This document shows positions 1-64,000 of a stretch of DNA of 64,000 bases, piece by piece. The notes below the pieces were generated by a model. That model was not told the DNA's origin and made no database searches. It saw only the letters and a program-made list of their open reading frames with translations. Each line of letters opens with the position of its first letter. Within the stretch, counting starts at the first letter, position 1. Source of the stretch: an uncultured Methanobrevibacter sp. (GTDB taxonomy: Archaea > Methanobacteriota > Methanobacteria > Methanobacteriales > Methanobacteriaceae); contig NZ_CADCJB010000012.1 of NCBI RefSeq assembly GCF_902801725.1, positions 1 through 64,000 on the forward strand, read 5' to 3'. The translations under genes were made by a program, and so were the position numbers.

Positions 1-616
1 CTTCATTACCTTCAAAATAACCATTAATTATACTGTTATCAACTGTATTGTTAAAGAATATTGCTCCACCCCGACTTGCACTATTGTTTATGAATTTAGA
101 GTCAATTTTGCAATCAGAAACAGAGTCATTAACATGAATTGCACCACCTAAACCGGAAGCGCTATTATTAACAAAACTACAATTATCAACTATTGCTAAA
201 GAGGCAAAAGAAGCTGCAGGACCATTAATTCCCTTTGCATTTATTATATTGATATTTTTAAGAGTAATGTTTGATCCTGTGAAAGTAAATATCTTCACTT
301 GGCCTGAACCGTCTATGGTATGGCCTTGCCCATCAACAACATAATTATCCTTAGAAATTGTAAATCCATTAATATCTATATCTTTTGACGGATCAAATTT
401 ATAATTTTTATCCAACGTTAATTCTTTATCAGACTGGGAAATTAACTCATTTAAATCCGTAAAATTACCCAAATCTGTACTTACATCCGTTAAGGTTTCT
501 TCCATAACGTTAACCTGTGCAGTAACATCTGTTTGATTGTCAGCGACTGCACTTGCACAAGGCAGACTGATTAAAACAAATAGAGTTACTGCAACAATAA
601 TCAGTTTTGATTTAAT
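1..616 (-). CDS. Adhesin-like protein, N-terminal part (runs off the left edge)
   Basis: The reading frame stays open from the left edge to about 616 and encodes a secreted surface protein. The first 25 or so residues form a signal peptide (basic IKSK, hydrophobic LIIVAVTLFVLISLPCA, then SA-VAD). After residue 80 come beta-helix/polymorphic-outer-membrane-type motifs such as NNSASGLGGAIHVND and NNSASRGGAIFFN. No ATG, GTG or TTG precedes the signal peptide; the first ATG (505) would delete it. A strong Shine-Dalgarno (GGAGG, 628-624) lies 7 nt before an ATT codon at 616, so I place the start there. The 3' end is outside the window. Ligand unknown; the family is expanded in gut Methanobrevibacter. 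Confidence 0.75.
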   Translation of the reverse strand, partial: MKSKLIIVAVTLFVLISLPCASAVADNQTDVTAQVNVMEETLTDVSTDLGNFTDLNELISQSDKELTLDKNYKFDPSKDIDINGFTISKDNYVVDGQGHTIDGSGQVKIFTFTGSNITLKNINIINAKGINGPAASFASLAIVDNCSFVNNSASGLGGAIHVNDSVSDCKIDSKFINNSASRGGAIFFNNTVDNSIINGYFEGNE

Positions 617-623
617 AAAAATT

Positions 624-628
624 CCTCC
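624..628 (-). promoter_or_regulatory. Shine-Dalgarno pointing to an ATT start codon
   Basis: GGAGG followed by seven bases and ATT, in frame with a signal peptide. It decides the start of the left-edge adhesin-like protein, because no standard start codon exists upstream of the signal sequence. Confidence 0.55.
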
Positions 629-845
629 ATTTAATATAATATTTATATTAATACTGAAATTTCTATTCAAGATTATATAAAAAAATATTGGTTTTCTATT
701 CATAAATTGTAAAATAATTAAAATTTGATTTAATGTAATTTTGACAAAAAAATATTCCTTCCGTTTAAAGCCTCATTCAAAAAATTTCCAAAATTATAAA
801 TAATATCTTCCTAAAAAAATAATTATAAATACATTTGGTGAAAAA

Positions 846-2240
846 ATGAATATACAATTAAACAAGAAGATGCAACTTTTGATTTTGTTTACTTTAGCTT
901 CAAGCCTGGTATGCATAGCCCAATCCATCATTACAACAGGTGTCGTTTATTTGATGAGTGACTTTTCCGTCTCATCAACACAAGCCCAGTGGTCATATTC
1001 TGCATTTCTACTTGTTGTAGGCGTCATGATTCCATTAAGTGCTTTTATATCACGCAGATTCAGTGCAAGATCAATATTTTTCTTTTCATTAATTGTATTC
1101 CTTATAGGATCAGTAATATGTTATTTTTCAACTTCCCTTATTGTTCTGATTTTTGGCAGAATTCTTCAGGCAATTGGTAACGGTATTATCATGCCATATA
1201 TGCAGATTTTGCTTTTGAGAAGCATACCTGAAGAAAAATGGCAGACATATATGGGATTATATGGTTTGGTAATTGCAATAGCTCCCGTTCTCGGTTCTTT
1301 TTTAGGAGGATTTGTAATAACTTTATATGGCTGGAGAGAATTGTTCACATTTTTCACAATAGCCACATTAATTCTTTTGGTTTTAGGCATAATATTTGTA
1401 AAAGACAATACTCCAACCGAAGATTATCCCCTTGACTATTTGTCCGTTGTATTGTCAGTAATTGGATGTGCTGGAGTAATGTTTGGTTTTACAAATGTTG
1501 CAGATTATGGATTTACACATTATATGGTAATATTGCCAATAATAATTGGAATTATAGCTTTAATATTATTTTTAAAACGTCAATCAAAATTAGAACATCC
1601 TTTGATAAACTTATCCATACTTAAAAACAAGTATTTCCTAGTGGGGACAATATTTATCTGTATCCTCTATGCATGTTTGAATGGATGCACTGCACTCCTT
1701 CCAATATTCATTCAGGGCGTAGCTTACAATTCAGCAATCTTTTCCGCTTCAGTGCTCCTCCCTGGAGGATTATTGATAATTGTCTTTAATATCATAGGTC
1801 CATTACTTACAAATAGAATAGGAATCAAAAAGGTCCTGATTTTAGGGTGTTTAATTTCCATAATCGGATTTGGAGCTATGATGTTCTATACTCAAGATTC
1901 CTCATTTGAATTTATGGCAATAACTCAATCAATCCGTTATATAGGTACAGGTTTGGCTCTCATGCCGGCCACAACATGGACACTGACCATGGTATCAGAC
2001 AAGGTTGAGGACGGAACTGCAGTCAACAATACATTAAGACAGATTTTTGCTGCAATCGGCTCATCAATGGTAGTTGTTATAGCGGCTATCCTAGCAGGAG
2101 GTGCTATAAATCACAATTCCGCTTCAGTCGTAGCATTCAATCAGACTTCATTGATTATGCTTGCCCTACATGTTTTCATGCTTATTTTGACAATCATATT
2201 TATTGATGACAAGGACAAAATTGAAACCTCTGAAATATAA
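846..2240 (+). CDS. MFS drug/proton antiporter, DHA2 (14-TM) type
   Basis: Predicted inner-membrane exporter of the major facilitator superfamily. It is 464 residues long and hydrophobic throughout, as in the EmrB/QacA-type 14-helix branch. The sequence RISRRF-like basic loop at residues 69-75 is motif A, and GRILQAIGNGI at 104-114 is the conserved motif in the next helices. The start is ATG 846 with GGTGA just upstream. It is clearly paralogous to the MFS gene at 33.5-34.9 kb: both share AQS(I/V)(I/V)TTG, VSSTxAQW and GVMIPLSA. It is divergent from the left-edge adhesin gene. Substrate cannot be told from sequence. Confidence 0.85.
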   Translation: MNIQLNKKMQLLILFTLASSLVCIAQSIITTGVVYLMSDFSVSSTQAQWSYSAFLLVVGVMIPLSAFISRRFSARSIFFFSLIVFLIGSVICYFSTSLIVLIFGRILQAIGNGIIMPYMQILLLRSIPEEKWQTYMGLYGLVIAIAPVLGSFLGGFVITLYGWRELFTFFTIATLILLVLGIIFVKDNTPTEDYPLDYLSVVLSVIGCAGVMFGFTNVADYGFTHYMVILPIIIGIIALILFLKRQSKLEHPLINLSILKNKYFLVGTIFICILYACLNGCTALLPIFIQGVAYNSAIFSASVLLPGGLLIIVFNIIGPLLTNRIGIKKVLILGCLISIIGFGAMMFYTQDSSFEFMAITQSIRYIGTGLALMPATTWTLTMVSDKVEDGTAVNNTLRQIFAAIGSSMVVVIAAILAGGAINHNSASVVAFNQTSLIMLALHVFMLILTIIFIDDKDKIETSEI

Positions 2241-2569
2241 CGCATTCATCAATAACAATTTTTTAAAAATGAAACTGTATCAGCAATGATTTTACAATAA
2301 GAAATGACCAATAATATCAACAGGCCCATCCATTATTTTAATTAAATGCAGAGAGGTTTACATTAACCTCAATGTTTTTGAAAACCGAACTATTTTGAAC
2401 TTGAGCATACATGAAACGATTTAAAAAAAATAGTTTTGAATAAAAGTGAGAGTCATATCCCTTTGAATTGAAGTATTAAAAAAAAAATAGAAATGTGGAT
2501 GAATTGAACGCAATAGTTCAAAACATCACTTAGCAAAAATATTTCAGTTTTTCCGTTTTTGCCATGGAA
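2241..2569. other. Intergenic region between convergent genes
   Basis: AT-rich 329-bp gap between the MFS gene (+) and an adhesin-like gene (-). No convincing ORF. Two small hairpins are visible: GAGGTT-TACATT-AACCTC at 2353-2370, followed by a short T run on the plus strand, and TTGAAC-GCAATA-GTTCAA at 2504-2521, followed after some 14 bases by a T-rich stretch on the minus strand. They fit termination for the two converging genes. Confidence 0.4.
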
Positions 2570-4027
2570 TTATTTTCTTACCTTAACGATTTTTTTAGCG
2601 GTTAATTTACCATAACTTGCCTGGTATCTGACATTTTTACCAACGGTAAGCTTATTAAGCAGTCCTTTAGTAACAGTTGCTTTTGCAATACCCTGGCTAT
2701 TGGTTTTTCCTCTGAGTGTTTTGCCGTTGAATTTGAATGTAATGATCTTACCTTTAAATAAGGTTTTTCCCTTGAAAAGCCTTGCAGACAAAACAACTTT
2801 TTTAGCGGATTTTTTAACAGTAACAGTTTTTAAAGTTACTTTCAAATAATTGAACACACATTTGGAAGCTGTTCCGCCATAAATATCTCTACCTGCAACA
2901 GAGACTTTGTTAGCTGCAAAAGTACATCTAACAGCTTTTGCGCAATGAATCCTATCTGAATCGGATGCTCTGAATCCATATATTGCTCCACCTTTACTTG
3001 CAACATTTTTTGAAAATGATGATTTCTGAATGGAATTACTGTAAAATTTAATTTCAGAAACCCAATTACCCTTATCGTCATAATGTCCTGTGGATCCATG
3101 GCATTTGAAGTAAATTGCACCTCCGTACATCGAAGCCCTGTTACCTGTGAATTTGGAATTTTGTACATATAAATTCATATTGCCAAATACTGCTCCGCCT
3201 TTTTCACCTGCTACATTAGATATGAATGTGGATGATGCAACATTAATATGGGAGAATGCATATATTCCTCCACCACCACGACCTTTAGCCACATTGTTTC
3301 TGAAAGTAGAGTGAGTTACTCTGTCCTTTAGGAATTTAATGTTTGCAGTCGCAGTTAAAGTAATGATGAACTCCAACTTTTCATCAATAGTTCTGTTTAC
3401 ATAAATGTTATGGTAGAATAAAAAGGAGTTTTCAAAGGATAATGAAAATACTGCTCCTCCATCCCCTCCTGCAACATTTTTATTGAAATTAGAGTTTCTG
3501 CAATTCAAATATCCTACAGAATTAATTGCACCTCCACAGTCATGAGCGCGATTATTTGTGAAAGTACACTTATTGACTGTTAAATTTGCAAAATTAAGTA
3601 TTGCTCCACCATCATAAGGGGTGTACCCATTTACAAAGTGGATATTATTCAATGTGACCCTATAGTTTCCCATGAAACCATATAAAATAATGAACATTCT
3701 GGATTTTGACTTACCATCCAACTTGTGTCCATTACCATTAATAGTCAAATCCTTATCGATAATAATTCCGTTTGACTTTAAATTCTCATCATAAGAATAG
3801 TCCCTATCCAAAGTAATTGTTGAGCCTGATGAGGCATTATTAATCTTGGATTGAAGAGATGAGAAAGTTCCATCATCTGTGCTAGAAAGTACATCCTGCG
3901 AAGTTTCATTGGCTTCAAGCACCTGAATTTCATCAGCACCGGCCAAAGTATCATTTACATCACTTGCACTAACACAAACAATACTAAATAAAAATACAAT
4001 TAAAACCAGTAACATTTTTATCTTCAT
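2570..4027 (-). CDS. Adhesin-like protein with beta-helix repeats and C-terminal Ig-like domain
   Basis: Secreted surface protein of 485 residues from the chosen start. N-terminal signal peptide MKIKMLLVLIVFLFSIVCVSA. The middle carries polymorphic-membrane-protein-like motifs (GGAI, GGAV, FxxNxAxxxGGAI) that predict a right-handed beta-helix. The last 90 residues form an Ig-like domain rich in Lys (KTVTVKKSAKKVVLSA, FKFNGKTLRGKTNSQGIAKATV), with no C-terminal membrane helix, so it may hold on to the pseudomurein wall non-covalently. An upstream ATG exists at 4045, but AGGTG lies between the two ATGs and favours 4027. Divergently transcribed from the YhgE-like gene. Ligand unknown. Confidence 0.8.
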   Translation of the reverse strand: MKIKMLLVLIVFLFSIVCVSASDVNDTLAGADEIQVLEANETSQDVLSSTDDGTFSSLQSKINNASSGSTITLDRDYSYDENLKSNGIIIDKDLTINGNGHKLDGKSKSRMFIILYGFMGNYRVTLNNIHFVNGYTPYDGGAILNFANLTVNKCTFTNNRAHDCGGAINSVGYLNCRNSNFNKNVAGGDGGAVFSLSFENSFLFYHNIYVNRTIDEKLEFIITLTATANIKFLKDRVTHSTFRNNVAKGRGGGGIYAFSHINVASSTFISNVAGEKGGAVFGNMNLYVQNSKFTGNRASMYGGAIYFKCHGSTGHYDDKGNWVSEIKFYSNSIQKSSFSKNVASKGGAIYGFRASDSDRIHCAKAVRCTFAANKVSVAGRDIYGGTASKCVFNYLKVTLKTVTVKKSAKKVVLSARLFKGKTLFKGKIITFKFNGKTLRGKTNSQGIAKATVTKGLLNKLTVGKNVRYQASYGKLTAKKIVKVRK

Positions 4028-4156
4028 ATGTTGACACCTGTTCATTTACTATATATTCATATCTATTTAATATTATAAAAAATTTACACAAATTTTATAA
4101 TTAAGTGACAACATAAATTAAAATGATTTATTCATAATTATTAATTGAGGTATAAA

Positions 4157-5992
4157 ATGGCTGGAGATATAAGAAATATTATAGAAATTATGAAAAATGA
4201 TTTCAAATCAGCATTTTCCAATCCGGTTGTCACTATCGTTTTAATTGGAATAATTGTCTTGCCGTCTCTCTATGCTCTTTTGAATATTGAGGCATGTTGG
4301 GATCCTTATGGAAATACGGGAGACGTTCAATTTGCAATAGCAAACCTTGATAATGGTTCTTCATTCCAAAATGAAACGATTAATATTGGAAATGAGCTGG
4401 TTAAAGAGTTAAAAGATAATGATAAATTTGATTGGACTTTTGTTACGGAAAAAGAACTGCGAGATGGAGTTTACAATGGAAAATATTATGCAGGAATTGT
4501 AATACCCCGGAATCTGACTGAAAATGTTCTCTCCATTACTACTGATGACCCCCAACAGGCAAAATTGGAATATGTCGTCAATATTAAATCAAATCCAGTG
4601 GCCACCAAACTAACTGATTCAGGTGCCAATGCAGTTTACAATACATTAAATTCAAAAATAATTCAGATTATCAATCTTGCAGCTTATGGCAAACTTGGAG
4701 AATTGCAGGAAGGTCTCGCTTCAGGAGCCAGTCAATTGGCTGGCGGTGGAGCCTTACTCCAAGCCGGTGCAGATCAAGTGGCAGACGGTGCATCCCAAGT
4801 ATCTTCTGGTACCGGCCAAGTTGAAAGCGGTGCAAGCCAAGTTCAAAGCGGTGCATCACAGGTAACTTCCAATGTGGGTAAAATTGAAGAAGGTGCAAGC
4901 CAAGTAGAACAGGGTTCTTCAGCTGTAAAATCAGGTGCAAGCCAAGTAGAAAAAGGTTCTGAAGAACTTGAATCTGCAGTAGACCCATCTCTTGTTCCGG
5001 AAGGTCCTATAAAAGAGTATGTTAAAGGTAGCGGCGAACTTGCAAAGGGCAGTAGCCAAGTTGCAGGAGGTGCAAGCCAATTGGCTGACGGATCAGTATC
5101 ATTGGCAAAAGGTTCATCAAAATTAGCAACAGGTTCGGGTAAAGTCGCAGACGGTGCAAGCCAAGTAGCCGGTGGTTCAGTTGAATTGGCTGAAGGTTCA
5201 CTGGCTCTTGCAGCAGGAGCAGAATTACTTTCAACTTCAGCTGCACAAGCATTGTTTACTGCAGCAGGCTCTCTCGCTTCATCTGCAAGCACCCTTGGAC
5301 AAATTACTGGTATCAATGAAACAATTCTTGGAGATTATTTCTTTGCTCCAGTATCACTTGACAGAAATGAAATATTCCCAGTTCCAGATTACGGATCAAA
5401 CGTGTCCCCATTCTATATCGTATTGTCCATGTGGGTTGGTGGTATAATTACCTGCGCAATGTTAAAACCGGGCGTCGCCAAAGGAACCAAATATACTCCC
5501 CGTGAAATGTATTTCGGCAAATTGGGCATATTTTTAACATTGAGTATTTTACAGGCGTGTATAACCCTTGGCGGAGCTATACTTATAGGAATTTATATTT
5601 CTAATGTTCCACTGTTTATATTGTCGGGCATTCTGGTATCATCAGTATTTATGATATTGATTTATTCTCTAGTATCTGCATTGGGAGAGGTTGGAAAAGC
5701 AATAGCCGTTGTGCTTTTAGTATTCCAGATATCAGGTACTGGGGGTATTTATCCAGTACAAATTATGGGTGAAGTTTTCCAAGCACTAAACCCATATCTG
5801 CCGATGACTTATGCAATTACGCTAATGCGTGAAGCACAATTGGGTCTTGTATGGTCAAATTACCAGCCTGCACTAATTATTCTTCTAGGCATAGGTATCA
5901 TTACTGTTATCGTCTTGTTGATTTTAAAAACCAAAGCTGATTCAGCAGCACATTACTTCGAATCACGTTTAGAAGATAGCGGACTCTTTTAG
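4157..5992 (+). CDS. YhgE/Pip-type membrane protein (ABC-2-like) with heptad-repeat stalk
   Basis: Resembles the YhgE/Pip family (phage infection protein; related to EsaA of type VII secretion in Firmicutes). One membrane helix lies near the N terminus (VVTIVLIGIIVLPSLYALLNI), followed by an extracytoplasmic part. Residues of roughly 190-370 are an almost perfect seven-residue repeat of the type GASQVxx. About five C-terminal helices (from ILSMWVGGIITCAML on) form the ABC-2-like permease part. The start is ATG 4157 with GAGGT upstream; an in-frame TTG at 4145 would place the ribosome site inside the gene. A strong hairpin terminator follows directly. No secretion partner lies nearby, so the role in this archaeon is open. 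Confidence 0.8.
   Translation: MAGDIRNIIEIMKNDFKSAFSNPVVTIVLIGIIVLPSLYALLNIEACWDPYGNTGDVQFAIANLDNGSSFQNETINIGNELVKELKDNDKFDWTFVTEKELRDGVYNGKYYAGIVIPRNLTENVLSITTDDPQQAKLEYVVNIKSNPVATKLTDSGANAVYNTLNSKIIQIINLAAYGKLGELQEGLASGASQLAGGGALLQAGADQVADGASQVSSGTGQVESGASQVQSGASQVTSNVGKIEEGASQVEQGSSAVKSGASQVEKGSEELESAVDPSLVPEGPIKEYVKGSGELAKGSSQVAGGASQLADGSVSLAKGSSKLATGSGKVADGASQVAGGSVELAEGSLALAAGAELLSTSAAQALFTAAGSLASSASTLGQITGINETILGDYFFAPVSLDRNEIFPVPDYGSNVSPFYIVLSMWVGGIITCAMLKPGVAKGTKYTPREMYFGKLGIFLTLSILQACITLGGAILIGIYISNVPLFILSGILVSSVFMILIYSLVSALGEVGKAIAVVLLVFQISGTGGIYPVQIMGEVFQALNPYLPMTYAITLMREAQLGLVWSNYQPALIILLGIGIITVIVLLILKTKADSAAHYFESRLEDSGLF
4720..5270 (+). repeat. Heptad-coding repeat tract inside the YhgE-like gene
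   Basis: About 25 units of 21 bp encoding seven-residue repeats with consensus G-A-S-Q-V-x-x (for example GASQVSS, GASQVQS, GASQVEK), briefly interrupted around 4960-5030 by a Pro-containing segment. The hydrophobic spacing predicts an alpha-helical coiled-coil stalk. The repetitive DNA explains the long but meaningless ORFs on the opposite strand. Confidence 0.8.
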
Positions 5993-6025
5993 AAGTTGTT
6001 TTTCAACTTCTTTTATTTTTTTTTA
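5992..6025 (+). terminator. Hairpin terminator after the YhgE-like gene
   Basis: GAAGTTG, loop TTTTT, CAACTTC (5992-6010) and then a T-rich tract. The stem starts at the last base of the stop codon. Confidence 0.7.
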
Positions 6026-6069
6026 GATATAGTGAATTTCAATGAATTCCATATTTTAAGATTCATTTT

Positions 6070-6106
6070 AAAAAAAAAAGATTGGTTAGGAAGTGAAACT
6101 CCTAAC
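6070..6106 (-). terminator. Hairpin terminator downstream of the acyltransferase-like gene
   Basis: Read on the minus strand: GTTAGGA, 8-base loop, TCCTAAC, then CAATC and a run of T. It lies about 130 bp past the stop of the minus-strand membrane protein. Confidence 0.5.
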
Positions 6107-6236
6107 GTTTGATTTTAACAATTATTTAATGTGAATCACTTTAAATTAATCATCAGATTTTGATTCAAATACTCATCATAGCTGAGATGCATAGGATATA
6201 CCTGATGAACATTTTGATTTTTGAATAACCCTCAAA

Positions 6237-7316
6237 TCAGGTTCTTAATTTCTTATATCCCAGTGCAGCTGCAGTGGATATAATCAGCATTACTATTGAG
6301 ATTATTGCAGATATCAAATCATTCAATACCAATCCTCTAGCGAGGTAAGTGATAAGGAGTACTGTAACCGGTATAAAGAACCATTGAGCAATATATATGT
6401 TGTTGATGTTGCTGCTCAACATCGAAAATATCTTAACAACTGCATCCGGCAGGAATTTAGCCAGCCAATAGCATAATCCTATTACAGCATGAGCATTGAT
6501 TATACAGAACACTGCATCCAGGGTATTCATGAAGTAATAAAGGTGAACATCCTTTGAAAAGACCCCTCCCCATAACTTTGAAGATACAAAGAAGTAGATT
6601 AAAGAAACAATCATTAAAATTGGCCAAAACTTAAAGAATTCACTTTTATCCTTGGCTCTAATGAAGTATTGTCCCCAAACATATCCTGCAATTGGAAAAA
6701 TGAACCAGTTGAATAATGGAAAAGCTGTAAATTTAGTTCCGAATAAGTGGCCTGTAATTAAATTTACAACAGGAATGCCGAAATCTGTGAATCTTAAAAG
6801 AGTACCCAGAAGAGACAGCGCAACCGCAACAATAATCATTTTTTTATTGGAAAGTTCGAATTTCTTTAAGATACCCATTAAAACAAATGCCATACCTGCA
6901 AATGCCAGGATATCAACCACAAAGAGCACCAATCCACCATATATATTAAAAGGAGTGGCATCAAGGCCAAGACTTCCGGCAAGGAAAAATGGCACAAAGT
7001 ACTCGAATACATTTACCAGAACACCAGTAAGGTATAATTTCACCCCTCTTTTTATCATGGTGTCCCATTGGCTGTGCCTTGAATATACTACGCCAACACC
7101 CATACAAAACATGAAAACAACTGCTGCATAAGGCCTTCCCAGCACATTACCAAATATGAAACTATAAGTGGAGCTTAAACCCGCATTATAACCCTGAACT
7201 ACCATAATAGTATGCAGAAAAATCATGAATATGATGGCCAATGCCTTGGCAATGTCAAGTTCGACCTGCCTTCCGGTGTTAACTTTTTCATCTGAAAATA
7301 TTTTTGATATGTTCAT
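6237..7316 (-). CDS. Acyltransferase-like multipass membrane protein
   Basis: Integral membrane protein of 359 residues with about ten predicted helices. Near the N terminus, GRQVELDIAKALAIIFMIFLH (split here as residues 15-35, ending in His35) matches the R-x-x-x-LD-x-x-K/R-x-x-A-I-x-x-x-x-x-H signature of the acyltransferase-3/HGSNAT (DUF1624-like) superfamily, which moves acyl groups across membranes onto sugars or lipids. Here it might modify surface glycans or pseudomurein. The ATG at 7316 has no clear Shine-Dalgarno, so the mRNA may be nearly leaderless. Monocistronic, followed by a hairpin terminator. Substrate unknown. Confidence 0.65.
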   Translation of the reverse strand: MNISKIFSDEKVNTGRQVELDIAKALAIIFMIFLHTIMVVQGYNAGLSSTYSFIFGNVLGRPYAAVVFMFCMGVGVVYSRHSQWDTMIKRGVKLYLTGVLVNVFEYFVPFFLAGSLGLDATPFNIYGGLVLFVVDILAFAGMAFVLMGILKKFELSNKKMIIVAVALSLLGTLLRFTDFGIPVVNLITGHLFGTKFTAFPLFNWFIFPIAGYVWGQYFIRAKDKSEFFKFWPILMIVSLIYFFVSSKLWGGVFSKDVHLYYFMNTLDAVFCIINAHAVIGLCYWLAKFLPDAVVKIFSMLSSNINNIYIAQWFFIPVTVLLITYLARGLVLNDLISAIISIVMLIISTAAALGYKKLRT

Positions 7317-7419
7317 AATATAAATTTAGATAGACAACAATGATAAGTTTTATCAAAAATGAAAAAAATTCATCCATAACATTCATGAATTTCATAATAT
7401 TACATATTTTACTAAATTA

Positions 7420-7806
7420 TTAATGAACTACAGTAACATTGCCTTCATATGTGCATCCCTGATATTTGCCATTTCCTGCAAATGTAAAGTTACCATAATA
7501 ATTATCCTTACCTGCATCAGATAAATATTGTGCCTTTTCAATGGTAAACTGTCCCTTTTCATCAGTCACAACATCAACAATAGTTCCCATTTTATGACCT
7601 GGCTTGTGGAATGTTATTGTCTGATTTGCAACACCAAAACCATATGCGTCCGTTAGCATACCTGAAAAAGAGCCGTTTTCATGGACTTCAGTTTCATTTA
7701 TGATTATGAATGTAGGGACGTCATTATTGAATTGGTAGAGAAACACTCCCATACATATCACAAAAGCAACCAATATAATTATCAAGTAATAACTTTTTCT
7801 CTCCAT
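7420..7806 (-). CDS. Small membrane-anchored Ig-like/carboxypeptidase-regulatory-like protein
   Basis: A 128-residue protein with one N-terminal uncleaved-looking membrane helix (YYLIIILVAFVICMGVFLY), then a single beta-sandwich-like domain exposed outside. Its motifs GMLTDAYGFGVANQTITF and TDEKGQFTIEKA are those of the Ig-like units in the large adhesin-like proteins (…GxPLxNxxVxF…TNxxGxAxxxV). The start is ATG 7806 behind GGTGA. It could be a minimal surface anchor or a regulatory ectodomain; no function can be assigned. Confidence 0.6.
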   Translation of the reverse strand: MERKSYYLIIILVAFVICMGVFLYQFNNDVPTFIIINETEVHENGSFSGMLTDAYGFGVANQTITFHKPGHKMGTIVDVVTDEKGQFTIEKAQYLSDAGKDNYYGNFTFAGNGKYQGCTYEGNVTVVH

Positions 7807-7850
7807 TACATCACCTTTATGATTATATATTGGATTAAATTAAAATAAAG

Positions 7851-8531
7851 TTAACTTTTTTGAAATTTGCTTTGAACCTTTTCGCTTTCAAGTTCACGAA
7901 TTGCACCTCTTGCAACCCACTTGCTTGCTTTGTTGTCAATTTCAAGAATTTCATAGGAAAGTTCAATTGCTTTCCTGTTGTTTTCACGGTTTGATTTGCC
8001 GATTTGTCTTAAAGCCCAATTTACAGATTTTTTCACGAAATTCCTGCTGTCCTTTGAGCCTTCCCTAATTATTTCAAAATACTTATCAAAATCAGAATCC
8101 TTGTTGTGAACTGCCAATACCGCAATTAAACTGAATGCAGTCCTTTTGACAAATTCCTTGTCAGATTCTGCCCAAAGGAAAATATTGTCAATAGCTTCAG
8201 GGATGAACCTCAAAAGATTGATGCAAGCCTGATCGACCAAATCCCATGAATAGAATGCATTTACCCATTCATCCAATTGGAGCAAATCAACTTTGTCCGG
8301 CTCTTCAACAAGAGTTGCCAAGAGATATGTTTCATGATATCCATGATTCCAGAGTTTCAATGCCAAATCATGGTTTTTGCCGCAGCTTTTTGCTACTTTT
8401 CTAATTTGGGGCAATCTGAGCCCATAGCTTTTGACATATTGAATACCAAATTTTTTCATGTTTTTGGCAAAATCAATATCTGACAACTCTTCAAATTCAT
8501 GAATGATTTGATTGAATTCCATTTTAATCAT
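7851..8531 (-). CDS. DNA alkylation repair protein, AlkD-like HEAT-repeat glycosylase
   Basis: Member of the AlkC/AlkD family, helical HEAT-like repeat proteins that excise alkylated bases. Recognisable parts include the N-terminal YGLRLPQIRKVAK, LWNHGYHETYLLATLVEEPDKV, the SWDLVDQAC segment, FVKKSVNWALRQIGK and WVARGAIREL; Trp and Asp in W-D-x-V-D-Q correspond to the DNA-binding/catalytic face in the family. The first ATG (8531) overlaps the upstream stop as ATGATTAA; a second ATG at 8522 is equally possible since neither has a clear Shine-Dalgarno. It is probably cotranscribed with the RNA-binding protein and rpl15e. Confidence 0.8.
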   Translation of the reverse strand: MIKMEFNQIIHEFEELSDIDFAKNMKKFGIQYVKSYGLRLPQIRKVAKSCGKNHDLALKLWNHGYHETYLLATLVEEPDKVDLLQLDEWVNAFYSWDLVDQACINLLRFIPEAIDNIFLWAESDKEFVKRTAFSLIAVLAVHNKDSDFDKYFEIIREGSKDSRNFVKKSVNWALRQIGKSNRENNRKAIELSYEILEIDNKASKWVARGAIRELESEKVQSKFQKS

Positions 8532-8943
8532 TTAAAATAGCTTCACGAACCTTATCAACTGCAATCTGTTTTTTTGCAGGAAAAGCGGCAATCTTTACCT
8601 TAAGATGGATTGAATCGCCTGAATCCTTTATTGTCCAAATTTCATCAAGAGCATCAGATTTGTCAAATCTTAAAAACCAGTTTCCTTTTTCATCAATCTT
8701 ACGCTCTAAATCAGCGTTTAATTTTTCTAAATCTGTCCACTCAAGGAGTGTGTTAAAAAAAGTCTTTGTGTATCTTTTTTTAGATACTCTACCAGATAAA
8801 ATAATTATTTTATCTTCAAGCAATCCTTCAGCCTCTTCAGCTTCAATTTCGGCTTCAGGAAGAATATTTAAAATAGCTTCGGAAATTTCATCAACGCTTT
8901 CATTTTCATAAACGAAAGCCCTGAACTTGATATTATGAATCAT
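8524..8943 (-). CDS. COG1325-type RNA-binding protein (exosome-linked family)
   Basis: About 139 residues, alpha/beta, with features of the archaeal COG1325 RNA-binding family: N-terminal NIKFRAFVYENE, ILSGRVSKKRYTKTFFNTL, then FLRFDKSDAL and IHLKVKIAAFPAKK. In many archaea this gene sits near rpl15e and exosome genes, and the same arrangement is seen here directly downstream of rpl15e. I choose ATG 8943 rather than the in-frame TTG at 8952. The stop overlaps the next gene's first codons. Molecular target is not established. Confidence 0.7.
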   Translation of the reverse strand: MIHNIKFRAFVYENESVDEISEAILNILPEAEIEAEEAEGLLEDKIIILSGRVSKKRYTKTFFNTLLEWTDLEKLNADLERKIDEKGNWFLRFDKSDALDEIWTIKDSGDSIHLKVKIAAFPAKKQIAVDKVREAILND

Positions 8944-8969
8944 TTTTATCAAAAAAGAATGAAGAAAAA

Positions 8970-9527
8970 TTAGATTTTTCTTCTTCTAGCTTGTTCAGAT
9001 CCTTTTCCTTTGGATTTGATTCCACGTCCTTTGTTACCAGCACTGGTTAAGCCTCTTAAAGCTCTATTAGTGTGTTTTTTGGAGCAAATCCAATTGATTT
9101 TCTTATCGTTAACGATAGAAGGACTTAGCGGATCTACTAAAATAACTTCAAAATATTTATATTTTCCGTCAGCCCATACCCAGTAGGAGTTTAATACTTC
9201 TAAGTTAGGGTATTTTTTAGCTACACGTTCTTCAGCAATTCTTTGAATAGATTTTGCTTGGGTAATTTTGTTTACACCCATTCTTTTAGGTTTACGACCG
9301 TTGAAGTGACGGGTTTTCCTTCTTCCACCACGTCTTACTCTAGTTCTTACTAAAACAAAACCTTTTTTAGCTCTGTAACCTAAACTTCTAGCTCTGTCGA
9401 GTCTGGTAGGTCTTTCGATTCTTTGAACTGCTTTTTGCCTTCTCCATTTAGGAGCTCTTTCCCACATGAGTTCACGTACGTAAGACTCATCAGGGTTTTT
9501 CCATGCGTCTCTAATATATTTATACAT
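8970..9527 (-). CDS. rpl15e: Large-subunit ribosomal protein L15e
   Basis: A 185-residue basic protein, the usual length for archaeal L15e (eL15). Typical stretches: [60 protein letters not shown] and the C-terminal lysine/arginine-rich tail [18 protein letters not shown]. It binds 23S rRNA in the large subunit. The start is ATG 9527 with AGGTG six bases upstream; an in-frame GTG at 9536 would bury that site. A leader of some 90 nt containing a possible short ORF separates it from a TATA-like box at 9641-9650. Confidence 0.97.
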
Positions 9528-9544
9528 AAATAACACCTTTTTGT

Positions 9545-9607
9545 TCAGCCACTAGGGCCACATCCATATGGGAACTTATCCCAAAAAAAGTATTTTAGCA
9601 CTGCCAT
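9545..9607 (-). CDS. Possible 20-residue leader peptide upstream of rpl15e
   Basis: A small [23 protein letters not shown], begins at ATG 9607 and ends 17 bases before the rpl15e start. A TATA-like box (CTTTATAAAT, 9650-9641) would place transcription start about a dozen bases before this ATG, so the codon would be the first in a nearly leaderless mRNA. The peptide is rich in aromatic residues and ends in YGCGPSG. Its codons also form the hairpin TGGGA-TAAGT-TCCCA. It could be a translated attenuator or a chance ORF in the leader; conservation in relatives would decide. Confidence 0.35.
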
Positions 9608-9640
9608 AAAAATAACAGTAATCAAATATTTGTTTTAACT

Positions 9641-9650
9641 ATTTATAAAG
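9641..9650 (-). promoter_or_regulatory. TATA-like box of the rpl15e transcript
   Basis: CTTTATAAAT on the minus strand in an otherwise ordinary AT-rich spacer. Spacing predicts transcription starting near 9620, leaving a leader of about 90 nt before rpl15e, long for this genome. Confidence 0.4.
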
Positions 9651-9763
9651 GTATCGTAAAAATTAGATTTTAACAAAAATTTCAACGAAAATTAAATATT
9701 TACAAGAGCATCATCTTTGCAGCAACTCAAAATATTAATACAAAATGAAATAAATCATATATT

Positions 9764-10174
9764 ATGAAAATGCCTGATGTAATAGATTCAAAATTGCTTG
9801 CGCCCTGCGGAATAAACTGCATAAGCTGTGAAAAATATCAAAATCCATGTGCAGGATGCCTTATAAGTGATGATGGGAAAAACAAAGCCAGTTTAAAGTG
9901 TAAAATCAAAAACTGCTTTGACAGTAAGAATTTTAGCTACTGCGGACGATGCAGTGAGTTTCCATGTCCGTTAATGAAAAAGCACTCTAAAAAATATGTA
10001 AAACGCCACGATTTGAATACACTGGATAGTGCAAAACGCATAAAAACAACAGGAATAGGCAAGATGATGGCACAGGATAGGGAAAGATGGTTATGTCCCG
10101 AATGCGGAGGGATTGTGAAATTCCAAACCAAATCCTGCAGCGAGTGCGGATTTGAAATTGACCAAACAAAATAG
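9764..10174 (+). CDS. DUF3795-like cysteine-rich protein
   Basis: A 136-residue protein with two metal-binding parts. The N-terminal region LAPCGINCISCEKYQNPCAGC followed by CKIKNCF and YCGRCSEFPCP matches the DUF3795 pattern. The C terminus is a zinc ribbon, CPECGG…CSECGFE. It may bind zinc or an iron-sulfur cluster in the cytoplasm; no biochemical function is known for the family. The start is the first of two close ATGs (9764, 9770) without visible Shine-Dalgarno. It stands alone between rpl15e (divergent) and the ExbB-type cluster (convergent). Confidence 0.7.
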   Translation: MKMPDVIDSKLLAPCGINCISCEKYQNPCAGCLISDDGKNKASLKCKIKNCFDSKNFSYCGRCSEFPCPLMKKHSKKYVKRHDLNTLDSAKRIKTTGIGKMMAQDRERWLCPECGGIVKFQTKSCSECGFEIDQTK

Positions 10175-10265
10175 AAAACTGATTAGTCAAAAGGCGTTGC
10201 AACCACCAGATAACACATAAAAAAAAAGATAGTTTAAGAGAAAAAAAACTTCTTAAAATTAAACT

Positions 10266-10565
10266 TCAACCCGATACCATTACCAATTCACCAGTGGTCG
10301 GATCCTGGTAAACCTTTCCGACTTCACTATAGCCACTATCCTCAAGACCGCCTGCATTAGTGTAGTTTTGACTGAATGTATCTGCTGTTGAAACATCCTG
10401 TGTTGATTGTGTTTTTGTAATCATGTCCGGATTTGCCGATAGAGCCATAATTGCAAAAATCAAAAAACCCAAAGCCAAAACAAGCATTGCATCTGAAAGG
10501 TTATTCAATCCACCCATTGGGTCATCATCAACAGATTCTGAAATCCTTCTTCTTTTTCTAAGCAT
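10266..10565 (-). CDS. DUF2149-like membrane protein, partner of an ExbB-type channel
   Basis: About 99 residues: a basic N terminus (MLRKRRRISESVDDDP), GGLNNLSDAMLVLALGFLIFAIMAL as a single membrane helix, and a short outside part ending YQDPTTGELVMVSG. One helix with an acidic residue (Asp) at its edge and a periplasm-side domain is how ExbD/TolR/MotB partners look, and DUF2149 proteins occur beside ExbB-like genes in methanogens. I choose ATG 10565, preceded by GGTGA, four bases after the stop of the channel gene; an upstream in-frame ATG would overlap that gene. Confidence 0.65.
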   Translation of the reverse strand: MLRKRRRISESVDDDPMGGLNNLSDAMLVLALGFLIFAIMALSANPDMITKTQSTQDVSTADTFSQNYTNAGGLEDSGYSEVGKVYQDPTTGELVMVSG

Positions 10566-10569
10566 CAAA

Positions 10570-11211
10570 TCACCATTTGTTAATAGTTTCCAACTCCGCT
10601 TCCGCAACAGTTTCAACATCTATTAATTCTGATTCATACCATTGCTTCTTGTATTTTGAAATTAAAAAAGCAATAGCCCCAACTGTCAAACCTGTAACAG
10701 TAGTATCGAAAGCAATTGTTAAAGATTCTGCAAGTGTAGCAATATCTCCTGTTCCAAGTGCTGCAAGACCTGGGCCTAATGGAATCAAAGTACCTAAAAG
10801 ACCTAAAATTGGACCAACACGAACTAAAATATCAGTTTTATTGGTTTTTTTAATTAATCTGGTTTCATTAGCAGATATTAATTCACTGGCTAATGCTTTT
10901 CTTGCATCAGAACCAATATCATAATTATCCGCTATTCTAGTCAAAATTTCTTTTTGATAATCAAACAAATCGCTGTTTTTTATTTCTTCCTTCATCTGAC
11001 CTACATCAGTTGAAAATGAAACTCTTCTAATCAGGTCCTCCAAATCTTTTGACTTGATTGGCTTTCTAGATATATATTCATTAATCAAACCGCCAAAAGC
11101 CAAGATAACTATCACTACTGAGATGACAAGCAAAATAACGACCGGAGTTAGAAGACTTTCCGAAAGAATATGAATGAAAGAAGTCAATGTTCCAGTTCCT
11201 TGAATTATCAT
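10570..11211 (-). CDS. MotA/TolQ/ExbB-family proton channel protein
   Basis: 213 residues. One N-terminal helix (VVILLVISVVIVILAFGGL), a cytoplasmic segment, and two C-terminal helices. LVRVGPILGLLGTLIPLGPGLAALGTGD followed by FDTTVTGLTVGAIAFLISKYKKQW is the MotA/TolQ/ExbB signature (GPxLGLLGTxxP, then a Thr-rich helix). In bacteria such proteins conduct protons to energise outer-membrane transport or motility; this cell has neither an outer membrane nor MotA-driven flagella in evidence. It overlaps the upstream gene by ATGA and is followed by the DUF2149 gene. Confidence 0.8.
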   Translation of the reverse strand: MIIQGTGTLTSFIHILSESLLTPVVILLVISVVIVILAFGGLINEYISRKPIKSKDLEDLIRRVSFSTDVGQMKEEIKNSDLFDYQKEILTRIADNYDIGSDARKALASELISANETRLIKKTNKTDILVRVGPILGLLGTLIPLGPGLAALGTGDIATLAESLTIAFDTTVTGLTVGAIAFLISKYKKQWYESELIDVETVAEAELETINKW

Positions 11212-11858
11212 GAATTTCCTCCCTTACTATCATTTAGAAGCATACCAGCAATTAAAGTGACAACAACTGCAATAATAACATAAATCAACTGATAAGTCGG
11301 AGTTAAAATCAAAAATGAGCTAAACATTGTATAGTCAAGATTAACTGTTGAATTATATGTAACTGCAAAAATGAATACCAATATTGAAAACAGACACATA
11401 TATTCCCCAATTATTACAGAGTATTGTCTTTTTGCATGATGCAATAATTTAGTTAGTTGATAAACAACAAATAAAATAATAAAACTCAATAAAGAATATA
11501 TGAGAATATTGAAAAAATCTAAACTCGCCTGTGAGGCAAATAATATGACAGACAATAAAAAGGTAATCAAAATCACAGATAACGGCATTCTTAACTCATT
11601 AGTCTTAACATAATATAGCATCGAAAGAAATATCAAAATTGCAATTATAATGAATAGATAACTAAAATTATCCAACAAAAATGCAAATTGAGTATTCAGA
11701 TAACCTGAAACATGCATTATCAAAAATGAAATGATAGAAAATACAAAAGAACATATTATTAATTTGATATTATTTAGCTCATAGTTTCCAAGCATCAAAG
11801 CGATGTTGGCTGTAAATAATACCAATAATATTAACAAATACCCCCCAATCAAGTCCAT
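11208..11858 (-). CDS. Multipass membrane protein of the ExbB/DUF2149 cluster
   Basis: About 216 residues with some six to seven hydrophobic helices and very short loops; no soluble domain and no recognised family motif. ATG 11858 is preferred over the in-frame TTG at 11867 since AGGTT lies upstream. Its stop overlaps the ExbB-like start (ATGA), which ties the two in translation. It might be the third component of an ion-driven envelope machine, but this is inference from position only. Confidence 0.6.
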   Translation of the reverse strand: MDLIGGYLLILLVLFTANIALMLGNYELNNIKLIICSFVFSIISFLIMHVSGYLNTQFAFLLDNFSYLFIIIAILIFLSMLYYVKTNELRMPLSVILITFLLSVILFASQASLDFFNILIYSLLSFIILFVVYQLTKLLHHAKRQYSVIIGEYMCLFSILVFIFAVTYNSTVNLDYTMFSSFLILTPTYQLIYVIIAVVVTLIAGMLLNDSKGGNS

Positions 11859-12071
11859 TTTTTTCAAAACCTATATTCATTTATCTAATTAAATATTAAT
11901 CAACATGAATATATAAACATATCGTAATGAATAATTAAAAAATTAATTAAAGGGCTAGAAGTAATTCAAATAAATAAAACTACAATTAAAAATATCCAAT
12001 ATCAAAATAAAGAAAAAATTTTGAGTAAAAATAAAAAACATCAAAAAATAATGAGAAATAAAAATTCAACA

Positions 12072-12641
12072 TTATTCTTCAATTATTTCGTAGTATGATC
12101 CATCTGCACAAGACCTGCAAACAGGTTTTCCGCCAATAAGTTTATGGCGACCGTCAGATACTTTTTCACCACAAACTGAACAGAATGCAGTAGTATAAGG
12201 CTTACCCGGCATGTCTCCTAAACCCAATTCAATTTTAACCTTGTCAACCTTGAACAGATCTTCGGGAGGAGTTCTTCTAAAACGGGCAATCATTTCCTCT
12301 TTAGTTTCTTCATCCTTGAATTTTTTGTTTGCATCTGCATCGGTTATTCTTAAAGCTTCTCCAGTATCCTGGTTGTAGAAAGTTGCAGCAAATTTGCCGT
12401 AATACATTTGCTTTAATGTTCTTTTGCCCATGGAACATCCAGTAACTGACTGGACTGCATCAGACATGCACCTGTCGATTTCAAGAAATACAATTAAATT
12501 TTTGTGTCTTTCATTTAATGGCATTCCCAATAGTTCCAGTCCGTACATTGCCAATTTTGTTCCAATAGCAATTCCTCCACAGACATGTCCATGAAATTCT
12601 GCTGCTTTTGCCAACTGTTCATCATATTCTTTTTCATTCAC
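12072..12641 (-). CDS. FmdE-family protein with C-terminal zinc ribbon
   Basis: 189 residues. The N-terminal FmdE domain has the family motif AAEFHGHVCGGIAIGTKLA (His and Cys, residues 17-22) and later CMSDAVQSVTGCSMGKRTL; the C terminus is a zinc ribbon, CSVCGEKVSDGR…CRSC. FmdE was first noted with molybdenum formylmethanofuran dehydrogenase, but its role is not settled; metal or cofactor handling is usual speculation. The start is GTG 12641 behind GGTGA. It is the last gene after a BtuCD-type importer, ten bases from the ATPase stop, which suggests a link with uptake of a metal or oxyanion. Confidence 0.8.
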   Translation of the reverse strand: MNEKEYDEQLAKAAEFHGHVCGGIAIGTKLAMYGLELLGMPLNERHKNLIVFLEIDRCMSDAVQSVTGCSMGKRTLKQMYYGKFAATFYNQDTGEALRITDADANKKFKDEETKEEMIARFRRTPPEDLFKVDKVKIELGLGDMPGKPYTTAFCSVCGEKVSDGRHKLIGGKPVCRSCADGSYYEIIEE

Positions 12642-12651
12642 AATATCACCA

Positions 12652-13455
12652 TCATAAGTCTAATTTTAAGTTTGTTTTCATCGGTACACATACTTTTCTT
12701 TTATCATCCAATTCCATTAACCTAACATCAATGGAATATGCTTTTTTTAAGTTTTCTTCTGTTACAACATCATCAGGAGTTCCAAAATCAATAAATTTTC
12801 CATTTTTCATTATAGCCACTTTTGTTGAGCTTAGGAACGCATGATCTGGAAAGTGAGAGGACATTATAATAGACAATCCATTTTTTGCGAGATTTTCAAT
12901 AATTTCCAGAAGTTTAATTTGATTTCCAAAGTCCAAATGAGACGTCGGCTCATCCAATATTAGGATATCCGGCTTCTGACACAGTACCCTTGCCAAAAAT
13001 ACCAATTGACGTTCCCCACCACTCAAATTCGTATATTCCTTATCTTTCAAATTCTCTATCCCAAGAGTTTTTAAAGCATCTGAAGCTATTTTGACGTCCT
13101 CATCTTTAGGAGAATCTGTTAAGTTAAGATATGGTGCTCTGCCCATTAGAACAACATCAAACACTTTAAATGGAAATGAAGGAACATGAGATTGTGGAAT
13201 ATATCCTATATGTTTTGAAATTTCCTTAAACGACAATCTTTTAATGTTTTTACCATCGATTAATATTTCACCGGAACCTATATCATGCAATCCATTGAGA
13301 CATTTAATCAGAGTAGTTTTTCCAGTCCCGTTTGGCCCCAGAATACATAAGACATCCCCTCTCTTAATGGAAAAGGAAATATCTGAAAATATTTCTTCAT
13401 CATCATATGAAAATGAAATGTTTCTTGCTTCAAATAATTTCTCATCTACGACCAT
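12652..13455 (-). CDS. ABC importer ATP-binding protein, FecE/BtuD type
   Basis: 267-residue ATPase. Walker A is LGPNGTGKTTLIKCL near residue 38, the signature is LSGGERQLVFLARVL, and Walker B is PDILILDEPTSHLDFG. The loop IGYIPQSH fits the Fe/cobalamin/molybdate type II importer family. It overlaps the permease gene by about ten bases, so translation is coupled. Confidence 0.9.
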   Translation of the reverse strand: MVVDEKLFEARNISFSYDDEEIFSDISFSIKRGDVLCILGPNGTGKTTLIKCLNGLHDIGSGEILIDGKNIKRLSFKEISKHIGYIPQSHVPSFPFKVFDVVLMGRAPYLNLTDSPKDEDVKIASDALKTLGIENLKDKEYTNLSGGERQLVFLARVLCQKPDILILDEPTSHLDFGNQIKLLEIIENLAKNGLSIIMSSHFPDHAFLSSTKVAIMKNGKFIDFGTPDDVVTEENLKKAYSIDVRLMELDDKRKVCVPMKTNLKLDL

Positions 13456-14459
13456 TCTGAATACCCCCGTTTAAGCAAGTATAAGAATATCGGAACGCCT
13501 ATTATGGCAGTTAGAATACCAATCGGAATTTCAATTGATATGACCGCCCTTGAAATATTATCAATCAACAGTAAAAAACTTCCGCCCAAACTTAGAGACG
13601 CCGGAAGAAGCACCCTATTGTCTGGACCTACAATCATACGAGCCATATGAGGTATAATCAAACCCACCCAACCAACAATTCCACTAATTGAAACTGCCGC
13701 AGAAGTTAAAAGTGTACATCCCGCAATTATTAACAATCTTATTCTTGAAGGATTTAAACCTAAGGATTGGGCCTCTTCATCACCCATAGCAAGCAAATTC
13801 ATTTGCCATCTTAAAACCAGCAATATCGCAAGACCTATGATGACAGGTATTGCAATCATAAACAGCTTATCAGCATTGATAGAAGCTAATGATCCCATTA
13901 GCCAATATACAATTTCAGGCAACTTATCGTCAGGATCTGCGATAAACTTAATGGCAGAAATTAACGAATTGAAAAATGCAGATATTGCAACTCCAGACAA
14001 TACCAGGACAAGAATTCCTCCCGCCTTATAAGTTCTTGATATCAAATAGGTAGTTGCAACGGATATCAAACCAAAAACAAATGCAAATAGCTGAGTCACT
14101 ATATTGGCTCCGCTGATTAATATGGCTAAAGCAGCTCCGAATCCTGCACCATTAGATACTCCAAGCAAATCGGAGGATACCAAAGGGTTTTTAAATATTG
14201 ACTGGAAAGCGGCTCCTGAAATTGCAAGACATGCCCCAACAACAATAGCTCCAATAATTCTTGGAAGCCTGATTTCAAATACAATTGTCGTAATTGTTGG
14301 GTTGATTTCCAACTGAGGAAATATAGGAGACAATATTGTTTTAATTACATCAACAGGACTGATTGGATATCTTCCAAGTAAAAATGAAGCAAAAAATAGA
14401 ACTATTGGAAAAAAGATTAAAAGTACAATACTTATAATCTCTTTTGTTTCCTTATCCAT
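13446..14459 (-). CDS. ABC importer permease, FecCD/BtuC type
   Basis: 337 residues, about ten helices. Family landmarks are RLPRIIGAIVVGACLAISGAAFQ (N-terminal RLPR and G-x-x-L-x-x-x-G), NPLVSSDLLGVSNGAGFG, GxVGWVGLIIPHMARMIVGPDNR and GIPIFLYLLKR-like end. This is the permease fold of ferric-siderophore, heme, cobalamin and (MolBCA) molybdate importers. The start ATG 14459 has GGGTA upstream. Confidence 0.9.
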   Translation of the reverse strand: MDKETKEIISIVLLIFFPIVLFFASFLLGRYPISPVDVIKTILSPIFPQLEINPTITTIVFEIRLPRIIGAIVVGACLAISGAAFQSIFKNPLVSSDLLGVSNGAGFGAALAILISGANIVTQLFAFVFGLISVATTYLISRTYKAGGILVLVLSGVAISAFFNSLISAIKFIADPDDKLPEIVYWLMGSLASINADKLFMIAIPVIIGLAILLVLRWQMNLLAMGDEEAQSLGLNPSRIRLLIIAGCTLLTSAAVSISGIVGWVGLIIPHMARMIVGPDNRVLLPASLSLGGSFLLLIDNISRAVISIEIPIGILTAIIGVPIFLYLLKRGYSEWS

Positions 14460-14469
14460 GAAAATTACC

Positions 14470-15576
14470 CTACAAATTTGATTGTTTGAGTCCTGAATCT
14501 AATAACATTTGTTTTGCATCATCATCACTCAAATCATAATGATAAAAGTTAGAATAGAACTCTTTAGTCGCATCGACCATTTTGATATCCTTATAGTCAT
14601 CAGGATAAATTGCTTTTGCAGTCCATGGAACACCAATAATCATGTTTGCTCCAACAGGCCTATCAAACCATTTGAATGGAGATTGCGGAGATACATAAAC
14701 TTCCTTATTTTTAACTGCATTAATTTTACCCCAATTTGAATCATTATAAACATGTGCATAAAATTCCGGATCGTTAGTGATAATCTTATCAGGATTCCAG
14801 CTGATTACCTGTTCCATTGAAACCTGAACTCCTCCAGTTGTGTTTCCTTGAGAAACAGAGTCCGCAACATTTTTTCCACCAACCAAATCAATCAATTGTC
14901 CGTGAGTAGAATTTGAAGGGCTTGTTTGAAGTCCATCATCACCCTGAGCATAGTAAACTGTCTTTTTATTACTGTCAGATAATTTGGATGCTCTGTCATG
15001 GACAATATCCAAATATTTATTGTTGAAATCATTTAGTTGCTTTGCCTTTTCCTGCTCGCCAACAATCTCACCCATGAATGTTATGGATTCACCGACTTTC
15101 TCGACATTTGTTGTATCATTAACTGCAATGACCGGAATGCTTCCGAACTTTTCCTGACGTTCCTTAACTGTGGATAAATCACCATCTCCACCCTCATCAA
15201 TAGATTCAATAACAATATCCGGTTCGGATGCAATGAATTCTTCATAGCTTCCGTCTTGAGAGCCATACCAACCCCCAACAACAGGATAATTTTTATACTG
15301 ATTCGGAACGTACTTCATTTCAGCATCTGTCCACTGAAAGTTAACGGCCTTTACTTTGTCAGGTGCAATCATATACAATACTGTAGTCATTGGAGGGCTT
15401 GTTGCTACAACATTACTTACAGATGCAGGAATTTCAACATTTCTACCTGCCATATCCGTGATATTTTTGGACCCCTTGCTCTCAACTGTTGAAGGAGTTA
15501 AAAATAAATGTGTAGCCACACCAGCTATGACCAAAACAACCAACAATAAAATAATTACTTTAATTTTCTTTTCCAT
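14470..15576 (-). CDS. ABC importer substrate-binding protein, PF01497/TroA-like
   Basis: 368 residues. N-terminal membrane helix (VIILLLVVLVIAGVATHLFL) without lipobox cysteine, so it is probably an anchored rather than lipid-modified receptor. The start of the mature part, ITDMAGRNVEIPASVSNVVATSP, and PDIVIESIDE are typical of class III binding proteins for ferric siderophores, cobalamin, heme or oxyanions. GGGGGT precedes ATG 15576. First gene of a four-gene cluster (receptor, permease, ATPase, FmdE). Substrate not deducible. Confidence 0.85.
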   Translation of the reverse strand: MEKKIKVIILLLVVLVIAGVATHLFLTPSTVESKGSKNITDMAGRNVEIPASVSNVVATSPPMTTVLYMIAPDKVKAVNFQWTDAEMKYVPNQYKNYPVVGGWYGSQDGSYEEFIASEPDIVIESIDEGGDGDLSTVKERQEKFGSIPVIAVNDTTNVEKVGESITFMGEIVGEQEKAKQLNDFNNKYLDIVHDRASKLSDSNKKTVYYAQGDDGLQTSPSNSTHGQLIDLVGGKNVADSVSQGNTTGGVQVSMEQVISWNPDKIITNDPEFYAHVYNDSNWGKINAVKNKEVYVSPQSPFKWFDRPVGANMIIGVPWTAKAIYPDDYKDIKMVDATKEFYSNFYHYDLSDDDAKQMLLDSGLKQSNL

Positions 15577-16011
15577 TATTAAACCCCCATCGATAAGAAT
15601 ATATTTTCACTAAGTTATTTAATAAGTTTTCTAAAATTTACAAAATTATTAAAAAAATAGATTAATAACAATTAAAAACAAAATTATAATTTTAAAATTA
15701 ATTTAATCTAATGTAATTAACAAATTTTAACCTATCCAATAAAAATAAAAGATATTTTCGTTATTATTTTAATTTATAAAGACCTTCAACACTATTCGAA
15801 AGTGACATTGATAACACCGAAAATAGGGGCAATTTCAACATGCAATATATTAAAAATCTCGCCAATATTTTTAATATTAAATAGATAAAATAGTGAAATA
15901 ATCAAATAAAAAATTCATTTAAAAGAAGTTGTTTTAAAAAACAGCATTTGAAAATATTGAAATCTATATGAAAAAATAAAAAAAGAAGGAATATGCAAAA
16001 AACATATCCGA
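15577..16011. other. Intergenic region upstream of the ABC importer
   Basis: 435 bp, very AT-rich, holding the promoter region of the importer operon (right to left) and the downstream region of a large adhesin gene. ATCGAT occurs at 15589-15594. A less AT-rich patch at 15780-15860 shows no ORF or clear structure. Near 15975-16000 an imperfect hairpin (GGAATATG…CATATCC) next to a T tract on the minus strand may terminate the adhesin gene. Nothing else seen. Confidence 0.35.
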
Positions 16012-19000
16012 TTAAATAGGAATTTCACTTTTTGGAACATCATAAGTGTATTCTGATTTAAATACCCTTGATGTGGAATGGATTAATGAACCAATGGAAA
16101 TTTCAATAGTATTATTCTGCACATCATAATTCTGTGACGGGAACTTGAATGTTCCAATGCCACCAATTACATCAAATATGATTTCCGCTTGCTTATCTGT
16201 TCCTCTGTTTAATGTGACATACATGTCGAACTCTGGAAGATTTGAAGCTATTTGATTGTTTTTATGAAATATGACCTCATAGCTTCCAGATGAATATGTG
16301 AGATTGAATCCAATGCCCGTAGTATTGATTCTAGGACACATTGTTCCATACCCAACAACACCTGTATCATTATCCCAAGTTACTAAATTATTTGTACCAT
16401 ACCAATTTGGATCCAGATTCAATCTGTTGGTAGTAGTATATATTCCTTCAGGATTTGCACTCAATTCACCCAAAATCATCATACTAGGACCTCTTGCATT
16501 CCTATAAATTGCATTATCAGTCACCAAAGGTTTAACAGCATTTAAAGCCAAATCATATCCTGCATTAAATCTAATTCCTTCCAAAACCTGATCAGTTATT
16601 GTATTTTGAGTTATGACTATGCCGGTTGAGCCATTTGCATCAATTGAAATTCCCAAATGGTTATTTGAAATATGATTTTTATTTATAGTGACATTTACTG
16701 CAGAGTTATTTAACAATATTCCATAGCCGCTTGGACCTTCAGGCACAGTCATGATATACAGTCCGATATTGTCAGATATCTCATTATTCACAATTTGGGT
16801 ATTTTCAACTCCAAATCCATATTTGATACCGTAATTATTTTCTCTCAAATAATTTGTGTCCATCCTTAGCTTGGAAGAATGCTCCACAAATATTGCACTT
16901 TCAAATTGAGAGATAGTGTTTTGAGACAAATCAACATTGCGTGAATCTGAAATATGGATTCCGTAACCCGGCAGCATCAAAGTTCCATCGAGATAACTTT
17001 TAATTTTGGATTCATCAAGGTTATTGACAAATGAATTGTTCACAACTGATATGTCTGAAGACTTATCAATTACAATTCCATCATTGGAGTTTCCTTTAAT
17101 GACAAAATTGGCAACAGTTACATTATTCGCTGATATTGAAAATACAGGACTTCCCTTCTTAGCAATCACAATAGATTTATCATTGGAGAAGATATTCAAC
17201 GGCTTATTGACATTCAATGAAATGCCATTGTAAGTATCTCCCAAAAAGACAATGTCCGCACCATTTTCAGCATTGTCAAATATATATTGAATTTCAGAGT
17301 TTGATAAAGAATCATCCACATAAAAAATATTTGTATTATTGGTAACAGTAATCTTATTAGTTTTTGAAATCGCCTTGTATTTGCTATTTCCAGCATATTT
17401 TGCAACAATATTGTATTTGCCTTTACCCAAATCGGAAACAGTAATTTTAGCTATGCCGTTAGCATCTGTTGATTTGGAATAGTTTTTTCCATTGACAGTG
17501 AATTTGACTGTTTGCCTTGCAAGTGCAATACCTGATTTATCTTTTAAAGTAATTTGATATTCCTTAATGGAATCTTTAGCGTAAGTTCTATCATTTCCAG
17601 TTATTTGAGTGGCTATCCTTGATACAACAATCTTACCTGTTGCCTTAGAAGACTTATATATGGAGTTGCCCTTATAATTCACAACAACAGAATAAGACCT
17701 TTCATTGGAAAACTTGACAGACACCGCTGCAATACCTTTAGCGTTTGTTGTTCTGGCATAATTTTTCCCATTGACTTTAATTGTGACTTTTTGTTTTGAT
17801 AAGGCCTTTCCAGCATTTGTCTTTAAAACAATAGAATATTTTTTTGATTGTTTTGGAAGTGTTGAAACAGTAGGTGCAGTGATTTTTGTGGTAATTTTGG
17901 CCACTTTAATCATACCTGAGGAAGAAGCTTTTTTATATATTTTGCTTCCCTTATATCTTGCAATTACCTTATAATTTTTTAAAGAATTGAATTTTACTTT
18001 AACACTAGCCTGACCTTTAGCATTTGTTGTTCTGACATAATTTTTTCCATTAATTTTAACTGTCACTTTTTGTTTGGCTATTCCTTTTCCATTTCCATCT
18101 TTTAAAGTGACCACATAATATTTTAAAGCCTTTGGAGCAATGGTTATTGTAGGTGCTGTTAATTTTGCAGTTTTTGAAGAGTATTTAACAATTATCTTAT
18201 TTGTTTTGGAAACTTTATTATAACTGTCAGTCCCTGCAAAATTAGTTTTAATCTGATAGGTTTTTTGAGCACTGAATTTCAATAAAACCTTTGCCTGACC
18301 TTTGCTGTTAGTGTTTTTATTGTAAGTTTTTCCATTTACAGTGAATGTGACCTTTTGGTTAGCCAATGGATTGCCTGAAATATCCCTTAATGTGATAACA
18401 TAATTTTCAGCCAATTTTGGAATCATGTATACATTTGAAGAAATAATTTTTGCATCTATTGAAGAGCCTGGAATATCTCCATCATCAACATTGAATGTTC
18501 GGGATACCTTATTATCAATATCGGTGCCCGGTGTTGGGAATACTGCAGTTATTACATTTCCTGTTTCGTTAAACAAAGATGGTGCAAATGTAACAGTAGC
18601 AGTTCCATTTTTCATCATTACTGTCTGATAAACATCCCCTTCTTTAGGATTTGCACTTTTATCAGCCTTGTTAAGATAGAATGTAACCGGTACGGAACTT
18701 AAATCATTTGCAACAGTCCCATTTGCATTTACAATAGAAACGGAATAAACTCCTTTTTTGACCTGTGTAATTTCACTTATGTCCAATAGCAAATCTGCAG
18801 GTTTCGACCATATTTTGCCAGGACTGCGATAGATATTAGGGCAGTTCATGAATTCGTTAATCTCAAAGACATGGGCAATGAACATAACGCCCTGGTGACC
18901 GTAGTAATCCCCTTTCATTTCTCCAACATAAACATATCTGTCATTGGCCGCATCATAATCATATTCACCATATCCTGGCAGATAGTCATAAACTTGTGTC

Positions 19001-20124
19001 CAAATAGGCCTGTCAATGTCTGAAGTGCCGCTAGAACCATAATTAATCATGTAATTGTTATCAACTATCTGTTTTTCATGTCCATTATCTGGAAGGTTTG
19101 TTGTATGAAAATCATTGAAAACTTCCCAAAAATGATTTTGATTGAAGAAATTTCCTTTAATTTCTATTTTAATAACATCATAGTCAATATACACTCCATT
19201 ATATGTATTAAAAGCTATATAATTGCTTAAAATATAAACATGATCAGTGGAAGTTATTTTAATTCCATTGAAATTATCAGTGATATTATTATAGATGACA
19301 GTTAGATTCTTGGAGTTGCCTGAAAAGGATACTCCTGAAATTTCATTATTCGAAATAATATTGTCGTTTACTTTAATTTGTGATGAATCGATAATGTTAA
19401 TTCCATTTTTTATATTTTTAATATTGGATTTTCCTATTTGTATATTTTCAGAGTTTATGATTCTAATTCCATTACTTGCATTGAATAATGTGAGATTTGC
19501 CAAATTTGTATTTTTTGCATTTTCCAACCTGATTGAATCAGAAAAACCATATGTTGATACTTTACAATTCCTAATTGTAACATCAGATGCCCCTTTGACA
19601 AATATCCCATAATCGTTTTCACCGTCTACCTGGTTATTTTTATCGAAGGCAATTTCAAATCCTTCAATTACAGTACCGCTGGCTTCAGGGGATATATAGA
19701 AAATTCCATGATATCCTGATCCTTTGGTATTTCCAGGACATTCACTCATAGTTGTTCCTATAGTACTTTTGATTGTTAACTTCTTATTTATGACAAAATG
19801 ACAATGAACATAGCTTTTACCATCAATAATAATTGTATCTCCAGCATTGGCACTATCAATTACCTTTTGAATACTTGGATCAGTCATTTCATTATGATTG
19901 TCCTCAATTTCTTCAACATGGATAGTTTTTGGCTCGGACAATACAGATTCATTATCATATGCCATTAACTGTGTATCTACTTCAATATTTTCATTTATTT
20001 TTTCAAGTTTTAAACTAGACACGTTACCGTCAATAGCGGCATCATCACTAGCTCCAACAGAACTTATGCACAATAATGCAATAAATAAAAATGAAAATAT
20101 AACTAAACTTTTATTGAATTTCAT
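16012..20124 (-). CDS. Giant adhesin-like protein: beta-helix, four Ig-like repeats, beta-helix
   Basis: 1370 residues, secreted (signal peptide ending CISSVGA). Residues ~65-370 are a NosD/PbH1-type right-handed beta-helix (NNEISGVSFSGNSKN, NGIKITSTDHVYILSN). Residues ~560-940 hold four tandem Ig-like units of about 95 residues, each with a (K/R)QKVTxxxNGKxYxxxTNxKGxAxVxxKF core. Residues ~950-1250 form a second beta-helix (NSEIQYIFDNAENGADIVF, NNSFVNN). It ends in EIPI with no membrane helix. ATG 20124 follows GTGGGT. Similar domains occur in the neighbouring adhesins. Role in attachment to other cells or surfaces is inference from the family. Confidence 0.85.
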   Translation of the reverse strand: MKFNKSLVIFSFLFIALLCISSVGASDDAAIDGNVSSLKLEKINENIEVDTQLMAYDNESVLSEPKTIHVEEIEDNHNEMTDPSIQKVIDSANAGDTIIIDGKSYVHCHFVINKKLTIKSTIGTTMSECPGNTKGSGYHGIFYISPEASGTVIEGFEIAFDKNNQVDGENDYGIFVKGASDVTIRNCKVSTYGFSDSIRLENAKNTNLANLTLFNASNGIRIINSENIQIGKSNIKNIKNGINIIDSSQIKVNDNIISNNEISGVSFSGNSKNLTVIYNNITDNFNGIKITSTDHVYILSNYIAFNTYNGVYIDYDVIKIEIKGNFFNQNHFWEVFNDFHTTNLPDNGHEKQIVDNNYMINYGSSGTSDIDRPIWTQVYDYLPGYGEYDYDAANDRYVYVGEMKGDYYGHQGVMFIAHVFEINEFMNCPNIYRSPGKIWSKPADLLLDISEITQVKKGVYSVSIVNANGTVANDLSSVPVTFYLNKADKSANPKEGDVYQTVMMKNGTATVTFAPSLFNETGNVITAVFPTPGTDIDNKVSRTFNVDDGDIPGSSIDAKIISSNVYMIPKLAENYVITLRDISGNPLANQKVTFTVNGKTYNKNTNSKGQAKVLLKFSAQKTYQIKTNFAGTDSYNKVSKTNKIIVKYSSKTAKLTAPTITIAPKALKYYVVTLKDGNGKGIAKQKVTVKINGKNYVRTTNAKGQASVKVKFNSLKNYKVIARYKGSKIYKKASSSGMIKVAKITTKITAPTVSTLPKQSKKYSIVLKTNAGKALSKQKVTIKVNGKNYARTTNAKGIAAVSVKFSNERSYSVVVNYKGNSIYKSSKATGKIVVSRIATQITGNDRTYAKDSIKEYQITLKDKSGIALARQTVKFTVNGKNYSKSTDANGIAKITVSDLGKGKYNIVAKYAGNSKYKAISKTNKITVTNNTNIFYVDDSLSNSEIQYIFDNAENGADIVFLGDTYNGISLNVNKPLNIFSNDKSIVIAKKGSPVFSISANNVTVANFVIKGNSNDGIVIDKSSDISVVNNSFVNNLDESKIKSYLDGTLMLPGYGIHISDSRNVDLSQNTISQFESAIFVEHSSKLRMDTNYLRENNYGIKYGFGVENTQIVNNEISDNIGLYIMTVPEGPSGYGILLNNSAVNVTINKNHISNNHLGISIDANGSTGIVITQNTITDQVLEGIRFNAGYDLALNAVKPLVTDNAIYRNARGPSMMILGELSANPEGIYTTTNRLNLDPNWYGTNNLVTWDNDTGVVGYGTMCPRINTTGIGFNLTYSSGSYEVIFHKNNQIASNLPEFDMYVTLNRGTDKQAEIIFDVIGGIGTFKFPSQNYDVQNNTIEISIGSLIHSTSRVFKSEYTYDVPKSEIPI

Positions 20125-20274
20125 ATTTTACCCACAATTTCATTAATTTTATTGAAACTATAATCAATATATAATAATATAACTATCGATATATTTAAAG
20201 TATTTTACTTTTTAGCTTAAAAAAAGCCTAAATCAATCAAATTCAATTTTTTAATATAAATGTAATTTCATATT

Positions 20275-20312
20275 GAAAAAAAATAATGAGTGTAAAAAAA
20301 TAATTTTACACT
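20275..20312 (-). terminator. Hairpin terminator of the 995-residue adhesin gene
   Basis: AGTGTAAAA and TTTTACACT form a nine-base stem with a six-base loop (20289-20312) overlapping the stop codon. A run of T on the minus strand follows after a few bases. Confidence 0.65.
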
Positions 20313-23298
20313 ATCTTTTAACGATTAATGTTGTTTTAACTTGTGATTTCAAGTATTTGACAACAACAGAATATTTGCCTACATTAAAATTCTTTAAGGC
20401 AATAGTAGCTACACCTTTTTTATTAGTTTTAGCAACATATGTTTTACCTTTGATTTTGAAAATAACTGTGCCTGCAATCGCTTTGCCCTTACTTGTTTTT
20501 AAGCTGGCGGAGTATTTAATTGATTTAGCCTTTTTCCTGACGGCACTGTTTGCCTTTAGAACTTTTTTAATGGTTATTGTATTTTTTACACTGTACCCTT
20601 TATAGGAAGTTGCAATTACATATTTTCCAGGGGCAAAACTAAATGTTTTAAAAGCATATCCATAAGCATTGGTTTTTACTTTGAAAATTGATTTGCCGAC
20701 TTTCATTGAAATTACAACACCTTTACCAACAGGCTTTCCATTATCCCCAATTACACGAACTTTAAATGTTGCTTTACCATTATAATCAACAACAACATTT
20801 TTGTTGTTAATTATTCTTTTAATTGTTGAAGGATTACTGTCAACATTCCAACTAATGCTTTCATCATTCAATTTAAATACAATAATCTTTTCTGAAGGAA
20901 TTTTAATATAGTCTGATAGATATCCGTTTTCAACAGATAACATATTTCCATTAGATACCTCTACTTTGAAAATCGGCAATGATTCCGGCACGATAATTTT
21001 AAATCTGGAATTATTTTTATTAACTCCTTCAAAAGCAATAACTATCTTTGCATCTTTATCCTGAATCAACTTGGTGCCGTTTGAAACATTCATTGCAATC
21101 CAAGTAAAATCATCAGTAAAATCATCGGAGGTATTGAAATTAAATAATTTTTCAAATTTGGGATTATTTGATCCCCACCAATTATTTGAAACATTTATGC
21201 TGTCCCAGGTATTATTAAAAATCGCATATCCTATTTTATCGTAATTATTGTTAAATGAAGAATAGGAAACATTAATTCCCCTTCTTGCAATTATTGCTCC
21301 TCCATCTTCATTAGCAACATTATTTTCAAAAACAGAACTGACAATATTCAAATTACCTTTATTGTCAATGGCTCCACCGTTGTTGGTTGCCCTATTATTG
21401 GTGAAATTTGAATGATTTATTGTTAAATTCCCACCATTATCAATTGCACCTGCACCGTATGCCTCATTATCATCAAATAAAGAGTTTTCAATTGTTAATA
21501 TGCCAGAATTATCAATCGCTGCGCCATAGCTTTTAGCATCGTTTGATATGAATTTTGTGGAATTTATATAAACATCGGCATTTTTATTAATAAAAATGCA
21601 TCCCCCTTCATCAGCACCAGTATTTAATTTGAATAAGGAATCAGTAATCCTTACATTATCCTTTAAAAGATATAACACCCCAGAATTATGCATTACTTTA
21701 TTATTAATAAACTGGCAATTATCAATTTCTAAATTGCTATTTGAATAAATTCCTGCTGCTCTAGATGCACTATTTGAACTGAATTCTGAATTTTTAACTC
21801 CCAACAGAGAATTTGTATAGATTGCTCCACCAAACATTGCTTCATTAGATTTAAAAGTTGAATCTACAATATCCAAATCTCCTTCATTGTAAGCAGCGCC
21901 TCCATTGCCTCCTGCTTTGTTAGTCTCCAAATCAACATCAGTTAAACTTAGACTTCCAGCATTATAAATTCCGCCTCCATTAACTGGGGCATAATTTTTA
22001 TTGACAGTAGAATTGCTGAGTGTCAATGAATCTGTATTGTAAACAGCACCTCCATTATTATTTGCACTGTTAACCTCCAAATCAACATCAGTTAAACTTA
22101 GACTTCCAGTATTATAAATTCCACCGCCATTTTCAGCAGAATTATAATTCAAGACAGTCATTTTAACTGTAAGAGGAATGTCATTAACATAAATTCCTCC
22201 ACCATTTTTTGCAGAGTTGTTATTAATGATGGAATTTTTAATTTCTGATGAAAATATAGCACAGTATATTCCCCCACCATTAGTATCTGCAACATTGTTG
22301 GTGACTGTTGAATCTGAAAGACTTAAATAACCTTGATTCAAATCGATTCCACCACCACGATAAGCAGAGTTATTTGTTATCACTGAATTTGAAACAGTTA
22401 AACCTGCTTTAGCTTCCACATATACTCCACCACCCTTACGTGCAGTATTATTATCTATTGTACAATTTTCAATAGTTAAAAGGAATTCTGATATGAAAAA
22501 TCCGCCGCCACAATCTCCGGTGTTATTCTGTACAATTGAATCATAGGCTTCACAATATCCCCAGCTTTTAATTCCACCACCCAAATCAGAAGCGTAATTA
22601 AAATAAAATTGAGAATTATAAATTTTTAACAAACCTCTATTGTTATAAACTCCTCCACCACGGGCTGCGGAGTTATTGGTGAAAATTGAACCATATATTA
22701 AAAAATTTCCAAACCTTTTATAGATTGCTCCACCTTCAAGAGCATTATTGTTGAGGAATGTGGAATTTTCAATTTTTAAATCTCCCCCATAATCATCAAT
22801 TGCAGCACCAAAACTGGCAGTATTGTTATTAAATAATGAATTATAAACATTCAATTCGCCATTTTCTGAATTGTGTACAGCACCACTTTCGGCATAATTG
22901 TTAACTACAGTTGAGTTTATGATTGATAACTTTCCGTCATTATCAATAGCTGCCCCATCTCCGAGAGTACGTCCATTAGTAAAAGTTAAACCGACAATAT
23001 TTACATTGGCATTACGGGATATTACAAGAATATTTGATTTGTCGCATGCATCCAATACTGTTTCGGACGAGTCTGATCCATAAATATTAATATTTTTATT
23101 GATTGTGATTGCTGAACCATTCCCATGATAGGTTTTATCCTTAAGATATATTGAATCACCTGGATTTGCACTATCAATCATGCTTTGAATTGTATCGAAA
23201 TTATCATCGCTTTGTGTTAGATTAATATCGCCATTTTCAGCATAGACTCCATTCAAAAATACTATCGAAAAAAATACTGCAAATAGCAATATTGACAT
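20311..23298 (-). CDS. Adhesin-like protein with long beta-helix and C-terminal Ig-like domains
   Basis: 995 residues from the ATG. Residues ~40-700 are a long run of polymorphic-membrane-protein-like repeats (GGGIYN, GGAIYxN, NNSAxNGGGIY), predicted as a right-handed beta-helix. The last 170 residues hold two Ig-like units ending VKYLKSQVKTTLIVKR, with no membrane anchor. The reading frame stays open above the ATG (KIKKSKL, a good basic start for the signal peptide), and GAGGGG at 23328-23323 is spaced for an ATA codon at 23316, not for ATG 23298, which is 24 bases away. I keep the ATG and flag ATA 23316 as a likely true start. Two near-identical units 150 bp apart mark a recent internal duplication. 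Confidence 0.85.
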   Translation of the reverse strand: MSILLFAVFFSIVFLNGVYAENGDINLTQSDDNFDTIQSMIDSANPGDSIYLKDKTYHGNGSAITINKNINIYGSDSSETVLDACDKSNILVISRNANVNIVGLTFTNGRTLGDGAAIDNDGKLSIINSTVVNNYAESGAVHNSENGELNVYNSLFNNNTASFGAAIDDYGGDLKIENSTFLNNNALEGGAIYKRFGNFLIYGSIFTNNSAARGGGVYNNRGLLKIYNSQFYFNYASDLGGGIKSWGYCEAYDSIVQNNTGDCGGGFFISEFLLTIENCTIDNNTARKGGGVYVEAKAGLTVSNSVITNNSAYRGGGIDLNQGYLSLSDSTVTNNVADTNGGGIYCAIFSSEIKNSIINNNSAKNGGGIYVNDIPLTVKMTVLNYNSAENGGGIYNTGSLSLTDVDLEVNSANNNGGAVYNTDSLTLSNSTVNKNYAPVNGGGIYNAGSLSLTDVDLETNKAGGNGGAAYNEGDLDIVDSTFKSNEAMFGGAIYTNSLLGVKNSEFSSNSASRAAGIYSNSNLEIDNCQFINNKVMHNSGVLYLLKDNVRITDSLFKLNTGADEGGCIFINKNADVYINSTKFISNDAKSYGAAIDNSGILTIENSLFDDNEAYGAGAIDNGGNLTINHSNFTNNRATNNGGAIDNKGNLNIVSSVFENNVANEDGGAIIARRGINVSYSSFNNNYDKIGYAIFNNTWDSINVSNNWWGSNNPKFEKLFNFNTSDDFTDDFTWIAMNVSNGTKLIQDKDAKIVIAFEGVNKNNSRFKIIVPESLPIFKVEVSNGNMLSVENGYLSDYIKIPSEKIIVFKLNDESISWNVDSNPSTIKRIINNKNVVVDYNGKATFKVRVIGDNGKPVGKGVVISMKVGKSIFKVKTNAYGYAFKTFSFAPGKYVIATSYKGYSVKNTITIKKVLKANSAVRKKAKSIKYSASLKTSKGKAIAGTVIFKIKGKTYVAKTNKKGVATIALKNFNVGKYSVVVKYLKSQVKTTLIVKR
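21925..22122 (-). repeat. Near-identical intragenic repeat, 150 bp apart
   Basis: The 48 bp at 21925-21972 and at 22075-22122 differ at one base (35 identical, one mismatch, 12 identical). Both encode the reverse of GIYN(A/T)GSLSLTDVDLE in an adhesin beta-helix. The offset is 50 codons, in frame, so copy number could change without breaking the gene. Confidence 0.85.
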
Positions 23299-23313
23299 TA
23301 ATTTAGATTTTTT

Positions 23314-23328
23314 TATTTTAATCCCCTC
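23314..23328 (-). promoter_or_regulatory. Shine-Dalgarno pointing to an ATA start codon
   Basis: GAGGGG (23328-23323), six bases, then ATA (23316-23314), in frame with the adhesin signal peptide and giving it a basic N terminus (IKKSKLM). The first ATG is too far downstream for this site. Confidence 0.45.
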
Positions 23329-23510
23329 AAATAATATTTATTTAGAAATATATTCACTTTAAAATATAATTTTAAATTAAATAACCTTAATTTAAAATAT
23401 TTCATAAAACGTTATAATGATTTATTATTAACGATGATAAATGATATATTCCAAATAATATTTATAATCTACCCAAGGATTTTAAAAATTATCTGAAAAA
23501 TGCAACTAAC

Positions 23511-23558
23511 ATTTGAAAAAAAGAAAAAAAAGAAAAAGTAATAATAGGATTATTACTT
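23511..23558 (-). terminator. Hairpin terminator of the 698-residue adhesin gene
   Basis: Stem AAGTAATAAT/ATTATTACTT with a three-base loop (23536-23558), followed on the minus strand by a long T-rich run. Confidence 0.65.
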
Positions 23559-23560
23559 AT

Positions 23561-25657
23561 TTATTTAACAACATATACCACTTTTTTAATTGTGGCTTTG
23601 TATGTAGCATCTCCAGCAAATTTGACAGCAGCTGTAAATTTACCTTTTTTGAGAACTTTTACACTGATAGTTGCAATACCTTTAGAATTGGTTTTTGCAG
23701 TAAATGTTTTACCGTTTACAGTAATAGTAACTTTTTTACCAGCAACAGCTTTTTTTGCAGATTTTAAAGCAACTTTAATTTTTTTAACTTTTTTAACTGC
23801 TAAAGTAGCTTTAGAAGCAGTTAAAGCAGTAGCTCTTTTGTTTACTTTAAGTACTGCAGTATCAAGTGAAGCTTTAGTATTATTATCACCAGCGAAGTAT
23901 GCAACAATACTGTGTGTACCTGCAGCAATATTTTTAACAGTCACTTTGAAAGTACCGTTTTCATCAGTAGAACCAAAACCAACAGTTTCACCGTCAATTA
24001 AAATTGCTACCACTTTATCAGCTAATGCAGAACCGTCTTCAAGTTTTAAGTTTGCAGCAATAACTTTAGAAGCAGCTGTATAAATAGTTGCACCTGAAGT
24101 ACTAATACTAGTAGCAACAGGAACAATTACAGTGGATTTAGGTAAAGTTAAGTTCAATGCAGATGAAGCAAAGTCTTCTGTACCATCAAATATAATTGAC
24201 ATGTCTTTTTCAGGAATACCTGCAATGGTGAAAATTCCATCTTTATCAGTTGTTGCATTTACAGTAATGCCTTCAATAATAGCAAAAACAGATTCATCGT
24301 TAATACCTTTACCTGCAAAGTCAACTAATTTTGCAGTTACAGTACCGTTAGCAGCAATATCACTAACTACAATTTGAGTAGCGACTAAGTCTGCTTTAGG
24401 AATGATAATATCTGTGACATTATTAGCTTTTTTCCCGTAGTATGCAGGTTCTGTTCCCCATTCAGTGGACCATACAACAGCAGCTTTTACACCATCGAAT
24501 AATTCGTTATTTCTTACATCAATAGCTGCGAATGGGTTTAATTGACTTTTTTGACAGAGAATGTGTAATAAAGTTACAGATGCCCCAACAACATCTTTAT
24601 CCGCTGCTAAAACAGTATTATCAGTTACATTAATGTTTCCAAGAGTACTTGGGTAACCGTGAGCAGTATTACCTTGTTGAGCAGCAATTAATAAATTCTC
24701 ATTTACTGCATGGAAAATGTTTTTAGAAATTGAAATACTGTCAGATGCTTTTTCAATACTGATTACTGGGAAAGCACCATATAAGCGTTCTCCATCTTGG
24801 AAAATACCACAACGATCGAATACATTGTTATCAATGAAAGTACCTTCAGTTGATGCTCCTCCGAAGAAAATAGCATAAACACTACCATTGAATAAGTTAT
24901 TGGTAATTCTAGCATCACCACTACCTCCTGCAATGGAACATCCATCAAGAACAGGGCCATTGAATATGTTATTATCAACAGTAAGGAAGTGAGAACCCAT
25001 TACACTAATAGTTTTAGAACCTTTTTCTTTATTTACAGTAGGATCGTTAATGAGTAAAGTAGCGATACCACCATTGAATATAGAATTTTTAACAGTTACA
25101 TAATTAGAACTAGCTACAACAACAGCTTGATTGAAATCTTTAAAAGTACAGTTATCTACAACACCATGAGTAGAACCAGCTTCACCATCGAAACGTACAC
25201 CCCAACCTGCAACATTACCTCCATAGGTCAAATTGTTTTTAGGGTTGGTGTCAACAAAGTTCAATCCTGTGAAAGTAACATAATTGGATCTTACATTGAA
25301 TAATCCATTACCGTCACCATATCCTGTAATGAGGGTTTTACCATTACCTTGGATAGTTAAATTGTCTGTTGTTACATTAATTGTATTACCTGCAAAATCA
25401 TAAGAATCAAAATTACTTAAATCGACAATGTCTCCTACAGCAGCGTTTCCAATCGCATTTTGAACACCTGCAGTATCATTAGTGGCTGGTTTTAAAGATG
25501 CAGCAACTACTTCATCAACCGCATCAACAGCAACTACATCATCAGCAGCTTCATCAGCAGCTAAAACATCTGTTGCATTAGATGCTGAAACTGAACTGAC
25601 AGATAATGCGACTAAAATAACTAAGAGGAGAGGTATTAATATCTTCTTGTTATTCAT
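23561..25657 (-). CDS. Adhesin-like protein with beta-helix and Ig-like domains
   Basis: 698 residues. Signal peptide LIPLLLVILVALSVSSVSA. Residues ~60-400 are a PbH1-type beta-helix (NNTLTYGGNVAG-like, VKNSIFNGGIATLLIN, ITNNLFNGSVYAIFFGG). Three Ig-like units follow: one with IVVSDIAANGTVTAKLVDFAGKGINDESV, one with ADKVVAILIDGETVGFGSTDENGTFKV, and a Lys-rich last one (KKAVAGKKVTITVNGKTFTAKTNSKG). No membrane anchor. ATG 25657 is placed after AAGGAG. Its lower use of Asn-rich repeats and Ala/Thr/Val-rich composition set it slightly apart from the other adhesins. Ligand unknown. Confidence 0.85.
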   Translation of the reverse strand: MNNKKILIPLLLVILVALSVSSVSASNATDVLAADEAADDVVAVDAVDEVVAASLKPATNDTAGVQNAIGNAAVGDIVDLSNFDSYDFAGNTINVTTDNLTIQGNGKTLITGYGDGNGLFNVRSNYVTFTGLNFVDTNPKNNLTYGGNVAGWGVRFDGEAGSTHGVVDNCTFKDFNQAVVVASSNYVTVKNSIFNGGIATLLINDPTVNKEKGSKTISVMGSHFLTVDNNIFNGPVLDGCSIAGGSGDARITNNLFNGSVYAIFFGGASTEGTFIDNNVFDRCGIFQDGERLYGAFPVISIEKASDSISISKNIFHAVNENLLIAAQQGNTAHGYPSTLGNINVTDNTVLAADKDVVGASVTLLHILCQKSQLNPFAAIDVRNNELFDGVKAAVVWSTEWGTEPAYYGKKANNVTDIIIPKADLVATQIVVSDIAANGTVTAKLVDFAGKGINDESVFAIIEGITVNATTDKDGIFTIAGIPEKDMSIIFDGTEDFASSALNLTLPKSTVIVPVATSISTSGATIYTAASKVIAANLKLEDGSALADKVVAILIDGETVGFGSTDENGTFKVTVKNIAAGTHSIVAYFAGDNNTKASLDTAVLKVNKRATALTASKATLAVKKVKKIKVALKSAKKAVAGKKVTITVNGKTFTAKTNSKGIATISVKVLKKGKFTAAVKFAGDATYKATIKKVVYVVK

Positions 25658-26079
25658 TATTTTTTCTCCTTAAATTAATCTCACTACACTAACATAAAAT
25701 AAAAAAATAGCATTATCGAAATGAATATTTTTTATTTAAACCATTAGTATGATTATATCTATTGGACAACCATTAATATAAACATTATTATTTATCGATA
25801 ATTTTTAAACAAAAAATAAAACAAGTATAATATAAAATACAAGTGAAAAAAAGTTAAAATTAATAAATTACTGATTAAATAAGTTATATTAAAAAAATAT
25901 TAATTATTAATTAATAATTAAAAAAAATAATAAATTTAAATAATTATAATTAAATTCATAACGATGAATAAAAATTATAAATTTAAATCCGTCAATCGAT
26001 AGGAAAATATTATAATATCCAATAATAATATAATATATAAATGATTATTTGATAAAATTAAGGAGGTTATATCATCAAA
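25658..26079. other. Divergent intergenic region between two adhesin genes
   Basis: 422 bp, among the most AT-rich in the window. It must hold the two divergent promoters. ATCGAT occurs at 25794-25799 and 25995-26000, and ATCGA at 25713. AGGAGGT at 26061-26067 is the ribosome site of the rightward gene. No ORF or RNA gene seen. Confidence 0.45.
26061..26076 (+). promoter_or_regulatory. Strong Shine-Dalgarno with possible ATC start codon
   Basis: AGGAGGT (26061-26067) stands 7 bases from an in-frame ATC (26074) but 13 bases from the ATG at 26080. The ATC start would add only Ile-Lys. Confidence 0.35.
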
Positions 26080-27672
26080 ATGAAAACAGCCAAAATAGCA
26101 TTGGCAATATTTATCTTTTTGATTTTTATCAATGGAGTTAATGCATTTGAAGACAACACAACAGCACATAATATGATAATTTCAACAGCTGAAAATCCCA
26201 TATTAAACGACATATCCTCAGATTTAGAATCAGAAATTAATAATGCTCAAAATGGAGACGTAATCCTAATTAAACCAGGAACATATCACTTCAACAATGT
26301 AACATTAACAAAAAACATTACTCTTGAAGGCAGTGGAAATCCCGAAAAAATCATTTTTGATGGGGAAAAGAAATATAACCTTTTTTCAATACGAAATGAC
26401 TCGACTCATGTGGTTTTTAGGAACATAACATTCATTAATGCATACACAGAAGGATTTGGAGGAGCCATTTCAATAGAAACTGGCCATGTCAGTGTGGACA
26501 ATTGCATTTTCATTAACAACACCGCTGGTGTCAATGCAGGGGGCATTTCCAATTACGGTACTGAAGAAGAAAAAGGATATCTTTTACTTGAAAATTCTTT
26601 ATTCATTGGAAATCATGGGAATCATGACGGCGGTGCAGTTACAACATGTTTTGCCCATTCTGACATATACAATTGCGTGTTTATAAACAATTCCGCCCAT
26701 AGGGATGGTGGAGCTATTCGTGTTAGCGTTCAAGGATACGGTAATGTTCAGGACTGCATCTTCATGTACAATCATGCGGACGAATGGGGTGGAGCATATT
26801 ACAGCTGGTCTGGAGAATCAAATATCCAAAGATGCATATTTATGAACAATACTGCAGGTACAAACGGTGGTGCAGTAATGGTTTCCGGAAACTTAAACCT
26901 TGAAAATTCAATAATCGTCAATAATACTGGTGGAAGAACAGGCGGTTCATTTTACATCCAGCAACCAATGTATGATGCCGTGACAAGCATTCATATTCAT
27001 GATAACCTCATTACAAATAATACATCCCCCAAAGGACAGGAAATATTCATTAAATGGGATGATGTAAAAAGCCTCTATACTGACTTCAACAACAACGATT
27101 GGGGAACTCAAGATCCAAATGACCCGTCAGTCATCGATCCAGACAAAGTAACACACAGAAGCAGAGTATCATCAACTATCCACTCCAATTTATTAGAAAC
27201 TATGAATTTAGGTTTATTAAACAGATATAAAGATACTTTAAAAGATTATTTCCCTGAAAATTTCTTTGATGATGAGGATGATGAAGTTGATAGGCCGAAC
27301 AATAATCAGAATTCAGACAGTAACAATAACAACAATGCAAATAACTACAATGCAAACAAAAACAGCAATAAAATAAATACAGAAAATGAAAATTCAAAAA
27401 ATTCCAAAGCATCCAATATGAATAACCAAATAAATATAAACAACACCAATAATCACATTAAATCTGATGCAAATGACGATTATAATTCAAAAGACAACGA
27501 AATTGTTGGAAATTCAACATCACATGGAAAAAATAACAAAGCATATGAATTAAATAAAAAATCACACTCAGTTATCAAACAGGGATCACTAGATATCAAA
27601 TATTATGTTATTGGAATAATCATAATATTTATACTTTTAATAATCGGTTATAAAAGAGGAAAAATGGAATGA
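26080..27672 (+). CDS. Adhesin-like protein with beta-helix, Asn-rich linker and C-terminal membrane anchor
   Basis: 530 residues. Signal peptide IALAIFIFLIFINGVNA; residues ~45-330 have beta-helix motifs (GGAISIETGHVSVDNCIF, NNSAHRDGGAIRV, NNTAGTNGGAVMV). From ~395 an acidic patch (FFDDEDDEVDRP) leads into a roughly 110-residue linker made mostly of Asn, Lys and Ser, then one membrane helix (YYVIGIIIIFILLIIGY) and a short basic tail KRGKME. So this one is held in the cell membrane with its linker spanning the pseudomurein. It is the only adhesin in this island on the plus strand. Confidence 0.85.
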   Translation: MKTAKIALAIFIFLIFINGVNAFEDNTTAHNMIISTAENPILNDISSDLESEINNAQNGDVILIKPGTYHFNNVTLTKNITLEGSGNPEKIIFDGEKKYNLFSIRNDSTHVVFRNITFINAYTEGFGGAISIETGHVSVDNCIFINNTAGVNAGGISNYGTEEEKGYLLLENSLFIGNHGNHDGGAVTTCFAHSDIYNCVFINNSAHRDGGAIRVSVQGYGNVQDCIFMYNHADEWGGAYYSWSGESNIQRCIFMNNTAGTNGGAVMVSGNLNLENSIIVNNTGGRTGGSFYIQQPMYDAVTSIHIHDNLITNNTSPKGQEIFIKWDDVKSLYTDFNNNDWGTQDPNDPSVIDPDKVTHRSRVSSTIHSNLLETMNLGLLNRYKDTLKDYFPENFFDDEDDEVDRPNNNQNSDSNNNNNANNYNANKNSNKINTENENSKNSKASNMNNQININNTNNHIKSDANDDYNSKDNEIVGNSTSHGKNNKAYELNKKSHSVIKQGSLDIKYYVIGIIIIFILLIIGYKRGKME

Positions 27673-27687
27673 ATAGAAAAACTATTC
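27671..27687. terminator. Bidirectional hairpin between convergent genes
   Basis: GAATAG-AAAAA-CTATTC sits across the 9-bp gap between the adhesin stop and the DUF3021 stop. The stem overlaps both stop codons. It can serve both directions, though its T runs are short. Confidence 0.4.
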
Positions 27688-28107
27688 ACCATTCAATTTT
27701 TTGTTTAAATCGCGCGCAACCAAATAATAATAAATATAAAATCCAAACCAAGAAACAGCAGCAAATATACAAGCTATTACAATCCACTCAACAATAACAC
27801 CAAGTCCCATGTTAATCGGCATCCATTGCAGATAAATTGCAATAACAAATAAGATTATCATTCCTATGCCCATTTGGAATGATACCTGAAGTGGAAATGC
27901 AATATCTTCCCTTTCATAAATAAGCCCTGTTATGGAAAACCCCCATCCGACAACAATTGAACCTAAGAACGCATTTATGATAGTTTCACCTGAAAAATGA
28001 ACATTATGAGGTCCTCCCTGCAAGGATATTAAAACCATAATAATCATTACGATAAAACAGCCGACAAAAGCACCCATTGCCAATCTTTTTATTAAATCAA
28101 CTTTCAT
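27682..28107 (-). CDS. DUF3021-family membrane protein
   Basis: 141 residues, four predicted helices. The pattern RLAMGAFVGCFIVMIIMVLISL, then GETIINAFLGSIVVGWGFSITGLIYEREDI and a C-terminal KKLNGE, matches DUF3021, a family that in Firmicutes is nearly always paired with a LytTR regulator. There it is thought to restrain the regulator at the membrane. The start ATG 28107 has AGGTGA, eight bases after the LytTR stop. Last gene of a four-gene operon. Confidence 0.75.
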   Translation of the reverse strand: MKVDLIKRLAMGAFVGCFIVMIIMVLISLQGGPHNVHFSGETIINAFLGSIVVGWGFSITGLIYEREDIAFPLQVSFQMGIGMIILFVIAIYLQWMPINMGLGVIVEWIVIACIFAAVSWFGFYIYYYLVARDLNKKLNGE

Positions 28108-28115
28108 TTCATCAC

Positions 28116-28556
28116 CTATAAATCCAAAGCCTGCTTGAAATCAGGCAGATATTTTCTTGATATGTTGTCCTTTAGACCATTTTTAAGTTGTATAAACATC
28201 ATTCCCTTAAGTGAGGGAGCTACTCTTTCAACCTTTTTTAAATTAACGATAGTGGATTTTGAAATCCTTACAAAATCACTATCCAAAGTCTCTTCAACCT
28301 GATATAATGGCTTTTTAATCAGATATTCACTGTTTTCCGTATAAACTTTAACTTGCTTATCTTCAACCCTAAACATGTAGACATCACTAAATTCCAAAAG
28401 TGCAAAGTCAGACCCTTTTTTAACGGCCAGCATATCATTAGAATCATCACTTTCAAGAATTGACATTGCTCTTGTAATATTGTCAGTCAATTCATTGGTA
28501 TGGATGTCCGCATGCGGCTCTTCAATATCCCTTGAAATAAATAAATTTACCTTCAT
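28116..28556 (-). CDS. LytTR-type DNA-binding regulator
   Basis: 146 residues without a receiver domain. The C-terminal ~95 residues are a LytTR domain: VYMFRVEDKQVKVYTENSEYLIKKPLYQVEETL, FVRISKSTIVNLKKVERVAP and FIQLKNGLKDNISRKYLPDFK. LytTR domains bind short direct repeats. The N-terminal part is small and not recognised. It is translationally coupled to the preceding 2TM gene by an ATGA overlap and followed by DUF3021. Single-domain LytTR plus membrane partner is a bacterial (Firmicutes) arrangement, so transfer into this archaeal lineage is likely. Confidence 0.85.
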   Translation of the reverse strand: MKVNLFISRDIEEPHADIHTNELTDNITRAMSILESDDSNDMLAVKKGSDFALLEFSDVYMFRVEDKQVKVYTENSEYLIKKPLYQVEETLDSDFVRISKSTIVNLKKVERVAPSLKGMMFIQLKNGLKDNISRKYLPDFKQALDL

Positions 28557-28834
28557 GATTCATTCCCTAATTTTGCCATTTCTTCCTGAATTTTGCGTTC
28601 ACGATATTCCACAGTATTAAATTTATTTTCAATTATAAAAGCATTTAAAAATTTAATGAATATTCCAATACCCCAGAAAAATAGCGGGAACAGAACCCAC
28701 CAGAATTGTGGAGTGTATACTGCATTAATTACTGCCAAAAATGCATTGACAATAATGAAGATCATGAAACTTTTATAAAACTTAATTTTTGCATCTGCAC
28801 GCTTTTCAGCCAATGCGCGTAAATTATCATTCAT
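28553..28834 (-). CDS. 2TM-domain membrane protein, second copy
   Basis: 93 residues, two helices flanked by charged ends: LRALAEKRADAKIKFYKSFMIFIIVNAFLAVINAVY and FWWVLFPLFFWGIGIFIKFLNAF, the pattern of the small 2TM family (PF13239-like) often found beside LytTR regulators. It begins immediately after the stop of the first copy and overlaps the LytTR start by ATGA. Confidence 0.7.
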   Translation of the reverse strand: MNDNLRALAEKRADAKIKFYKSFMIFIIVNAFLAVINAVYTPQFWWVLFPLFFWGIGIFIKFLNAFIIENKFNTVEYRERKIQEEMAKLGNES

Positions 28835-29086
28835 TTAATCACCCATTTTTGAAATTTCTCTTTCAATCATTTTTTCACGACAGTTATTAAGAGAATATGC
28901 ATTAAAAAAGTCATCTAAAACTCCAATACCCCAGAAAAACATTACAAATATCAATAGCCAAAAGCTTTGCAGAAATACAAAGCAAACAATTGCTATTACT
29001 GTATTTACAATCAAATATTTATATAGATTTTCTTGAAACTTTATTTTTTTGTCAACTCTCTTTTCAGCCTCTTTCCTTAAGTTCAT
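28835..29086 (-). CDS. 2TM-domain membrane protein, first copy
   Basis: 83 residues, tandem paralogue of the following gene: EAEKRVDKKIKFQENLYKYLIVNTVIAIVCF, then FWLLIFVMFFWGIGVLDDFFNAY. First gene of the LytTR operon. ATG 29086 follows GGTGATG. Two such proteins in a row could form a heteromeric membrane sensor with DUF3021. Confidence 0.7.
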   Translation of the reverse strand: MNLRKEAEKRVDKKIKFQENLYKYLIVNTVIAIVCFVFLQSFWLLIFVMFFWGIGVLDDFFNAYSLNNCREKMIEREISKMGD

Positions 29087-29204
29087 ATCATCACCATTCG
29101 ATAATATAACTTAGGGCAATTCCATATAAATGGCTATTTGGCAGTGCTTCCAAGATGCGAAAATCGTTGAGTGAAATGCAAAAAATAAGAATTGAAAGTA
29201 GCTG

Positions 29205-29903
29205 CTATAATACAGCCACCAGATAGTATAAAATTGAAGTTACTGCAGGAACTGTTAAGTTGTCAATTCCACCATAACTAAATGCTTCACAGACAGTCGC
29301 AATAGCAGATATCGCCAATATGTAGACAATATTAAATTCAGGCATTGTACAACCGATTGAAGTAAAAACCATCCACACAAATACGCTCATTACTGATGTG
29401 ATAACAAACATTGTAAGTGATCCTTCAAGAGATTTTGTACCTCCGAATATTGTGTATTTGACTTTACCGAATTTTTGACCAATCAATGCTGCAAATCCAT
29501 CACCATACACCATAGGAACAATAGCCAATGCCACAATCCAAATGTAGAATTTAGGATTATTTGCCGGAGAGAGTATACTGTATATTGCAATTAATATTGT
29601 CCAAATCAATGCATAGAAAAATAAGCCTAAGGCATGTCCTGATTCAGTTACGCTGTTTTCAATTTTGACAGGAGAGTATTCAGTCAAGAAGAACAATCCT
29701 ATTGTAATCGGCAATGTTAAAAACCAAACCATCACCCATGGATCTGAGAAAAATGGCATGGCAAATATCATATTACCTACCATAATGTGCAAAAATTTAC
29801 GTGAAACTTCAGGCCTTGTCTTTAAAACCATTTCAGCTACAACGAAAATGACAGCAACATAAATATATACTACAATTAATGCAAGAATATCCGTAAATAT
29901 CAT
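29205..29903 (-). CDS. CTP-dependent polyprenol/phytol kinase-like membrane protein
   Basis: 232 residues, about seven helices. Signature segments of the dolichol/phytol kinase (COG0170, VTE5/SEC59-like) family: RPEVSRKFLHIMVGN near the N terminus, then VYGDGFAALIGQKFGKVKYTIFGGTKSLEGSLTMF (split by family as GDGxAxxxGxxFG and GTKSxEGS) and EAFSYGGIDNLTVP at the end. Such enzymes phosphorylate phytol, geranylgeraniol or dolichol, or form CDP-activated lipids. Its ATG overlaps the stop of the tocopherol-cyclase-like gene (TAATG), so the two are made together. Confidence 0.75.
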   Translation of the reverse strand: MIFTDILALIVVYIYVAVIFVVAEMVLKTRPEVSRKFLHIMVGNMIFAMPFFSDPWVMVWFLTLPITIGLFFLTEYSPVKIENSVTESGHALGLFFYALIWTILIAIYSILSPANNPKFYIWIVALAIVPMVYGDGFAALIGQKFGKVKYTIFGGTKSLEGSLTMFVITSVMSVFVWMVFTSIGCTMPEFNIVYILAISAIATVCEAFSYGGIDNLTVPAVTSILYYLVAVL

Positions 29904-31021
29904 TACTTATCATACTCCCCATATTCACAGCCAGCATTTTCCATTTTCACATGATCGATTAATGTTCCGTCTTTCTTGTATAGTTTGATTTCACCCCAAC
30001 CATTTCCGCCATTCCATAAACGGTTGTGTCTTTTTTGGCCATCAGGAGCTTCATAATTAATAAGTAACATTTCATCGCGTTTACAGTAGAGTACCATTTC
30101 CATTTTTGAATTTTTATTGCTTGCATTTATATGCCATGTATGAATTTCATCGCCCTCTTCAAAGTCAAAGTCGATTTTCACCATGTTCCAGAATCTTGCG
30201 AAATTGTACTCATACATGGTTCCCTCATAGTAAAATCCAATCAGCAATTTGCGAGGAATAGATATTCCAAATGCTTTTGGTCTTCCACCACCCGCTTCAA
30301 AAGCAGAATTATTGAGTTTTTTACCAGTTTTAAGACTGGTTAAGTTACATGATGAAATCCAAAGCCATGGTGAAGTAAAATCCCCTCCCCAATTCTTATC
30401 GGCATAACCATAGGATTTTTCAGGAATTACTTCATATTCCTCACCATCCAACCAAATAGTACCCTTATATTGAGTTTTGATTCCTTCAGCATGCCAGAAC
30501 ATTTCAAAAGAGTTTAATTTTCTGAACAAGGAGTTTGCACCATAACCAACATTAAAAGTGATTTGTTTATCAATATCCAAATCCCACATCATATCTCCCG
30601 CATCACACATATATTCCGGATGATTTTGAGCGTCTTCTTCGCTTACTCTTGCAAATCCACTCATGTGAGTTTCGGTTAGACTGCAATCCCCAACACGAAT
30701 ATTCAATTCATCATCAGGACAATCAAAATATTTCATAGAATAAAAATTATGAATTTGTTTTGGATTTTTACCCCATGCACCTGCCTTGACCATGCAATAA
30801 GACGGTTTTTTGCCAGCAGCTTTGTTTTCAGGCAATTGACCTAAAGTTGGTTCCTCTTCAGCCAGTGCAGGATTACATACAAAGTATTCAATGAAAAATG
30901 GTCTTGGTTCGCCAGTTTTTTTATTATATGCAGTTAAGGAATGCCACCACCAGTCATAACCCTTTTTAGCAAGTGGTCCCTTAAGCATAAAATAATCTCT
31001 TTTCAAATCACTTTTATTCAT
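29903..31021 (-). CDS. Tocopherol-cyclase-like protein
   Basis: 372 residues, soluble, no signal peptide. The N-terminal part (GPLAKKGYDWWWHSLTAYN, then FFIEYFVCNPALAEEEPT) and the beta-rich body (SCNLTSLKTGKKLNNSAFEAGGG, MVLYCKRDEMLLINYEAPDG) recall the tocopherol cyclase family (PF14249) as seen in several anaerobic bacteria; the fold is related to AttH/CrtC lipocalin-like proteins. Plant VTE1 closes the chromanol ring of prenylquinols. This archaeon is not expected to make tocopherol, so the substrate must be another prenyl compound or the activity differs. Strong GGAGG before ATG 31021; couples to a phytol-kinase-like gene. Confidence 0.6.
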   Translation of the reverse strand: MNKSDLKRDYFMLKGPLAKKGYDWWWHSLTAYNKKTGEPRPFFIEYFVCNPALAEEEPTLGQLPENKAAGKKPSYCMVKAGAWGKNPKQIHNFYSMKYFDCPDDELNIRVGDCSLTETHMSGFARVSEEDAQNHPEYMCDAGDMMWDLDIDKQITFNVGYGANSLFRKLNSFEMFWHAEGIKTQYKGTIWLDGEEYEVIPEKSYGYADKNWGGDFTSPWLWISSCNLTSLKTGKKLNNSAFEAGGGRPKAFGISIPRKLLIGFYYEGTMYEYNFARFWNMVKIDFDFEEGDEIHTWHINASNKNSKMEMVLYCKRDEMLLINYEAPDGQKRHNRLWNGGNGWGEIKLYKKDGTLIDHVKMENAGCEYGEYDK

Positions 31022-31121
31022 TTAAAGTCCTCCAAAGATAGATAATATAAGATTTGTAAAAAATATATTAAATAATTTATTACAATAAAGAAAAATAGAA
31101 AAATAGAAAAAAAGAAGAGAA

Positions 31122-33245
31122 TTATCTTTTAGAATTCATTTCTTTTATATCATCACGATAATAATAACCAATTGTCAATATCATCAACAATACAATAAAT
31201 GACATTCCAGTGACTCTAAAGAATTCATCTTCATCAATAATAATTTGTTTTACAACAGATTTAGATTCAATACTGCTTGAATCCCCACTGCCTCCGCCGA
31301 CAGCGCTTTGTGCAGAAGCGGAGCTTTCTGATTCATAAGCATTTGAAACATCTTTTGAAGGGTTGTTTGCACTATCGCCAGGAGAATTTTGCTGGCCATT
31401 ATATGTGCTGTTTCCATTATCTCCACTTTGTGAAAAACCTTGGCCGGAATTTCCAGAACCTTCATTATTTCCATTACCGTTACCATTGCCATTGCCGTTA
31501 ACTTTACCGTTAACACTCATATCATCATGGCCATATGGTATATCAGGATAAGGATAACTTGGAGTTACGCCATTTGACGGGTTAGAAACCGGAACATTGC
31601 TGTCATAAACATTTTCCCTTGGAGAATAATCAACAACCGCTTTGATAATATCACCATTATTTGCATCCACTGTGAATACACCTGATCCACCTTTTACAGT
31701 AATAGTGGCCGACTTTCCATTATTTGTTGTATAAGTCAAAGTTCTATCAGGAAGCAAACTGGCAATCTTTCCATTAGAATCGACAAATGATGCCTGGAAT
31801 TTATTTTTTCCAATTTGAGTAACGGAAAATTGTATCCTATTTGTTTTAATTTTAGGGCAAACTAAAGCTTTATCAGAATACCAGTTATCACCAAGCTCCA
31901 ATTGCCCACCTTTAAATGAGTATTCGACATCTTTGGCTTCAACCTGAATATGCCTATTTCCAAAAAGGGCATTGTAGCTTATATCCTGACTTTCAGGTTT
32001 CAGATACTCGTCATTGAACTCAATACCAACATAACCATTACTGGCAATTTCATTAGATTGAATCATATTATCTCCAATAGAAGTCAATGAAATACCACTG
32101 TCTCCGTTATAATCAATGACATTTCCCTTTATATTAACATTGTCACCTGCTCTCAAAATATAAATCCCATTATTGGAATTTTTTGTAATGGTATTCCCAA
32201 TTATATGAAGATTTTCAGGTGCACTACCATAATTAACCCTATTTAATCTATCTGAAGTATATATTCCATTCCCACCATTTCCATAAATGGTATTACCATG
32301 GATATAAATTTTAGTGGAATTTGCCAATTCAATACCGTTCACACCATTATTGGAGATTATATTGCCTATAATATAAGCGGAATCTGAATTTACAATAACA
32401 ACACCATTTTTTGAATTTTGAACAATATTGTTTTTAGTGATATTGAGATATTTGACTGCATTTGCAACAATAGCATTGCTTTTAGTGGATATCTTATTGT
32501 TAATTAGCCTGATATAATCAGAATTGACAATTGAAATTCCATTACCATTACCCTGAATATTGAAACCATTAATAGTGGTTAATGAAGCACTTTTACCCCT
32601 AATTATAAATACAGGATTATCATTTCCTGATTTTAAGATAGTGTTTGACCTGCTTAATAATGTTAAACGTTTACTCAATACCAAATTAATATTAGAATAA
32701 CTTGATCCCTTAAATAAAATGACATTCCTATCTTTTGCACCATCGATAATTTTTTGAATTTCCATGCTTGAAAGCCCATCTTCAACAGCAATGGTATTCC
32801 TAATAGTGATTGAGGTTGTTTTTGAAGAAGCATTATATTTAGAATTTCCTAAAAATTTTGTTGCAATCTTGTAAGATCCATCATTTAAGTTAAGCTTAAG
32901 AGATGCTATTCCATAATTATTGGTAGTTTTAGTATAAGTGTTTCCAGAAACCGTAAAGTAAACTTTGGTATTCTTTAACACACTACCCTTATCATCTGAA
33001 AGTTTAACTTGGAAATAATCTCCAACAACATCAAAAGTTGTGTTACTTTTAACATCAATTTGGGTTTTAATTGGAGATGATGATTTTAAAGCCGTTTGGT
33101 CTGAATGAGCAATTGAATTATCACTTTCAGCAGATATTAGTGATGAATCATCATCTGTGACATTATTAACCTCCTGCGCAACACAGAAATTTAAGCTAAT
33201 AATAACCAATACAAACAGTACCAAAATAAAAGCTTTCTTGCTCAT
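31122..33245 (-). CDS. Adhesin-like protein: Ig-like, beta-helix, Gly/Asn linker, membrane anchor
   Basis: 707 residues. Signal peptide AFILVLFVLVIISLNFCVA. An Ig-like unit (residues ~60-150, VYFTVSGNTYTKTTNNYGIASLKL) comes first, followed by a NosD-type beta-helix (~160-440: GNTIYGNGGNGIYTSD, NSNNGIYILRAGDNVNIKGN), a small Ig-like end, a Gly-Asn-rich linker with tandem GN repeats and a Ser-rich part, then one helix (FFRVTGMSFIVLLMILTIGYYY) and a basic tail. The order Ig-first is the reverse of the anchorless adhesins next door. AAAGGAGGTG before ATG 33245 is the strongest ribosome site of the adhesins here. Confidence 0.85.
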   Translation of the reverse strand: MSKKAFILVLFVLVIISLNFCVAQEVNNVTDDDSSLISAESDNSIAHSDQTALKSSSPIKTQIDVKSNTTFDVVGDYFQVKLSDDKGSVLKNTKVYFTVSGNTYTKTTNNYGIASLKLNLNDGSYKIATKFLGNSKYNASSKTTSITIRNTIAVEDGLSSMEIQKIIDGAKDRNVILFKGSSYSNINLVLSKRLTLLSRSNTILKSGNDNPVFIIRGKSASLTTINGFNIQGNGNGISIVNSDYIRLINNKISTKSNAIVANAVKYLNITKNNIVQNSKNGVVIVNSDSAYIIGNIISNNGVNGIELANSTKIYIHGNTIYGNGGNGIYTSDRLNRVNYGSAPENLHIIGNTITKNSNNGIYILRAGDNVNIKGNVIDYNGDSGISLTSIGDNMIQSNEIASNGYVGIEFNDEYLKPESQDISYNALFGNRHIQVEAKDVEYSFKGGQLELGDNWYSDKALVCPKIKTNRIQFSVTQIGKNKFQASFVDSNGKIASLLPDRTLTYTTNNGKSATITVKGGSGVFTVDANNGDIIKAVVDYSPRENVYDSNVPVSNPSNGVTPSYPYPDIPYGHDDMSVNGKVNGNGNGNGNGNNEGSGNSGQGFSQSGDNGNSTYNGQQNSPGDSANNPSKDVSNAYESESSASAQSAVGGGSGDSSSIESKSVVKQIIIDEDEFFRVTGMSFIVLLMILTIGYYYRDDIKEMNSKR

Positions 33246-33486
33246 TTTTCACCTCCTTTACTATCGATTAGTAAGAATTAATTATTGATAATTAATCTCA
33301 TATAAAATATATAATATTTAATAGTATATATTATTGACTAATTTTAAATTAAAATAAATATTTAATTAAATTAATTAAAATAAACTAATTTAATTCAAAA
33401 ATAAGTATTTTATCAAATTAATAAAAATATGATATATAAAAAAGTAATATCGAAAGTAAATATAAAAAAATAAGAATAAGACTGAA

Positions 33487-34872
33487 TTACATCAAGTCAT
33501 GAATTTCATCTTTAATATATAATATTACAATCACCAAACAAACAACCGCCAGAATAGACATGACCAATGAAGTTTGTCCGAATGCTGCTACAGAAACACG
33601 ATTATGAGCCAGTACCCCTCCTGCAAAAACTGTCATTAGCACCACAGCAACAGCAGATCCTATTGCACCAATGATTTGTCTTACAGTATTGTTGATAGCT
33701 GTCGCATCTTCAACATCACCAGATACAACGGCAATAGTCCATGTAACTGCAGGCATTAAACCTAAACCAGCACCGATAGCCCTTATTATTTGAGTAATAA
33801 TCATATATTCAACAGTAGAGTTTGCATCATAAGTCATCATTATCAGATAACCCGCAATCGAAAAGAGACATGACATAATCAATACTTTTCTAACTCCAAT
33901 TTTATTGGCTAAAAGAGGACCTATAAAATTAAATACAATCATGACAAGAGTTGCGGGAAGCAAAATTAAACCTGAGGTTGTTGCATTGTGGGAAGTAACA
34001 GTCTGAACAAACAAAGGCATTATAACATTCAATCCACACATTGTGAAATATAGCAATGCTGAAAATAATGTTCCAAAAAAGAAATATTTATTTTTCAAAG
34101 CATGTAAATCAACCAATGGTGTCTTAATGTTAAACTGACGGCGGACAAAGAATATTAAGCTGAATGTACCAACAACAATTGGTAAAATTACATAAACCAA
34201 ATCAAATCCATTACCTGCAATGTTTGAAAATCCAAGCATTATTCCAACACATGCTAAAACACATAAAATTAATGAAAGCACATCCAAAGGATAATCGCCG
34301 GTTTCAAATTCCAGCTTAACAACAACAAGTGCAACCAATATCAAAACGAATACCATGCCTGCAAAAATTAAGAAAATTGACCTCCAACCAACATAATCAA
34401 TAATCATCCCACCTGCAGTAGGAGCCAATGCCGGAGCAATTCCAATTATGAAACCAAATAATCCCATATAAATCTGCCATTTTTCCTCCGGAATAACCTT
34501 AAAAAGCACAATTTGAGTAATAGGAAGTAAAATTCCAGAACCGATTGCCTGAATAACTCTGGCAATAATCAATACAATAATATTTGGAGACACATATGCC
34601 AGCAAAGATCCAACTAAAAACAATGACAATGAAGACAACAGAATAGTTTTAACTTTAAAACGGCGAGTAATATAAGCGGATAACGGAATCATAACTCCTA
34701 AAACTAACAAAAATGAAGAATAAATCCATTGAGCAGTAGTTGAAGAAACATGAAAGTCATCCATGATTCCAGCAATACCTGTTGTTACCACACTTTGAGC
34801 AGCACTTAAAATAGCTGCAGCAATAATAAAAATGAGTAATGTTGACATTCCCCTATCTAATTTAACATTCAT
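33487..34872 (-). CDS. MFS drug/proton antiporter, DHA2 (14-TM) type
   Basis: 461 residues from ATG 34872; an earlier in-frame ATG at 34896 adds only MIIIRVYT and no site favours it. Motif A region YITRRFKVKT, then ARVIQAIGSGILLP and the GAxAPxxGGxIxxxxGWRxIF-like sequence GIAPALAPTAGGMIIDYVGW identify the EmrB/QacA-type branch. Closest visible relative is the MFS gene at 0.85-2.2 kb. Substrate unknown. Confidence 0.85.
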   Translation of the reverse strand: MNVKLDRGMSTLLIFIIAAAILSAAQSVVTTGIAGIMDDFHVSSTTAQWIYSSFLLVLGVMIPLSAYITRRFKVKTILLSSLSLFLVGSLLAYVSPNIIVLIIARVIQAIGSGILLPITQIVLFKVIPEEKWQIYMGLFGFIIGIAPALAPTAGGMIIDYVGWRSIFLIFAGMVFVLILVALVVVKLEFETGDYPLDVLSLILCVLACVGIMLGFSNIAGNGFDLVYVILPIVVGTFSLIFFVRRQFNIKTPLVDLHALKNKYFFFGTLFSALLYFTMCGLNVIMPLFVQTVTSHNATTSGLILLPATLVMIVFNFIGPLLANKIGVRKVLIMSCLFSIAGYLIMMTYDANSTVEYMIITQIIRAIGAGLGLMPAVTWTIAVVSGDVEDATAINNTVRQIIGAIGSAVAVVLMTVFAGGVLAHNRVSVAAFGQTSLVMSILAVVCLVIVILYIKDEIHDLM

Positions 34873-35084
34873 AGTATAGACTCTTATAATTATCACAATA
34901 AAATATATTAAAAAGAATATATAAAATTAATTTATATAAATAATTTTTAAAAAAAATTACATTAAAAATGAACATTATTCTATTGAAAAAATAATTCTGT
35001 ACAAAAAAATAATACTTTAATCAGGCATGACTTGATAAATAATACCCTTCAAAACAAAATGGACAAAAAAAATCATATATAAAA

Positions 35085-35522
35085 TTATTTAATGTGATTT
35101 GAAATTATCATATCTTCAAAACCCAAATCAAAAATCAGCCGTCTGAGATGCCTTTCTGAATACACAACCCCAAATTCCTTTTTTATTTCACTTTTAATTT
35201 CCGGAATACTGGATAAACCTTTTGAAATAATATTTTCCCTTAAAACTTTAAATTGAAGGTCAGACAACTTTGAATTCCTTCCAGACCCTTCCTTTCTAAA
35301 TAGACCATCAAAGCCATTTTCATTCCAATCTTTAACCCATTTATAACCTGTTTGAGCAGTTTTTCCTCTTTTTTCCATGGCAGATTTTACACTATTATCA
35401 CAATAAATTTCTTCAATAAATGTAACTTTTTCATACAAATCCACAAATTTCTTCAAATCCCTTTTAACATCACGAATTTCAGAAAGAGGAACCTTTTTAT
35501 TGATATTTATCTGCCTTGCCAT
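35085..35522 (-). CDS. Stand-alone HTH protein of the IS630/transposase N-terminal type
   Basis: 145 residues, ending where a DDE nuclease domain would begin in a transposase. Two helix-turn-helix units can be read: SVKSAMEKRGKTAQTGYKWVKDWNENGFDGL, then LFRKEGSGRNSKLSDLQF and IPEIKSEIKKEFGVVYSERHLRRLIFDLGF, the layout of IS630/Tc1-type N-terminal halves (COG3415-like). No DDE domain or terminal repeats are convincing around it. It could be a captured DNA-binding domain now used as a regulator, or the intact remnant of an element. Confidence 0.65.
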   Translation of the reverse strand: MARQININKKVPLSEIRDVKRDLKKFVDLYEKVTFIEEIYCDNSVKSAMEKRGKTAQTGYKWVKDWNENGFDGLFRKEGSGRNSKLSDLQFKVLRENIISKGLSSIPEIKSEIKKEFGVVYSERHLRRLIFDLGFEDMIISNHIK

Positions 35523-35885
35523 AAAATATATTTCTTGATAAAATATTATAAAAATTTTTTGTCAATGATGTTACAAAAAAATAGTATTTACTGCAAATTA
35601 AAAATTTATTAAAATCAGTCAAAAACATGCAAACAAAAATTCCACAAAAGGAATGAATCCTCAATTAGAACAAGGTGCTTCAAAAACATCACAAGGATAA
35701 CCTCAATTAGGGCATTTATCCATTTCATCACCAATTAATTAACCATATTCTGCAGGCTTAAATTTTTCTTCATTTCTTTGAAGCCCAATAAGACTTATCT
35801 TGATTAATATAATATTCTAGAAAAAATTATAAAACACTTTCCAATTGGAAAAAAATTAAAAAAAAAGTAAATAAAATCCTCAAAA
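35523..35885. other. Intergenic region containing a broken zinc-ribbon gene
   Basis: 363 bp between the HTH gene and the surface peptidase gene, both on the minus strand. 35619-35817 holds the relic described separately. The rest is AT-rich; the part next to the HTH start should carry its promoter. Confidence 0.5.
35619..35817 (-). pseudogene. Broken (or recoded) small zinc-ribbon gene
   Basis: One frame on the minus strand reads KISLIGLQRNEEKFKPAEYG, stop (TAA 35741-35739), LIGDEMDKCPN, stop (TGA 35705-35703), GYPCDVFEAPCSN, stop (TGA 35663-35661), GFIPFVEFLFACF, stop. With cysteine at both TGA codons the motif becomes a standard zinc ribbon, CPNCG…CSNCGF. All three stops differ from Tyr or Cys codons only in the third base (to A). 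GGTGATGAA before ATG 35723 looks like a ribosome site. Most likely a decayed gene; UGA recoding is a possible but less likely reading. Confidence 0.5.
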
Positions 35886-37592
35886 TTAAATTTGAGGAAG
35901 TCTTTCATTTGTATTTGATCGGGTCCATGAACCCATATTTGAATAGAATGTGTTGATTTTGTTTTTAGTGGCCTGACTCAATGAATAATTAAGTTTGACA
36001 ATCAGACTGGAAGTATCGTAATCATTGAACTGATTGTACATATAGTCCACTGATAGCCAATTGGTTGGAATATCGTGGCTTCCATGGTCATAGTCTCCAG
36101 AAGGATTACCCACTAAAACTTTCTTACCATCCTTACTGATATCCAAAATTGCAACATAATGGCTCCAGGTGTGGAATATTAATGCACATCCTCCTTTTTT
36201 AAGTTCAGCTATGGCTTTGGAATAATATGTGCTTTTATAGTAATATGTACATTTCATATTGTATTTTTCCAATGCCCTTTTCAGGCCGCTGGTACTTGAA
36301 CCATCATAAGAATTGGTACCTGCATCTAGGCCCAAATGCCATTCATTGACATAGTTTCTTAAAACCTGAGTACACATACTGCATGATGTAGGACCGCAGG
36401 TATAACCTGTATCCTGTTCATCCCTCACTTCGGAATAGGTATAGGATTTTCCTTTCAGGTCTACAGTTATCTGAACCGGAGCATAATTATATTTGTTCAT
36501 AAGAACAATTCTTGTGTTGATTGCTCTTTCAATTACATTCCATTTTTCCCTTACAATCAAATGCAAGTATTTAGGTTGTGCTTTTGTTTTGAAGAACACA
36601 TATTTAGTCATTTTATTTTTCATGAATAAACAATAGCTATCTCTTTTAATGACCTCACGATACTGGTCCTTTAAAAGAGTGTATTTAGCATTGCCGTCAG
36701 CAAGCACGTAAAATGCAAACATATAATCCACATCAGGAACTCCATTCTTCTTAGGAACGGAATTTAAAAATGGATTTACCGGAGTTCCTTTAATACCAGT
36801 AACATTTTTAGAGGCTGATGCACTGGTGGTCTCCTTGGTACCTGAATAAGTAACCTTGACTTCATAAGTCTTTGTACCTAAATTAGGTCTGATTACGACA
36901 ATACCTTCGGAAGTTGTTTTCTTAGTAAACTTCTTGCCTCCAACAGTTATTGTCAAAGTTTGACCAGATATTGCTGAAGCATAAGCACTTTTCATGTAAA
37001 CCTTCAGATATCCGTTTGTAAGCAATATGTCATTTCCAATGACAAGTGAAGTGACCTTTGGAACATAAAGTTTAACTGTTTTTGAGGAAGGATTGTACTT
37101 ACTGTTACCTTTATATGTTGCAGTCAATGAATATGTTCCGACATTCTTTGTAATTTTAAGGCTTGCAATTCCTTTTGAATTAGTAACTGCATTGTAGTTA
37201 GCATTATCCAATTTAAAGGCTATGGCAGCATTTTTAATTGGAGTGCCATTTGAATCCTTCAGATATACCTGGAAATTGCTTCCTTTAGCAACTTTAGTGT
37301 GAATAGGGGTTATTGTAGTAGCTAACTTCACAGTCCCCTTAGATGAAGCCATTAAGTTTTCATCTTCATTTAAATTTTTATTGAGAATATCACTATCAGA
37401 ATCATTATATGAAGAAATTACCTCCATATCCTTGGCATTATTTAATTTTAAATCCTCATTTCCTGTTGCAACAGAATCATCAGCCTGATTTAATCCCAAA
37501 TCTGTTGAATTAATATCACTAGCTGAAACAACAGCAATATTGAACAGGAGTAAAATTAAACAAATTAAAGCCAATTTCGTTTTTGAATACAT
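35886..37592 (-). CDS. Surface cysteine-peptidase-like protein with Ig-like repeats
   Basis: 568 residues. Signal peptide LALICLILLLFNIAVVSA; two Ig-like units (~90-180 and ~185-270); then a C-terminal catalytic-looking domain. TGYTCGPTSCSM puts a candidate nucleophile at Cys399, SHYVAILD gives His478, and GNP at 495-497 offers Asn496 where C39-like peptidases usually have Asp-Pro. Just before it, RAINTRIVLMNKYNYAP and VDLKGKSYTY resemble a pseudomurein-binding repeat. This layout suggests a C39/C71-like papain-fold enzyme acting on pseudomurein peptides or on surface proteins. GGTGA precedes ATG 37592; 13 bases separate it from an amidohydrolase gene upstream, so the two are probably cotranscribed. 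Confidence 0.7.
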   Translation of the reverse strand: MYSKTKLALICLILLLFNIAVVSASDINSTDLGLNQADDSVATGNEDLKLNNAKDMEVISSYNDSDSDILNKNLNEDENLMASSKGTVKLATTITPIHTKVAKGSNFQVYLKDSNGTPIKNAAIAFKLDNANYNAVTNSKGIASLKITKNVGTYSLTATYKGNSKYNPSSKTVKLYVPKVTSLVIGNDILLTNGYLKVYMKSAYASAISGQTLTITVGGKKFTKKTTSEGIVVIRPNLGTKTYEVKVTYSGTKETTSASASKNVTGIKGTPVNPFLNSVPKKNGVPDVDYMFAFYVLADGNAKYTLLKDQYREVIKRDSYCLFMKNKMTKYVFFKTKAQPKYLHLIVREKWNVIERAINTRIVLMNKYNYAPVQITVDLKGKSYTYSEVRDEQDTGYTCGPTSCSMCTQVLRNYVNEWHLGLDAGTNSYDGSSTSGLKRALEKYNMKCTYYYKSTYYSKAIAELKKGGCALIFHTWSHYVAILDISKDGKKVLVGNPSGDYDHGSHDIPTNWLSVDYMYNQFNDYDTSSLIVKLNYSLSQATKNKINTFYSNMGSWTRSNTNERLPQI

Positions 37593-37605
37593 ATTTTCAC
37601 CGAAA

Positions 37606-38403
37606 TTATTTTAATCCTAGAATTTTAGCGGAATTTTCATATAAAATCATATTTTCTTCTTCAGGAGTCAATCCTATCTTATGGAAAAGTTCCATTTCAC
37701 TTTCTGATTCCCACATGGGATAATCAGTTCCCCATAAAACTCTATCGACTCCATATTCATAAATGAACTTTTTTGCATCTTGAGATGATAACTCATAAAG
37801 ACTGGAACTTAAATCGACATAAAGATTTGGAGTTCCTGCAAGTTTTTCCGTTGCTTCAGCCCAAACGCTCCAACCGGCAAAATGAGCGCCGATTACGAGC
37901 ATATCCGGAAACTTCTCAAGAAACGGTTTGAGTTGTTCGGGATTAGAATAATTGTACCTGTAATCTCCGCAATGTATTAAAACAGGAACATTTCCTTCAT
38001 TAATTATTTCTCCCATCTTGAATGATTTTTCTTCATTCAATGCAAATTGCTGAAAATCCGGATGAAGCTTTACTCCCTTAAGGCCCAGTCCAAGCAGATG
38101 TTCAAAATCGCCTTTTACATCATCACTGTCAGGATGAAGGGTTCCGAAACCTGTAAAAAGGTCTGGATTTTCTTTAACGACACTGCTTATGAATTCGTTT
38201 ATTGACCTTACTTGTTTTGGAGTGGTTGCAACAGAATGAATCAGATAATGTACAACTCCAACTTTATTTCCATCTTCTATGAGATTATTAATTTTACCAT
38301 TCAATGACATGTCAAGATCATAAAAATCCCGAATTCCTTTAACTGCTTTTGAAGCAATTTTTTCAGGATAGATATGACAATGAGCATTAATTACTTTTTG
38401 CAT
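37606..38403 (-). CDS. Amidohydrolase-family metal-dependent hydrolase (PF04909-like)
   Basis: 265 residues, TIM-barrel hydrolase. Metal-site motifs: NAHCHIYP at the N terminus (HxH), VKLHPDFQ, VLIHCGD, ahfagw (IGAHFAGW) and LWGTDYPMW with the late Asp. Enzymes of this branch include decarboxylases and lactonases; the substrate cannot be told. First gene of a pair with the surface peptidase. The start is ATG 38403; the upstream GGCGGTT is a weak ribosome site. Confidence 0.8.
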   Translation of the reverse strand: MQKVINAHCHIYPEKIASKAVKGIRDFYDLDMSLNGKINNLIEDGNKVGVVHYLIHSVATTPKQVRSINEFISSVVKENPDLFTGFGTLHPDSDDVKGDFEHLLGLGLKGVKLHPDFQQFALNEEKSFKMGEIINEGNVPVLIHCGDYRYNYSNPEQLKPFLEKFPDMLVIGAHFAGWSVWAEATEKLAGTPNLYVDLSSSLYELSSQDAKKFIYEYGVDRVLWGTDYPMWESESEMELFHKIGLTPEEENMILYENSAKILGLK

Positions 38404-38868
38404 ATTTTGTAACCGCCTTACAAAAAAATTAATTTATAATTACATTTAGTTTTTAATCCTTTATAAAAATAATGTATAAATCCTTTAAAAATCGATTAGG
38501 TCAAAATACCAAATTGTATCGATAAAATAGGCAAAATTTGAATGTTTTAATAATATTTCAAAAAGAATGTCAGATAATGAATTTCTGCAGATATCTTAAA
38601 TTTTAAAGTATGTAAAAAAAGTTAAAAATGTGTAAATCACAAATCACATCGACAATACCAATTTCAATCCAGTTAATGCATTTATTTATAAATCCAATGC
38701 GTTATTGCAATTTTACATCATTTAATCTCAAACTTGTCGAAATTTTCCACTTTTTGAATTTGGAATCTGAAAGAAAATAAGCTTCAGTTCACTCATGCAA
38801 GTTATTGGAAGCATTTTTTTACGAAATAATATTTGTCAGGGGGCACGAAGTGAACTGGCAAATATCAT
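38404..38868. other. Intergenic region after the Eha/CBS cluster
   Basis: 465 bp. It holds the promoter of the amidohydrolase pair (ATCGAT at 38491-38496 and 38518-38523, an A/T-rich TATA-like stretch near 38460-38480) and the 3' flank of the CBS gene. The stretch around 38680-38800 is less AT-rich but shows no ORF, tRNA or strong hairpin. A small RNA there cannot be excluded. Confidence 0.35.
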
Positions 38869-39504
38869 CTATTTTCTTGCTTTTCCTACACGGCGGGCGA
38901 TAACCATTTCACCGACAGATATCAAACCGGCAAAGAATTTTTCCAAACCTCCGGTTGCCCAGATAGCTTCACCGAATGTGGAATTCATAATATTCGCTTC
39001 ATATTCTTCAGGGGAAATCTTTATACCAGTTGTCTTTTTAGACACCAATGCTGATGCTGCCATCAGTTCTTCCCATGTTACTCCCTTTAACTGATGTTGC
39101 ATTGCTTTGTACAGCTTTACAACTTTAATATCATATAAATCGGACAGAAGCTCTACAATATCGCAGGCTCTGACCATACCAATTACCTGATTATCATCAT
39201 TTACAACAGGAACTGTTACGAATTTATTGTTTGCAGTCAGGATTACTGCTTTTCTTGCAGGATCATCTTCATGAACAGTTGCAATTTCTTCATATCCACT
39301 CATTATTTCATGAATCTTTTGATTTCCTTCTCTCAATCCTCTGGTAATATCAAAAGATGTTATCCATCCAACCAATTGCTTATTGTCGTTTACTACAGGA
39401 CAGGTAAAACGCCTAATTTCTTCCATCACTTTGGAAACTTCAACAACTCCATCATCACAGTTCAAATATACAAATTCTTTATCCATTAACTCTTTTGCTC
39501 TCAT
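38869..39504 (-). CDS. Two-CBS-domain protein
   Basis: 211 residues from ATG 39504, which follows GGGGT; an in-frame ATG at 39534 would overlap the ferredoxin gene. Two CBS units (residues ~1-60: MRAKELMDKEFVYLN…GWITSFDITRGL; ~65-125: IHEIMSGYEEIATVHEDDPARKA…GMVRACDIVELL) can bind adenosyl compounds. A C-terminal ~85-residue part (YKAMQHQLKGVTWEELMAA) is not recognised. It directly follows the polyferredoxin gene, so an energy-sensing role for the Eha cluster is a fair guess. Confidence 0.75.
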   Translation of the reverse strand: MRAKELMDKEFVYLNCDDGVVEVSKVMEEIRRFTCPVVNDNKQLVGWITSFDITRGLREGNQKIHEIMSGYEEIATVHEDDPARKAVILTANNKFVTVPVVNDDNQVIGMVRACDIVELLSDLYDIKVVKLYKAMQHQLKGVTWEELMAASALVSKKTTGIKISPEEYEANIMNSTFGEAIWATGGLEKFFAGLISVGEMVIARRVGKARK

Positions 39505-39520
39505 AAACAAAACCCCATTT

Positions 39521-40348
39521 TTATTCAATTTCAATCCGTTTCAATGCTTCTACAGGACAATGACGAGTACATTCTACACATCTTATGCATTTATCATTGT
39601 CAAGAACAACTTTACCATCTATTAACTCTATAGCACCTGTCGGACAATTTTCTTCACACAAATAGCAATTAACACAGGATTCGTGATTGATATCAATGTT
39701 CCTGCTGTGAATTATAGGACCAATGTATCTGTCAAGCTCGATTGCATTGCTATTCAGTGAAATTTCAGCGCATGCTCCGCATCCGATACACATTTTCTCA
39801 TTAATATAAGGATACAGTTCATTTTCAATCAGTTCAATGCCCAAATCCATATCCAAATCATCAAAGAACTCCTTGAATTCCATGGTGAATGCGTTTGTTG
39901 GACATAAATTAGCACAATCATCCCAATTGTTATCAATTGAATAGTCAATTGAAATATTATTCATCCTAACTACCCTGTGAGGACTTCTGACATTACTCAA
40001 GTTATATTCAATAACATCATACTCTTCCTCATGGTCATAAATAACTGAATTGTTGATTAATTTGATTGCTGAAATCGGACAAGTTTGTACGCAAATTTCA
40101 CATTTAACACATTTTTCAGTTATTTTAGCTATTCTAAATATATTAGCTGGTTCGATTGCATTAACTGGACATTCTTCTACACAGGTATTACATCTTACGC
40201 ATTTAGGTGCAACGGCTATAATTTCCTCTTCGGTACTGAAATCCTCCAGTTCAAATTGGAAATCATCTCCATCATCATCTAATTCAACAGATTTCAAAAG
40301 AACCTCACGTTCCAGGTTCTTCATCTGTTTTATAAAAGATACATTCAT
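39521..40348 (-). CDS. Polyferredoxin of the Eha cluster
   Basis: 275 residues. Four full 4Fe-4S motifs of the type CxxCxxCxxxCP: CVRCNTCVEECP, CVKCEICVQTCP, CVNCYLCEENCP and CIRCVECTRHCP. Two more sites are degenerate: CANLCPTNAF lacks its first two Cys, and CIGCGACAEIS lacks the last. The protein probably passes electrons between the hydrogenase and ferredoxin-dependent enzymes. GGTAAT before ATG 40348. It follows the PfkB gene with a 33-bp gap. Confidence 0.85.
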   Translation of the reverse strand: MNVSFIKQMKNLEREVLLKSVELDDDGDDFQFELEDFSTEEEIIAVAPKCVRCNTCVEECPVNAIEPANIFRIAKITEKCVKCEICVQTCPISAIKLINNSVIYDHEEEYDVIEYNLSNVRSPHRVVRMNNISIDYSIDNNWDDCANLCPTNAFTMEFKEFFDDLDMDLGIELIENELYPYINEKMCIGCGACAEISLNSNAIELDRYIGPIIHSRNIDINHESCVNCYLCEENCPTGAIELIDGKVVLDNDKCIRCVECTRHCPVEALKRIEIE

Positions 40349-40381
40349 ATTATTACCAACTAAATAATTTATTTTAATGAT

Positions 40382-41314
40382 TTAAAAGAATTCCTCCAAT
40401 TCCTTTGCGGTAGGGAACTTGTCCATGCCGAAACCCTGAATAGCTTTGCTTGCTACCCAATTTCCGATTTGGCAGGATTTCTCAAGGTCATATCCTTTTA
40501 AAAAGGAATATAAAAATCCGCTGTTGAAGCTGTCTCCCGCTCCGGTAGTGTCAACAGCATCACATTTGTATGCTTCAACAAAACATTCTTCAGAATTATT
40601 TATTGCAAACACACCTTTTGAACCTTGCTTTACAACAACAGTTCCGATTCCCAAATCCAAAAGACCTATGGTTAATTCTTTTAAATCGGCATAATCATTA
40701 TCACACAATAATCTTAATTCAGACTCGTTTATAAGCAGGATATCGGTTCTCTCAAGAATTGGCATTAAGGCATCGAACCCCTTTTCAACATAGAGCATTC
40801 CCGGGTCAAAGCTTAAAAGAGTCTCCTTGCTGAACTTTTCCAAAAGTTCAATCTGAGTATTGAATGAGTCTCCGACAAATGATGTATAATGCATTATTTT
40901 ACATCTCATAATATTCAAAGGATTTATTTCACCTATTTTAATGTCGTCATTAACTCCTGGAGAAATATAAAGACATCTCTCACCATTCTTATCGACAAAT
41001 CCTATGCATTTTCCGGTAGAACCGTTTTGGGAATATATCAGATTGTTTGAATATACACCATTAACAGCCAAGTTATATTCAATCAAATCACCGTCTTCAT
41101 CCTCAGCGATTTTTCCGATGATTGATGTTGAACATCCCAAACGTGCCAATCCCACAATAGTATTGGCTGCAGAACCTCCAGGAGTGTCAGTTTCGCTTGT
41201 TATGAAACTTTCCTCATCATAGGAAACTATCTTGTCTACAGAATAGAGCTTGTCCACATTCAAAGCTCCGAATCCTATTACTTCAGCATTAAGATCATTA
41301 TCATAAATTTCCAT
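40382..41314 (-). CDS. PfkB-family (ribokinase-like) sugar kinase of the Eha cluster
   Basis: 310 residues. N-terminal ETDTPGGSAANTIVGLARLG and C-terminal VDTTGAGDSFNSGFLYSFL are the two PfkB signatures, the second with the catalytic Asp of GAGD. A gene of this kind belongs to the methanobacterial eha transcription unit by position (the hydrophilic ORFs at its 3' end), yet it has no known part in hydrogen metabolism. Nine bases separate it from the ftr-like gene. Confidence 0.85.
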   Translation of the reverse strand: MEIYDNDLNAEVIGFGALNVDKLYSVDKIVSYDEESFITSETDTPGGSAANTIVGLARLGCSTSIIGKIAEDEDGDLIEYNLAVNGVYSNNLIYSQNGSTGKCIGFVDKNGERCLYISPGVNDDIKIGEINPLNIMRCKIMHYTSFVGDSFNTQIELLEKFSKETLLSFDPGMLYVEKGFDALMPILERTDILLINESELRLLCDNDYADLKELTIGLLDLGIGTVVVKQGSKGVFAINNSEECFVEAYKCDAVDTTGAGDSFNSGFLYSFLKGYDLEKSCQIGNWVASKAIQGFGMDKFPTAKELEEFF

Positions 41315-41323
41315 TTTAAAACC

Positions 41324-42214
41324 TTACTTTAAAATATCCAATAGATTTATATTCTTATCTCCAAGTTTTCCATCAAAATTGCCGGCAGATATTTTTACAA
41401 CACCCTCAAATTCCAAAGCAGCATCAATTCCTGCCTTAATGGCCTTATTCATGGCGTCTTCGTTGATTGCATTGACAACAATTTCGGGAATATAGTTAAC
41501 TCCGTCGGGAACCTTTGACTCCTCGCCTAAGAATTCCTTAAGAGACGGACAATAAACATGATTTGTAGTAGGTCCGATTTCAGGGAAATTGGTTTCCGGC
41601 TTTGAAGCTGCAGAACAGATTTCAAATGGTGCTGTAGCACCTTCAACATCCATAATTGCATTAATTACTGCATCTCCCGCTTCAAGAACTGCTTCTGGAG
41701 TGGAACATAAATACCAGAAGTTTCCTCCCATTATTCCATCGTTTATCCTGAATTTTTCTTCTATCTGGAAATCAGGAACTGCAATAGGAACATTAATCAT
41801 TCTTCTTCCATATTCCTCTACAATCCACTCATAACCGTCACCACAATGACCGACAATATCCATCATTTCAATGAATTCATCACCTTCTGAATCGGAATAG
41901 TCAAATATTCGTGTAAACGGTTTGACCAAAACGTCCTGTCTCAGTCTGTAGGACAATTCAAATGCAAACTTTTCCACATCATCTCCACCTAGCCAGTATT
42001 GGACAACGGCACCATATCTTCCGTCAGGAGTTTGACTTTCATCCAAAAATCCTTCAACTCCACCTTCCACTCTGCCGATTACTGCGCTTGGAGTGGAAGT
42101 GGAATCATATGCTGCCCTTTTGACAATCTCTTTAGTAGGCCCTGTGATTAAAGCCCTTACATATTTGCCTTCAAAAGCTTCGAAAAATGTGTCATCCACC
42201 TTATCATAATTCAT
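41324..42214 (-). CDS. Formylmethanofuran:tetrahydromethanopterin formyltransferase paralogue
   Basis: 296 residues, the size of Ftr, which moves the formyl group from methanofuran to H4MPT in the first steps of CO2 reduction. Family stretches: [28 protein letters not shown] (read as [29 protein letters not shown]), [20 protein letters not shown] and CPSLKEFLG. Methanobacteriales carry an extra Ftr in the eha unit; this is that paralogue by position and may not be the main Ftr. AGGTAA before ATG 42214. Confidence 0.9.
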
Positions 42215-42233
42215 TTTATTACCTTCTATAAAC

Positions 42234-43280
42234 TTAACCTAATCCTCCAATATCCTGGCCTCTAATGTTATTTCTCATGTCTTTGCTCAGTTTCAGGATA
42301 TCTTCGAAGTTATTTTCATCAATAATTTTAATTAAAGGATATTCCTCATTTTCAAAAACATCAAAGAATCTGTTTCTTATCTTCAAATCCACATCATAAT
42401 CTTCAAACAGTTTAGTCAAATCATTTGAGCTGTTGTAATCATTTATAAACTTTAAAACATTATTTTTATCAGTATTTGAGTAAATATCAGCTATTACACA
42501 TGTTGTAACTGCACTTGGAGATACGATAGCTATCTGGGCGACTTTCAGAGGATATTCATTTCCATTGAATGATATGCTGATTCCATCATGGTCCCTTGCA
42601 AATTCCAACGGCTCCACATCAGTTATGCTGTCCCCTATATACAATACCTTCCCAGTATCGATGCCGTCCCTTTCGATTATCTCATGAATAGCCATCCTTT
42701 TGCCTTCACCGCCAACCACATTTATTTTCCGGATTTCTTCATAAATTCCCATCTTTGCTATCTGATTGAAGAAAATGTCGTCGAACATTTCATAGTCATC
42801 AGGATTATCCAAGATCTTATCCTTGAATTCAAGGACTTTTTCTATTTCTTCATCATTTAGAGACAATGCATCTACATCCACTTTTGTATAAAATGTATTC
42901 TCGAATGGGAACTCCATATAATTTGAAAGTGCTTCAATATATTGACCATAACTAGTACTAACTATATATGTATTCATAGCTTCCTTCAAGTATTTTAATA
43001 GGAATTCTGAGTCCCTGACTGCATAAATATTGTTTTGTGAAAAATCAATTAAATCAGAGTTTTTAATGTTTTCACAAACGAAAAAAGGCAGAATCAATTT
43101 CAAGGTATTGCCTGCCTTATAATTATCTCTTTTTACAACATCGACCAGATAATCATCATACAAACTGAGAATCTTAAATAATTCACCGCCATTTTCAATG
43201 AAATGAGCGGACATTTCAAAGGCATTGTCGTTTAAAGTCAATGGCCCCTCGCAATCTGTAATAAATGACTTTTCAAACAT
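42234..43280 (-). CDS. ehaR: EhaR, HAD-like protein of the Eha operon
   Basis: 348 residues. The N-terminal [13 protein letters not shown] is a HAD-type start (D-x-x-G-P-L), and [20 protein letters not shown] is the late GDSxTD motif; these point to a haloacid-dehalogenase fold, the archaeal COG4030-like group. It holds a long insert (~90-200). Its substrate is unknown. I choose ATG 43280 behind AGGTGATTT rather than the TTG in front. It follows ehaQ by four bases. Confidence 0.75.
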
Positions 43281-43284
43281 CAAA

Positions 43285-44652
43285 TCACCTGAAGTTAACT
43301 ATTCTTATTGTATCAAGCGGACAAATCGCTTCACAGTTTCTACAGTAAATGCACTTTTCACTATCAAAATCTATCTTGTCATCATTCAATGTCAATGCAT
43401 CTGTCGGACAGTTTTTGGCGCAGATTGCACATGCCTGACATTTGGTATGTGAAATTGACAAATCGCCGATTCTCTGATAATGCAGGTAAGACCTTGCATA
43501 GTACAAATCAGTGTCCTTGCTGTAGAAGTAATCGTCATAAGCTCCTATTGCATCAAAGTTACATTGTTCTACACACTTGCCGCAGTATATACAGTTATCA
43601 TTGATCTTGATTGGATTTGGTCCGTCAAGCTCTATAGCTTCAACAGGACATACATTGAAACAGTCCCCACAGGCGACACACTTGCTTTCATAGACTTCGA
43701 TGTTTCTATCCATCAGATATGAACCGAACAGCTTTGAGAACTTATTCACTTCAATGCTTGAATCCAGACTGATTTTAAGTTCCTTCTCCATCAAATCATT
43801 TACCTTGTATTCAATGAAATTTTCAAAATTCTGGTCATCAAATTCAAGAGCGATTGAGTTTCCTACCTTTTCAAGAACCTTATTCAAGCTTATCAGGTCA
43901 AGTGATAGGTTTTTCATGTCATAATCGATAATGCTTGATACGATATCAAAGGATTTGATTTCACTATACATCTTATAAGCCTTTTTACGTGATGAATACT
44001 TGATTGCTGTTGAAGGACATGAATGCATACATTCCTCACATCTTGCACAGTATCCCGGATTGATGTATGGAAGCTTATTGGTTCTTGCAACATTGATTGC
44101 ACCCATTGACGGACATACGCGAGTACATGTCATGCACCCGATACACTTGTCCTGATTGACAACGATGGCCTTACCTCCCTTAACTGTTTTAGGAAGCAGC
44201 TGACCATACTTGATTGCATCTGTAGGGCATACCCTGAAACAGTATCCGCAGCGGATACATGTATCCTTATTAATTTCACTGTGAGGCTCCTGCTTTCCGT
44301 CTGCAACCAGATGTATAGAACCGTTTTTACAGGCCTGAACGCATGCTCCGCATGCTTTGCATAACTTGACATTGATGTTTGGAACGTTTTCCTTTAAAGG
44401 AGGATCCATTTTTACATCAAGAGAAATCGCATCAAATGGGCAAGCATTACGGCACAATACGCAACCAAAGCATGTGTTTTTTATTTTAATGAAGCCGTCA
44501 TCCTCATCCAAATAGATTGCTTCGATAGGACAGGACTTAAGACAAGGCTTATCCTTACAGTTTGCACATTTTGTTTGATCAACGACATAATCAACGTCAA
44601 CATGCCTTAATGGTCTTGGTGTTTTAGTATAACTATCAATCATAACACTCAC
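43285..44652 (-). CDS. ehaQ: EhaQ, 10[4Fe-4S]-type polyferredoxin
   Basis: 455 residues with ten cluster-binding motifs, matching the 10[4Fe-4S] polyferredoxin described for the eha operon. Examples: CFGCVLCRNACP, CIRCGYCFRVCP, CIGCMTCTRVCP, CVACGDCFNVCP and CIYCRNCEAICP. The third and eighth lack the usual Pro after the fourth Cys (CKACGACVQACK, CIYCGKCVEQCN). A roughly 90-residue helical stretch without Cys separates motifs 6 and 7. It overlaps ehaP by ATGA. Electron wire between the hydrogenase and ferredoxin. Confidence 0.9.
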   Translation of the reverse strand: MSVMIDSYTKTPRPLRHVDVDYVVDQTKCANCKDKPCLKSCPIEAIYLDEDDGFIKIKNTCFGCVLCRNACPFDAISLDVKMDPPLKENVPNINVKLCKACGACVQACKNGSIHLVADGKQEPHSEINKDTCIRCGYCFRVCPTDAIKYGQLLPKTVKGGKAIVVNQDKCIGCMTCTRVCPSMGAINVARTNKLPYINPGYCARCEECMHSCPSTAIKYSSRKKAYKMYSEIKSFDIVSSIIDYDMKNLSLDLISLNKVLEKVGNSIALEFDDQNFENFIEYKVNDLMEKELKISLDSSIEVNKFSKLFGSYLMDRNIEVYESKCVACGDCFNVCPVEAIELDGPNPIKINDNCIYCGKCVEQCNFDAIGAYDDYFYSKDTDLYYARSYLHYQRIGDLSISHTKCQACAICAKNCPTDALTLNDDKIDFDSEKCIYCRNCEAICPLDTIRIVNFR

Positions 44653-45677
44653 TCCATAACAATATTCTCATTCAAATTAGATGCCTTTACAGTAGTATGA
44701 ATTATTTCATCGTCTTCGAGGGAGAATTTGGCAATGAAATATTTAATTACTGAAAATGGACATGTCTGGTAACAAATACTGCAGCGCAAACATTTGTCCT
44801 TATCCCTTACTATTGTATCCTCTTTTTCATCGAAGGATATGCAGCCAGTAGGGCATTCAGGAATACAAAGCTGACATTTTTCACATTTGGATTTGTCCCA
44901 ATCTATTATTCTGATTTTAAGTCTGTTTACTGCATTTGTAATAATCTCCAATGATACTTCTTCATCTGGAATAATCTTCAATGCATCATCCCATATTCCG
45001 GAAAGCGGAACTTCATACTGTAAAAGGTCATTCTGTTCTAACGACCTCAAATCCTCTTCCTTATTGTTAATGAAATCCTCAAGATAGTTTACAGTAAGAA
45101 GAATTAGTTCCTTTTGGTCCTGCAAGTTTTCAACAAATACTCCTTTCATAGCACCGTTTACAGGACAAACCTCCAGGCATTCCCCACAGGAAATACATTT
45201 AAGCTGATTTACCTGAAGCTTATCGTTGACAAGTTCAATTGCTCCAACAGGACATTTCTTCATACATTTCTTACATTTGATGCATAAGAAATCATCGACA
45301 ATATACTGCCTTTTAGAGGGAATAATATTAAATTCAGGCATTATCAAATGATTCAAACCGCATTCCAATGTTTTTGGGTCAGTCGGACAAACTTCAGCAC
45401 AGAAACCGCAGCGGATACATGCTCCAGGATTAATGACTGGATAAGTCAGGCCTTCACTTTCCTCATCATCCTTCTGCCTGACAATCTTAATAGCGTTAGG
45501 TGAAGGACATGAAACAGTACATGCACCGCAACCAATACAATACTCCTTGTTGACTTTAGGAAAATCCCTGAAACGTTCCGGTTTTTCTGCAATTTCAGGA
45601 TCGGTTTTTGCATTGGTGAATGCATCAGCCCATGCTTTTCTTGCAAAATCAAAAATATACCACATTAATGAAGACAT
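44649..45677 (-). CDS. ehaP: EhaP, 6[4Fe-4S]-type polyferredoxin
   Basis: 342 residues with exactly six CxxCxxCxxxCP motifs (CIGCGACTVSCP, CIRCGFCAEVCP, CIKCKKCMKKCP, CISCGECLEVCP, CEKCQLCIPECP, CLRCSICYQTCP), as in the 6[4Fe-4S] subunit of the eha operon. The start codon follows the ehaO stop directly (TAAATG), with GAGGT at the end of ehaO. Confidence 0.9.
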   Translation of the reverse strand: MSSLMWYIFDFARKAWADAFTNAKTDPEIAEKPERFRDFPKVNKEYCIGCGACTVSCPSPNAIKIVRQKDDEESEGLTYPVINPGACIRCGFCAEVCPTDPKTLECGLNHLIMPEFNIIPSKRQYIVDDFLCIKCKKCMKKCPVGAIELVNDKLQVNQLKCISCGECLEVCPVNGAMKGVFVENLQDQKELILLTVNYLEDFINNKEEDLRSLEQNDLLQYEVPLSGIWDDALKIIPDEEVSLEIITNAVNRLKIRIIDWDKSKCEKCQLCIPECPTGCISFDEKEDTIVRDKDKCLRCSICYQTCPFSVIKYFIAKFSLEDDEIIHTTVKASNLNENIVME

Positions 45678-46802
45678 TTAGACTACCTCGTAGAAATCTT
45701 TTATATCGGTTTTACCATGTTCATTAGTAATGGCAACTCTTTCAGCGCATGCAACACAAGGGTCACATGATGCGTATGTTGATACTGCATCAGCAACTGT
45801 CGGAACATCCCTAATCATGTATTTTGCACAGGAATCCATATTTGCAATACTTGGAGTCCTGATTGAAATGTTTTTAATCAGATTACCATTGGTTTCAATC
45901 ATGTATGTGACTTCACCGCGGGGTGCCTCGTTTCTGCGCATCGCATAACCTGACTTCAAATCAACAGGAGTGCGTATTTCACCTTTTGGAATATTTTCGA
46001 TTGCCTGTCTGACTAAGCTGATTGATTCGGGAATTTCATCAAATCGGGTCATGGTCCTTGCATAGTTGTCCCCTTCGCTTCTTCTGATTACCTTGAAATC
46101 GAAGTAATCGTCATAGGTGTAATGACCGTTCCTGTAATCTTCCTTGATGCCTGAAGCTCTACCGATCGGCCCTACGGCACGACCCTTAATAGCCTCTTTT
46201 TTAGACATTAATCCAATTCCCTTGCATCTTAATGCAAGTGCAGGACCTTCAGCAAACAGTGCTCGGACCCTTTCGAAACTTTCTTCGATTTTATCGAGAT
46301 TTTCCAAAATAGGCTTGAAATGGCGTTCATCGGCATCCATCCTAACACCGCCAACAACGTTCCATCCCATATTAACCCTGTTTCCAGTTAAAAGCTCAAT
46401 GGAATCCATTGCATATTCTCTCAGTTCCAGAACATGCATGAACAGGGTTTCGTGGTCCATTGATTTGAAAAATGTAGAATTCGCAAGGAAGTGACTTTGA
46501 ATCCTGTCCAATTCATTTGTAATTACCCTTAGGAATTGGGCTCTTACAGGCACGTCAACATCTGAAATTCTCTCGATTGTTTCTGCAAAGGTTTGCGTAT
46601 GCTCATATGAACAGATTCCACATACCCGTTCTGACAGATAAATTCCTTTTTGCCAGGTTTGACCTTCAATTATCTTTTCGATTCCCCTGTGAACATAACC
46701 GTATTCAATTTCGGCTTTGACAACTCTTTCACCTTCAGTTTGGAGTTTAAGTCTAATTGGCTCTTTCAAAGCAGGGTGAATCGGACCAATTGGCACTATC
46801 AT
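45678..46802 (-). CDS. ehaO: EhaO, [NiFe]-hydrogenase large subunit
   Basis: 374 residues, catalytic subunit with the nickel-iron centre. Both Cys pairs are present: [10 protein letters not shown] (Cys61, Cys64) and DPCVACAER (Cys349, Cys352). The short C-terminal tail after the second pair ends in EVV, with no long extension. Other family parts: [10 protein letters not shown] at the N terminus and [14 protein letters not shown]. Similar to Ech/complex I 49-kDa type subunits. Overlaps ehaN by four bases. Confidence 0.95.
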
Positions 46803-47248
46803 TTTCTCTCCCTCCCACGATCAGCAATAGCCTGTGGACCAACAGCCAGAATTGCCTCCAATATTTCACTAGGCCTAGGAGGACATCCAGGAATGGCTGC
46901 CGCAACAGGAACAAAATCAGATGCAGGGGCATGTACATGACCCCCTTCCTGAGCAAATACGTCACCTGATTGCGGGCAGTTTCCCACAGCCACTGCTATT
47001 TTTGGTTCAGGAGCCTTATCATATACTCTTTTTAGGTTATCGATCCATTGTTCGGTTACAGCACCAGTCAACAATAGAACATCAGCTTCACGAGGATTAT
47101 TGTGAACGTAAATACCATATTGCTCCAAATCATATCTCGGAGATAATAGTGCAACGCATTCAACATCGCATCCGTTACATCCGCCACAATTTACGATGCA
47201 GACATGAATTGAGCTTTTTCTCACAACATCCTTAATAGCATCTAACAT
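46799..47248 (-). CDS. ehaN: EhaN, [NiFe]-hydrogenase small subunit
   Basis: 149 residues, NuoB/EchC-like. Cluster-ligand cysteines: [11 protein letters not shown] (residues 21-31), GNCPQSG (Cys91) and PGCPPRP (Cys122), which bind the proximal 4Fe-4S cluster. [12 protein letters not shown] is the usual core. GGGAG before ATG 47248. A 36-bp gap, larger than others in the operon, separates it from ehaM. Confidence 0.95.
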
Positions 47249-47284
47249 TATACTCCCTCTTTATTTTAATAATATAAAATAATC

Positions 47285-47677
47285 TTAATATTTAGCTTCT
47301 TTCTTTAACAATTCAAATAATTCCAGTTTTCCTTCTTTCAACACATCATCATATGATTTGCCGGATTTTACTTCTTCAACCAACTTCATTTTAAGATTCT
47401 TTCCATCTTCCGGAGAAATCAACTCCAAAGTGCCGCTGAACCAGCATAATCTCAAATCTGCATTAAACTTCTGATATAAGCATATGTCCTTTGCAGACTC
47501 AAAGGTTCCGTGCATCGCCTCCAGAGAATCCATATCCAACAGACTGAAGAACAGATCTTCCAATTCATCAACAGTACAATTGAATTCCTCAGAAAGTGGA
47601 ACGATAATATCTCTTTGCCAGGCATAACTTTTAATTATTCTCTTCTGCATTAACCTCAATTTAGCATCATCATCCAT
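47285..47677 (-). CDS. ehaM: EhaM, small hydrophilic Eha subunit (DUF1959-like)
   Basis: 130 residues, helical, soluble, no Cys cluster motif (CTVDELEDLFFSLL, DLRLCWFSGTLELIS). It is one of the non-conserved hydrophilic ORFs of the eha operon and is named by position between the last small membrane subunit and the hydrogenase small subunit. Function unknown. Confidence 0.7.
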   Translation of the reverse strand: MDDDAKLRLMQKRIIKSYAWQRDIIVPLSEEFNCTVDELEDLFFSLLDMDSLEAMHGTFESAKDICLYQKFNADLRLCWFSGTLELISPEDGKNLKMKLVEEVKSGKSYDDVLKEGKLELFELLKKEAKY

Positions 47678-47687
47678 TCAAATCACA

Positions 47688-47990
47688 TCATACTGTTAAA
47701 TTCAATAAAAAATATAAAACAACTGCCAAAAGCAAACCTATTGCAGTTTCTTTTCTACCATATCCCGGCCTTTCTCCCATTACGAAACCTCCAAGGAGAA
47801 ATCCGATAGCTGACAAAACAACATTGCCTGCATTGAATGCAAGACACCAACCGACAATTGCACCAACAAGCGCCAGTACATTCAGCTTGCTGTCAGCAAC
47901 AAATGGTTCGCCATGTTGTTTATAACTGTAAAGCAAACCCAAAATGGACCCAACAGCAAATGCAAGTATATAAATCATATAATCTAACAT
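47688..47990 (-). CDS. ehaL: EhaL, small membrane subunit
   Basis: 100 residues, about three to four helices (YMIYILAFAVGSILGLLYSY, NVLALVGAIVGWCLAF, VVLSAIGFLLGGFVMGE). A basic loop with RPGYGRKE joins the last two. GGAGATA precedes ATG 47990. Named by order in the operon; membrane-arm component of Eha. Confidence 0.7.
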   Translation of the reverse strand: MLDYMIYILAFAVGSILGLLYSYKQHGEPFVADSKLNVLALVGAIVGWCLAFNAGNVVLSAIGFLLGGFVMGERPGYGRKETAIGLLLAVVLYFLLNLTV

Positions 47991-47998
47991 AATATCTC

Positions 47999-48253
47999 CT
48001 ACATCGGTTTATAAAGTAATATAAATGAGCAAATTATTGCCAAGAATGTTATAACAAAACACAGTTTTTCAATGCTTTCAATCTTATGTGCAAAGCCGCC
48101 TTTAGCCAGCAATACGAATATCGCCAGAATCAATCCAATAATCACTATCGGAGCAAGAACGGTTGAGTGCAGGAATGTTGCCAATAAACCAACAACTATT
48201 ATTCCAATAGCCACCAACGCAGTCATATATACAATTACATCTTCACTATTCAT
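47999..48253 (-). CDS. ehaK: EhaK, small membrane subunit
   Basis: 84 residues, three helices ([56 protein letters not shown]). Overlaps the ehaJ stop by ATGA. Named by order in the operon. Confidence 0.7.
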
Positions 48254-49122
48254 GCAACCACTCCTGTAAATATCATTATTGCGGTTCCAAAGAAGCAGAT
48301 TGCCCCTATGGTAATTTGAGTCATGACTGAATGATTTGGAGAGAATATCGGTGTTGTTGCATTAATAAATCCTGTAATGAATGTGATTACAATCATTCCA
48401 ATCAGATAGCCGACAGCATTCAAAGGACCGAAGAATATTGTTAAAAATACCCAAAGCATCACATACCATGCAATTGCCTCTGAAAAATTCATGAATCCCC
48501 TTAAAAATCCAAAGTGTTCTGTTTCAAATCCAGATATCAACACTTTATCCTTTGTTATTGCAAATGGAGAATATGGGGATTTTGTAATAATGAGCATGAA
48601 AAACATCAATGCCGCAAGAGGAACTGTAAATATCAGAGGACCATGTACAGACTGATAGACAATTATTTCTCCAATATTCATGGTGCCTGTCACAAGATAG
48701 ACAAACACGATTGCTGCAAACAATGGAAGTTCAGTTGCCGCTGACAGTACTGCCCTTACACAGCTCAGTTTACCGTATGGTGAACCGGAACTGGATCCTG
48801 AGTTATGCTCAACAATTTTGTAAACTGCATAAACACCAAACAATATTAATAAAGAGCCATGGGCAACAGGACCTACAATAACACCTACAATCCAAATCAA
48901 AGCCAATATAAATACAATACCTATATAGAATACTTTTGAAACAGTTTTTGGAATTGCAGTTTCCTTAAAGAAAAATTTCAAAGAGTGTATCAAATGCTGG
49001 ACTATAGGTGGTCCCGGACGTTTCTGAACACGAGCCATGATTTTCCTGTGCAATCCCAGAAGAAGGCTTCCCGCAAGGAATGCAATAATAACCTGAATTA
49101 TAATTTCCGCCATCAAATTCAT
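48250..49122 (-). CDS. ehaJ: EhaJ, NuoH-like membrane subunit
   Basis: 290 residues, about eight helices, one of the two conserved membrane subunits. [26 protein letters not shown] near the N terminus is the NuoH/EchB loop (R-x-GP) that contacts the hydrogenase module. [17 protein letters not shown] and [12 protein letters not shown] follow. NuoH-type subunits couple the electron-transfer module to ion-moving subunits. A second ATG at 49113 is possible. Confidence 0.9.
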
Positions 49123-49131
49123 AATACCACT

Positions 49132-49347
49132 CTAATACCCAGTAAATGGTTCTTTCACCCTCTCTTCTTCATCTTCAGGTTCCGGTTTAGCCATAGTCAA
49201 TAAACCTAAAGATAAAATCCATAATGGAATACCAAATATAGCTACAGCATAAACAATCCATGCTTCGAAGTCTATAACCAAGCAGGCTAGAATAGCTATT
49301 GTTGATAATGCCAATAATATAATACATGTATTTTTTTGACCAACCAT
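49132..49347 (-). CDS. ehaI: EhaI, small membrane subunit
   Basis: About 71 residues with two helices (CIILLALSTIAILACLVI, AWIVYAVAIFGIPLWILSLGLL) and an acidic C terminus (PEPEDEEERVKEP). ATG 49347 is favoured by AGGTGG; an in-frame GTG at 49362 would overlap the ehaH stop. Named by order. Confidence 0.7.
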   Translation of the reverse strand: MVGQKNTCIILLALSTIAILACLVIDFEAWIVYAVAIFGIPLWILSLGLLTMAKPEPEDEEERVKEPFTGY

Positions 49348-49355
49348 ACTACCAC

Positions 49356-50027
49356 CTACCACAATACCAATAATAAAATTTCAACAGCTCTTACAATAAT
49401 AAACAATGAACTTAAGTGAATGATAACAATAAACGGAGAACCCGCAGTCCTGAACATTTCTGCCTTACTTGCGAAAAATGGAGCTACACCGCTTTCACCC
49501 AATATACCAATGAGCATCAGCACTGCACCGAATACTACCATCGGATTTGCAGGCATCTGGGACAATACTGCCAAACTCAATGTTCCTGTGGATGCGAGAA
49601 TAATTGCAGCACCTCCAAACAGAGGCAGGCTACACATCATAGCTATCAGTCCGTAGTTGAATGCTGAATTTAACACAGTGGTCTGTTTTACTGCAGATAC
49701 AATACCTATATTTAAAATACCCACCAATGCCATGAACAGTGTAAAGTTGAACAGATCTCCAGTAATCATTGCACCAGCGGATGCCAAACCACAAATAATT
49801 GATAAAAATCTTCTTTGCTTAAATTCTTTTGGACCTACCTTAACTTCAGTATTATTTAAATAATGCATTGTAGCTTCTACTTGAGTTTCAGGCTTACTTA
49901 ATGCAATCAGCAATGTAAATCCTAGCAGAACTGCGAAAAGGAACAAGTTGAATGGGGTAATGTACAATACAATGTCTCCAAGTGGAATTGTTCCAAGTAT
50001 ATTTCCTCCAAGTGTAACAAAATCCAT
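49356..50027 (-). CDS. ehaH: EhaH, NuoN/MrpD-like membrane subunit
   Basis: About 223 residues, five to six helices; the second conserved membrane subunit of Eha, related to antiporter-like complex I subunits but less than half their length. The core [24 protein letters not shown] and [19 protein letters not shown] correspond to the region around the TM5/TM7 charged residues (here Glu and Lys). It is the likely ion-moving part. ATG 50027 follows AGGTGA; the GTG at 50036 is less likely. Confidence 0.85.
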
Positions 50028-50036
50028 TACAATCAC

Positions 50037-50732
50037 CTACTCCCTATCAATATCCTCTCTCATAAGCAGACCTATCAGGCCCACTTTGGAAGCTACTTTT
50101 AATAAAAGTCCACATGCTGCAAGGAATAAACTTAACAGCCAATATTGAGGCATTACAAAGAATAATAAAAATCCTATTATCCATAAACACCATGCTATTC
50201 CGGAAACTCCGGCAATGCCGTCCAACATAAGTATTGGAAGTCCCCTTGCTTTTTTAGACAACGCATATAAAACAATTCCCCCACCAGCTACTGCTCCTCC
50301 AGTAAAACCAGTCAGGAATATTCCGTAACCTATCAGGACCAATGCGATGAAATTAGGCGCAGTAGTCAAAATTTCCATATTCGCTGAAAACGGCTGCGGG
50401 AATAATGAAGAAGACTTTGAAAGATTTCTTCTTGGGTCCTGTTCTATTATGCGCATTTCACGAGTAATCAAAATTTCAGAAATCGCTAAGGTTTCTGCCA
50501 ATTCTACAACCAGACCCGGCAAGATTAAAGCTTCCGCCAAGTCAGTTCCAACAGCAGACACGACAAATATCATAGCAAGACCGACCAAATCGGTCAAGAT
50601 GAGAATGTGAATCTCTTCCCTTTTCATTGCTATTGCCATTGTACCAATGAATCCTACGATTAAACCTGCATAAATTGCAGGCAGGTACATTGTAATGAAC
50701 GCTTCAGGGACATATGGAGGTATCATAACCAT
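50037..50732 (-). CDS. ehaG: EhaG, membrane subunit
   Basis: 231 residues, some six to seven helices. Acidic residues lie inside helices near LILTDLVGLAMIFVVS and LVVELAETLAISEILITREM, like the MbhH/NuoK-type parts of related complexes. The start overlaps the ehaF stop by one base (TGATG) and GGAGGG precedes it by seven. Named by order. Confidence 0.75.
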   Translation of the reverse strand: MVMIPPYVPEAFITMYLPAIYAGLIVGFIGTMAIAMKREEIHILILTDLVGLAMIFVVSAVGTDLAEALILPGLVVELAETLAISEILITREMRIIEQDPRRNLSKSSSLFPQPFSANMEILTTAPNFIALVLIGYGIFLTGFTGGAVAGGGIVLYALSKKARGLPILMLDGIAGVSGIAWCLWIIGFLLFFVMPQYWLLSLFLAACGLLLKVASKVGLIGLLMREDIDRE

Positions 50733-51325
50733 CAGTTATCCCTCCTTAATTGTTTTGATCTGGCTTTTACGTCACTGACTTTTACCTCATTTGCAACCTG
50801 TACTGATTCATTGATTGCTTTTTTGACATCTGACTTTATTTCCTTTTCATCGTTTTTGCGATTCATCGTATAATTAATGGATAACCATGAAGCGATGATG
50901 AATGACATCATCAGGATGCTGGATTCGAGAATTGTATCGAATCCTCTTGTATAATACAATATCTCATCTATCAATCCGCCCGGAGATGAATAAATTGATG
51001 TTCCGAAGTAAGGGGATATTGATGATATCCATTGCGCCAGAGGTGACATATATCCTGTAATCATTCCCAATTCCGCTGCATTTTCTGGATATTGGGGATT
51101 GATTGTTCCGGGTGTTTTCATAACTTCGCCTCCCCTGTCATAAGGGGCGATTGACAGACCGTCATCCACCTGTTCCTGTGGAGCAGGTCTTGTATATAAC
51201 TGGTCAGGATTCAAGGCCATCGGTACGATAAGTCCTATGACCAGAATTATTCCAAGAGAAAATGCGAAAAGACGAGGAATATTTTTCGGCTCTGCAAGTT
51301 TATTCCATAAATCTCCAATTCTCAT
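50732..51325 (-). CDS. ehaF: EhaF, membrane subunit
   Basis: 197 residues: one N-terminal helix ([20 protein letters not shown]), an outside segment of some 90 residues with several Pro, then a second helix ([18 protein letters not shown]) and a charged cytoplasmic tail. Overlaps ehaE by ATGA. Named by order; resembles MbhE-like single subunits with an exposed loop. Confidence 0.7.
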
Positions 51326-51582
51326 ACGTCTGCCCCCATCTCTTCTAATCTAATGATTGCTCTAAACAGGATTAATGTAATAATGACTGTTGTTGCAAGC
51401 AAAGTCAACAGCGCCAAAACATGGTTGTAGCACAGCAATACCAGGCAAACTCCAACGGATGCCACTTCTGTATTGAATGTCCTGACGACAGGGTCATTTA
51501 CTCCCGGACCCCATGCTGTGGCAATACTTCCTACAATTGCCAGGAAAATACCAAAGTAAAAGAACAATTGAACTTCAACCAT
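51322..51582 (-). CDS. ehaE: EhaE, small membrane subunit
   Basis: 86 residues, three helices ([53 protein letters not shown]). The ATG lies inside the last codons of ehaD (8-bp overlap). Named by order. Confidence 0.7.
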
Positions 51583-51841
51583 TTAACTCACCACTTTTCA
51601 CTTTGTTTTTTCTGATTTCATTTATTTTTACAATAGCTAAAATGAATACAACAGTGGATAGAGGACCTGCCAAGGCAGCAAACAATGCAACATCCAGATA
51701 TTTGAATGCTACAATAGCCAGAACAAATCCTGCATCAAGGATTGAAAACATTATAACTTTATCCAATGGCCTTTTAAGGAATATTATTCCGAATGCTCCT
51801 ATAACCATTAAAGCTATTGAAATTATTGATATGATTTCCAT
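51575..51841 (-). CDS. ehaD: EhaD, small MrpB/MbhD-like membrane subunit
   Basis: 88 residues, three helices. [34 protein letters not shown] resembles the DUF4040/MbhD-type segment of Mrp-like subunits, including a membrane Asp. Named by order. Confidence 0.75.
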
Positions 51842-51850
51842 CTTAATGCC

Positions 51851-52099
51851 TCACTCCAGTAGTATCTCATCATCTAGCCTTTTCAATGTATATGCAATTG
51901 CATTAGCACTAATTGTAGAACAAATAAAGAATGCGGCTGCAACTACAAGAGCGAATGGAGTGTTAATTACAAGCGCAATAATTGCAGAAACTCCAAAACC
52001 GATAACATTCAGGTAAAGCAATCTTTCAGCCCTGTTTTGTGTTATCAAAGCTCTCAATGCTACAAATATGACTATAATTCCTATAATTTCAACATACAT
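51851..52099 (-). CDS. ehaC: EhaC, small membrane subunit
   Basis: About 82 residues, two to three helices (YVEIIGIIVIFVALRALITQ, LYLNVIGFGVSAIIALVINT, LVVAAAFFICSTISANAIAY). GGAGGAG spaced seven bases before ATG 52099 favours this start over one inside ehaB. Named by order. Confidence 0.7.
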   Translation of the reverse strand: MYVEIIGIIVIFVALRALITQNRAERLLYLNVIGFGVSAIIALVINTPFALVVAAAFFICSTISANAIAYTLKRLDDEILLE

Positions 52100-52103
52100 A
52101 TAA

Positions 52104-52601
52104 TCACTCCTCCGCATGCCTATTGAATTTTTGAGCTATCTTTCCCAAAAGTACAGATGCCCTGACTTGATCGATTCCTTGAACGGTCAATATGGCAATG
52201 ACCATTCCCACAATAAACATTTCAGGAGTAAAACCAACAAAAGAACAAATAAATATAATGACAGTTGCAGTTAAACTACCGACAGTTCCGGCATATCCAG
52301 GATCAGCGCATAATCTGTTTCCAATCAATACCAGAAATGCAGCTATAATTCCTCCCGGAATTCCTAAAAGCAAATATCCTATAGCTGCTATCAAAGTGCC
52401 TGCAGATGCATCCGGAGAACACAGGATGTTTCCCTGGAAAAATCCTCCCGCAATGTCTCCACCTCTTCTTTTGACATCCTCACCAACAATCCTGGCCCCT
52501 CTTACACCAGGACGTTCAGGAAGTCCGAAATAAGTGTCGACAATAACAAAATTCAGCCAGCACAGAATAGCGGCAATTATTATTCCAATTACCTCGTTCA
52601 T
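52104..52601 (-). CDS. ehaB: EhaB, membrane subunit
   Basis: 165 residues, about four helices, with a conserved-looking loop [22 protein letters not shown] after the first helix. ATGA overlap with ehaA. Named by order. Confidence 0.7.
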
Positions 52602-52984
52602 TGTATATCCTCCCCACCATCTTCATCCAAAGGCTTTGGAAATACAAAATCAAATAAATATTTCACAAATAATGCAGATAAAATGCCTATAATAGCAGCC
52701 AATACAATTCCATTATAAATAAAAGTATAGTTTAAAATTAAAAATATTGAAAAAATACCAATAGCTATTATTGGAGTCGGATATAATGCACTTACATCAA
52801 AAGAATACCTATATGGTTTGCTTGGCAACAACGGAAGTCTTAAAATTAACGCCATTGCAATTGAAACTACTATAGCAACAATATAAGCTAATAAGACATC
52901 AAACGGGGCGAGCGCAATATTGCTAAGCCCATAAATATTGCTGTATGAAGCAAAGAATATGGTATTATACACCAAATCAAACAT
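52598..52984 (-). CDS. ehaA: EhaA, membrane subunit, first gene of the Eha operon
   Basis: 128 residues, three to four helices ([60 protein letters not shown]), ending in an acidic tail. ATG 52984 follows GAGGAG. First gene of about 20 in one direction with overlaps or gaps under 40 bp. The whole complex (Eha) uses the ion gradient to reduce ferredoxin with H2, mainly to top up the first step of methanogenesis. Confidence 0.75.
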
Positions 52985-53300
52985 ATTATTAGACTCCTCT
53001 TAAATAATAAATATACATATGAAAATATATAAATATTGTTACTTAAAAATAATAGATAACCGCTCAAATATTATTTAAATTGACAAATAATTGTTTAAAT
53101 GCCAATAATAATTTTATAATAATATTTAAACTACGAATTAATAATTTACAAGAATTCAACGGGTTAACGGCACATGATAAAAGGCCGTTTTAAAAAAAAT
53201 GCCAATAACTGCAAAACAACAATATGAAAAAAACATTGAGATAAAATTTAATATCATCAAATCAATGTTTTAATATGATTGGAAAAACGGAGGATTTGGC
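52985..53300. other. Divergent intergenic region upstream of the Eha operon
   Basis: 316 bp, AT-rich. It holds the Eha promoter near 53026-53034, and AACGGC…GCCGTT (53166-53189), a hairpin followed by T then A runs in the middle of the region. GGAGG at about 53288 is the ribosome site of the rightward protease gene. No ORF of note. Confidence 0.45.
53026..53034 (-). promoter_or_regulatory. TATA-like box of the Eha operon
   Basis: ATTTATATA on the minus strand, centred 46 bp before the ehaA start. This would give an mRNA leader of about 20 nt that includes the GAGGAG site. Other A/T-rich stretches nearby are possible alternatives. Confidence 0.4.
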
Positions 53301-54110
53301 ATGGACAGGAATGTCAAAAACTTTAACACAAGATTAAGGACTATAAAAATTAGAGAACTGGTTTTAGCGAGTTTTATTGCATTAATGTTGGTATTAGGAC
53401 TTTCATTCATATTTCCAATTCTTGATACCAACGATGATGCATTCATGATATGCGTGCTGACATTTTTGGTGATATTCTTTGCATGGTGCCTGAAAGGAAG
53501 CTCAGGACTGAACGAAGATATCCAAAGCGTATTCTTAAAGGAAAACAGAAAGGAAATATTGTATGTATTCATAATCAACCTGACATTTGCATACCTCTTC
53601 CTGTTTTCAGTAGTTGTCCTGGACTTCATTATCGCAATGGGTGATCCGACATGGATAAGTGCACTGGATATCGATTCCGTCAGCCTGACTCCGGATGCAT
53701 TTCTTCTAAGCGCAATAACATCCATCATTTATGCACCTGTACTTGAGGAGCTTATATTTAGAGGGGTTCTGTTCAACAGACTGAAAATCAGAACCGGTAT
53801 CATCCCCGCAATGATTGTTTCTTCATTCCTGTTTGCCATAGGCCATGACTTTGGAGGAATTGTCAGCGCATTCCTGTTTGGAGTGTGCATGTGCATACTG
53901 TACCTGAAAACAGACAACATCCTAATTCCGATGAGTGTTCATGTTATAAACAACATTGTCGCAACGCTGATTGACCTTACGCCTTTCGATTCAATAATAA
54001 CATCATTTCCGTGGATAATCCTTTTGGGAATTGCCATAGCAATAGCTACAGTATTATTGATTAAATACATAATAACAGAGACAAGGTCCCTGAACAGAAA
54101 GTATAGCTAA
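53301..54110 (+). CDS. CPBP-family intramembrane metalloprotease (CAAX/Abi type)
   Basis: 269 residues, about seven helices. The active-site motifs of the family are all visible: LEELIFRGVLFNRL (Glu-Glu near residue 147, and Arg), FAIGHDFGG (His near 180) and MSVHVINN (His, Asn near 213-216). Such enzymes cleave or process membrane-embedded peptides; in archaea their substrates are unknown. GGAGG precedes ATG 53301 by eight bases. Divergent from Eha. Confidence 0.85.
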   Translation: MDRNVKNFNTRLRTIKIRELVLASFIALMLVLGLSFIFPILDTNDDAFMICVLTFLVIFFAWCLKGSSGLNEDIQSVFLKENRKEILYVFIINLTFAYLFLFSVVVLDFIIAMGDPTWISALDIDSVSLTPDAFLLSAITSIIYAPVLEELIFRGVLFNRLKIRTGIIPAMIVSSFLFAIGHDFGGIVSAFLFGVCMCILYLKTDNILIPMSVHVINNIVATLIDLTPFDSIITSFPWIILLGIAIAIATVLLIKYIITETRSLNRKYS

Positions 54111-54124
54111 AAAAAAAGAATTGA

Positions 54125-54496
54125 TTAGTGGAATCCGCATCCGCTGCAGGTTTCACATTTTTCCTCTTCCAGAGGGTCGTATTCCTTATCCTCCTGCAAG
54201 GTTGCAGAGATGAAATACTGGTCGAACTCTTCCTTGTTTTTCAAGACAGGGGAAAGACCTTTAAAATCACATTTAATATCTCCTGTTCCCCCAATATCAA
54301 CAAGAATTGGTTCTCCTAATTTAAACCTTTTAAAATATGATTCAACTTCATCTTTTAAAGATCCAGGTACTCTAAAATTAAAAGATAAAATATTATTTTC
54401 CTTCATTTTTAAACCAACGTATTTCTGGTCGATTTCATAATTTAAACCAAGCTGTTTTTTAAAAACTACGTTAGTACCGATATCATTAGATGACAT
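54125..54496 (-). CDS. Unrecognised small protein with C-terminal CxxCxxC tail
   Basis: 123 residues, soluble. An alpha/beta body (NILSFNFRVPGSLKDEVESYFKRF, EPILVDIGGTGDIKCDFKGL) ends in an acidic linker (YDPLEEEK) and CETCSGCGFH, a short cysteine tail that could bind a metal or serve as an electron/persulfide carrier. GAGGCGATT before ATG 54496. It converges with the protease gene, 14 bases apart. I do not recognise the family. Confidence 0.6.
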   Translation of the reverse strand: MSSNDIGTNVVFKKQLGLNYEIDQKYVGLKMKENNILSFNFRVPGSLKDEVESYFKRFKLGEPILVDIGGTGDIKCDFKGLSPVLKNKEEFDQYFISATLQEDKEYDPLEEEKCETCSGCGFH

Positions 54497-54635
54497 TTTA
54501 TAATCGCCTCACATTAATATAATTAGAATTATTTTTCTAACTATATAAAACTTCTTATCAATTATGCTAAAAATCCACATTTAAAAAAATTTTGTTCAAC
54601 AAATTTATAACGAATTATCATGATTTTTAATAACC

Positions 54636-54644
54636 TTTATATAA
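54636..54644 (+). promoter_or_regulatory. TATA-like box of the XRE-cupin/acyl-CoA ligase/vor cluster
   Basis: TTTATATAA preceded by AACC (BRE-like), 79 bp before the regulator's start. The leader would be about 55 nt. Between box and start lie A/T-rich repeats (TATAATATTAATTATAATAT) that could be the regulator's own binding site. Confidence 0.4.
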
Positions 54645-54722
54645 TTTTAAATTCATAGATTATATATGTTATAATATTAATTATAATATAAAAAAATCAA
54701 TTGGAAAAATAGGTGTTTATTA

Positions 54723-55274
54723 ATGAATGAATACAACAAAGATATTGGAAAAAGAATTAGAGAAATGAGAGAACTTTCAGACATCACTGTGGAAGAAATT
54801 GCAAAAGACTTAAACATTAAAGAAGAAACTTACATCCAATATGAAAACGCGGAAGTAGACATCCCTGCCAGTTTTTTATATGAACTTGCAAATATTTTCA
54901 AAGTTGATTTAGGATTATTATTAACAGGTGAAGAAAGCAGAATGAGCATTTTCGATGTAACCCGATCAAACAAGGGAGTTTCAGTTAACAGAAGGAAGGA
55001 ATATACTCATGAAAACCTATGTTCTAATTTCATCAATAAAAAAGCCGAAACATTCCTTGTTGAAGTGGATCCGGAAGAAGATTCAGTGCCTTCACTAAAC
55101 TCACACCCAGGACAGGAATTCAACTATGTCCTGGAAGGTTCCTTAAAAATTTATATACACAACAATGAAATCGTGTTAAACGAAGGAGACTCAATCTTCT
55201 TTGATTCAACACATAGACACGCAATGATAGCGCTTAACGATAAACCGGCTAAATTTTTAGCAGTAATTATATAA
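54723..55274 (+). CDS. XRE-family HTH regulator with cupin domain
   Basis: 183 residues. Residues ~8-63 are an HTH of XRE type ([48 protein letters not shown]). Residues ~105-183 are a small cupin barrel ([37 protein letters not shown]) that would bind an effector. AGGTG precedes ATG 54723. It is followed at 19 bp by an acyl-CoA ligase and then vorCBA, so an acyl-CoA or branched acid effector is a fair guess. Confidence 0.85.
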
Positions 55275-55293
55275 TATTTATGGAGTTAATCAA

Positions 55294-56967
55294 ATGACAT
55301 CAGTAATAGCGGATTTTGTAGAAAGAGTTGACTTCAACTCTTATGAAGATTTTTATAAAAACTTTAAGCTCAAATATGAAGAGGATTACAACTTCGGATT
55401 TGATGTAGTGGACAAATATGCCGAAATTGACCCTGAAAAGACAGCTTTAATTTGGGTTAACGATTATGGAGAGGAACATGTATTCACATTCAAGGACATG
55501 AAGGAATATTCCAACAGGGCGGCAAATCTATTCAAAAGCTTAGGAATCAAAAAGGGCGACTGCGTAATGCTAACCCTCAAAAACAGATATGAATTCTGGT
55601 TCTGCATGATTGCACTGCACAAAATCGGAGCAATACCAATCCCTGGAACACACATGCTAAAGCTTCATGACCTTACCTTTAGACTAAAAGATGCTAATGT
55701 GAAAATGGTAGTGTCAGTTGACAGTGATTCACTATTTCCTGATTATGAAGAAGCTATTGAATCATTAGGAATTGACATACCAAAATTGGCTATTGAAACC
55801 GACAGGGAAGGTTGGATAAACTTTAACAAAGCCATAAAAAATGAAAGCACCACATTCGAAAGGCCGACAGGCGATGAAAAGACATACGCAGAAGAGATTT
55901 CACTGATTTATTTCACATCAGGAACAAGTGGCCTTCCAAAAATGGTTTCACACAAGCACACTTACTCCCTTGGCCATATCCCTACCGCAAAATACTGGCA
56001 CAATGTTGTAGAGGACGGAATTCACCATACCTCCGCGGACACAGGTTGGGGAAAAGCAGTATGGGGAAACCTTTACGGTCAATGGATTGCCGGAACAGGA
56101 GTATTTATCTATGATTACGAAAGATTTAACGGACTCAAACTGCTTGAAAAAATCATTGAATACAAGGTAGACACCTTCTGTGCCCCTCCAACAATTTACA
56201 GATTTATCATTAAGGAAAACATCGAAGGATATGACCTGTCAAACCTCAAGTATGTTACAACTGCAGGTGAGCCATTGCCTCCAGAAGTATCCAACAAGTT
56301 TTATGAACTGTCAGGATTGAGAATCAAGGAAGGATTCGGACAGACAGAAACCACATTATCAATCGGAACATTCATCTGGCTAGATGCAAAAATCGCATCC
56401 ATCGGTAAACCTTCTCCATTGTTTGACTTGAGATTATTGGATGAAAACCACAACAGAGTTGAAATTGGTGATGAAGGAGAACTCTGTTTCAAGTTAGAAG
56501 ATGGACCTAACCCGGGATTATTCAAAGACTATGTGAATGATGAAGAAAAATACAAAAAACAGATCCATGACGGATATTACCATTGCGGAGATACTGCATG
56601 GGTGGATGAAGACGGATATGTCCACTTTGTCGGAAGAAACGACGACATAATCAAATCTTCAGGATACCGTATTGGACCGTACGAAGTAGAAAGCGCAGTA
56701 TTATCACATGAAGCTGTTTCAAACTGCGCAATTACAGCTTATCCTGATGAAGTGAGAGGCCAAATCGTAAAGGCAACTATCATATTGCAGCCTGGCTTCG
56801 AAGCATCAGATGAACTTACAAAAGACATTCAAAATCATGTTAAAAGAGTTACAGCTCCTTATAAATACCCAAGAATGGTTGAATACGTAGATGAAATTCC
56901 GGAAACCATCAGTGGTAAAACAAGGAGAGTTGAAATAAGAGAAAATGATCAAAAAAAAGTTAATTAG
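55294..56967 (+). CDS. AMP-forming acyl-CoA ligase
   Basis: 557 residues, ANL superfamily. ATP-binding loop YFTSGTSGLPKMVSH (from about residue 205), TAGEPLPPEVSNKFYE, GFGQTETT, then YHCGDTAWVDEDGYVHFVGR with NDDIIKSSGYRIGP, and the catalytic Lys region SGKTRR near the C terminus. It resembles medium/branched-chain acyl-CoA synthetases. Placed eight bases before vorC, it could activate isobutyrate, 2-methylbutyrate or isovalerate, the acids from which VOR makes 2-oxo acids. GGAG precedes the start. Confidence 0.85.
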   Translation: MTSVIADFVERVDFNSYEDFYKNFKLKYEEDYNFGFDVVDKYAEIDPEKTALIWVNDYGEEHVFTFKDMKEYSNRAANLFKSLGIKKGDCVMLTLKNRYEFWFCMIALHKIGAIPIPGTHMLKLHDLTFRLKDANVKMVVSVDSDSLFPDYEEAIESLGIDIPKLAIETDREGWINFNKAIKNESTTFERPTGDEKTYAEEISLIYFTSGTSGLPKMVSHKHTYSLGHIPTAKYWHNVVEDGIHHTSADTGWGKAVWGNLYGQWIAGTGVFIYDYERFNGLKLLEKIIEYKVDTFCAPPTIYRFIIKENIEGYDLSNLKYVTTAGEPLPPEVSNKFYELSGLRIKEGFGQTETTLSIGTFIWLDAKIASIGKPSPLFDLRLLDENHNRVEIGDEGELCFKLEDGPNPGLFKDYVNDEEKYKKQIHDGYYHCGDTAWVDEDGYVHFVGRNDDIIKSSGYRIGPYEVESAVLSHEAVSNCAITAYPDEVRGQIVKATIILQPGFEASDELTKDIQNHVKRVTAPYKYPRMVEYVDEIPETISGKTRRVEIRENDQKKVN

Positions 56968-56975
56968 ATGATATA

Positions 56976-57251
56976 ATGACAGAAGAGATATCTTATCCAG
57001 TTATTAATAAGGAGATTTGCAAAGGCTGTATGAGATGTATAGTCGGATGTCCTCAAAATGCAATATTACTTTCAAACGACATGAACAACGCAGGATATCA
57101 ATTTGCATATTATAGTGGAAACGGATGTACAGGATGCAAGGACTGTTACTTTACATGTCCAGAGCCATTGGCTTTAGAAGTGCATCAATACAAAAAGATT
57201 GTTGACGATTCCGTTGCAAAAATGATTAAAGCAAAAGCAGGGGGAAACTAA
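56976..57251 (+). CDS. vorC: 2-oxoisovalerate:ferredoxin oxidoreductase, ferredoxin-like subunit
   Basis: 91 residues with two 4Fe-4S motifs: CKGCMRCIVGCP and CTGCKDCYFTCP. First of three subunits in the order vorC-vorB-vorA known from Methanothermobacter. It relays electrons from external ferredoxin to the thiamine site. The vorB start follows its stop without a gap. Confidence 0.8.
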   Translation: MTEEISYPVINKEICKGCMRCIVGCPQNAILLSNDMNNAGYQFAYYSGNGCTGCKDCYFTCPEPLALEVHQYKKIVDDSVAKMIKAKAGGN

Positions 57252-58367
57252 ATGACCAATAATATGATAAAAGGAAATACAGCAGTTGTCATTGGCGCAA
57301 TGTATGCCGGCTGCGACTGTTTCTTCGGATACCCAATTACTCCTGCAAGTGAAATCCTTCACGAAGCATCAAAATACTTCCCTATGGTTGGAAGAAACTT
57401 CATTCAGGCGGAAAGTGAGGAGGCATCAATCAATATGGTCTACGGCGCATCAGGTGCAGGACATAGGGTTATGACATCATCATCAGGACCGGGAATAAGC
57501 CTAATGCAGGAAGGATTTACATTCCTTGCAGGTGCAGAATTGCCTGCAGTCATCGTGGACATCATGAGAGCAGGACCTGGACTTGGAAACATCGGTCCGG
57601 AACAGGGAGATTACAATCAGGTAGTTAAAGGAGGAGGTCACGGTAACTATAAAAACATAGTTCTTGCTCCAAACAGCGTTCAGGAAATGTGCGACTTGAC
57701 CATGAAAGCATTCGAGCTTGCAGACAAATGGAGAAATCCAGTAGTCGTTTTGGCGGATGGGACCCTTGGCCAAATGGCCGAACCGTTAATATTTCCAGAA
57801 GAAGCTGTCGAACCTAAAAACGACAAGCCTTGGGCAGTGAAAGGAAACAAGGAAACCATGGAAAACCTCATAACTTCCATTTTCAACGATTTCAATGATC
57901 TTGAGGACTTCAACTTCAAACTCCAGGAAAAGTATGCTGAAATTGAAGCAGAAGAAGTTCTCTACGAAGAGTATCAGGTTGAAGATGCCGAAATTGTTTT
58001 GGTGTCATACGGTATCAGCAGCAGAATTGCAAGGTCTGCAGTGGACAAAAGCCGTGAAAACGGATTGAAAGTCGGACTTTTAAGACCTATCACATTATCA
58101 CCTTTCCCTGTCGATAAGGTAAAAGAGCTTTCCGATAAAGGCGTCAGCTTCATCTCAGTGGAAATGAGTAACGGCCAACTGCTTGAAGACGTTCAATTTG
58201 CAGCCCTAAGAAAAGAGGACACCCATCTTGTAAACAGAATGGGTGGTAACCTGATTGAACTTAAACATGTGCTTGCTAAGATTTATGAAATAGCTGGCTT
58301 TGAAGATGAAAACTTGAACACTTCTAAAAGAAGTGAGGAAAAGGCAAGTCCTAATATAATTGACTAG
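57252..58367 (+). CDS. vorB: 2-oxoisovalerate:ferredoxin oxidoreductase, VorB (pyrimidine-binding/alpha-like) subunit
   Basis: 371 residues. [28 protein letters not shown], then [27 protein letters not shown] and [15 protein letters not shown], are the alpha-type core (domains I and II) of 2-oxoacid:ferredoxin oxidoreductases. [14 protein letters not shown] lies in the C-terminal domain. In vivo the enzyme probably carboxylates branched acyl-CoA. The stop lies eight bases into the earliest possible vorA frame, but the chosen vorA start is 13 bases past it. Confidence 0.85.
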
Positions 58368-58380
58368 AGGATGTGGAAAA

Positions 58381-59820
58381 ATGAGTGATAATGAAAATAA
58401 AGATTATGAAGTGCAGATACGTAGAAATCCACAATCTCTTTTGGAAGAATATACCAGAAAAGGAACAAACATCCAATCAACTCACTACTGTGCCGGTTGC
58501 GGACACGGAATCCTTCACAAATTGATTGCGGAATGTATGGATGAGCTTGGAATACAGGAAAGATGCGTTATGATTTCCCCAGTGGGATGTTCAGTATATG
58601 CATACTTCTACTTCAACTGCGGAAACTTCCAGACTGCACACGGAAGGGCACCTGCAGTAGCTACAGGTATTTCAAGAGCAGAAGACAATGCGATTGTCAT
58701 GAGTTATCAGGGAGACGGAGATTTGGCTTCCATAGGATTAAATGAAACATTGCAGGCTGCAAACCGTGGAGAAAAAATTGCAGTATTTTTCGTGAACAAC
58801 ACAGTTTACGGAATGACAGGCGGACAAATGGCTCCGACAACTTTAATCGGTGAAAAGACAGTTACATGTCAGACCGGAAGGGATCCTGACTATGCAGGAC
58901 ACCCTACACATATGTGCGAACTCATCAACACATTGAAGGCACCAGTGTTCATTGAAAGAGTATCCCTTGCAAATCCATTGAAAATCAGACTTGCAAAATA
59001 TGCAATCAAACAGGCATTGACCGTTCAGAGGGATGGAAAAGGATATTCCTTTGTCGAAGTGCTTTCACCTTGTCCTACCAACCTTAAACAGGATGTGGCA
59101 AGCGCTCAAAAATTCATTGAAGAACAGATGGAAAAAGAATTCCCTGTTAAAAACTTCAGAAATGAAATGTATACAAAAGAGCCTGTTCAAAGACCTGCCA
59201 GTGACTTTTCAACAGAATCATTAGATAAGATTTTCCAGGTCAACAGAAATGAAGGTTCAAGCTATGTCGATGAGGACATTGAACCTGTAAACATCAAGAT
59301 ATCCGGATTTGGAGGTCAGGGAGTTTTAAGTGCAGGTTTGACAATAGCTCAGGCAGCATGTGCCGAAGGAAGACACGTTTCATGGTATCCTAGTTACGGA
59401 CCGGAACAGAGAGGAGGAAAATCCAACTGTTCTGTTGTGATTTCAAATGAAACAATCGGAACCCCAGTGGTTGATGACATTGACATTCTCATTGCATTGA
59501 ACAAGCCTTCCCTTGAGCAGTTCTCACAGGACGTAAAAGATGGCGGAGTGATTCTCTACGATGCAAAAATCGGAGATTTTAAAACAGACAAAGACATTAA
59601 GGTTATTGCAATGCCTTGTGTAGATATTGCAGAGGAACATGGAAATGCAAAAACTGCAAACACTGCACTTTTAGGAGCTTTGACTGAATTGGGTGACGTT
59701 ATAAAACAGGAATCCTATGAAAATGCAATCCGCAAAATGTTTGCATCAAAACCGAAGGTTATTGACATAAACCTTGAAGTTCTAAAAGCTGGAGCTGAAT
59801 GGATTAAAAACAATTCTTAG
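58381..59820 (+). CDS. vorA: 2-oxoisovalerate:ferredoxin oxidoreductase, fused beta-gamma subunit VorA
   Basis: 479 residues from ATG 58381, the length of Methanothermobacter VorA. The first 280 or so residues are the thiamine-diphosphate subunit ([27 protein letters not shown] with GDG, and [12 protein letters not shown]). From about residue 305, [20 protein letters not shown] and [16 protein letters not shown] are the gamma subunit, a separate protein in most related enzymes. An ATG-less earlier frame from 58360 would overlap vorB; GAGGATG before 58381 favours my start. Confidence 0.88.
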
Positions 59821-59829
59821 TGTGATTTG

Positions 59830-61140
59830 ATGACTTATAAAGAAAATGCTGAAAATTATATAGAGAAATATGGTTTAGGTATAGGGGACAAGATCAAAGT
59901 CAACAAGGAAGACATCTCCTATACTGGTATTTTGCTTGATAGGCCGGAAGATGCTGATGACGGGTATCTTGTAATTAAATTATCAAGCGGATATAACATT
60001 GGAGTAGCTATTGAAAATACTACCGCAGAACTTATCGAAAAAGGGGAAAAGCCTAAAATCGGATTTGGAGAGACTGAAATTCCCCATGATGAATCCAAAC
60101 AGAACATTTCAATCGTTTCAACAGGCGGTACTGTATCCTCCGTTATAGACTACAGGACAGGAGCTGTACATCCTGCATTTACAGCATCAGATTTGGTAAA
60201 GGCCAATCCAGAATTGTTGGACTATGCAAACTATAATGTCAAAGCATTATATAATATTTTAAGTGAGGACATGAAGCCTGAATATTGGGTAAAGGCTGCA
60301 GAAGAAATAGCCAACGACATAAGCAGCGGAGCTGACGGTGTTGTAATAGCCCACGGTACAGATACAATGCACTATACATCAGCAGCATTAAGCTTCATGC
60401 TCAAGACACCTGTTCCAATTATCATTACCGGAGCCCAGAGAAGTTCAGACAGACCTTCAAGCGATGCCAACATCAACCTGATTGATTCAGTAATCGGTGC
60501 AAAATCAGACATTGCCGAAGTCTGTGTCTGCATGCATGGAAGCCTTAATGACAAATACACCTACCTTCACAAGGGTACCAAGGTCAGGAAAATGCACACT
60601 TCAAGAAGGGACACTTTCAGAAGCATAAACGCTCAGCCAATAGCTAAAATCGAAAACAGAAAGGTCAAAATCAACCCTGATTACAGCTATACCAGACGTG
60701 GCGAAAACGAACTGGAATTGAATACAGCCATTGAAGAGAAAGTTGGCTTCATCAAAAGTTTCCCAGGAATATCTTCCGATTTCATTGAATATCACATTGA
60801 CAAAGGATATAAAGGTCTCGTAATTGAAGGAACCGGACTGGGACATGTTCCAAATGACCTTATCGACTCATTTAAAAGAGCCCAGGATGAAAATATCCCA
60901 GTAATAATGACTTCACAATGCATTTATGGAAGAGTAAATATGAACGTTTACTCCACAGGGCGTAACATATTGGATGCAGGAGTTATTTCAGGAATTGACA
61001 TGACTCCTGAGACCACTTATGTCAAGTTATGTTGGGCATTAGGTCAAAGTGACGATTATGCGAAAGTAAAAGAGATTATGCAAACAAATGTTGCAGGCGA
61101 ATTTGGAGAAAAATCCACAATCAGGGACTTCTTAAACTAG
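59830..61140 (+). CDS. gatD: Glutamyl-tRNA(Gln) amidotransferase subunit D
   Basis: 436 residues, asparaginase-like glutaminase of the archaeal Gat[11 protein letters not shown] holds the first catalytic Thr, [10 protein letters not shown] the second Thr-Asp pair, and [14 protein letters not shown] follows. It frees ammonia from Gln, which GatE uses to amidate Glu-tRNA(Gln). An N-terminal AIMP-like/SH3-like 80 residues precede. Start ATG 59830; the TTG directly before is ignored. Confidence 0.97.
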
Positions 61141-61148
61141 GTGGTATG

Positions 61149-63014
61149 ATGGATTACGAAAAATTAGGATTGAAAATGGGACTTGAAATTCACCAACAGC
61201 TAAATAGCGAACATAAGTTATTCTGTCCATGTAAAACAGAGCTTGTTGATGATGAATTTGATGAACTGGTTCAAAGAAAATTAAGGCCAACACAATCTGA
61301 GCTTGGAGAAATCGACAGGGCTGCCCTACAGGAATCTTTAAGAGGATTGAATTTCAAATATGAAAACTTTGCCAAACATACCTGTTTAGTTGAAAACGAT
61401 GATGAACCACCCCACAGCCTTAATGATGAGGCTTTGGACATTTGTATTACAATCGCATGTCTTATGAACATGAACATCGTAGATGAATTCCATACCATGC
61501 GTAAACAGGTTATTGACGGAAGTAACACAGGAGGTTTCCAGAGAACAGGTATGGTTGCAACCGACGGATACCTTGACACCCCATACGGAAGAGTTGTTAT
61601 CGAAAGCCTTGGTCTTGAGGAGGACGCTGCAAGAAGAGTTGAAACCAAAGACGGATTTACCGAGTTCAGACTGGACAGACTTGGAATTCCATTGGCTGAA
61701 ATTACAACAGACCCTTCAATGCATCATCCAGATCAGGTAAGGGAAGTTGCATATATGCTCGGTCAGATATTGAGAAGTACCAATGTCAAAAGAGGTCTTG
61801 GAACAATCAGACAGGATTTGAACATTTCCATTGCCGAAGGTGCACGTGTGGAAATCAAGGGTGTTCAGGACCTTGATTTGATGGCTGAAATTGTAAATCG
61901 TGAAGTCACCAGGCAATTGGCTTTAATTGACATCAAAAAGGAACTCACCGCCAGAAATGCTGAAGTTTTAGAAGAAATCCATGATTTGGATGAAGTGCTT
62001 GAAGACACCGAATCAAAAATATTGAAATCCGCTGAAACAATCAAGGCAGTTGTCCTCAAAGGTTATGACGGTTTGATTGGTCGTGAAGTACAGCCTGGAA
62101 GAAGATTCGGTACTGAAATTGCAAGCTATGCCAAAAAACGTGGCGTTGCAGGAATTTTCCACTCAGACGAATTGCCTGCTTACGGAATCAGCCAGGAAGA
62201 GGTTGATAAGGTAGCTGACTTCCTGAACATCGGTGATGAAGACGCATTCATCATTGTAGCCCACGACGAAGACATTGCAGTATCCGCTCTTGAAGAAGTT
62301 AAAAGAAGAGCACAATTAGGTCTTGAAGGCGTTGTTGAAGAAACAAGAAAAGCTCTTGATGACGGCAACACAGAATACATGAGACCCCTTCCGACTGCAA
62401 ATAGGATGTATCTTGAAACAGACATTCCATTGTTTAAAATCACACCTGACAGAATTGAACCTATTGCAAACAACCTGCCTGAATTGCCTGACGTAAAACA
62501 GGCCAGAATCATTGAAGAGTACAAGTTAAGCGAAGACCTGGCAACACAGCTTGTAAAAAGGCAGGAAGCAGACATGTTTGAAGCCATCCTGGCTGACGTT
62601 GATGTTGATGCAACACCTGTTGCTTCACTTCTGGCATATGATTTAAGGGAAATCAAAAGAGAAGGCCATGACATTGACGTGCTTACCGCCGATCACTTCA
62701 AGGGAATCTTCACTTTACTTGCCGATGGCAAAATAGCCAAGGACAGTGTAAGAAAGCTTGCAGTCGAAACCATCAAGACACCTGATGCAGACATTGCCGA
62801 AATCGCCGAGAAAAACAATCTTGTCATGATGAGCGATGAGGATGTTCAAAAAATCATTGCAGAAATTGTAGCCAACAACGAAGGAATGGTTAAGGAACGT
62901 CAGATGGGCGCTATGGGTCCATTAATGGGAATGTGCATGAAACAGCTTAAGGGAAAAGCTGACGGCGGACTTGTAAATAAGATAGTTCGTGAAGAAATTC
63001 AAAAATTAATTTAA
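61149..63014 (+). CDS. gatE: Glutamyl-tRNA(Gln) amidotransferase subunit E
   Basis: 621 residues, the archaeal tRNA-dependent amidotransferase with GatB-like cradle. [23 protein letters not shown] at the N terminus, then the [13 protein letters not shown] and [11 protein letters not shown] core, a GAD-type insert (~290-400), and a YqeY-like helical tail that binds tRNA. AGGTGG at 61139-61144 suits ATG 61149; ATG 61146 is too close. Six bases or so after gatD, so both subunits are made together. Confidence 0.97.
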
Positions 63015-63050
63015 GGAAACTCAAACGAGTTTCCAAAAAACTCTTTTTAA
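63015..63050 (+). terminator. Hairpin terminator after gatE
   Basis: Stem GGAAACTC/GAGTTTCC with loop AAAC (63015-63034), starting right after the stop codon, then A run and CTCTTTTTAA. Confidence 0.65.
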
Positions 63051-63107
63051 TGACTTAAAAAATAGAAAAAAGCGCAGTTAAATCATATTAACCGCAGTAT
63101 GTTTAAA

Positions 63108-64000
63108 TTATCTTTTTCTATAGATTCCAACGGAACTCAAAAGCATCACTACAACCGCCAGCAAGAAAACAGGATTACCTGCAGCCGGCATGGATTTATC
63201 CTTTGCATGAACCGTTTTGACATTATCATCTGCATAATCTGAAGTATGGTTTTTGCCAAGAATCAAAACTTTAGTGGAAGCATTTCCGTAATCTGATGCT
63301 GTTACATTAGCCAAACCGCTTTTATCACCTCTCAAATAAGCAGAAGCCTTTCCGTTGGTCCAATTGAGAGTGATTGATTTTTTGCCGTTGAAACTTCCAA
63401 TATCGCTTGACAATGTAACCCTCGGCCCTGAGAAAAACATGCGTGCATTAGAGGAATGGTCTCCTCCGGATGAATCCGTATATACATCAACAGTGACTTT
63501 CGAATATTCTCCCTTTTTGATGACTTTCGGGTTTGCCTTAACGCGCATCACAAGCCATGGATCATATCTAATGATCCCTTTGTTGTTTTTGAATTTGGCG
63601 CTGGACGGTCTTGAATTGCTTCCCCACCAATTATATCTCGCATCAACTATGCCTGCAGTTGAATTGTCCAAATTGCCAAACATAGTATCCAGAAACGCTC
63701 CAAGTGAAATGCTCATATTCCTCAGTTCCTCTTCAGTGCAGTTTTCAAACATTTCCTGTGACTTCAAAAGCAGGTAAGCCAATTCTTCAGAGGACATGTC
63801 CGGGTCGTAATCATATGATTCAAGGATGAACCTTCTGGTGCTGTCCTTTACGACATTGTATTTCATATTGACTGCACGATTATAATGTATTTTAGCAGGT
63901 CTTACAACTGCAAAACCTGTTTCAACACCGCTTCCCTCTAAATTATTGCCTATTACAGTCAAATTGCCGTTGATTTTAAAGCTGGTATTGTTCATCTTGG
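63108..64000 (-). CDS. Adhesin-like protein, C-terminal part (runs off the right edge)
   Basis: About 297 codons of the 3' end of a larger gene on the minus strand; the frame is still open at 64000. The beta-helix end (NNLEGSGVETGFAVVRPAKIH) and WWGSNSRPSSAKF, common at the close of such helices, are followed by an Ig-like domain (YSKVTVDVYTDSSGGDHS…KKSITLNWTNGKASAYLRGD). The tail is MPAAGNP, a hydrophobic helix (VFLLAVVVMLLSSVGIY) and RKR, the layout of a sortase substrate, unlike the other adhesins here. Its start lies outside the window. Confidence 0.8.
   Translation of the reverse strand, partial: KMNNTSFKINGNLTVIGNNLEGSGVETGFAVVRPAKIHYNRAVNMKYNVVKDSTRRFILESYDYDPDMSSEELAYLLLKSQEMFENCTEEELRNMSISLGAFLDTMFGNLDNSTAGIVDARYNWWGSNSRPSSAKFKNNKGIIRYDPWLVMRVKANPKVIKKGEYSKVTVDVYTDSSGGDHSSNARMFFSGPRVTLSSDIGSFNGKKSITLNWTNGKASAYLRGDKSGLANVTASDYGNASTKVLILGKNHTSDYADDNVKTVHAKDKSMPAAGNPVFLLAVVVMLLSSVGIYRKR

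Follow-up and report, generated by a model that had tools for sequence, protein, structure and literature searches.

A tocopherol-cyclase-family gene of apparent bacterial ancestry paired with a putative prenol kinase gene in Methanobrevibacter

The gene pair and its surroundings

The window, a 64,000-nucleotide stretch of contig NZ_CADCJB010000012.1 from an uncultured Methanobrevibacter sp., carries a pair of genes, here called CYC and KIN, whose coordinates are collected in Table 1 with those of the neighbouring features. CYC lies upstream. The TAATG overlap of the two genes and the strong ribosome site before CYC were both found as an earlier, sequence-only reading of the window had described them. 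The same reading had called the genes fused; they are two separate open reading frames, which rules out a gene fusion. A possible second ribosome site, weaker than the first, precedes KIN. However, its GGGGAG also encodes the conserved C-terminal GEY of CYC, so that its conservation is not independent evidence for ribosome binding.

Table 1. Features of the CYC–KIN locus, numbered from the first base of the window
Feature	Position	Strand	Basis
CYC, 372 aa, tocopherol cyclase family	29903..31021	(-)	ORF; PF14249
KIN, 232-aa membrane protein, putative CTP-dependent prenol kinase	29205..29903	(-)	ORF
TAATG, CYC stop codon overlapping the KIN start codon (1 base in common)	29901..29905	(-)	sequence
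GGAGG ribosome site, 7 nt 5' of the CYC ATG	31029..31033	(-)	sequence
GGGGAG, possible weaker KIN ribosome site, 11 nt before the KIN ATG, within the CYC C-terminus	29915..29920	(-)	sequence
Signature GYADKNWG, CYC residues 205-212 (Y206, D208)	30386..30409	(-)	alignment
Genus-conserved downstream block: two 2TM genes, LytTR regulator, DUF3021	27682..29086	(-)	PF13239, PF04397, PF11457
EmrB/QacA-like efflux transporter near CYC	33487-34896		TIGR00711, 223 bits
Adhesin-like proteins (beta-helix, Ig-like repeats), both sides of the pair	20311-25657, 26080-27672, 31122-33245, 35886-37592		

The tight coupling seen in the window recurred in other genomes. CYC and KIN were adjacent in 71 of the 73 Methanobacteriaceae genomes that have both, a count in which one junction (G027) was joined through a 55-nt contig overlap. 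In this family, 44 of 53 distinct junctions showed an overlap of -1, -4 or -7 nt. The M. ruminantium-type genus (g9) had gaps of 40-208 nt and no overlap, the value of 208 belonging to a broken-frame copy. The adjacency and the recurring overlap are not due to chance. Moreover, purifying selection on CYC and KIN is strong, with dN/dS ranging from 0.02 to 0.1 for the former and from 0.05 to 0.2 for the latter. A bacterial-type promoter scan, which says little about an archaeon, returned 38 promoter-like sites versus 33.8 in shuffled sequence, and there were 11 terminator-like sites versus a shuffled mean of 2.4.

The downstream block starts 119 nt after KIN and occurs in the same order at many Methanobrevibacter loci; it is probably a unit separate from CYC–KIN. 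Two 2TM genes with a LytTR regulator and DUF3021 form a regulatory set in the style of Firmicutes. EmrB-like efflux genes were found near CYC at several archaeal loci, directly upstream of it in two genomes (G039 and G051), and a MacB-type ABC exporter directly followed CYC in some Methanosphaera.

Family and fold of the two proteins

PF14249 matched CYC at 44.7 bits (E 1.2e-11; cut-off 26.6 bits), with residues 168-368 aligned to profile positions 151-334 of 335, and it matched all 38 aligned family members. In the best close relative, positions 69-334 of the profile were covered. VTE1 of plants and cyanobacteria belongs to the same family, but only the C-terminal half of the profile aligned to CYC, whereas the N-terminal half was unmatched. 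Since the match does not extend over the whole domain, CYC represents a divergent subfamily. The AlphaFold2 model of CYC had a mean pLDDT of 90, and all 14 PDB matches with E < 0.001 had the two-domain calycin beta-barrel fold of CrtC, AttH and tocopherol cyclase. Kievitone hydratase, Fsa2 and 25-phosphosteroid lyase matched at E 7.5e-9 to 2e-5, pericyclases related to Fsa2 were also among the matches, and the lyase appeared weakly in the sequence search too. The tocopherol-cyclase-like assignment made from sequence was thus upheld by both profile and fold, and CYC is predicted to be a cytosolic protein of the tocopherol cyclase/CrtC/AttH calycin superfamily.

The signature residues G205, Y206, D208, K209, N210, W211 and G212 were invariant in the 38 members. 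Within the family of VTE1, the pattern Y-x-(D/E)-K-(N/D)-W-G is common to CYC and a distant PF14249 member from other Methanobacteriaceae, whose GYLEKDWG aligned with the CYC signature. CrtC, a carotenoid 1,2-hydratase, requires Tyr266 and Asp268 for activity, and the Tyr/Asp pair of CYC resembles them (PMC4717167). By this analogy, which was not drawn from an alignment, Y206 and D208 likely form an acid-catalyst motif of the CrtC kind, with D208 as the candidate acid. Characterised members of the CYC family and fold have isoprenoid or polyketide double bonds or phosphates as their targets (PMC4717167, PMC6013536), the phosphate being removed from the side chain of an isoprenoid. Kievitone hydratase (7a0q/7a0t) shares the two-domain calycin fold, but at ~11-12% identity and a TM score of ~0.5, and no flavonoid or carotenoid substrate, as used by kievitone hydratase and CrtC, is known in the CYC host. 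Two other genera of the Methanobacteriaceae (g15 and g16; L148:5318-6304, L122, L123) encode a different, more canonical PF14249 protein, scoring up to 103 bits, whose gene does not adjoin KIN.

For the KIN protein of the window, searches of Pfam and NCBIfam gave no match below E = 1, and PF01148 matched one of 25 aligned KIN sequences (E 0.003). With these two collections as the models searched, the missing family match is weak evidence against a COG0170-type kinase. The AlphaFold2 model (pLDDT 88) had CDP-DAG synthetase CdsA as its top and only plausible PDB match, with a probability of 0.99-1.00 but E of 0.017-0.046 and a TM score of ~0.4; a sequence search against the PDB returned chance matches only. 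The CDP-DAG-synthetase fold is the one expected for COG0170 CTP-dependent lipid kinases. Seven residues (R35, H39, G134, D135, G142, K157 and S162) were invariant across the 25 sequences, and R35 and D135 may correspond in position to R76 and D177 of yeast Dgk1. In that enzyme, both residues are catalytic (PMC3486869).

We regard KIN as a putative COG0170-type (dolichol/phytol-kinase-like) prenol kinase, CTP-dependent by family, in support of the kinase type first read from the sequence. The sequence-only reading had also raised the alternative that KIN is only a housekeeping CDP-lipid enzyme. Because a separate CarS (PF01864, 188 bits) is encoded elsewhere in the genome, a function as the housekeeping CDP-archaeol synthase is ruled out, whereas a housekeeping role as polyprenol kinase may hold. 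The genome of the window encodes a DUF92 (VTE6-like) protein, as do 138 of the 152 genomes from the phylum; in plants, VTE6 is the second kinase, of the DUF92 type. In two bacterial genomes (G161 and G162; L125, L126), a distant KIN-like match lay within an open frame of 483-491 aa, which might encode a kinase joined to a further domain.

Origins of CYC and KIN and their repeated pairing

Close relatives of CYC gave at least 597 pattern matches. Among the best 80 of these, the bacterial relatives were 55-65% identical and came from Lachnospiraceae, other Clostridia, Bacilli, Paenibacillus and Treponema, and the hosts were largely herbivore-gut microbes. In bacteria, CYC stands by itself. No Pfam family was shared by more than 3 of 70 adjacent genes, and a search for a conserved bacterial neighbourhood that might hint at the substrate found none. 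In the CYC tree, the archaeal copies fell into two groups with bacteria between them. Clade I comprised the window, most Methanobrevibacter, the probable M. ruminantium M1 and Methanosphaera, and clade II comprised G025, G027, G044, G060 and G065, placed beside gut Bacilli. A single archaeal clade was rejected by the AU test (p-AU 6.5e-66). Since the archaeal copies do not form one clade, CYC must have crossed between the domains at least twice, and we infer from the nesting and the wider bacterial spread that the direction was from bacteria to archaea. The Methanobacteriaceae thus appear to have taken up CYC from bacteria at least twice.

KIN has a different background. In many Methanobacteriaceae it lies between CofH and thymidylate kinase (tmk), or adjoins tmk, and these gene orders argue for a native archaeal gene with the ancestral arrangement CofH–KIN–tmk, as in M. 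smithii. No KIN was found in any bacterial CYC locus, with flanks of up to 6 kb. A joint transfer of CYC and KIN from bacteria was ruled out by this absence, by the lack of a detectable KIN in 30 of 36 bacterial genomes with CYC, and by the existence of the ancestral archaeal KIN locus. In the genome of the window, CofH and tmk are adjacent, 12 nt apart, without KIN between them, and KIN stands behind CYC, suggesting that in this lineage KIN moved out of the CofH–tmk locus to join CYC. The location of both genes in an adhesin island had earlier been taken as a hint of transfer. This applies to CYC, with its bacterial origin, but not to KIN, which is native and was relocated; moreover, the adhesin-like neighbours vary in position among relatives and are not constant across the genus.

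Genome G042, which we identify with M. smithii PS by the position of its match, contains a KIN ortholog at C1:76892-77551 (L141), ~56% identical to KIN. As reported for M. smithii, an element at 76,619-79,634 carries msm_0078, whose annotation reads putative dolichol kinase (PMC12134362), and our match falls inside it; on this positional evidence, KIN appears to be the ortholog of msm_0078. This 2.97-kb element leaves the chromosome by excision, forms a circle and is found enriched in vesicles outside the cell (PMC12134362). In contrast to KIN of the window, msm_0078 lies beside CofH and tmk on this excisable circle, and no CYC was found. An excisable, vesicle-borne element of this kind might be the way in which KIN moved in the window lineage.

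A second pairing was seen in clade II. In G025, CYC lies 81 nt before KIN, which is followed by tmk. In G027, the order CYC–KIN–tmk was obtained through an exact 55-nt overlap of two contigs, and the CYC frame is broken. Two separately acquired CYC genes thus came to stand immediately before KIN, each by its own route, the second pairing being drawn from one contig and one contig join. By a rough estimate, not a computed one, such repeated pairing of two among some two thousand genes is very unlikely without selection.

The partnership is not universal. Nine Methanosphaera genomes with CYC had no detectable KIN, nor had 30 of 36 bacterial genomes with CYC, even by profile. Both genes are present but apart in G060 and G065, and KIN occurs alone, with no CYC found, in G041 and M. 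smithii. In G067, an intact KIN lies directly behind a short CYC remnant (L143, C4:41363-42263), representing decay in place. In G019, the probable M. ruminantium M1 (L147, C1:612054-613167), the CYC frame breaks near the C-terminus and the last 26 aa lie in another frame, marking either a frameshift or a decaying gene. As CYC occurs without KIN and KIN without CYC, neither needs the other and the partnership is optional; consequently, CYC must be useful alone, and KIN likewise.

We must also note that a CYC-family gene of M. ruminantium M1, probably the same gene as in G019, already bears the annotation 'vte1' or tocopherol cyclase (PMC7772410). In the passage concerned, single genes were annotated and neither the pairing nor its history was described, so that the novelty of the present findings would lie in these two.

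Possible functions of the pair

We tentatively favour, at a level a little short of probable, a reading in which CYC modifies a prenyl chain and KIN phosphorylates a prenol, both expressed from one transcript and acting on one isoprenoid pool. CYC, soluble and with the two domains of a calycin, would add a proton to a trisubstituted double bond of an isoprenoid, probably via Y206/D208, and the prenyl chain would be hydrated or cyclised as a result. KIN, as a native membrane prenol kinase, would convert a primary prenyl alcohol and a nucleotide (CTP by family) to the phosphate, to which the DUF92 protein could add a second one. Geranylgeraniol, phytol or a polyprenol, released either in the gut or inside the cell, might for example make up the pool. 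The kinase activity of KIN, the shared substrate and the CYC reaction, be it hydration or cyclisation, are all predictions. That CYC came to stand before KIN twice suggests joint work on an isoprenoid lipid; among the observations, this recurrence speaks most strongly for a shared pathway. As CYC is conserved in bacteria and archaea, which differ in their membrane lipids, its substrate would be either an isoprenoid that both possess (polyprenol, geranylgeranyl or farnesyl compounds) or a dietary compound (phytol, carotenoids or prenylated plant compounds).

It is also possible, though we hold it somewhat unlikely, that the two genes are co-transcribed but unrelated and that the shared promoter is incidental. 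KIN would then recycle lipid carriers, as a polyprenol or dolichol kinase serving cell-wall and glycoprotein assembly, and CYC, of independent bacterial origin, would detoxify prenylated compounds from plants much as kievitone hydratase does. The solitary bacterial CYC with no recurrent neighbour is consistent with such a separation, as are the lack of KIN in most CYC genomes outside Methanobrevibacter, the largely herbivore-gut hosts among the best 80 of at least 597 matches, and the efflux or exporter genes that accompany CYC in several archaea and some Methanosphaera. Nevertheless, unrelated functions do not explain why KIN was paired with CYC twice independently, once by leaving a conserved locus.

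A more elaborate form of the favoured reading, which we consider quite unlikely as a whole, is that gut methanogens repeatedly domesticated an isoprenoid-modifying enzyme of Firmicutes and linked it with the prenol kinase they already had, turning dietary phytol, geranylgeraniol or polyprenols into an undescribed hydroxylated or cyclised archaeal prenyl lipid.

Phosphate-driven dehydration appears improbable. Here, KIN would phosphorylate an isoprenoid alcohol and CYC would eliminate the phosphate to leave an alkene, on the model of the 25-hydroxysteroid kinase and 25-phosphosteroid lyase pair of anaerobic cholesterol breakdown. The lyase (9fzn, 9g4c) has the CYC fold, is one of the few proteins whose structures matched CYC significantly, and follows a kinase in its pathway. 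However, its substrate is a steroid, COG0170 enzymes act on primary alcohols, and CYC occurs without KIN in most of the bacteria checked (30 of 36). Moreover, the known 25-hydroxysteroid kinase is phosphotransferase-family-like (PMC8449060) and not of the COG0170 type, so that the partner kinase comes from a family other than that of KIN.

The plant-like route to prenylquinol ring closure proposed from the sequence, i.e. literal tocopherol or plastochromanol synthesis in which KIN salvages the prenol and CYC closes the ring after quinol coupling, is very improbable. In its favour, CYC belongs to PF14249 and a VTE6-like protein is present. Against it, the host is anaerobic and its 94% complete genome yielded no HPPD (which could have been missed) and a single UbiA prenyltransferase, presumably the DGGGP synthase needed for archaeal membrane lipids, so that no pathway to the quinol substrate of VTE1 was found.

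Members of the CYC family occur widely among the bacteria and archaea of rumen and gut. Its repeated pairing with a putative prenol kinase points to isoprenoids, and the pair provides a testable two-gene system in the methane-producing archaea of livestock. KIN is also an example of a metabolic gene that gave up a conserved position in archaea and became the neighbour of a bacterial gene, and its M. smithii ortholog resides on an excising circle that travels in vesicles.
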